Below, piece after piece: positions 1-25,917 of a stretch of 25,917 bases of DNA. Where the stretch lies: IMG/VR virus record IMGVR_UViG_3300030107_003571, positions 10,000 through 35,916 of that record, one strand, 5' to 3'. Position 1 is the first letter of the stretch; every line of letters begins with the position of its first letter. The notes below the pieces were generated by a model. It was not told where the DNA came from. It did not search any database and saw nothing but the letters and a program-made list of their open reading frames with translations. The stretch is from a virus. The position numbers and the translations under genes are program-made.

Positions 1-458
1 GAGTTAATACCTTCCTTCAAAGGAGGTAAATACTTATTCTGGAAGTCGGAAACTAGATCGTTCCATTCCTTTGTATGATCTTTGACCCGAAGGATGAAAT
101 CACTTTGGTAGCTAAGAGTATCAGTACCTAGAAAAGGTATTTTACGGACAGAAGTAGCAACCTTGTTACTTTGAGATCGAACTTTAGCTAGTTCTTCTTC
201 AAGAGAAGTGATCTCACGGGAATGTGTTTCCTTTAAAGTCTCTATTTGATTCATTTGATTTTCATTAAAACGACGTAAATCAGTAATAGTGAGGTTTAAA
301 GAATCACATTCTTCTTGACTACCGTTGTAATCATCTTGAAGTTCAATCTTTTCAAGATAGAAGCTCTTCTTGCTACCATTGCGATATTCCGCATTGGTTT
401 TAGGGTCTAGATCCACATCAAATTTCTTGATGAGACTTTCCTGTTGAGCTTTGTCCAT
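1..458 (-). CDS. Coiled-coil protein of unknown function (C-terminus outside window)
   Basis: The reading frame opens at an ATG on the minus strand (MDKAQQESLIKKFDVD...) and stays open for about 152 codons to the window edge, so the C-terminus is missing. The first 55 residues are charged. Residues about 55-105 are rich in Leu, Glu, Gln and Asn with heptad-like spacing, which suggests a coiled coil. The visible end is mixed alpha-helical in character. No catalytic motif, signal peptide or membrane segment is seen. The ATG follows a direct repeat of CTTGTTCT and has no clear ribosome binding site. It is the most downstream visible gene of the minus-strand small-gene cluster. Family not recognised. 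Confidence 0.7.
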   Translation of the reverse strand, partial: MDKAQQESLIKKFDVDLDPKTNAEYRNGSKKSFYLEKIELQDDYNGSQEECDSLNLTITDLRRFNENQMNQIETLKETHSREITSLEEELAKVRSQSNKVATSVRKIPFLGTDTLSYQSDFILRVKDHTKEWNDLVSDFQNKYLPPLKEGIN

Positions 459-481
459 AAGAACAAGTAGGTATAGAACAA

Positions 482-519
482 GCAGGGAGAACCCTGCAGG
501 GAACCTACGAATAGGCTCC
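482..519 (-). ncRNA. Paired hairpins between genes (element E, tRNA-like series without acceptor stem)
   Basis: Two adjacent hairpins lie between the stop at 529 and the next minus-strand gene. Read on the minus strand, the first pairs 512-519 with 500-507 around a TTCG tetraloop and contains one G-U wobble that would be a mismatch on the plus strand. The second is a perfect 6-bp stem, GCAGGG/CCCTGC (482-487 with 492-497), with a TTCT loop. The layout (tetraloop hairpin, then a G-rich stem with a TTC-containing loop) matches the better tRNA-like elements at 1605-2240. No acceptor-like closing stem is found. It could be a terminator or processing site, but no T-run follows. Confidence 0.4.
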
Positions 520-528
520 GTGAAGGGA

Positions 529-789
529 TCATTGATTACATGACTTTTCCTCGTAGTAAGATCTCATGGTTTCTTGTAGATCTTTGCAACCAGTCATACG
601 ACTGATTTCAAATTCTCTAGTTTCTACCATTTCGTCATAAGGAGAAAAAGTTGTAACTCTGTGATACTCCATGAGTAATGACCTATTGTGACTTGTACGG
701 TTAATAACCTGAGTAGGAGCACATTGAACCCAGTCATCAGATATTTCTGATTTGGGAGGCCAGAATTCAAGTTTGTGAGTAATAGCCAT
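529..789 (-). CDS. Small hypothetical protein, 86 aa
   Basis: An 86-residue open frame that starts ATG GCT ATT ACT and ends TAA. The protein is soluble-looking and acidic to neutral, with no membrane segment. It has a Trp/Pro-rich start (FWPPKSEISDDWVQ) and a Glu/Tyr/Lys-rich C-terminal helix. No family is recognised. The gene lies between two hairpin pairs (811-848 upstream, 482-519 downstream) in the same minus-strand chain of small genes, with about 70-nt spacers that are unusually long for this virus. No Shine-Dalgarno sequence is seen before the ATG. Confidence 0.6.
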   Translation of the reverse strand: MAITHKLEFWPPKSEISDDWVQCAPTQVINRTSHNRSLLMEYHRVTTFSPYDEMVETREFEISRMTGCKDLQETMRSYYEEKSCNQ

Positions 790-810
790 AATAAATAGGG
801 GCTAAAGGAC

Positions 811-848
811 AAGGGGATGAACCCCTCAGTCTGCCTCCGAAGAAGCAG
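811..848 (-). ncRNA. Paired hairpins between genes (element D, tRNA-like series without acceptor stem)
   Basis: On the minus strand, CTGCTTC (842-848) pairs with GAGGCAG (831-837) around a TTCG tetraloop. Three bases later a second stem pairs 822-827 with 811-816, with a loop that reads TTCAT. Each stem includes a pair that is G-U on the minus strand but C-A on the plus strand, so the structure fits RNA from the minus strand, the direction of the flanking genes. The order and spacing copy elements A to C. The second loop has 5 nt instead of the 7 of a T-loop, and no closing stem is found. Confidence 0.4.
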
Positions 849-864
849 AGGGAGAGGATCAAGA

Positions 865-1002
865 TTAAAACCAACGAAAGTATTTCGATGGATAAGGAAG
901 AAGTTTTAATAACCTCTTCCGTGATTCAATCTTGCGGTCAATCAAAGATCTATGATATTGATCTTTAACGTCAGACCATGTGCGATTACTTTCCATAGGC
1001 AT
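865..1002 (-). CDS. Very small basic protein, 45 aa
   Basis: An open frame of 45 codons (MPMESNRTWSDV...), rich in Arg, Lys and aromatic residues, with a hydrophobic/basic tail (LLKLLPYPSKYFRWF). A second in-frame ATG at 996 would give 43 residues. Either start overlaps the end of the upstream 26-residue gene in another frame, a typical phage arrangement for coupled translation. No family is recognised. Support comes from the tight packing within an unbroken chain of short minus-strand genes and from its amphipathic sequence. Too short for certainty. Confidence 0.45.
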   Translation of the reverse strand: MPMESNRTWSDVKDQYHRSLIDRKIESRKRLLKLLPYPSKYFRWF

Positions 1003-1066
1003 TAATATTCTTGAGGAATATATAAAGCAGGACGATCACACATATGAGAACAATTAACGAAGTCAT
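986..1066 (-). CDS. Micro-peptide with one membrane segment, 26 aa
   Basis: A 26-codon frame, MTSLIVLICVIVLLYIFLKN followed by a short polar end. Residues 3-18 are almost purely hydrophobic and are followed by Lys, the pattern of a single-pass membrane micro-protein. It starts 10 nt after the stop of the upstream gene and its end overlaps the next gene. At this length the frame could be chance. The strongly membrane-like composition and the exact fit between neighbours favour a real gene. Phage peptides of this kind can act on the host membrane, but no function can be assigned. Confidence 0.45.
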   Translation of the reverse strand: MTSLIVLICVIVLLYIFLKNINAYGK

Positions 1067-1076
1067 AGGTAATACC

Positions 1077-1256
1077 TCAATTAAGGAACAAAGTATAAAA
1101 AGGACGACCTGAGTCTCCTTCTATACGAAAGCAACCATTTCTATAGAAGTCCATCCATACATATAGATATACGAATGGAAGAAAAGGAAGAAATACATGA
1201 GATACTTCTAAATCTGGATGTCCGTCATATCTCTCAGAGAAAATAGATTTAAACAT
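1077..1256 (-). CDS. Small membrane-associated protein, 59 aa
   Basis: A 59-codon frame (MFKSIFSERYDGH...) that starts 2 nt after the stop of the preceding gene at 1259. Residues 21-35 (VFLPFLPFVYLYVWM) form a hydrophobic, aromatic-rich segment that could span or sit in a membrane. They are followed by a polar region with Arg/Gly residues. No family is recognised. The near-zero spacing to both neighbours argues for co-transcription and coupled translation. No Shine-Dalgarno sequence is visible, as for most genes in this cluster. Confidence 0.5.
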   Translation of the reverse strand: MFKSIFSERYDGHPDLEVSHVFLPFLPFVYLYVWMDFYRNGCFRIEGDSGRPFYTLFLN

Positions 1257-1258
1257 AA

Positions 1259-1402
1259 TCAGTTACTTGGGACGTATGAGAACCATGAGTCAGAGTAATG
1301 AATAGTGACGATACAAATGCCAAGACATAAAAGTCCAAATGGCAATGGATAGTCATCAATCATGTAGTCAATGTCAGCCAAGATACGTTTAATAGCTTTC
1401 AT
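1259..1402 (-). CDS. Single-pass membrane protein, 47 aa
   Basis: A 47-codon frame (MKAIKRILADIDYMIDDYP...) that begins 2 nt after the stop of the upstream gene. A basic/acidic amphipathic start of about 18 residues leads into a hydrophobic helix (residues 19-34, PLPFGLLCLGICIVTI), then a short aromatic/Ser tail. This fits a small single-span inner-membrane protein. The family is not recognised. It is one of four consecutive tiny genes with membrane-like segments (986-1572), so a shared job at the host envelope is possible but unproven. Confidence 0.5.
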   Translation of the reverse strand: MKAIKRILADIDYMIDDYPLPFGLLCLGICIVTIHYSDSWFSYVPSN

Positions 1403-1404
1403 GA

Positions 1405-1572
1405 TTAAGAATGAAGATCCTCATAAACAACTCTTTCTAGAGATTTGCCACAGACATTCATCATTGCCTTACTAGTGTGTGCCTGTAAAGCATTGGAATA
1501 TCTTTGGTATGCAATACGCTTACCAATGAAGTATCCAAATACTGGGGCAGTAAAGAGAATTAAAATAGGCAT
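1405..1572 (-). CDS. Small N-terminally hydrophobic protein, 55 aa
   Basis: A 55-codon frame that starts MPILILFTAPVFGYFIGKR, an N-terminal hydrophobic helix followed by basic residues, then a polar helical part (QRYSNALQAHTSKAMMN...). It resembles a small membrane-anchored protein with a cytoplasmic tail. The ATG comes one base after the motif CTTCGAC, which also lies just before the starts at 2154 and 2415. It is the first gene downstream of tRNA-like element A. Family unknown. Confidence 0.55.
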   Translation of the reverse strand: MPILILFTAPVFGYFIGKRIAYQRYSNALQAHTSKAMMNVCGKSLERVVYEDLHS

Positions 1573-1584
1573 AGTCGAAGTTAA

Positions 1585-1655
1585 CTACTCTCAGTGAGTA
1601 GCAATACCGAGTGAGGGAGTTGAACCCTCCTAGTCTTTCGACTAGCCCTCTCGGT
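1585..1655 (-). ncRNA. tRNA-like structured RNA element A with 3' hairpin
   Basis: Read on the minus strand: an acceptor-like strand ACCGAGA (1649-1655) pairs over 6 bp with ACTCGGT (1606-1612). Inside lie a hairpin CTAGTC-GAAA-GACTAG (1630-1645) and a T-arm, GAGGG-TTCAACT-CCCTC (1613-1629), with a canonical 7-nt T-loop. A discriminator-like A (1605) and ATTGC follow, then a second hairpin CTACTC-ACTGA-GAGTAG (1585-1601). There is no D-arm, and the 51-nt core is far shorter than a tRNA. It starts 13 nt after the stop of the gene at 1669-1875 and ends 12 nt before the next start. Alternative: a decayed tRNA gene. Shared layout with B and C favours a maintained RNA structure. Confidence 0.55.
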
Positions 1656-1668
1656 TATTAAGAGTTAG

Positions 1669-1875
1669 TCATAACCTTGCCTCCTGGCGTTCGATTAATT
1701 CAACAACTTCTTCATAATGTTCACGAGCTTGAGCAAGTGAAATAGAAGTACATTGAGGATAATCACGAGCACCTTTAAGAGGTTCAAAGGTTACACGGGC
1801 TTGATTACTAGCTTCGTTAATGGAATAAACGTAGCAAGCAACTTTTGGGTGTACCAAAGTAAACTCTCTGATCAT
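1669..1875 (-). CDS. Small hypothetical protein, 68 aa
   Basis: A 68-codon frame (MIREFTLVHPKVACYVYSIN...). The ATG is preceded by GGAG about 8 nt upstream, one of the few clear Shine-Dalgarno sites in the minus-strand cluster. The protein looks like a small soluble alpha/beta domain: alternating hydrophobic N-terminal strands, then a helical Glu/Arg-rich C-terminal half (AQAREHYEEVVELIERQEAR). No family is recognised. Structured elements B and A flank it upstream and downstream. Confidence 0.65.
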   Translation of the reverse strand: MIREFTLVHPKVACYVYSINEASNQARVTFEPLKGARDYPQCTSISLAQAREHYEEVVELIERQEARL

Positions 1876-1896
1876 GGGATAACTCCATGTGTGCAG

Positions 1897-1972
1897 TGCC
1901 TATCTCTGCTGTAGGCAATACCGAGGGAGGGAGTTGAACCCTCCATTACAGCTAACGCTGACCAAGCTCAGT
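1897..1972 (-). ncRNA. tRNA-like structured RNA element B with 3' hairpin
   Basis: On the minus strand, ACTGAGC (1966-1972) pairs over 6 bp, including one G-U, with CCTCGGT (1920-1926). The interior holds a hairpin CAGC-GTTA-GCTG (1949-1960) and a T-arm GAGGG-TTCAACT-CCCTC (1927-1943), extendable to 6 bp. An A (1919) and TTGCC follow, leading into a hairpin TGCCTA/TAGGCA (1897-1902 with 1912-1917). No D-arm is present and the core is 54 nt. The first element base coincides with the last base of the upstream TAA stop. The T-arm is identical to element A, but the acceptor and central stems differ and still pair, as expected of a conserved fold. Confidence 0.55.
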
Positions 1973-2154
1973 TATTTAGTTGGGTATCCATAAGAGATAC
2001 AGAAGTCCATCATGTTTGCATGCTTATCCTGAGGCCAGTCATGGGTACGGCATTGAGTTGCAGTAGCAACATCAAGACGTGCTACAAACATTTGAGCAGC
2101 ACCTGCATAAAGGCCAAGAATGACAGCAGTAATGACGAGACGTTTAATAGACAT
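1972..2154 (-). CDS. Small exported or membrane-anchored protein, 60 aa
   Basis: The frame could start at 2172 (MACFDIM...) but I choose the inner ATG at 2154 (MSIKRLVITAVILGLYAGAA). That start gives a classic basic-plus-hydrophobic N-terminus, follows the CTTCGAC motif seen before two neighbouring genes, and frees the hairpin at 2168-2186, which would otherwise include the outer ATG. Residues 6-22 form a membrane anchor or signal peptide. The rest is polar with two Cys (CRTHDWPQ... and FCISYGYPTK). Family unknown. Its stop codon touches element B. Confidence 0.6.
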   Translation of the reverse strand: MSIKRLVITAVILGLYAGAAQMFVARLDVATATQCRTHDWPQDKHANMMDFCISYGYPTK

Positions 2155-2167
2155 GATGTCGAAGCAA

Positions 2168-2240
2168 GCCATCCTCAGTGGACGGCAATGACAAGTGGGG
2201 GAGTTGCACCCCCGACCTGGCTATGATCCAGTAACTTGCC
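2168..2240 (-). ncRNA. tRNA-like structured RNA element C, most tRNA-like copy
   Basis: On the minus strand, GGCAAGT (2234-2240) pairs over all 7 positions, with one G-U, to ACTTGTC (2190-2196). After two bases comes an anticodon-like arm, CTGG-ATCATAG-CCAG (2217-2231), whose 7-nt loop reads A-U-CAU-A-G. A 3-nt spacer and a 5-bp T-arm GGGGG-TGCAACT-CCCCC (2197-2213) follow. A discriminator A (2189), TTGCC and a hairpin GCCGTCC-ACTGA-GGATGGC (2168-2186) complete it. Only the D-arm is missing. The element overlaps the last 20 nt of the upstream gene, and its TAG stop sits in the anticodon-like loop. Confidence 0.6.
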
Positions 2241-2415
2241 TATGAGACTCAAGGAAGTCTCCTGTAATACGTGGTCTTCCCATATCTTGGATGCGAGCAG
2301 ATCCTTTACGGTAAACAGTCTTAACAGCTGCTTTAGCACTTGGGATCAGTGTCTCTTTCTCCAAAGAATCAGTGAAAGAACGTAATAGACTTACAGATTT
2401 AGTACGAAATGACAT
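2221..2415 (-). CDS. Small basic protein, 64 aa, first gene of the minus-strand cluster
   Basis: A 64-codon frame (MSFRTKSVSLLRSFTDSLEK...), Arg/Lys/Ser-rich, with no membrane segment and a predicted net positive charge, compatible with nucleic-acid or protein binding. No family is recognised. The CTTCGAC motif lies 9 nt before its ATG. A 7-bp inverted repeat overlapping that motif (2429-2435 with 2453-2459) could form a leader hairpin. The 3' end is dual-use: the final codons and stop form the 5' half of tRNA-like element C. Confidence 0.55.
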   Translation of the reverse strand: MSFRTKSVSLLRSFTDSLEKETLIPSAKAAVKTVYRKGSARIQDMGRPRITGDFLESHRQVTGS

Positions 2416-2458
2416 GAGTAATGTGTCGAAGTAAGGTGTACGATTGCCTGGGCTTACC

Positions 2459-2583
2459 TGCGGAAAACCACAGTGCCAAGATAAATACAGTTCTACACCG
2501 CAGTTATCAGGCCAGGATTCTCTCCCTAAATTCGGGCACGATTGGGGAAAAACCGTGTAAATTTGGGGAAAACCTGTGGAAAA
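2459..2583. other. Candidate replication origin: four DnaA-box-like sites
   Basis: Four sites of the form TTTTCCNCA lie in the same orientation on the minus strand: TTTTCCGCA (2459-2467), TTTTCCCCA (2543-2551), TTTTCCCCA (2564-2572) and TTTTCCACA (2575-2583). TTTTCCACA is the DnaA box reported for cyanobacterial oriC; the other three differ at one position. The last three are clustered with 21- and 11-nt spacing. The region lies at the strand switch between the minus-strand cluster and the plus-strand operon, and is followed by a polypyrimidine tract and AT-rich DNA that could unwind. Origin function is inferred. Confidence 0.4.
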
Positions 2584-2603
2584 CTCGATGTAAAGCTGTC
2601 GTC

Positions 2604-2674
2604 AGGCAACTTAGCGAGGAGCGAAGCGACGAGCGGTACCTCATCGGTGTCACTCGGTAATGTCGAAGGACATT
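2604..2674. other. GC-rich patch with repeats and a small hairpin
   Basis: This short stretch is clearly richer in G and C than its surroundings. It has a purine-rich repeat around 2612-2632 (GAGGAGCGAAGCGACGAGCG, including the stable mini-hairpin GCGAAGC), three spaced CGGT words, and a perfect 6-bp hairpin AATGTC-GAAG-GACATT (2659-2674). That hairpin contains another copy of CTTCGAC on the minus strand (2662-2668). No convincing coding frame fits. It may belong to the candidate origin or to a promoter region for the minus-strand cluster. Confidence 0.3.
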
Positions 2675-2691
2675 CACTTGATCCTTCAATG

Positions 2692-2739
2692 CCTTCCTTT
2701 TTTTTTTCTTTCCAGTATCGCAATCGGGTGGGTGGTGGG
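2692..2739. other. Polypyrimidine tract and G-rich run
   Basis: Positions 2692-2713 are 22 consecutive pyrimidines centred on ten T, close to mirror-symmetric, a form that can adopt triplex (H-DNA) structure. Thirteen bases later, GGGTGGGTGGTGGG (2726-2739) could form a two-layer G-quadruplex. Neither is a plain Rho-independent terminator, because no strong stem directly precedes the T-run. Their position beside the DnaA-like sites suggests a role in origin melting or transcription pausing. That role is inferred. Confidence 0.3.
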
Positions 2740-2754
2740 AGACTAGTCAGATAA

Positions 2755-2868
2755 TTTTGTTCCCTATTTGGGCTATACACGGCCCCTTCTTTTGAACAAA
2801 AAGTCTAATTTTGTACTAAAAATCCCTAATTAGCCCAAGAATGCAGCCAAAATCCTTTTTTGTACAAA
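2755..2868. promoter_or_regulatory. Cluster of TTTTGWWC near-palindromes, possible operators
   Basis: Four related words occur within 115 nt: TTTTGTTCC (2755-2763), TTTTGAACAAAA (2790-2801, an inverted repeat), TTTTGTACTAAA (2809-2820) and the perfect palindrome TTTGTACAAA (2859-2868). Two CCCTA-TT-GGGC / CCCTAATTAGCCC blocks lie between them. The whole stretch 2740-2890 has no convincing gene. Repeated dyads next to a strand switch commonly serve as repressor or initiator binding sites, but no binding protein is identified here. Confidence 0.3.
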
Positions 2869-2890
2869 TTAAATTATTAACAATTACTAA

Positions 2891-3100
2891 TTATTTTTTG
2901 CTTTCTTTATATTTAAGCGTTGCTTTTACTGCTTTTTTAAATGAATCTTCATCTGGAAGTTCAAATGCTAATTCTTTTCTAGCTGATGTTACAAAATTAC
3001 GTACATCACCAGCGGTATCGCCTTGAGCAGCCATTGCTAAAGCTTTATCTTTAATAGCTTCTAGCCCTTCAACTCGTTTTTGACGTTTTCCAGCGTCCAT
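2891..3100 (-). CDS. Small hypothetical protein, 69 aa
   Basis: A 69-codon frame (MDAGKRQKRVEGLEAIKDKA...), mostly alpha-helical and rich in Lys, Ala and Glu, with no membrane segment. The helical, highly charged composition and the C-terminal KKAVKATLKYKESKK suggest a small DNA- or protein-binding factor. No family is recognised. It stands alone on the minus strand between the operator-like repeats and the start of the plus-strand structural operon, a typical position for a regulator or origin-related protein. That role is only inferred. Its codon use matches the right-hand operon more than the minus-strand cluster. Confidence 0.65.
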   Translation of the reverse strand: MDAGKRQKRVEGLEAIKDKALAMAAQGDTAGDVRNFVTSARKELAFELPDEDSFKKAVKATLKYKESKK

Positions 3101-3199
3101 TCCGCTTAATTCACGTTATTTACTAATAATAATCGAAGTATTTCTTAGATTTATCAAGAATAGAATGATTAGAAGGAAATAATTAAAGAATAAGCTGAT

Positions 3200-6100
3200 A
3201 TGGCTGTCGCTGCTGCTGATTTTTACACATATGCTAGAGCCACTGGCACACCATTACCTCAGAACAAAAAAGAAGAGGCTGAATTAGTACCTGCTATTAA
3301 TCAATGGAAGAGAAATCAACTTAGACAGCAAAGACAAGAAGAAAATAATATTAATGGTGGTGCAATTGCTGCTGTTGCAGGTTTAGCAGGTCTTGGTGCT
3401 GCTGCATTAGCTGCTAGTAGAGGTGGATTAAGAACTAGAGTTACAAATGCAGTAGATCCTACTTCTGGATCTAGAATTTCGACAGGTGTTGGTGGATTAC
3501 AACAAGATTTAAATGAAAAAGTAACACAAAGTCGAGATTGGGATGATTATAGAGATTCAATTACACTTAAAACACAAGTAGATGAAAGAGATTTTGTAAA
3601 TGAAGCATTAGATAAAGTTGAAAGAGATGCAATACGTCAATCTTCGATTGGTGAATACACTCCACAAGAATTAGCTGCTTTAGAAGCAGAAATAAGTCCT
3701 AGAAGATTGAGTGAGAAAAGAACACGAGAAAGAATAAGAGAAGGAGGAGAACAAGTTAGACAAAGAATTGTAAAAGGTTTGGAATTACCAGAACCTTCTT
3801 GGGAGCAAACAGATGTAGTACAGAGTAGAGAACCAAAGGTTACTGCTGTATCTCCTAAACAAGTTTTAGCTTTACCTCCTGCAAAAGTACAACAAGAAAT
3901 TAAAGATCCTTGGGACATACCAGCTGTAACTAATAATGATGTTAATAGTCCTATTACTACTAATGATTTTTTACAAAAAGAAGGTCCTGGAAAATATATT
4001 GATCCTGAAAAAGTAACTAATAATTCTGTTGCTAATGTTCCTAAATCTACGACAACTGAAGATCAAACAATTAGTGCTATTAATTCAGCAGAGGATCAAG
4101 ATACTGGAAGAATATATAATGAAATTGTTACAGATCCCAATGTAGATACAAGTAATCTTGATGATGTTAATTTACAAAATATTTCAGAAAACCTTCCTCC
4201 ACCACAACAGGAACAAAGAGTTGGTGTTTCTAAAGAACAAGATTTTGTAGAACAAGCATTAGATCAAAAACTTTATAACAGGCTTCGCTTTCAGTCAGAA
4301 GAATTAAATCGAGACGAATTAAAAGCATTAGAAGGTATTGGTTGGGAATTAAAAAAATCACGTAAAGCAGCACAACCTAAACCTTGGGAAAATAAAGATT
4401 TTAATGCAGATAGAATTGCAAATACTCCTCCTATAAAAACGGGTAATGCTATTGTTGATAGTTTAATTGGTCGTCTTCCTACTGCAGTTGTTGCAGCTGA
4501 CGAAATTGCAAGACAAGGTGTTAAGGATGTTACAGATGCAGCTAGAAGTATTAAGAAAGCTGTTGTAGAAAACGCACCATCTAATCTTCCTGATTTCTCA
4601 AGAGTTCCTCCCTCTGGAACAAATACAAGTGCTACTGTTCAACTATCAGATGGAAGTACTGCTGGACCTTTATATCCTTTTAAACAAGCTTGGAGAGGAT
4701 TAACTGGAGGTACAAGTGTAGATGCAGTAGAGGAAAGTGTAGATGCAGCAATAGCTAAGGGAAAAGTTATTGATTCAGATGTTGAAGGTGTAGATAAAAC
4801 ATATGTTCTTAACGAACGAGACCAGATCATTCATGAGATAGGAGCTAAGTCTGATCTTCCTATAAATACTCCTAAAGATGTAACAGATTTATCACAAACA
4901 CAACTATCTCGTCTTTTACAAAGACAAAGATATGAAATAGCTTCTCAATTACGTCAAAAAGGTGAACCTATTACCCCTGGAAAAATTGAAAGGGAATTAG
5001 AAAAATTTTACGGACCGAAATCTTATGACTATGTACGTAAGCTTAATGAAGAGTTAAAGCAAAAAGGTTTGCCAACAAAAAATATAAGGAACATTACAAA
5101 AAGAAAACATGCTATGCAACTAGGAGCTACTTATGATCCTGACTTTTTTGATAATGTAAATCTTAAGAGTGTTCAAATTGCTGGAGAAAATATACCTGTT
5201 ATACCATCAAGAAGATTTACAGAAGCAAAGACTCCTTATACAGGTAAGGCATATTTGGATGATTATAGTGACAGTTTAAAGACTCCTTTCTTTTCAGAAG
5301 ACACAGCTTTACGTTTAAAAGAACAAGTAGATGACAAGAAGAATTGGGTATCAGTTCGAAGGGCAGAAGTAGAAAGTGATATAGCTGAAATTTATAAAGA
5401 AAGAAAAATTAAAGCTGAACAAGAAGGGAAAAAAGTTGCTGCACAATTAAAGATAGCTGAATCAAAAGGTCAAATAGGACTTGTAAAGAAACTTTCAAAT
5501 CAATTAGAAAATATAAGAAAAGTATGGAAAAATCCTTCTTTAGGTTATTATCGTCAAGGTGATATTAGATTAGCTGAAGGACGATTAAGAGGACTAGCAA
5601 GAAAAGAAATAGAGATGCAAGGAGAAATTGCAGATTTAAAGGTACCTTTGAGGCTTAGTGAACAGCCAGAGAATGCAGGTAAACGTGTTTATTTTGAAAC
5701 GGATACAACAGGAGGAAGAGGTCAGAAGATTGGCAAACAATTACCTGATGTGGATTTAGCAGATGAAGTTGTAGATGACATAGATAGAATCAGAACTCCT
5801 ATGATTGATCCTGAAAGTGTTGAATTACGTTCTGAATATAGGATTAAAGATACAGAACTAAAAGGTAGTGGTGGAAGAAAGCAAGCTGAAGCTCTTTCTC
5901 CACGACCTGATAATACTTTAGATACACTTGTTCCTTTACAACAAAGAGGAACAGGTGAGGGATTACTAGATAGTAGAAGATTAAATCGACAGACTACAAG
6001 ACCTGTTGTTGATGCTATTGAACCAGATAGAGCAGGAAGTGATCCTGGAGGATTAGAAGAATCTCCTAGAATTTTCGAAGATGAACAAGGTGGCGTTACC

Positions 6101-6772
6101 GATATATATGGTAGACGGCTTGCTTCCGATTTAAAAGATAGTGATACAGCAAGACCTACTCAGATTATAGGAAAAGTAGAAGGACCACAAACACAAAAAC
6201 CTACTGCTGCAATGCGTGGTAAATCAGGAACACGAGTAGTAAATATAGCTGAAAATGTCAGACATTTAAGTGATCCTAATTGGCTTGCTTCACAAGGAGT
6301 GAATTTAAATCAAGTATCTCCTAAACAATTAGTTGGAGAATACTTACAACAATTACAAACTAAAACTGGTAATGCTGATTTAAAAGCGTATCTACAAAGA
6401 AGAAATCAATCAAGACCTGCTACTTATGAAAATACTTATACAAATTTACAAGGTAATAGAGTTAATCTTAATACAGAGGTTGAACCTTCTGTAACTCAGA
6501 CTAATGTTGCACAATCTTCAAATTATCCTGCTGCACAAAATCAAGTGAAGTACGTACCTGCTAATCCAAAATCTCTTCCCATAACTCCTAGTGAGATAGA
6601 AAAAGCTGAACGTATGCATTTACTAAATTATATTTCTGCTGCACATGGTCAAATTAAGGGTGGGGCAAGAGCTGGTGGTACTAAAATGAGAAATAAATTA
6701 ACTCCTTATCAATCACCTTCTGATGCAATGATTAATCAGTTGGTAATGAAAAGAAGAATGGAGCGTCTTTAA
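3200..6772 (+). CDS. Large virion-type protein, 1190 aa, probable internal/ejection protein
   Basis: A single uninterrupted 1190-codon frame opens the plus-strand operon. Residues about 53-73 are a Gly/Ala-rich hydrophobic segment (GGAIAAVAGLAGLGAAALAA) able to insert in a membrane. The rest is polar, low in Cys and rich in Gln, Asn, Arg and Pro, with long stretches that look disordered. An internal repeat is visible: residues ~127-173 (DERDFVNEALD...LEAEISPRRLSEKR) and ~344-389 (KEQDFVEQALD...LEGIGWELKKSRK). A helical Lys/Glu-rich stretch lies near 740-830. No enzyme motif is seen. Size, composition and neighbours fit an internal virion protein injected with DNA. A tail role is possible. Confidence 0.65.
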   Translation: MAVAAADFYTYARATGTPLPQNKKEEAELVPAINQWKRNQLRQQRQEENNINGGAIAAVAGLAGLGAAALAASRGGLRTRVTNAVDPTSGSRISTGVGGLQQDLNEKVTQSRDWDDYRDSITLKTQVDERDFVNEALDKVERDAIRQSSIGEYTPQELAALEAEISPRRLSEKRTRERIREGGEQVRQRIVKGLELPEPSWEQTDVVQSREPKVTAVSPKQVLALPPAKVQQEIKDPWDIPAVTNNDVNSPITTNDFLQKEGPGKYIDPEKVTNNSVANVPKSTTTEDQTISAINSAEDQDTGRIYNEIVTDPNVDTSNLDDVNLQNISENLPPPQQEQRVGVSKEQDFVEQALDQKLYNRLRFQSEELNRDELKALEGIGWELKKSRKAAQPKPWENKDFNADRIANTPPIKTGNAIVDSLIGRLPTAVVAADEIARQGVKDVTDAARSIKKAVVENAPSNLPDFSRVPPSGTNTSATVQLSDGSTAGPLYPFKQAWRGLTGGTSVDAVEESVDAAIAKGKVIDSDVEGVDKTYVLNERDQIIHEIGAKSDLPINTPKDVTDLSQTQLSRLLQRQRYEIASQLRQKGEPITPGKIERELEKFYGPKSYDYVRKLNEELKQKGLPTKNIRNITKRKHAMQLGATYDPDFFDNVNLKSVQIAGENIPVIPSRRFTEAKTPYTGKAYLDDYSDSLKTPFFSEDTALRLKEQVDDKKNWVSVRRAEVESDIAEIYKERKIKAEQEGKKVAAQLKIAESKGQIGLVKKLSNQLENIRKVWKNPSLGYYRQGDIRLAEGRLRGLARKEIEMQGEIADLKVPLRLSEQPENAGKRVYFETDTTGGRGQKIGKQLPDVDLADEVVDDIDRIRTPMIDPESVELRSEYRIKDTELKGSGGRKQAEALSPRPDNTLDTLVPLQQRGTGEGLLDSRRLNRQTTRPVVDAIEPDRAGSDPGGLEESPRIFEDEQGGVTDIYGRRLASDLKDSDTARPTQIIGKVEGPQTQKPTAAMRGKSGTRVVNIAENVRHLSDPNWLASQGVNLNQVSPKQLVGEYLQQLQTKTGNADLKAYLQRRNQSRPATYENTYTNLQGNRVNLNTEVEPSVTQTNVAQSSNYPAAQNQVKYVPANPKSLPITPSEIEKAERMHLLNYISAAHGQIKGGARAGGTKMRNKLTPYQSPSDAMINQLVMKRRMERL

Positions 6773-7003
6773 ATGACTAATAAAAAGAAAAAGGATAAAA
6801 AAAAGAAAAAGGATTGGATCGGTTCTGCAATAGATCGTCCAGGTGCTTTCACAGCTAAAGCAAAGAAACGTGGTATAACCTCTGCTCAACTACAAGAGAA
6901 TGTTTTAGCCAATCCAGATGAGTATGATGAGAAGACAGTCAAGCAAGCTAATCTTCGCAAGACATTAGTTGGTCTTAATAAAAAGAAAAAAGCTAAAAAG
7001 TAA
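6773..7003 (+). CDS. Lys-rich basic small protein, 76 aa
   Basis: A 76-residue protein with Lys-rich termini (MTNKKKKDKKKKKDWIG and LVGLNKKKKAKK) around a compact core, DWIGSAIDRPGAFTAKAKKR, and a helix that contains NPDEYDEKTVKQANL. The core follows a pattern (WIxxAIxxPGAxxxxAKK) that I recall from small proteins common in marine tailed phages. Its role there is unclear, with DNA packaging or virion association suggested. The gene starts directly after the stop of the 1190-aa gene and ends directly before the next ATG. The strong positive charge suggests nucleic-acid contact. Confidence 0.7.
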   Translation: MTNKKKKDKKKKKDWIGSAIDRPGAFTAKAKKRGITSAQLQENVLANPDEYDEKTVKQANLRKTLVGLNKKKKAKK

Positions 7004-7657
7004 ATGGTTAAAGACGCACGACTAGATCTAGGACGTTACATTTCTAATCCTTTTAATAAAAGAGGTGAAGTAACAAAGCGTTTAGATTTTAATGACCTAT
7101 TTAAATCAAAAGCTGCAGATGGAGAATATCCTTGGAATCCTTCTCGTTTTACTAGTCGAGATCTTTTAAAGCGTTCAATGACTAGAAAAACAACGTTAAA
7201 TCCTGATCTTAACTTTGTTGGTAATTCTCCTTTCTTTGATGAGAATAGATCTTCTACTCAAGACTATGAAGTGTTTGAAGGAATAGGAAGATTTAACAGA
7301 CCATTTGATTATGACTTTGAAGAAGGTAGACCACGTACTAAACAAAGACCTGAAGAACAACCTGATTTTAATCAAGAATGGTTAGAAGCTTATAACATTA
7401 GTCCTACATTAAATCCTGGAGAAAATGCTAAAAACCCAATGCCTCGTATGCGTAATCCTGATCCTAATGGTTACTTAATGGCAGAAGCTAAAAATGCAGT
7501 TGAATCAGAAGAAGAAGGTGATGCATCTATTGCTGAATTATTATCTAGACAGAAAAAAGTAGTTACAGAACAAGCAAAAGCAACAGAAGAAGTACAAGGA
7601 GATAAAGCTGTAAAAGAATCTAAGGATAGTCCAGATAAAATAGAAACAACTGGATAA
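7004..7657 (+). CDS. Hypothetical structural-type protein, 217 aa
   Basis: A 217-residue protein that starts immediately after the preceding stop. The N-terminal half is basic and rich in Arg, Asn, Phe and Pro, with little predicted helix. The C-terminal 60 residues are acidic and Glu/Lys/Ala-rich (ESEEEGDASIAELLSRQKKV...) and probably helical or disordered. No hydrophobic segment or catalytic motif is visible. It sits in the block of presumed internal virion proteins, and co-transcription is evident from the zero spacing. Family not recognised. Confidence 0.65.
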   Translation: MVKDARLDLGRYISNPFNKRGEVTKRLDFNDLFKSKAADGEYPWNPSRFTSRDLLKRSMTRKTTLNPDLNFVGNSPFFDENRSSTQDYEVFEGIGRFNRPFDYDFEEGRPRTKQRPEEQPDFNQEWLEAYNISPTLNPGENAKNPMPRMRNPDPNGYLMAEAKNAVESEEEGDASIAELLSRQKKVVTEQAKATEEVQGDKAVKESKDSPDKIETTG

Positions 7658-7661
7658 ACAA

Positions 7662-8144
7662 ATGGCATTTAGTTTAGCTAGAAATGTATATAAAGGAGTT
7701 AGTAAATTACCTTTAGGACAAAGGTTTTTAGAACGTGGTGGAAAAGAATTAATTGGACAATCTCTACCTGGTGCTCTTATAACTACAGGCATCTCAACAA
7801 TGGTTACGGGTAATCCTTTTGCAGGTGCCTTAGTAGGAGGAGCTGACTTAGTTTCTAGTTCCGTATTAGCAAGAGGTTTAGCTAGTACTGGTTTAAATAA
7901 TTTTTTAGCAAAGAGAGGTTTACCACAAACTGCAGGTAGATTTCACCGTTCTGTTGATTTAAGTAAGGCAAGAACAATGAGAGATGTTGCAAAACAACCT
8001 CTTGTTTATCACAGTAGTATGCCTCAAAACATGGCAATGTTAGTTGGAAGTGTAGGTTCAACATTAGCTTTAGAACCTATGTTTTATCCACAAAGAACTG
8101 CACAGACACAACAACTGGCAGAACTTAGATATATGACAGGTTAG
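7662..8144 (+). CDS. Gly/Ala-rich hydrophobic virion-type protein, 160 aa
   Basis: A 160-residue protein. Residues ~25-75 are largely hydrophobic and rich in Gly, Ala, Leu and Thr (GKELIGQSLPGALITTGIST, then VTGNPFAGALVGGADLV). A second hydrophobic stretch near 125-142 contains MAMLVGSVGSTLALEPMFY. Such segments without a cleavable signal are typical of phage proteins that enter the host membrane during DNA ejection. The assignment is inferred from composition and position. The family is not recognised. The gene begins 4 nt after its neighbour and ends 10 nt before the next. Confidence 0.65.
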   Translation: MAFSLARNVYKGVSKLPLGQRFLERGGKELIGQSLPGALITTGISTMVTGNPFAGALVGGADLVSSSVLARGLASTGLNNFLAKRGLPQTAGRFHRSVDLSKARTMRDVAKQPLVYHSSMPQNMAMLVGSVGSTLALEPMFYPQRTAQTQQLAELRYMTG

Positions 8145-8154
8145 GAGAAATAAT

Positions 8155-9132
8155 ATGTTTGCTCGAATACAAAAAGGATGGGATAGAGCAGTTGCTTTAA
8201 CAGGGCAGCAAGGTAGATATAGTAATAGTGTTTTTGATCCTCGTTTTTATAAAGAATTAGCTAAAAGTGAAACGCAGAAAAGAAATAAAGTTACTGGAAC
8301 AGGAATGGGGAAAAGTGTTGGTTTTACAGGGACAGCTCAACCTATTACGTTATTAAAAACACCTCTACAGTTTGCAGGTGCAGTAGCAGCACGTTTAGTT
8401 ACCGATTTAGGAGAAGATGCAAGTCGTAGATTTTATTGGCATTACAATCATCCAAATCCTATTTCAGATTCAGTTTCAAATAAATTTTTAGGTAAAAAAT
8501 TAGCAGCAGATTTGAAACCAAGACAAATAGGAGGTAGTGGTAGATTTAACCCTACTCAGCGTAGTCTTATACGTCTTGCTGCAGTTGGAATACCTGTTGG
8601 TGCATCATTAGGTCATTTAGATTTAACAAACCCTGGAGAACTATTTAGAGCTAAAGGTTTTAAACAGAAATATACAGAAAAAGGACAAGAAGATAGAAGA
8701 CAGACTGCTCAAGCTGCTCCAGAATTTGTAGATAGAGTTTTATTAGGTAGAAGAGGACAACCACTTAAGTATGAAACAGCAAAACAAGATATTCCTGATT
8801 TAACACCTGAAAGATATGGCAGATATATGAAACATGCATATCAAAATAAAGGACTAACAGGTTTAGGTTTACTGAAATTTACAGGTGAAAATTTAGAAGG
8901 TTATCCTGAACTTAGTGTTGTAGGTTTCCCAGCTGGTTTACAAGCAATTGGAGCAGGTACAGGTGGAACTATAGGATTAAATAAAGCATTACAAACAAAA
9001 GCAAGTGCTCCAAGAATTGCAGCTCGAAGTGGTAAATATGCTTTAGCTGGAGCCTTAGCTGGAAAATTATCTAATATGGCAATTGCAGCTGCTAACAGAC
9101 CTCAGTATCCTTCAACATTAAGTTATAGCTAA
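8155..9132 (+). CDS. Virion-type protein, 325 aa
   Basis: A 325-residue protein whose ATG follows a good Shine-Dalgarno (GGAG, 7-nt spacing). It is basic and rich in Gly, Lys, Arg and Ala, with moderately hydrophobic stretches near 140-155 (AAVGIPVGASLGHLDL) and in the C-terminal quarter (FPAGLQAIGAGTGGTIGLNK and ALAGALAGKLSNMAIAAA). No catalytic motif is seen. Its composition matches the adjacent 160- and 316-residue proteins, suggesting parts of one internal or ejection complex. That is an inference from context. A 50-nt AT-rich gap follows. Confidence 0.65.
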   Translation: MFARIQKGWDRAVALTGQQGRYSNSVFDPRFYKELAKSETQKRNKVTGTGMGKSVGFTGTAQPITLLKTPLQFAGAVAARLVTDLGEDASRRFYWHYNHPNPISDSVSNKFLGKKLAADLKPRQIGGSGRFNPTQRSLIRLAAVGIPVGASLGHLDLTNPGELFRAKGFKQKYTEKGQEDRRQTAQAAPEFVDRVLLGRRGQPLKYETAKQDIPDLTPERYGRYMKHAYQNKGLTGLGLLKFTGENLEGYPELSVVGFPAGLQAIGAGTGGTIGLNKALQTKASAPRIAARSGKYALAGALAGKLSNMAIAAANRPQYPSTLSYS

Positions 9133-9182
9133 TATATGTACTCTGATAAAATAAATATATTAGATAAGTATTATTAAAGATA

Positions 9183-10133
9183 ATGTTCCCAATAACAGAA
9201 GGCACAGGCGGACGAAATCCACTACTTAATCGAAATCAAAATGATATATTTTCAATAGTAGGAGAAGGTACAAATAAAACATATAGACCAGGTGGTGGTG
9301 GCAATATGGCTTTAGCAGGTCAAGGTTTAATTGGTCAGTGGGGTTTAAGTACAGTAATGGATGATCTAGGGAAAAAGGTTGGTCCATATGGTACTGCTCT
9401 TAAAGAAACATTATTGGGTGAGGGTAGTAAGATTGGAAAAAATCTTCCAGGTCAAGCAAAAGGTGTATCAAAATCCATAGCTCAGACAATTGCTCCAAAA
9501 GCTTATGCAGAAGCAGTTCAAAGAGGTAATCAGGCTTATCAGCAAAGTATGGATGCTGCTAGAACTTTATATAGAGGTAAGGGTGGATTGAAAGGTGCAA
9601 ACTTACTTAATGCAAAAACAGCAGCAAATATCGCAAGAATAAAACCAGGATTACAAGTAGCAGGTAGATGGGCTGGTAGACGTGTTCCATTATTAGGAGC
9701 AGGACTTGATCTTGCTGCAGGTGATCCATTAGGAGCAGCAGGAACACTTGCAGGAGGTGCTATAGGAGGTGCCTTAACATTAGGAAGTCCTCTTGGTATA
9801 GCTGTTGGTTCAATGGTTGGTGGTCCAATTGCTCGTGGAATAAGAAACGTAGGAGGCCGCTTTGTTGGACTTGGTACTCCAGGTGATCCTTTAAGTGGTT
9901 CTAAAGATGCAGTTTTATTTGGCGTACCTTTAAGTCCATATGCCAAAACTGTTAAAGATCAAGAAAAACGATTGAAATTATATCAAGAAGGTGAAGGTAA
10001 ATTATTACAAGAAGCAAATGAAAGACAAATGGAAAGGGAAATGAAATTAATGCAATTAGGAATGTTACAAAGCCAGATGCAATCAGGAGCTGCTGCAATG
10101 AGTCAGTTAATGGCTAATAACCCTTATACTTAA
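9183..10133 (+). CDS. Gly/Ala-rich membrane-active virion-type protein, 316 aa
   Basis: A 316-residue protein with three parts: an N-terminal polar, Gly-rich region; a central long hydrophobic Gly/Ala/Leu stretch (about residues 173-220, including LAGGAIGGALTLGSPLGIAV); and a C-terminal amphipathic helix rich in Met, Gln and Glu (about 260-310). This profile suits a pore- or channel-forming ejection protein, a proposal based on composition only. The start lacks a clear ribosome site. The short sequence TATTATTAAAG precedes it and also occurs before the large terminase gene. Confidence 0.65.
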   Translation: MFPITEGTGGRNPLLNRNQNDIFSIVGEGTNKTYRPGGGGNMALAGQGLIGQWGLSTVMDDLGKKVGPYGTALKETLLGEGSKIGKNLPGQAKGVSKSIAQTIAPKAYAEAVQRGNQAYQQSMDAARTLYRGKGGLKGANLLNAKTAANIARIKPGLQVAGRWAGRRVPLLGAGLDLAAGDPLGAAGTLAGGAIGGALTLGSPLGIAVGSMVGGPIARGIRNVGGRFVGLGTPGDPLSGSKDAVLFGVPLSPYAKTVKDQEKRLKLYQEGEGKLLQEANERQMEREMKLMQLGMLQSQMQSGAAAMSQLMANNPYT

Positions 10134-10151
10134 GAAAGGAGATTATTAATT

Positions 10152-10832
10152 ATGTCAAGTTCATACTTTAATATAAGAAAAGGATTAGAAGATTTTATAC
10201 CAAATAGTGGGTACGATTTCAGTTCAAGTCCAAATGTTTTTGGAATGGACATTGGAAATATGACAAGCTTTGGGACAACTCTTGGAATTCCAAAACAAGG
10301 AAATATACTTCAACAATTTGGAGAATATCTTGCACCTTCTTGGCAAAATTCTGCAAATCCAAGTGTTCGTTCAGGACAATTGAAAGAATCTGGACAATCT
10401 AAATGGTTAGGGAATTATATTAAATCAGGAGGCACACTTAGTAATGAATCAGGAGAGGATACTATTTTAGGTGAATTAAAAAAGAAAGCCGAAACGAAAA
10501 CAGATACTACAAGTAGTGTAGATGATGGTGTATTAACAGAGCATGAAAAAAAACTAGCAATAAATGCTGCTGAGCATGAACATAATCTGGACTTGCAAAA
10601 GAAATATTTAGAACAAACGGGTACACAATTAAAGGATTTATCACAATTTCAATTTCTATTAGGACAAATGAGTAAATTACCTGATCGCATGTCTCTAGGT
10701 AATATGATGAGAGCAGATGCTTATAAAAATCAAGGAGATAGATCTGTTACTTCTAATATAGGTTTGATGAATAACATGGGTTTACCTGGAGGATTAGCTC
10801 AATTTAGTTATGACTTTCAACGGTTTGGTTAG
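10152..10832 (+). CDS. Hypothetical virion-type protein, 226 aa
   Basis: A 226-residue protein with a strong ribosome binding site (AAAGGAG, about 10 nt before ATG). The first 110 residues are Ser/Gly/Asn/Phe-rich and probably extended. Residues ~130-185 form a charged helix, likely coiled coil (EHEKKLAINAAEHEHNLDLQ then KKYLEQTGTQLKDLSQFQFL). The end is Met/Gly-rich. No membrane segment or enzyme motif is seen. It belongs to the same co-oriented block and may be a structural partner of its neighbours. Confidence 0.65.
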   Translation: MSSSYFNIRKGLEDFIPNSGYDFSSSPNVFGMDIGNMTSFGTTLGIPKQGNILQQFGEYLAPSWQNSANPSVRSGQLKESGQSKWLGNYIKSGGTLSNESGEDTILGELKKKAETKTDTTSSVDDGVLTEHEKKLAINAAEHEHNLDLQKKYLEQTGTQLKDLSQFQFLLGQMSKLPDRMSLGNMMRADAYKNQGDRSVTSNIGLMNNMGLPGGLAQFSYDFQRFG

Positions 10833-10879
10833 TTTAAAATAATAAGATGATTAAAGAACAAGGGAGGGAAAAATAAATC

Positions 10880-11362
10880 ATGGTAGCACCTTTAATAGGT
10901 TGGAAAGCCGCATCAATTTTAGGAGGAAGTGCACTTTTAGGTGGATTGATTCAAAATAGAGGTGCAGCTCAAGGGGCACAAGCACAAGCTGACATGATGT
11001 ATCAGCAAGGTTTGCAGAATGTGTGGAATATTGAGGAGATGCGTAGTAGAAATAAAGGTCTTTTAGGTGAAGCGATTGCTAATAGAAATTTTATAAGAAC
11101 TGGAAATGAACAAAGACAAAAACTTGCAAAAGATTTTGGAATGTTTGAAGCAGGTCCTCTTGCTAGAGAAAGAGGAAAATCAATGGTTGATGCTACAGCA
11201 CGAATGAATGCTTTAGAATTAGGGGAAGATGCTACAGCATTAAGAAAACGAAAAAACTGGGAATCCTTACAAAATCAATTAGCTTTACGAGCAGATGAAG
11301 CTAATCGAAAATGGGGTTTTGTCCCTAGTAGAAATCCCTTTGGATTTGGAGGTACTGCATAA
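10880..11362 (+). CDS. Virion-type protein with N-terminal hydrophobic segment, 160 aa
   Basis: A 160-residue protein. Residues 3-26 (APLIGWKAASILGGSALLGG) form a hydrophobic Gly/Ala-rich segment, followed by a long charged helix rich in Arg, Gln, Ala and Glu up to residue ~145. This layout, one membrane-like segment plus an amphipathic helical body, is frequent in small internal virion proteins of marine podo- and siphoviruses. A GGGAGG site lies upstream with rather long spacing. The stop overlaps the next start as TAATG, so translation is probably coupled. Confidence 0.65.
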   Translation: MVAPLIGWKAASILGGSALLGGLIQNRGAAQGAQAQADMMYQQGLQNVWNIEEMRSRNKGLLGEAIANRNFIRTGNEQRQKLAKDFGMFEAGPLARERGKSMVDATARMNALELGEDATALRKRKNWESLQNQLALRADEANRKWGFVPSRNPFGFGGTA

Positions 11363-12408
11363 TGGGATCTAAAACAGTTGTACAGGCTCCGCCACCGCCT
11401 CCAAAAGATACAACAATGCAGGATTACCTGGAGTATCAAGGTAGAAAAGAAGATAGATTAGATTATCGTGATTGGGCTGCAAGTGTTCAAGATTATAAAG
11501 CAAAGAAAGGACAGCAACAAGCAGGTCGTGCTGGATGGCAAGATCATAAGAATTTAGTTCAAAATCAATTACAAAAAGGGCTACTTACTTATAATGAAGC
11601 TCAAAATCAGTTAACAGATTATGCAGATAAATATAAGTTAGCTGCTAATACAATTACTAGACCAGGAGAAGATCCTAGAAGAGGTTGGAGAGAAGCAGAT
11701 CGTCCTGATTCTTTCGATGAAATACCTGAATATGAAACACCAGAGCAATGGCAATCATGGTCGCCTAATCAAGCAAAGAACACTTTACAACAGTTCTATA
11801 CAGGTACTGGTGATATAGATCCTGTAACAGGTGAAACAGACCGTGGAATACTAGGTAGAAGACAAGATATAGGTGTTGAAGCAGCTTATCAAGATTTACT
11901 TGGTAGAGACGCTACTAGCGAGGAATTAGCATCAGCTAGAGATAGATTTAGCTCTGGTTATTACAAAGATATTGATAGTTTAAAAACTACTCTTACTCAA
12001 GGTGAAGAATATACAGATAAATTCCAAAATAGTTATTTAGCTAATTACTATGATACTCAATTTGGAAAAGAATTAAGAGACGATGAAGGCAAGAGAACAG
12101 GTAAACGTGAGTTTAGTTTTGATAAAACTCTATTGCCAAGTTATGGTGAAGATATGGAAAGAAGAACAGGAGTAACTTTACCTGATTTTGGTGATTCATT
12201 TGTAGGAACTCCTGGAGAAATTGATTTTCAATTAAGTAATGTTAGACAAACTCGTGATTATATATTTAATTCAGGTTTAACTGCATTACAAGGAGATATT
12301 AATAAAAATATTGCTGAACTTAAAGTTGAAGGTCAAAAAGAAATTACTAGAATTGCTAAAGAAGGTGACATTTATCAAGGTTTAGTTGGAGCATTTAATT
12401 TCTCTTAA
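11362..12408 (+). CDS. Virion-type protein with DUF4214-like segment, 348 aa
   Basis: A 348-residue protein that starts at the ATG overlapping the upstream stop. A Pro-rich start (VVQAPPPPPKDTT) is followed by charged helical sequence. Residues ~171-220 (GVEAAYQDLLGRDATSEELA through LTQGEEYTDKF) resemble the DUF4214 repeat (pattern YxxLLGRxxxxxxL). In that family the segment is found in bacterial surface and secreted proteins and in some phage structural proteins. The C-terminal ~80 residues are mixed, with a helical end. A virion location is inferred from context. I am fairly sure of the gene but not of the domain. Confidence 0.7.
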   Translation: MGSKTVVQAPPPPPKDTTMQDYLEYQGRKEDRLDYRDWAASVQDYKAKKGQQQAGRAGWQDHKNLVQNQLQKGLLTYNEAQNQLTDYADKYKLAANTITRPGEDPRRGWREADRPDSFDEIPEYETPEQWQSWSPNQAKNTLQQFYTGTGDIDPVTGETDRGILGRRQDIGVEAAYQDLLGRDATSEELASARDRFSSGYYKDIDSLKTTLTQGEEYTDKFQNSYLANYYDTQFGKELRDDEGKRTGKREFSFDKTLLPSYGEDMERRTGVTLPDFGDSFVGTPGEIDFQLSNVRQTRDYIFNSGLTALQGDINKNIAELKVEGQKEITRIAKEGDIYQGLVGAFNFS

Positions 12409-12456
12409 AAGATACATTACTGCTAAAATTATTTTAAGTTCAAAAAAAGTTTTGAA

Positions 12457-12630
12457 ATGAGTAATTCAGGTACTAACCCAGGACAAGACGACTATTTCGA
12501 TATTGCAAAATTCGAAGATCTATTAAATCGTCTAGAATCCTCTAAAGGTAGACAACAGCGTCAGAAGTCTGTAGAAGGTCGTCGTGATACATTTGCGGCT
12601 GGTCTAGCAAACATGATGAACAACTTCTAA
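12457..12630 (+). CDS. Small hypothetical protein, 57 aa, DDxFD motif
   Basis: A 57-codon frame (MSNSGTNPGQDDYFDIAKFE...) with an acidic N-terminal half and an Arg/Gln-rich basic middle (SSKGRQQRQKSVEGRRDTF). The motif GQDDYFDIAKF resembles VDDWFDLDKY in the next gene, so the two may share a binding motif or be diverged copies. No family is recognised. It starts 48 nt after the preceding stop, without a clear Shine-Dalgarno. Position just before the terminase genes suggests a packaging or virion role, unproven. Confidence 0.6.
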   Translation: MSNSGTNPGQDDYFDIAKFEDLLNRLESSKGRQQRQKSVEGRRDTFAAGLANMMNNF

Positions 12631-12653
12631 TTTTCTTATAGGATTTATTCGTC

Positions 12654-12902
12654 ATGACACGTAGCGTTCCCGAAGGTCAAACTGATGTCGATGACTGGTT
12701 TGATTTAGACAAATATAGACAGGCCGCTGGTGTCGCCTACGATTTTTCCAAAAAGAAAATGGAGGATGCTGGTGAGCAAGATAGAAAAACTATCGGTAAA
12801 AAAGGAACCGAGCAAAGAACGTCTGCTGCCCAAGAGCAAGAGTTCAAAACTAAAGACGAAGAAAGAGACTACAATCAGGCCCAACGAGCTTATAGATATT
12901 GA
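12654..12902 (+). CDS. Small charged protein, 82 aa, overlapping the small terminase gene
   Basis: An 82-residue, highly polar protein (MTRSVPEGQTDVDDWFDLDK...), acidic at the N-terminus and rich in Lys, Glu, Gln and Arg after that, probably helical. It shares the DDxFDxxK motif with the 57-residue neighbour. Its last ~130 nt overlap the beginning of the small terminase gene in another frame. The overlap contains the GGAGG that serves the downstream start, which implies translational coupling. Function unknown. Confidence 0.6.
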   Translation: MTRSVPEGQTDVDDWFDLDKYRQAAGVAYDFSKKKMEDAGEQDRKTIGKKGTEQRTSAAQEQEFKTKDEERDYNQAQRAYRY

Positions 12903-13389
12903 GCTATTTGAGTCATGGGTTGATGATTTAGATTCATCAACTCAAGAATCTTTCTGTTCTTTTTCATCTGATAATTATTCAGTCATTGAAATATATTTAT
13001 ATTCCCGATTCCTTGGTTATCGGGGATCTATTACTGCGTGTGATCTTTGGATAAAAAATAATCATCCTAAACCAGATCATCGTAAAAAACTCTTGTATGA
13101 GATTAATGAAATGCAAGAGGATATTCGTAAATTACGAGCTGATGTTGAAACAGGTTTAGTTAAGCGTGATGCAGGTGTTGCACGTATTGCTTCCATGCAA
13201 AAAGAAGTACGTGGACATATAGATCTAGTTGAGAAGTTTACTAATAGTAAAGATAGAAAAGGTTTATTAATGGCTGGTGCAGATCGAGCTATTAGAGAAT
13301 TAATGTTTATTTTTAAAGATGATCCAATTGAAATACCTTTAGAAGAAGCAACAATGAGTGTTTGGGCAAGGATGCAATTAGAAGAATAA
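12772..13389 (+). CDS. Probable terminase small subunit, 205 aa
   Basis: The protein sits directly upstream of the large terminase region and has the expected features: an N-terminal region rich in Lys and Ser, a helix-turn-helix-like segment (YLYSRFLGYRGSITACDLWI, about residues 71-90), and a long central helix probably used for oligomerisation (KLLYEINEMQEDIRKLRADV...). Small terminases bind the packaging site and recruit the large subunit. I choose GTG at 12772 because GGAGG lies 6 nt upstream. An in-frame GTG at 12730 lacks such a site. It overlaps the upstream 82-residue gene by 131 nt. Assignment rests on context and shape, not on a recognised family signature. Confidence 0.55.
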   Translation: MSKIEKLSVKKEPSKERLLPKSKSSKLKTKKETTIRPNELIDIELFESWVDDLDSSTQESFCSFSSDNYSVIEIYLYSRFLGYRGSITACDLWIKNNHPKPDHRKKLLYEINEMQEDIRKLRADVETGLVKRDAGVARIASMQKEVRGHIDLVEKFTNSKDRKGLLMAGADRAIRELMFIFKDDPIEIPLEEATMSVWARMQLEE

Positions 13390-13432
13390 CTAAAGTTAAA
13401 ATGGATTATATAAATATTTAAGGCTATAAATC

Positions 13433-14053
13433 ATGGGTGCAATGCGTACAATTTCGAAGGCTGTTATTGATAGACAAAAATCTATGGAAGAAAAAGCAAA
13501 ATACTGGGATCGTAGAAATGAAAGTGATAAAGCTAGAGAGGCTGTTGGAAAAGGTTTAGATGCTAGAGCTTCTTTTAAACCTATTAATTTAGATGAATTT
13601 GCACAAGAGAAAAGAGATTCAGCTAGACGTAAAAGAGCTGATAGAAGAGGTATAAGAAGAAACAAAGAATTAGCAAGAGAAGATTATTACAGAAGACAAA
13701 TGAGAGAAAAAAGAAGACAAAATGAAATGAGACAACCTAAAGAAGAAATGGGTGGTGTAGGTGTACTAGGTGCACGTAATCCATACGGAGATGATGCTGT
13801 TTGGGATAATGAAAGAAGAAGTTGGGCACCAAATCCTAAGACAGACACAGTAAATAAATGGAATAATTATAAAAATCAAGCACAAACTGCAGGTCAAGGA
13901 CAAACTAATCTTTTTGGTCAATCAAGAGGAGTATCTTTTGGCCCTGGTTCTTCTGCTAGAGGAACTATCAATGAAGAGGGTCAAGGAGATAATAGAGACT
14001 TTAAAAAACTCTATGAAGAACTTTTAAAAATACACAACGCAAGTAAAAAATAA
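13433..14053 (+). CDS. Basic hypothetical protein, 206 aa
   Basis: A 206-residue protein between the two terminase genes. Residues ~55-105 are very basic (SARRKRADRRGIRRNKELAR and following), a likely nucleic-acid binding helix. The C-terminal half is Gly/Asn/Gln-rich and probably disordered, and ends in a short Lys-rich helix. Such a protein could act in packaging or be packed with DNA; this is inferred. A weak AAGG precedes the ATG. The stop is followed by the next ATG after one base. Confidence 0.65.
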   Translation: MGAMRTISKAVIDRQKSMEEKAKYWDRRNESDKAREAVGKGLDARASFKPINLDEFAQEKRDSARRKRADRRGIRRNKELAREDYYRRQMREKRRQNEMRQPKEEMGGVGVLGARNPYGDDAVWDNERRSWAPNPKTDTVNKWNNYKNQAQTAGQGQTNLFGQSRGVSFGPGSSARGTINEEGQGDNRDFKKLYEELLKIHNASKK

Positions 14054-14054
14054 A

Positions 14055-14225
14055 ATGGCTAAAGGTAAACTTCCTCCACAACTTCTTGAATATTTAAAAA
14101 AGAAAGAAGCTAAAAAACAAGATGGTTCTGAAATGAATGATAAAGAAAAACGTAAAGCTGCTCTAGATAAAGCACGTAAATATCAAGAGCAAAAAAAAAA
14201 TAAGCCAGAAGAAAAAGCAAAGTAA
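14055..14225 (+). CDS. Small Lys-rich helical protein, 56 aa
   Basis: A 56-codon frame (MAKGKLPPQLLEYLKKKEAK...), with about a third Lys and many Glu and Ala, probably one or two long helices. The motif KLPPQLLEYLKKK resembles short phage proteins found near packaging genes in marine phages (general impression, no database check). It begins one base after the preceding stop (TAAAATG). Function unknown. The positive charge suggests contact with DNA or an acidic partner. Confidence 0.6.
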   Translation: MAKGKLPPQLLEYLKKKEAKKQDGSEMNDKEKRKAALDKARKYQEQKKNKPEEKAK

Positions 14226-14282
14226 TTCAGACTGCGGTTGCAATCATTAGTTATTATTAAAGTAATAGTTTGATAACTTATT

Positions 14283-15809
14283 GTGCCTTCTTATACTCAT
14301 CTTGCTTATAGACGTAATGCGAAGGCTGCAGCACGTAATCAACAAATTAAAAAACCTAAGAATTTAGAATCATTAGCTAAAGCTAGAGATGATTTTGGAT
14401 ATTTTTGTGATTATGTAGCTGATAAACCTCCTGCTTATCACCATAAAGAATGGAATAGAAAATTTGTTACCAATGAAGATAGTAGTTGTTTAATAAAAAT
14501 TGCTGGACCAAATATAGATCTTCTTGCTCCTCGTGGTTCTGCTAAATCAACTGTTCTTGGTTTGTTAACTGCATGGGCTATTGGTATTCATACACAAGCT
14601 GGTCTTCCATTACAAGTCCTTTATCTCTCTTATACCGTTGATATTGCTAGATCTAAATCAGCAACAATTAAACGTATTATTGAAAGTAAACGATACCAAG
14701 AAGTCTTTCCTAAAGTACGTCTACTTAAAAATGTCACAAGTAATGAATACTGGTCAATTGATCATAAATTTGCAGGTATAGATACTACTGGTGAAGAACA
14801 ATTTACTCTTTGTGCTGCTGGACTAAAGGGTTCTGTTACTTCTAAGCGTTCTCATCTTGTCATGATTGATGACGCTATAAAATCAGCTGCTGACATCGCT
14901 AATCCTGATATTCGTAAAACAATGCAGGAAAATTGGAATGCAGTTATCGCTCCTACTATGTTTGAAGGGGGTCGGGCTATTTGTCTTGGAACTCGATTTA
15001 GGCATGACGATATTCATTCCACCACCTTTAATGAACAAAATAATTGGATACAAATCGTTCTCTCTGCTATACAAAATAATCCTATAACAGGTGACGAAGA
15101 GTCATATTGGCCTGAAATGTGGTCACTGGAATATTTAAAAGAAAAAAAACGGCAATCTCCGATTGCCTTCTCCTTTCAGTATATGAATCAAGTCGTCCGA
15201 CAGAACGAATTATCGCTTGCACCTGAACTGATCGTTAAAGCAGAAATATCAACCGAATTTGATACGTTAGGAGTGGGGGTAGACCTGTCAGCGGGAATAA
15301 GAGAAAAGAATGACTATACAGTAATGGTGTTAGGGGGGAGGATCGAGGATCGAATACATATCATTGATTACAGACGAATACGAGTAATGGGTAATTTAGA
15401 AAAACTAGATGCGTTAAAAGAGTTGTTAAACGATTGGTCAATTATAGGAGTTGATCAAGGTGGTAATTATTATCCAACTCATTCAACATGTGATGTATGG
15501 TCTGAAGCTGTTCAATATCAAGCATCTTTAGAAGCAGACTTTAAACGTATTTGTTTACAAAATGAAAGTTTGTATAATCTAATTTGGCATCCTGTTAAAG
15601 GTTTTAGAGGTGATAAGTTAGCTAGATTCCGTGGAATTATGGGTATGTTTGAAGATAGAAAAATTATATTTAATCGCTATAGAAACTTTACAAATATGTT
15701 TGAAGAATTAACTAACTTTGGTGTTAGTGGACATGATGATTGTGTTGATGCTTTAGTTTGGTTAGTTACAGGATTAATGAAAAAAGGATCTTTACAATTA
15801 GATTACTGA
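14283..15809 (+). CDS. terL: Terminase large subunit (packaging ATPase/nuclease), 508 aa
   Basis: The motor that cuts and pumps viral DNA into the procapsid. The ATPase domain shows a Walker A with a Ser/Ala variant, LLAPRGSAKST (residues ~80-90, Lys88), a Walker B LVMIDDA (~192-198) and the coupling motif LGTRFRHDD (~235-243). The RNase H-like nuclease shows acidic residues in GVGVDLSAG (D334), IIGVDQGG (D391) and GHDDCVDALVWL (D485/D486, D489). Length is typical. The start is GTG at 14283, with no clear Shine-Dalgarno. An internal patch (about 15150-15420) has different codon choice (TCG, CTG, GGG) from the rest of the gene. Confidence 0.93.
   Translation: MPSYTHLAYRRNAKAAARNQQIKKPKNLESLAKARDDFGYFCDYVADKPPAYHHKEWNRKFVTNEDSSCLIKIAGPNIDLLAPRGSAKSTVLGLLTAWAIGIHTQAGLPLQVLYLSYTVDIARSKSATIKRIIESKRYQEVFPKVRLLKNVTSNEYWSIDHKFAGIDTTGEEQFTLCAAGLKGSVTSKRSHLVMIDDAIKSAADIANPDIRKTMQENWNAVIAPTMFEGGRAICLGTRFRHDDIHSTTFNEQNNWIQIVLSAIQNNPITGDEESYWPEMWSLEYLKEKKRQSPIAFSFQYMNQVVRQNELSLAPELIVKAEISTEFDTLGVGVDLSAGIREKNDYTVMVLGGRIEDRIHIIDYRRIRVMGNLEKLDALKELLNDWSIIGVDQGGNYYPTHSTCDVWSEAVQYQASLEADFKRICLQNESLYNLIWHPVKGFRGDKLARFRGIMGMFEDRKIIFNRYRNFTNMFEELTNFGVSGHDDCVDALVWLVTGLMKKGSLQLDY
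15151..15167 (-). terminator. Terminator-like hairpin on the antisense strand inside terL
   Basis: GGCAATC and GATTGCC (15151-15157 and 15161-15167) form a perfect 7-bp stem around 3 nt. On the minus strand the stem is followed by G and then eight T (15142-15149), the form of a Rho-independent terminator that would stop antisense transcription. It lies inside the coding sequence and at the left edge of a compositionally odd patch. A chance origin is possible. Confidence 0.3.
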
Positions 15810-15837
15810 TTTAGAATAAAGAAAAAGGGTTAGTCCA

Positions 15838-16131
15838 GTGGGACCAGACTTTCTGACACTTGCATTAACAGCTGTTATCTCTTCTATAACAGGAGGAGGT
15901 TGGATTGCTAGTAAAGTTTTAGAACGTCATAAAGAACGCTTAAAAGATTCTATTCAAAATTTAGAAAATCAAAGAATGAGGATTAATGCATTGGAAGAAC
16001 ATGTAAATAGAATGCCTTTGGAGTATGTTTTAAAAGTAGATTTTGTTCGGGAATTACAAGATATGAACGATCACTTTAGAGCAATTCATAATAAGCTTGA
16101 TAAGCTAATGGAAAAGCTAATAGAAAAATGA
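15838..16131 (+). CDS. Membrane-anchored coiled-coil protein, 97 aa
   Basis: A 97-residue protein that starts at GTG. Residues 4-26 (DFLTLALTAVISSITGGGWI and on) form one membrane span. They are followed by a coiled coil of about 70 residues (ERHKERLKDSIQNLENQRMR; HFRAIHNKLDKLMEKLIEK). The design is like XhlA-type hemolysin-associated proteins or small lysis/holin accessory proteins found near terminases of phages. The stop overlaps the next gene by 4 nt (ATGA). A role in lysis is possible but no endolysin is in the window. Confidence 0.65.
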   Translation: MGPDFLTLALTAVISSITGGGWIASKVLERHKERLKDSIQNLENQRMRINALEEHVNRMPLEYVLKVDFVRELQDMNDHFRAIHNKLDKLMEKLIEK

Positions 16132-16310
16132 CTTACATACTGGAATTAGATGATAATGTTTTTGGTGACTTATGTATTAGTTTTCCTCCTGAAATAACAG
16201 ACGAATTACAATGGGAAAGAGGAGACCATTTGGAATGGGATATTAAAGGTATTGGAATTGTTTTGACTAAATTAAATGATCCTAAAGGATATAAAGTACA
16301 AGAAGAGTAA
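16128..16310 (+). CDS. AbrB-like small protein, 60 aa
   Basis: A 60-residue protein whose sequence follows the swapped-hairpin AbrB pattern: a beta strand (TYILELDD), then FGDLCISFPPEITDELQWER, GDHLEWDI and GIGIVLTKL. In AbrB-like DNA-binding folds the middle part reads roughly IxxPxExxxxLxxxxGDxLxW. Similar small proteins are common in cyanophages, usually without known targets. It may be a transcription regulator of phage or host genes, or a structural adaptation of this fold. It overlaps the upstream gene as ATGA. Confidence 0.6.
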   Translation: MTYILELDDNVFGDLCISFPPEITDELQWERGDHLEWDIKGIGIVLTKLNDPKGYKVQEE

Positions 16311-16337
16311 AATAGATTTATATATTCGGTAGTTGCA

Positions 16338-16808
16338 ATGTTGTTTCTCGGTGGTGAAGAGAATGTTCCAGGTGCTCCAGGAGTACGTTATAAAAATAAT
16401 CCAGGGACAGGTGCTCCTGTTGCTTTTAATCCTAATAGTCAATTACAAATAGCTGTAATGTCAGCAGACCCCATGAATCAAATGGGTAATGCAGGATATT
16501 TTAATCAAATGCAAGCAGCTGGTGGTCCTGCTTTACCAGGAGAACCAGGGAGAGATCCAATTCCTACAGCTCCTGGTGGAAGACCTCATTTACCTGGTGA
16601 GAAACAAACTCCAAGACCTGGACTACCTGGACGATTACAAGCAATGGGATCTAGTAATTTAAATAATGCTTTGCATCAGATGGGAGGAAATATTAATAAT
16701 CCTAATTTTGGAGCAGAAAATAGTCAGTTTAATAGAGTCAATGGTTCCTTATCTCAACTTCCTGGTAGCCCAGGATTTAAAAAAGTAATGGGAACACTTC
16801 TTGGTTAA
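16338..16808 (+). CDS. Pro/Gly-rich low-complexity protein, 156 aa
   Basis: A 156-residue protein dominated by Gly, Pro, Asn and Met, with repeated PG steps (APGAPGV, LPGEPGRD, LPGEKQTPRPGLPG). It is collagen-like in taste but lacks a regular Gly-X-Y period. It is probably disordered. The end (LSQLPGSPGFKKVMGTLLG) may form a short helix. It lies immediately before the portal. A virion or assembly role is plausible; no family is recognised. The stop shares bases with the next ATG (TAATG). Confidence 0.65.
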   Translation: MLFLGGEENVPGAPGVRYKNNPGTGAPVAFNPNSQLQIAVMSADPMNQMGNAGYFNQMQAAGGPALPGEPGRDPIPTAPGGRPHLPGEKQTPRPGLPGRLQAMGSSNLNNALHQMGGNINNPNFGAENSQFNRVNGSLSQLPGSPGFKKVMGTLLG

Positions 16809-16954
16809 TGAAAACAAAAAAACTTGTTAAACAAGCACTTAAAAAAAGAAAGTTATTTTCAAAAGAAGAATTATTATTCTTTAAAAATTGGTTGTATCTT
16901 AAGAAAAAAAGCAAAGCTGCTAAAATTAACAAAAGGAAAGAGGCAAAAGATTAA
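16808..16954 (+). CDS. Very small Lys-rich protein, 48 aa
   Basis: A 48-codon frame (MKTKKLVKQALKKRKLFSKE...), about 40 percent Lys/Arg, predicted as helices. It overlaps its upstream neighbour and the portal gene by one base each as TAATG, so all three are probably translated in series. The exact fit between two TAATG junctions is the main evidence for a real gene. Function unknown. The charge suggests nucleic-acid or scaffold contact. Confidence 0.6.
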   Translation: MKTKKLVKQALKKRKLFSKEELLFFKNWLYLKKKSKAAKINKRKEAKD

Positions 16955-19284
16955 TGGCTACTGATGCAAAAGCCCGTCTTAAAGAAATAATTGACTCTTA
17001 TCTTGAAAGAGATGGAGGAGCATCTATTGATACAGGAATAGTAGCTTCGCATTTAGCTCAGATGAAGCTATTTGGGATTAGACAAGGAGTTGAATTTTTC
17101 CCTGCTCAAGATAACTTTGGTAATCAAAGAAAAGATTTTATAGATCGAGTAATTAAATATAATCAACTTGAATCACGATTAGATTCTATTTGGGATTATT
17201 TTTTATGTGATGGACAAGGTTTATTTTATATTCGTCCAACTAATAACAATTATCGTTTATATTATTTCAGACAACATGAATACAGAAGTTATTATAATCC
17301 TGATGGAGAAATAGACGAAGTAGTAATTATTTATAACTATAAAGTTAGAAAACAACATGGTGGTGATCAAGCTATTGCAGATTCAGCATTAACTGGTCAA
17401 AAGCAAGATCATCATAGTAAAAAACGTTATATTCGTTTATCTATTAAAAGAAAGACAATAGAAGAAACTCATTCTGAACATGAAATAAAGTTTGATGCAC
17501 CATATCCAGCAATGCCTGGAAAGAAAAAAGAATTTAAAAATACATTAGGTTTTATTCCTTGTGTAGAGATATTCAATAATCCAAAAGGTTTTGCACATGA
17601 AGGATCAGGTGAATTTGATGCTTTAGCAAATCACATCTGTACTCATGATGAGATTATGCAAACCATGAGAAAGAATATAAATTTCTTTGGTAATCCGACA
17701 TTACTTTCATCAAGACCTAAAACTGATTTAATGGAATCAGGAGAAGCTAGTGTACAACGTCCTTCTATTGCAGCTAATTCAGGTTTTGTTGGTGTTGGAG
17801 CTTTAAGTCAATCACGATATAAATCTGATCCAGTTTCCCGTGGTGTTGATGGACAAATAAGAGTTCCAAGAGTTATTGCAAATTTGGAACCAAATGATCG
17901 TGTTGGATATATTGTTCCTGATGCAGTTACTGGAGATCAAAATGCTTATTCTCGTTTATATAGAGAAGAAATACGTACTGCTTTAGGTGGTGTAGATGAA
18001 CTATCAATATCTGCAGGTATAACGGCTACTGAATATAAATCATTATTTGGACGTGTTGCAGCAACTTCTAAAAAGAAAGCAAGATCAATTTATGACTATG
18101 GATTATCTCGTTGTTTTGAATTAATTATTTTTCAAGAAGAAAGAATGTTCCGTGAAACATTAGCTGCTGCAGCTGGTTTAGAAAAACCATTAGATCTTCC
18201 TGAAACAGCTACAGATGAAGATAGAAATGCATATGAAGATGCAATGAGTATGTTTGAGGATCAAGTCAAACAATTAATGATGGCTTGTCTTCAAACTCAA
18301 CAGATACCACCAGGAGTTATAGGATTAATTCCTGATGGTGATGTAACCATTCAATGGAGATGGATGGGGCCAGTCTATGAGGACTCAACCCAAGACACTT
18401 TAAACAATTCAATTGTTGTAAGAAACCTACAAGAATTAGGGGTAGATAGCATAGAAGCACTGAAATATCTCTTTCCGTCCAAGACGGATGAAGAAAGGGC
18501 TGCCATGTTATCGGGCTTCCCATTCAGAATGGTTAATGAATTGCAGAGTGCATACTCTCAATTTGCAAAATTAGTGGGGGGAATGATGCAGACTCCTCAC
18601 CCTCAATCACCCGATTTACCTATGGCAGCAGATCCCCGTCTCGATCTGACACCATATCTGTATCGAACACTAGAGGCGTTACAAAAGGAGATGAGTTATG
18701 CAGGACGCTACCGTCCAATCGACCCCACCGACGAGCCAAGCACCAGCAGCCGTCGCTCCGAACAGCTACGTGGCGGCAGCTCCAGCAGCAGCTCCACAGG
18801 CGGTTCAGACAGCACCAGTGCCTTATCAAGTGGGTACGAGTTACCCCCAGGCGGTTCCCCAGGGAACGCCCAGCTTCCAGTCAACCCCTACTCAGTTCGC
18901 CCCCCAATCCCAACCAGCGGAAGCCCCACAGGGCAACCCATGGGAGACGGCATTCAACAAAGTGGTAGGAGTGCTGAGCGCACCAGTCCAATCCCCGTTC
19001 CAGGGTCAACAATCGCAGCCAGCGACACAATATACCCAGGCCAACTACGGACAACCCAGCAACCAGGTTACACCACAATCGGCTCCGCAGACCTTGCCAG
19101 CCAGCCAGACCTCATTGCCCAACTCTTCCCCAACCTCTTCGAATCTCTCATCGGAGGAGCTGGTAGGAATAGCACAACAGGTAGGAATGAGTCAGCAAAG
19201 TTACGAGGTGATGGACGCATTCGGGATAGAGGCACCAGCGATACTAAACCAGTACGCAGTAAATCTAGAAGGAATGCTCGATAG
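16954..19284 (+). CDS. Portal protein, 776 aa
   Basis: Forms the dodecameric ring at the capsid vertex through which DNA enters. Residues 1-560 have the SPP1 gp6-like portal character: an N-terminal helix, a beta-rich part (WDYFLCDGQGLFYIRP), the stretch GFIPCVEIFNNPKG, a helix with EFDALANHICTHDEIMQTMR, and a stem region near RTALGGVDELSIS followed by a long helix (SIYDYGLSRCFELIIFQEER). The last ~195 residues are a Ser/Gly/Pro-rich disordered tail ending in basic residues (KPVRSKSRRNAR). They are encoded in the same DNA as the start of the scaffold gene. The tail is long for a portal. Confidence 0.85.
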   Translation: MATDAKARLKEIIDSYLERDGGASIDTGIVASHLAQMKLFGIRQGVEFFPAQDNFGNQRKDFIDRVIKYNQLESRLDSIWDYFLCDGQGLFYIRPTNNNYRLYYFRQHEYRSYYNPDGEIDEVVIIYNYKVRKQHGGDQAIADSALTGQKQDHHSKKRYIRLSIKRKTIEETHSEHEIKFDAPYPAMPGKKKEFKNTLGFIPCVEIFNNPKGFAHEGSGEFDALANHICTHDEIMQTMRKNINFFGNPTLLSSRPKTDLMESGEASVQRPSIAANSGFVGVGALSQSRYKSDPVSRGVDGQIRVPRVIANLEPNDRVGYIVPDAVTGDQNAYSRLYREEIRTALGGVDELSISAGITATEYKSLFGRVAATSKKKARSIYDYGLSRCFELIIFQEERMFRETLAAAAGLEKPLDLPETATDEDRNAYEDAMSMFEDQVKQLMMACLQTQQIPPGVIGLIPDGDVTIQWRWMGPVYEDSTQDTLNNSIVVRNLQELGVDSIEALKYLFPSKTDEERAAMLSGFPFRMVNELQSAYSQFAKLVGGMMQTPHPQSPDLPMAADPRLDLTPYLYRTLEALQKEMSYAGRYRPIDPTDEPSTSSRRSEQLRGGSSSSSSTGGSDSTSALSSGYELPPGGSPGNAQLPVNPYSVRPPIPTSGSPTGQPMGDGIQQSGRSAERTSPIPVPGSTIAASDTIYPGQLRTTQQPGYTTIGSADLASQPDLIAQLFPNLFESLIGGAGRNSTTGRNESAKLRGDGRIRDRGTSDTKPVRSKSRRNAR
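18684..18700 (+). promoter_or_regulatory. Ribosome binding site for the scaffold gene inside the portal gene
   Basis: AAGGAG (18685-18690) lies 7 nt before ATG (18698-18700) in the +1 frame relative to the portal. A TGA in the scaffold frame at 18692 excludes an earlier start. This is one of the best ribosome sites in the window. It shows that the overlapping frame is started independently rather than reached by frameshifting. Confidence 0.7.
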
Positions 19285-19690
19285 TGCTGTTAATTGGGGA
19301 AACAGAGCAACAGAAAATATCAAAGGTTATGCAAGTTTCGCTGTTCAAGAGCATCAAGAGAATTTAGCTTATAACGAAATTCTTACTAATCCTGATACTC
19401 TTAGTGATTACACTTTGAAGTTCTTCGGACCAGAAGGACCTCATCCTGTATATGAGAATGAGCAACAATTAGCTACTAAAGGTTATCCAACCCAGCCTGT
19501 TGCACAACAACCACAAGCTGGTCAACCTCCTGCAATGCCAGCACCTCCAGCAGCAGCTGCACCACAGCAGCCAGAAAACTTCTGGGGTAGCTTTAACGAG
19601 CAAATGGCAAGAGATCCTGCAAATGCTTGGAAAGTACTGAATCAGGCTGCGCCTCAAACAGTACAAAATAAGTTATTTGTAATGGAGTAA
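18698..19690 (+). CDS. Probable scaffold protein, 330 aa, overlapping the portal gene
   Basis: A 330-residue protein located between portal and capsid genes, the usual scaffold position. Residues 1-150 are Pro/Gln/Ala/Ser/Thr-rich and disordered. Residues ~150-215 contain helices (SSEELVGIAQQVGMSQQSYE; AILNQYAVNLEGMLDSAVNW). A Pro/Ala/Gln-rich linker precedes a C-terminal block NFWGSFNEQMARDPANAWKV that may bind capsid protein. Scaffold proteins direct procapsid assembly and are then removed. The first 587 nt are read in another frame by the portal gene. The portal-free remainder is AT-rich like other genes. Low Cys and high Gln suit a scaffold. Confidence 0.7.
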   Translation: MQDATVQSTPPTSQAPAAVAPNSYVAAAPAAAPQAVQTAPVPYQVGTSYPQAVPQGTPSFQSTPTQFAPQSQPAEAPQGNPWETAFNKVVGVLSAPVQSPFQGQQSQPATQYTQANYGQPSNQVTPQSAPQTLPASQTSLPNSSPTSSNLSSEELVGIAQQVGMSQQSYEVMDAFGIEAPAILNQYAVNLEGMLDSAVNWGNRATENIKGYASFAVQEHQENLAYNEILTNPDTLSDYTLKFFGPEGPHPVYENEQQLATKGYPTQPVAQQPQAGQPPAMPAPPAAAAPQQPENFWGSFNEQMARDPANAWKVLNQAAPQTVQNKLFVME

Positions 19691-19698
19691 TTCTTATT

Positions 19699-19730
19699 AA
19701 CTACTAGCACAAACTTCTGTGTTAGTAGTT
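19699..19730 (+). other. 13-bp hairpin upstream of the capsid gene
   Basis: AACTACTAGCACA (19699-19711) pairs with TGTGTTAGTAGTT (19718-19730) over 13 positions with one G-U pair and a 6-nt loop AACTTC. No T-run follows, so it is not a standard terminator. It lies in a 154-nt spacer between scaffold and capsid genes. It may protect or process the capsid mRNA, or act as a weak terminator before a capsid promoter in the AT-rich stretch that follows. The wobble pair is valid only on plus-strand RNA. Confidence 0.5.
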
Positions 19731-19844
19731 TACTAATAAGTAATAAATTACTCACTGTTAAAATAAAAAGTTAGATAAGGCATGCTCATGTCTGACTCTT
19801 TCACCCGTAATAAAAAACTTCAGACATTGGAGGAATAAAAACAA

Positions 19845-20999
19845 GTGTTTATTGATAACGATTTTCCAAAAATCTTAGGGGCAGAACTATATAGACCCCA
19901 TCCAGGCTATATCGCAGAGATGGCAGTCGAACCAGTAGTGGTACACGACTTCACTCGTCAGCCAGGACAAACTGTTCAATTGGATCGTTACAAGTTCTGG
20001 GGATCTCCTGGTACAAAGGACAGCCGTGAGCGTGTAGCTGATCAAACTATTGGTACTGCCAATAGCCGTAACATCACAAAGGAAAAGGTTCTTGTTGTAC
20101 TTAAAGAGTACACAGGTCCTGCAGATCCTGGTGATGCTACACAATCAAGTACTTTCAAGATTGCAAGAGAAACTCTTGTAACAGCTCAGCGTCTGCTACT
20201 TGACACAGGGAACCTTAATATGTTCCATCAGAGCATTGGTTCACTTACCCTTTTGGATGATTACAGACGTTGGAGAGATAGAGTATTCATTGACGAACTA
20301 GCTAAAGCAGAAGCCAATGGTGCTGCTTCTACTAGCCAAGGTGGATATTATTTCGCAGATGGAAAAACTAAGGATGCTTCTGGACGTATTTCTTACTCTG
20401 CTACTGAAATCACAAATGATAAGCAGCAGTTCTCAGTTAAAACTGACCTATTGACTGTTGTTAAGGATTTACGTAAGCGTAATGTTCCTACTTATGCAGA
20501 CGGTTTATATCGTTGCATATGTGATCCAACATTCATGATGCATTTACGTCGTGACTCTGACTTCAGAGAAATCGCTCGTTATGCAGGTGCTCCTGGACAA
20601 GGAATGTACATGGGCAACCCCATGATTCCTAACAACACAAGTTTCTATCAGGGACCACAAGCTGGACAAGCTTACTTCCTTGCTGGTGAACCTGTAATGC
20701 CAACAGGCGTACAGTTTGAAGGTGTTAAGTTCTTCGAGTCTACAAACTTCCCAACTAAGAATGTTACTTCTTCCTATAACGGTGGTGGTGCTTATTCTTC
20801 AAGAGAAGTTGCTCAAGGATACTTCTTTGGACCTCAAGCAATTGGTGTTGGAATTGGTGGACCTAATGCACAGGTTCTTATCAATAACAACGATGACTTC
20901 TCAAGATTTATCATCTTGATTTGGCAGTTGTACGCTGGTTTCGAAGCCCTTAATAAGGACTTTGTAACAACAGGATTTAGCTTCGTAGCTGACGCTTAA
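19845..20999 (+). CDS. Major capsid protein, N4 gp56-like, 384 aa
   Basis: The shell protein, expected to have the HK97 fold. Its sequence follows the pattern I know from N4 gp56-family capsid proteins: PGQTVQLDRYKFWG, a helix with RETLVTAQRLLLDTGN, VVKDLRKRNVPTYADGLYRC, then ICDPTFMMHLRRDSDFREIA and a C-terminal YAGFEALNKDF. Length is typical. The start is GTG, with GGAGG 11 nt upstream. Codon choice is more C-ending than in the neighbours (ATC, AAC, TTC), as for highly expressed genes. It follows the scaffold gene after a hairpin-containing spacer. Confidence 0.87.
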   Translation: MFIDNDFPKILGAELYRPHPGYIAEMAVEPVVVHDFTRQPGQTVQLDRYKFWGSPGTKDSRERVADQTIGTANSRNITKEKVLVVLKEYTGPADPGDATQSSTFKIARETLVTAQRLLLDTGNLNMFHQSIGSLTLLDDYRRWRDRVFIDELAKAEANGAASTSQGGYYFADGKTKDASGRISYSATEITNDKQQFSVKTDLLTVVKDLRKRNVPTYADGLYRCICDPTFMMHLRRDSDFREIARYAGAPGQGMYMGNPMIPNNTSFYQGPQAGQAYFLAGEPVMPTGVQFEGVKFFESTNFPTKNVTSSYNGGGAYSSREVAQGYFFGPQAIGVGIGGPNAQVLINNNDDFSRFIILIWQLYAGFEALNKDFVTTGFSFVADA

Positions 21000-21040
21000 A
21001 TCATAGATTATTAACTAGAAAAAATACATTGGAGAAATAA

Positions 21041-21859
21041 ATGGCTTATTTGTCTTCTAAGAAAATCTATCCAGGAAACTGGGCAGAGCCTCTAAACGGT
21101 TGGTATAAAAATATTGATACAAACGACGACGACACAAATGACAAGGCAACAGGCGGTCCTACCGCTGTGTTGGCTGTCCCTGGTTGGAAGTATTTCCAAC
21201 AGCGTGGTTATGCCGAAGTCACTGGTAAAAAAGCAGCTAAGTGGAATGCAGCTGATGTAATTGTTCCTTCTCCTTATAGGAATGATGACACACGTACAGA
21301 CATTACAGGAATGGTTGTAGCAGGTTCTGCTGGAACTCCTTCTTATGTTTATCGTGCTGCTGCTTCTGTCGCTAATGGCTGGGGAGATGGACGTGTAGCA
21401 TCTGGTGTATATACAGACACTGGAAACGTCATTTCCTTTGGACGTAGCAATGGAGGTTCACCAACAGACGCTACTGTTGTAGCTGAAGAATGTGCTCAAG
21501 CAAATATTGCATCAACAGTAGATGGAACTACTGATGGTGGTGCTAACGCTATCTTCTTTGCAGGTGGAACTGGTGCTACTAGTACCATGCCTATTTACTT
21601 TGCAAGTGGTACAGCTGCTGGTGGTGCGTTGAATGATTCAACATCTCATTATCAAGTAGTTGCTGACACAACTTGGAAAGTATTTACCAAGGATGGTGCT
21701 ACTGGTACTGCTGTTGCTGATGGAGTATATCTATCAGATGCAGATGTAGATGCTGGAAACAAAGGATACATTGTTGTTGAAGTTTGCTACATACAAGCAG
21801 ACGATGCCCCTGGTTATGGAGATATTGAACAGTATTTAAGTAACCGTACTGTTTCTTAA
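21041..21859 (+). CDS. Probable capsid-associated structural protein, 272 aa
   Basis: A 272-residue protein directly after the capsid gene. The ATG has a GGAG site 7 nt upstream. It is rich in Gly, Ala, Thr, Asp and Val and beta-strand prone, with few charged helices, as in decoration or fibre-like surface proteins. The first 60 residues include WAEPLNGWYKNIDTNDDDTN, and the end reads YGDIEQYLSNRTVS. Codon choice is similar to the capsid gene, which suggests high expression. A head-decoration role is likely but unproven. The family is not recognised. Confidence 0.65.
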   Translation: MAYLSSKKIYPGNWAEPLNGWYKNIDTNDDDTNDKATGGPTAVLAVPGWKYFQQRGYAEVTGKKAAKWNAADVIVPSPYRNDDTRTDITGMVVAGSAGTPSYVYRAAASVANGWGDGRVASGVYTDTGNVISFGRSNGGSPTDATVVAEECAQANIASTVDGTTDGGANAIFFAGGTGATSTMPIYFASGTAAGGALNDSTSHYQVVADTTWKVFTKDGATGTAVADGVYLSDADVDAGNKGYIVVEVCYIQADDAPGYGDIEQYLSNRTVS

Positions 21860-21902
21860 TTTTTGAGTTAAACTAGGATCAGAAAGTAACATTCTGGTCC
21901 TA

Positions 21903-22319
21903 ATGACTACTCTTTTTAAACATAAGAAAACGGGTGCAAGAGTTAAAGTTATAAGTGAATTAGACAATGGCGACTGTTTTATGGTACAAGACCAGGACAG
22001 TCGCATTTTTTATGCTCAGAAAGCTGAGTTAGAAAGTGATACTGAAGGTACTAAAAAAGTAAAAACATTACAAATTAAAGATAAAGCTGCCAAAGAAGAA
22101 CCTCGTGACTTTCCTCCAGAGACAAGATTAAATATAAATGGAGCGACAGCACAAATGATTGCAGATCATATTAAAGGCATTGGTCTTAAAACTGCTCGTG
22201 AAATTAAAGATCTTCAAATGTCATTATCAGGTGAAAAGTTTGCAAATTTAGAACAATTAAAAGAAATAAAAAGAGTCGATTGGGAATCTGTAATAGCAGC
22301 TGATTTAATCCGAGTATAA
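21903..22319 (+). CDS. Helix-hairpin-helix protein, 138 aa
   Basis: Two parts are visible. Residues 1-50 look like a small beta barrel (FKHKKTGARVKVISELDNGD, then FMVQDQDSRIFYAQK). Residues ~75-138 match a ComEA-type helix-hairpin-helix: RLNINGATAQMIADHIKGIG, LKTAREIKDLQ, FANLEQLKEIKRV. Such domains bind DNA non-specifically through the GIG hairpin. Found between capsid and connector genes, it may bind the packaged genome end or assist head completion. That is an inference. No nuclease motif accompanies it. Confidence 0.7.
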   Translation: MTTLFKHKKTGARVKVISELDNGDCFMVQDQDSRIFYAQKAELESDTEGTKKVKTLQIKDKAAKEEPRDFPPETRLNINGATAQMIADHIKGIGLKTAREIKDLQMSLSGEKFANLEQLKEIKRVDWESVIAADLIRV

Positions 22320-22344
22320 TTAAAAATACAAAGATATTTTTATT

Positions 22345-22806
22345 GTGCAGTTATCTGAGTTTGATAAAAGTAGAGTCAGATACCACTTAGGGTATTTTAC
22401 TGTTTCTGTTCCAGCTGGTGATTATGCCAGATTAGAAGAAGCAATGAATACTGTTCCAGACTCTTATTTTTACGATAAGATTGCTGTTCAATTAGGTCGT
22501 TGTGATACTGCTGAAAAGAAAACAGAAGTAGCAACTTCTCCATCAACAAGATTAGAGAGTATAGCTGGTGACGTAGATAGAACAATTAAATCAAGTAATG
22601 CTCAAGAAGCATTAAAAGTTTGGGATGATATTTATCTATATGAAACAAATCGTCTCGCTGGTATTTTGTATGTACCTAACTTTAAAGATCCCGAACAAGC
22701 TAGATATAGATACGACAGATCTGGAGGAGAATTTATTCAAGCATTACCAGGACCAGCAGATACAGCAGTAGGTTCTCGTATTGTTTTAGCAGAAGTATGG
22801 CGATGA
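22345..22806 (+). CDS. Probable head-tail connector or neck protein, 153 aa
   Basis: A 153-residue protein that starts at GTG. The N-terminus (LSEFDKSRVRYHLGYFTVSV) and the helical middle (TRLESIAGDVDRTIKSSNAQ; WDDIYLYETNRLAGIL) resemble head-completion proteins that follow the capsid gene in cyanophages; this rests on recollection of their pattern. In such proteins helices pack around the portal. The position fits. The stop overlaps the next start as ATGA. An alternative is a tail-terminator protein. Confidence 0.55.
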   Translation: MQLSEFDKSRVRYHLGYFTVSVPAGDYARLEEAMNTVPDSYFYDKIAVQLGRCDTAEKKTEVATSPSTRLESIAGDVDRTIKSSNAQEALKVWDDIYLYETNRLAGILYVPNFKDPEQARYRYDRSGGEFIQALPGPADTAVGSRIVLAEVWR

Positions 22807-22937
22807 AATTAGCAGGACAAGGTAAGTGGAATATTCTTATGCAAGATGTTTTAAGTGATAGAGAACGAGCAGAAGAAAGACATATTTTAAAAGAAGGAAT
22901 TGATGCAGAAAAAGAATTTATGAGAAAACATTTATAA
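22803..22937 (+). CDS. Very small helical protein, 44 aa
   Basis: A 44-codon frame (MKLAGQGKWNILMQDVLSDR...) that starts within the ATGA overlap with the preceding gene. The C-terminal 25 residues form a charged helix (ERAEERHILKEGIDAEKEFM). The overlap and its fit into the 165-nt space before the next gene support it. Function unknown. Confidence 0.55.
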   Translation: MKLAGQGKWNILMQDVLSDRERAEERHILKEGIDAEKEFMRKHL

Positions 22938-22970
22938 AGCTTATAATTAAGAAAATCAGTGTGAATAAAA

Positions 22971-23768
22971 GTGTCATCAACTTCTACTAATAAACAGCCT
23001 CTTTTAGTTGATAGACCTCTGTTTGATTCGGTAAGAATAACAACTCAAACTGTTGGTCAAGAGTCTACAAATACTTTATTTGTTCAAGGTGGTCAAGCTC
23101 CATCAATTTTAGTTGATATGGATGCGGCTTTAAGTGAAGATAATAATAATGGTGGTGTTGTTGATGCCATATTAATTACTCGTAATGATTTCTATCGTGG
23201 TAATGATTACACTTTGAATGCTACAACTTCAGGAAGTGGTATTGAACTTGTAAGTGGTCAAATTATTTATGCTCAAGATTCTCAACAATCTGCAGTTACA
23301 GCAGTAAAGAATGCAGGTAATAAATATTATAAATACAAAGGATCTTCAGCAGTAACAGGTTTGATTAGTGCTTTTGATTTTACTAACACAGCTACAACAA
23401 CTGGTTATGAAGATTTAGGTCTTACTAGAGGAAAACAACCTGAAGTAACTTTTGTGTTCTATCAGACCCGTGGAACAACAACTCCTATTCCAGCTTCTGG
23501 TGATTACAATTTATTATTTGCTAAGACAGTACCAGCTGAAACTAAAGTATGTGACTGTTCAGATGTTATGCCTCACTTAGCTGCTCCAGGTATACATAGT
23601 GCATATGCTTCTTCAACAGGAGATACAAGAGCAGGATTACCAATTAGAAACAGAGGTATTTATTTAGAACGTGGTGATCGTATTTATGTAGGTGTTTATG
23701 CAGAAGGTAATAACTCTGCTGGTTATGCTCCAGGGGCAAATGTAACTGCTCAAGGTGGATTCTTCTAA
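22971..23768 (+). CDS. Probable structural protein, 265 aa
   Basis: A 265-residue protein that starts at GTG, rich in Thr, Ser, Gly, Asn and Val, and beta-strand prone. It has a short Cys pair (KVCDCSDVMPH), a C-terminal segment RGIYLERGDRIYVGVYAEGN and the end NVTAQGGFF. The pattern suits a tail-tube, adaptor or head-surface protein. No family is recognised. The stop overlaps the next ATG (TAATG), linking it to the following two genes. Confidence 0.6.
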   Translation: MSSTSTNKQPLLVDRPLFDSVRITTQTVGQESTNTLFVQGGQAPSILVDMDAALSEDNNNGGVVDAILITRNDFYRGNDYTLNATTSGSGIELVSGQIIYAQDSQQSAVTAVKNAGNKYYKYKGSSAVTGLISAFDFTNTATTTGYEDLGLTRGKQPEVTFVFYQTRGTTTPIPASGDYNLLFAKTVPAETKVCDCSDVMPHLAAPGIHSAYASSTGDTRAGLPIRNRGIYLERGDRIYVGVYAEGNNSAGYAPGANVTAQGGFF

Positions 23769-24151
23769 TGGAAGTCTTGCCAGGTGCCATATCAAGTAAT
23801 ACTTCAACATGGGATAAAGCTGGAAAAGGAATATCTATAGGAAGTAAACCTAAAATAACTGCCCAACAATTTTTAGGTAATGCTCTTTCTTTTTTAATTC
23901 CAAAAGCTGGTGTTGCATATCATAATCGTGATCTTCTTGGTAAAGCATTTAAAGGAGATCCAAATGCTATTGCACAATCAGCTATAAATATTGGTGGAAC
24001 AATGGCTGGTACTGCTGGTTATCCCTTAATTGTTGGAGATCAACTAATGAAAAAAACAATGGGACAAGGTGCAGTAGAAGGTTGGAAAGATCCTAGAGTT
24101 CTTGATGCATATAGTAAAACAGGTTTAGCAGGGTATGGTGGACTATTCTAA
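23768..24151 (+). CDS. Small Gly/Ala-rich virion-type protein, 127 aa
   Basis: A 127-residue protein. The middle (residues 35-55, FLGNALSFLIPKAGVAYHNR) and the stretch AIAQSAINIGGTMAGTAGYP are moderately hydrophobic. The sequence is rich in Gly, Ala and Lys like the proteins at 7662-10133, so a link with the presumed ejection set is possible. It overlaps both neighbours by one base (TAATG), a sign of coupled translation. Function unknown. Confidence 0.6.
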   Translation: MEVLPGAISSNTSTWDKAGKGISIGSKPKITAQQFLGNALSFLIPKAGVAYHNRDLLGKAFKGDPNAIAQSAINIGGTMAGTAGYPLIVGDQLMKKTMGQGAVEGWKDPRVLDAYSKTGLAGYGGLF

Positions 24152-25695
24152 TGGCTAGTGGATTTGGAAGCTTTGCAGCTTTCGATCAAAAGTACAAAGG
24201 CAATGCTTATAAATTCAAACCAATAAGGAATGAATTTGGTGGAAGTAGTCCTGAATCCTTATATACCGTTAATAGAGAATCATGTTGGGCTAGATGGAGA
24301 AGAGGCTTTGAATTAGCCACAGCGTCTTTATATCATAATTCCTTTGATTATCCCTTTACATATAAAATACCTCTTCCTACGGGCGTTCCAGGAGCCTCTG
24401 GGAATGCTCCAGCTATCCCTGGAGTATTTAGAGGGTTTCCTACCAAGAATAAAGAATTAGGAGTTCATTGGGCAGGTGTTCGTGTAGCAGGAAGTCTTCG
24501 TTTTGATAATGTTTTAGACAGTAGTAATGTTCGTGCTTCTATTGCTTCTGTTACTGAAGATAATGAATTTTGGTATGTACAACTAGCTGGAACATGGAGT
24601 TCTACCAATCAATTACCAGCACCTTTATTTATACCAATTGCTGGCACAGATGGCATTAAACCTACAAATGGAGAAGTAATTGAAGATCGTATTATTGCAC
24701 CTGAAGGAGTTCCTATAACTAGGAGTACTATCAATCCTGATACACAAACTAGATATGGATACATTCAAGCTGTATTAGCTGATGTTAATCCAAATACAGG
24801 TTTATTAACTTTAAGAAAACGTGGATCAGTTGAAGCGACTCCAGACCAAGTATTAGTTACTCCAGCTACTAGACCTCCTAATGTAGGTAGGTATTTTATG
24901 ACAGGTACTCGTTATTACTGTACTTGTCAGGATTTTACTCGTCGTCAATATGCTTATGTCTCAACACTGTTAGGTAAAAGGTCAGGTCCACAATTTCCTA
25001 GAACAAGCGTAGCCACTTTAAAACCTGGACGTTATGAAGTTATGACGGAAGCAGGTAAAGTTGCTAACCAAGCAATGACTAATGCTTTAACGAATAGACA
25101 ATTAGAAATTGTTGCACCAACTGTTGAATATGAAATACCTCCAACTACAGCTGCAACAAGTAGTACAAAAATAGGAGCAACTAGAGATAACCCAGGTGTT
25201 TTTAGTGATTTTGGTGGAGTATATCTAAGAAGTGGAGCTGATCCTTCTCTTCCAGGTGCAAGATCAGAAGGTTTGCCTGACTTTGAAGACTATAAAGCAA
25301 AAAATAATGTTATTACTTCTTTAACTGACAGGTGGAGTCCAACATTAGATGAATTTAGATATTGTAAACATATCTATTCAATGAAATATGAAGAAGGAGT
25401 ATTTCCTCCTGAACCATCCGATATACCTGTTGAGATCCAAGATATTGTTGAATGGGAACAAAATCTTGTAGATCAAGTTGAAAAAGATCAACAAGGAGCT
25501 GCCGTGAATATTAATCGTTATGGATTGTCATATATGGATATTCCTCCTTTTAACTGTCAGTCACCAATTATGATTCAAATGATGCAAAAGCTATTTAATA
25601 TTCCTTCTAGTTTTGTATTACTACAGAATTTCACTATGTATGATAAAGATGGTCGTTCATATGTTCCTTCTCAAGGTGGAACTCCAGGCTTATGA
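24151..25695 (+). CDS. Structural protein with SWIM-like CxC...CxH motif, 514 aa
   Basis: A 514-residue protein. Residues ~250-270 contain TRYYCTCQDFTRRQYAYVST and residues ~400-412 EFRYCKHIYSMKY, giving Cys257, Cys259, Cys405 and His407, the CxC...CxH arrangement of a SWIM zinc finger with an unusually long insert. The N-terminal 240 residues are mixed beta and loop (WARWRRGFELATASLYHNSF; VRVAGSLRFDNVLDSSNVRA). Genes of this kind occur among tail or adaptor proteins of cyanophages as I recall; the role is unclear. It follows small structural genes and its stop overlaps the next ATG. Confidence 0.65.
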   Translation: MASGFGSFAAFDQKYKGNAYKFKPIRNEFGGSSPESLYTVNRESCWARWRRGFELATASLYHNSFDYPFTYKIPLPTGVPGASGNAPAIPGVFRGFPTKNKELGVHWAGVRVAGSLRFDNVLDSSNVRASIASVTEDNEFWYVQLAGTWSSTNQLPAPLFIPIAGTDGIKPTNGEVIEDRIIAPEGVPITRSTINPDTQTRYGYIQAVLADVNPNTGLLTLRKRGSVEATPDQVLVTPATRPPNVGRYFMTGTRYYCTCQDFTRRQYAYVSTLLGKRSGPQFPRTSVATLKPGRYEVMTEAGKVANQAMTNALTNRQLEIVAPTVEYEIPPTTAATSSTKIGATRDNPGVFSDFGGVYLRSGADPSLPGARSEGLPDFEDYKAKNNVITSLTDRWSPTLDEFRYCKHIYSMKYEEGVFPPEPSDIPVEIQDIVEWEQNLVDQVEKDQQGAAVNINRYGLSYMDIPPFNCQSPIMIQMMQKLFNIPSSFVLLQNFTMYDKDGRSYVPSQGGTPGL

Positions 25696-25917
25696 GTAAT
25701 CCTGAATTTGGAGATATTGTTGATACTAATTTTATCTATTCTGATGTACAGAGAAAAATCAGATATTTAGGAGAAAGTAAAATTCATTTCAATGGAGAAC
25801 CAGCAACTTACCATGCAGGAGATGTTGTTCATTTACCTTATACAGCAGGAGAAACTTCTACAATTAAAGCAATAGGATTAGCATGGTCTGGTTTTGCAAA
25901 TGGAATAACTCCAGCAG
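25692..25917 (+). CDS. Hypothetical protein, N-terminal part only
   Basis: The frame starts at an ATG that overlaps the preceding stop as ATGA and remains open to the window edge (75 codons seen). The visible part (MSNPEFGDIVDTNFIYSDVQ... HFNGEPATYHAGDVVHLPYT) is beta-rich and has no membrane segment, as in a tail or virion protein. Too little is visible to name a family. It is expected to continue the tail module. Confidence 0.6.
   Translation, partial: MSNPEFGDIVDTNFIYSDVQRKIRYLGESKIHFNGEPATYHAGDVVHLPYTAGETSTIKAIGLAWSGFANGITPA

Follow-up and report, generated by a model that had tools for sequence, protein, structure and literature searches.

The window analysed here is a stretch of 25,917 nucleotides, and it belongs to a virus record of 36,340 bases (IMGVR_UViG_3300030107_003571) whose terminase is 81% identical to that of the freshwater cyanophage Synechococcus phage S-EIV1. 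Small genes lie on the minus strand near its left end, and three structured elements, designated A, B and C, are located at their borders. In the direction of the genes, the features are as follows, where P1 is the closing stem and P2 the inner hairpin:

2221-2415, minus strand: small ORF of 64 aa upstream of C, with its stop TAG inside the loop of the C inner hairpin
2190-2240, minus strand: C core, P1 GGCAAGT/ACTTGTC, 7+5 = 12 bp with the T-stem
2217-2231, minus strand: C inner hairpin CTGG-ATCATAG-CCAG, with a 7-nt loop
2197-2213, minus strand: C T-arm GGGGG-TGCAACT-CCCCC
2168-2189, minus strand: C tail, made of A, TT and the hairpin GCCGTCC-ACTGA-GGATGGC (2168-2186)
1972-2172, minus strand: small ORF of 66 aa between C and B, of the family ...ATxQCxTHxWP.., with homologues in L004 and S-EIV1
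1920-1972, minus strand: B core, P1 ACTGAG/CTCGGT, 6+6 = 12 bp with the T-stem
1961-1966, minus strand: B D-loop-like CTTGGT
1949-1960, minus strand: B P2 hairpin CAGC-GTTA-GCTG
1926-1944, minus strand: B T-arm GGAGGG-TTCAACT-CCCTCC
1893-1919, minus strand: B tail, made of A, TT and an H-type pseudoknot
1893-1916, minus strand: pseudoknot of the B tail, GCCTA..TAGGC, with loop GCAG pairing with CTGC; the pairs covary in relatives
1873-1889, minus strand: hairpin CATGG..CCATG, holding GGAG (Shine-Dalgarno-like) and the ATG of the gene at 1669-1875
1669-1875, minus strand: small ORF of 68 aa between B and A; the same gene follows the equivalent element in L004
1606-1655, minus strand: A core, P1 ACCGAG/CTCGGT (1650-1655 with 1606-1611)
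1646-1649, minus strand: A linker AGGG
1630-1645, minus strand: A P2 hairpin CTAGTC-GAAA-GACTAG
1613-1629, minus strand: A T-arm GAGGG-TTCAACT-CCCTC
1605, minus strand: A residue occupying the tRNA discriminator place
1585-1605, minus strand: A tail, made of A, TT, GC and the hairpin CTACTC-ACTGA-GAGTAG (1585-1601)
1405-1572, minus strand: small ORF of 55 aa after A

The initial annotation, made from the sequence alone, had placed three tRNA-like elements at these positions on the minus strand. A structural descriptor (a T-stem of at least 5 pairs with a T-loop, plus a closing stem, 11-14 bp in total) finds exactly these three on the minus strand of the region and none on the plus strand, against a mean of 0.05 matches per strand and a maximum of 1 in 200 dinucleotide shuffles. 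RNAfold reproduces the closing stem (6, 6 and 7 bp in A, B and C, respectively), the inner hairpin and the T-arm that had been drawn for each, and the loops TTCAACT and TGCAACT are present as described, as is the discriminator-like A followed by TT(GC) after each core. No CCA is encoded at the element end; the acceptor stem is followed by NUU. Acceptor and T-stem together measure 12 bp in B and in C, and 11 bp plus a bulge in A. The wobble pairs, U-G in B and G-U in C when both are read on the minus strand, agree with the earlier remark that they occur only on that RNA. The annotation had missed three features: a second structure directly after each element (a hairpin with an ACTGA loop after A and after C, an H-type pseudoknot after B), the D-loop-like GG stretches of A and B, and the stop codons that overlap B and C.

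The description of the elements as D-armless is half right. ARAGORN finds no tRNA or tmRNA in the window, L002, L004 or S-EIV1, and in the absence of any such prediction the elements were rejected as ordinary tRNAs or tmRNAs. Many copies in the wider family, however, retain a D-loop-like strand (UGGUG) that accompanies the canonical TTC T-loop, and a D-loop-like GG stretch lies between the acceptor and the inner hairpin in A (AGGG) and in B (CUUGGU).

The position of the upstream stop codon varies among the three: it lies 14 nt upstream of A, in the P2 loop of C, and overlaps B, with which the TAA of the ORF at 1972-2172 shares its final base. Hairpins similar to that at 1873-1889 are present in relatives. 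In the close relative L004, this place holds four elements, and some of the genes between them are different. L267 and L268, two other close relatives (terminase 95-96% identical), have five or six consecutive elements.

Further features were observed in the surroundings. Ten N at 9990-9999 of L002, just before the window, mark an assembly gap at its left edge. At 2540-2590 (minus strand) are TTTTCCACAGGTTTTCCCC repeats shared with L004 and L062; they resemble DnaA-box clusters and lie near a coding-strand switch, a possible replication origin. Gene borders at 486-520 and 806-850 of the window and at 9875-9970 of L002 (all minus strand) carry a tandem pair of hairpins, of which the second resembles a T-arm in its loop (GGGTTCTCCC, GGGGTTCATCCCC); these are a second type of intergenic RNA element.

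Extent, covariation and fold of the family

An exact pattern built on A, B and C matched only L004 among the viral contigs, and the pattern was therefore rebuilt from S-EIV1-type copies. The resulting DNA pattern has at least 120 matches in viral contigs; in 84,980 prokaryote genomes it gives only two chance matches, neither with the structure of the element. A search of a phage collection with window positions 1-3200 as DNA returned no match. In addition, 6 of 14 long contigs picked by their terminase alone contain a match to the model. The family includes S-EIV1 (two copies) and its relatives, as well as the T7-like cyanophages P-SSP7, P-SSP3, S-RIP1, S-TIP37 and S-SBP1, the T7-like phages having been reached through a variant pattern. 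Related viruses with the same folds number more than a hundred, and the folds are almost always located where two genes meet. It should be noted that R1, the model of the main subtype (144 copies parsed), fails to recover A, B and C; the tie between them rests on common layout, tails, synteny and the L267/L268 intermediates, which bridge the gap. The elements in L105 (minus strand), L119, L132 and L218 look like chance matches to the descriptor and were excluded.

Lack of covariation among homologues had been named as an outcome that would refute the tRNA-like fold, and the relatives give the opposite result. An alignment of 37 diverse sequences has 97.8% paired cells and a covariation score of 0.661, vs. 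0.174 for shuffled sequences, and RNAalifold arrives at the same fold unaided. Across 88 distinct class I copies, the T-stem (P3) is 100% paired with up to four pair types per position; four pairs of P1 are likewise 100% paired and the fifth 83%, and beyond it pairing falls to the expectation from base composition. G-U is common in the stem cells of these copies and A-C almost absent, which means that the RNA of the coding strand is under selection; in the main subtype, G-U wobbles occur on the coding strand only. In tRNA, the acceptor and T-stem add up to 12 bp. The sum of P1 and P3 is 12 bp in 93 of the 144 main-subtype copies and 11-13 bp in all but three (141/144).

The P2 hairpin is invariant in the 37-sequence set because the search pattern fixed it. 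Among variants, its stem covaries (TCCG/CGGG, TTCG/CGAG, TCAG/CTGA) and the loop UNNAAG is kept. The main-subtype form, UCCG-UNNAAG-CGG, has no counterpart in tRNA, which suggests a further partner.

A T-loop of TGCAANC type is present in all 144 main-subtype copies, a feature partly fixed by the pattern. The linker between acceptor and T-arm differs with the T-loop: it nearly always contains GG, often as UGGUG like a tRNA D-loop, in TTC copies, and is usually an UNNAAG hairpin in TGC copies. Among copies not chosen by patterns, TTC occurs 9 times with GG and once with UNNAAG, and TGC 27 times with UNNAAG and 9 times with GG, although several of the latter nine are chance matches. A and B are of the TTC+GG kind and C is of the TGC kind. 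From these sequences we infer that the GG strand and the T-loop may form an elbow. The shortest form consists of a 5-bp acceptor, the strand AUGGUGUA and a 7-bp T-arm.

No Rfam 15 family, C4 included, matches the elements at the gathering score; permissive scans give weak matches confined to the T-arm, among them a similarity to tmRNA. As tRNA genes the elements have the required 12 bp of acceptor and T-stem with a T-loop, but lack a recognisable cloverleaf with D-arm and anticodon arm. They are tRNA-like by fold and not tRNA by membership. We found no earlier description of them in the literature searched, which left out most subscription journals. The elements constitute a widespread cyanophage RNA family that is absent from Rfam.

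Gene borders, tails and the capsid-leader slot

Most copies lie between two genes on the same strand. The element, which usually encloses the stop codon of the upstream gene, is followed in turn by NUU, by a hairpin or covarying pseudoknot as the tail and, a short distance past the tail, by the next start codon. Of the 131 copies with an upstream ORF, 90 have the stop codon of that ORF at the P1/P2 junction. The UU after the discriminator position is invariant in the alignment (37/37). The tail is a hairpin in some copies and, in others, a pseudoknot with covarying loop pairs (GCGG/CCGC, GCAGG/CCTGC, GTGG/CCAC, AGGG/CCCT), and it often runs into a small hairpin containing GGAG and the start codon. 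The genes on either side are shuffled: one upstream gene is combined with up to six different downstream genes, and the core tends to travel with the upstream gene and the tail with the downstream gene. Sigma-70-type consensus promoters do not occur above chance near the elements in the window region or L267, and no U tract was found after the cores; on these grounds a promoter/terminator cassette was rejected.

Other structured RNAs occur near such borders. In L094, a tRNA-like element is closely preceded by a Glutamine-II riboswitch (Rfam RF01704) at 243-301. Additional structured elements between genes of S-EIV1 contain CCTGGGC..GTAAGTCCCAGG (L087 40740-40800 and 41430-41520, minus strand). 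Similar GTAAGTCCAAG elements in L109 and L123 precede tRNA-Leu; these are two different tRNA-Leu genes (L109 2571-2657, minus strand; L123 8178-8253, plus strand) at apparently the same gene border, each about 20 nt before the start codon and after the same structured element.

Seven T7-like cyanophage records (P-SSP7, P-SSP3, P-GSP1, S-TIP37, S-SBP1, S-RIP1 and MedDCM S45-C4) have the element before the leader of the major capsid gene. In NATL1A-7 this slot is taken by a complete tRNA-Gly, which is annotated as such and also predicted by ARAGORN; the TTGGC leader that follows it is the one seen in the element-bearing phages. If this tRNA is excised by RNase P and RNase Z, the capsid message would begin at the leader. 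The simplest reading, by analogy, would be that the tRNA-like element does the same job. A different hairpin, not obviously tRNA-like, occupies the slot in nine further T7-like records (L249-L255, L257 and L258; e.g. L250:243-257). Its 15-nt loop, CACCTCAGAGTCGGA, is invariant, and its stem is variable but mostly paired; it is an RNA motif of unknown kind, found in this slot in place of the tRNA-like element.

Proposed processing by host tRNA enzymes, competing readings and known systems

The initial annotation had offered processing sites or mRNA punctuation as a possible role. Covariation, coding strand, the 12-bp measure, the copies at gene junctions and the tRNA in the capsid slot all support this reading, in which the elements mimic tRNA and are cut by host tRNA-maturation enzymes; with cleavage inferred and no transcript-end data, we consider it about evenly poised between right and wrong. 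According to a review (PMC11143913), RNase P reads the T-loop, gauges the conserved 12-bp distance between it and the tRNA 5′ end, and cleaves acceptor/T-arm minihelices efficiently. The elbow is recognised by both RNase Z and RNase P (PMC4810234). RNase Z cuts after the discriminator, and a C following it suppresses cleavage (PMC7479834); the elements meet this requirement with UU in 37/37. They also have the tRNA-length acceptor/T-arm helix with an elbow element expected of substrates of both enzymes, the elbow being judged from sequence only. Cyanobacteria possess both enzymes (PMC10989914).

The proposed mechanism would run as follows. The element mimics the upper half of tRNA, with an approximately 12-bp acceptor/T-arm helix, a T-loop and, in many cases, a GG strand resembling a D-loop. 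It lies where neighbouring same-strand genes meet, at the stop codon or across it. In the phage polycistronic transcript, itself an inference of co-transcription, it would fold and be bound by the host tRNA-maturation machinery. RNase Z would read the elbow and cut between N73 and the invariant UU, and RNase P may act on the 5′ side too. The cut would leave the upstream message capped at its 3′ end by a compact tRNA-like fold that carries its stop codon. The tail hairpin or pseudoknot would come first in the downstream message and shield the 5′ end; this stabilising effect is also inferred. As to the enzyme, whose identity is again an inference, we favour RNase Z since a cut by RNase P would strip the stop codon from many upstream genes. 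That loss, which would affect most S-EIV1-type copies, counts against 5′-side cleavage, and the reading in general is weakened by the nine T7-like records with a slot hairpin that is not obviously tRNA-like, by the P2 hairpin of the main subtype and by the failure of R1 to recover A, B and C.

The strongest competitor involves no cleavage: the fold and tail would bridge the stop and start codons and promote or regulate termination, re-initiation or initiation of translation. The stop codon within P1 in about two thirds of S-EIV1-type copies, the start soon after the tail, and the GGAG/start-codon hairpins that the tails often reach are all in keeping with such a role. The position of the stop codon is variable, however, as A and C illustrate, and a translation element has no need of the 12-bp acceptor/T measure or the N-UU linker; the full tRNA gene in the NATL1A-7 slot would also be hard to explain. 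We regard it as unlikely, though a real possibility. It is less likely still that the elements are recombination joints, i.e. conserved border sequences that allow small genes to be swapped by homologous recombination in the way known from the PeSL cassettes of T4-type phages, with the fold serving something else or nothing. The up to six different downstream partners of one upstream gene, the tendency of core and tail to follow their respective genes, and the different genes carried by L004 and the window between the same elements fit a joint, but what selection preserves is the pairing: the stems change freely in sequence while remaining paired, with G-U frequent and A-C rare, and sequence homology would need the opposite. 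Gene shuffling is probably a consequence.

An intrinsic terminator, attenuator or mobile promoter-terminator cassette would account for GC-rich hairpins at gene borders, but we consider it very improbable, as no U tract follows the cores and promoters are not above chance in the window region or in L267, and a terminator would not require a T-loop and three-way junction. Finally, decaying or miniature tRNA genes without a function of their own are hardly tenable: despite the tRNA-like T-arm and acceptor, the CAT at the anticodon place of the 7-nt inner loop of C, and the tRNA-Gly of NATL1A-7, the more than 100 distinct copies have strict covariation, an invariant linker and linked tail structures, ARAGORN is negative in the window and S-EIV1, and random tRNA decay, the alternative that the initial annotation had set against its own proposal, is excluded by strong covariation and recurrence by the hundred at gene junctions. 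A common ancestry of elements and tRNAs is possible.

Returning to processing by tRNA enzymes, host RNase E rises on infection by P-SSP7 (PMC10989914). We tentatively propose, with rather less assurance than for punctuation itself, that the elements are an undescribed, widespread class of half-tRNAs: a cut by RNase Z, and perhaps RNase P, would leave a stop-bearing 3′ cap and a structured 5′ end, messages would be protected while RNase E degrades host RNA, and the borders would serve as joints for gene exchange. The family recurs, strongly covarying, in marine and freshwater cyanophages that are among the best studied, the P-SSP7 capsid-gene leader being one such site. Because nature has exchanged the element for a real tRNA, laboratory phage-host pairs offer a direct test of the processing hypothesis. 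If true, that hypothesis would carry tRNA punctuation beyond organelles to the mRNAs of phages, and would account for the way in which these phages keep their messages apart and protected at a time when host RNase E is raised.

Among known systems, tRNA punctuation in mitochondria and phage tRNA clusters likewise relies on coding-strand units of tRNA shape where genes meet; the elements differ in lacking most of the lower half of tRNA, in their linked 3′ hairpin or pseudoknot and in often carrying the upstream stop, and their cleavage has not been shown. Phage RNase P substrates (C4 antisense RNA, M3 RNA) and the AT1 minihelix share the short acceptor/T-arm mimic and the 12-bp measure, but C4 is an antisense regulator, whereas the elements are repeated and intercistronic. 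The tRNA-like domain of tmRNA also combines acceptor and T-arm with a reduced D-arm, and the weak Rfam similarity is to the T-arm only. The elements have no tag reading frame and sit at gene borders, and with the ARAGORN tmRNA search negative they do not qualify as tmRNA (tRNA-like domain plus tag reading frame). Structured RNAs also precede cyanophage genes in the case of the cis-regulatory manA, wcaG and PhotoRC-II; the elements, which have no Rfam match, reach from one gene's stop codon into the leader of its downstream neighbour. The PeSL cassettes found in T4-type phages, as far as PMC4503421 and general knowledge describe them, are likewise structured units repeated between genes, with small genes reshuffled around them. 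The present elements meet the requirement of modular gene shuffling and not that of an early promoter beside a terminator stem-loop (sigma-70-type consensus only); on that basis, they differ from PeSLs in showing no promoter or terminator and in having a tRNA-like fold selected at the RNA level.
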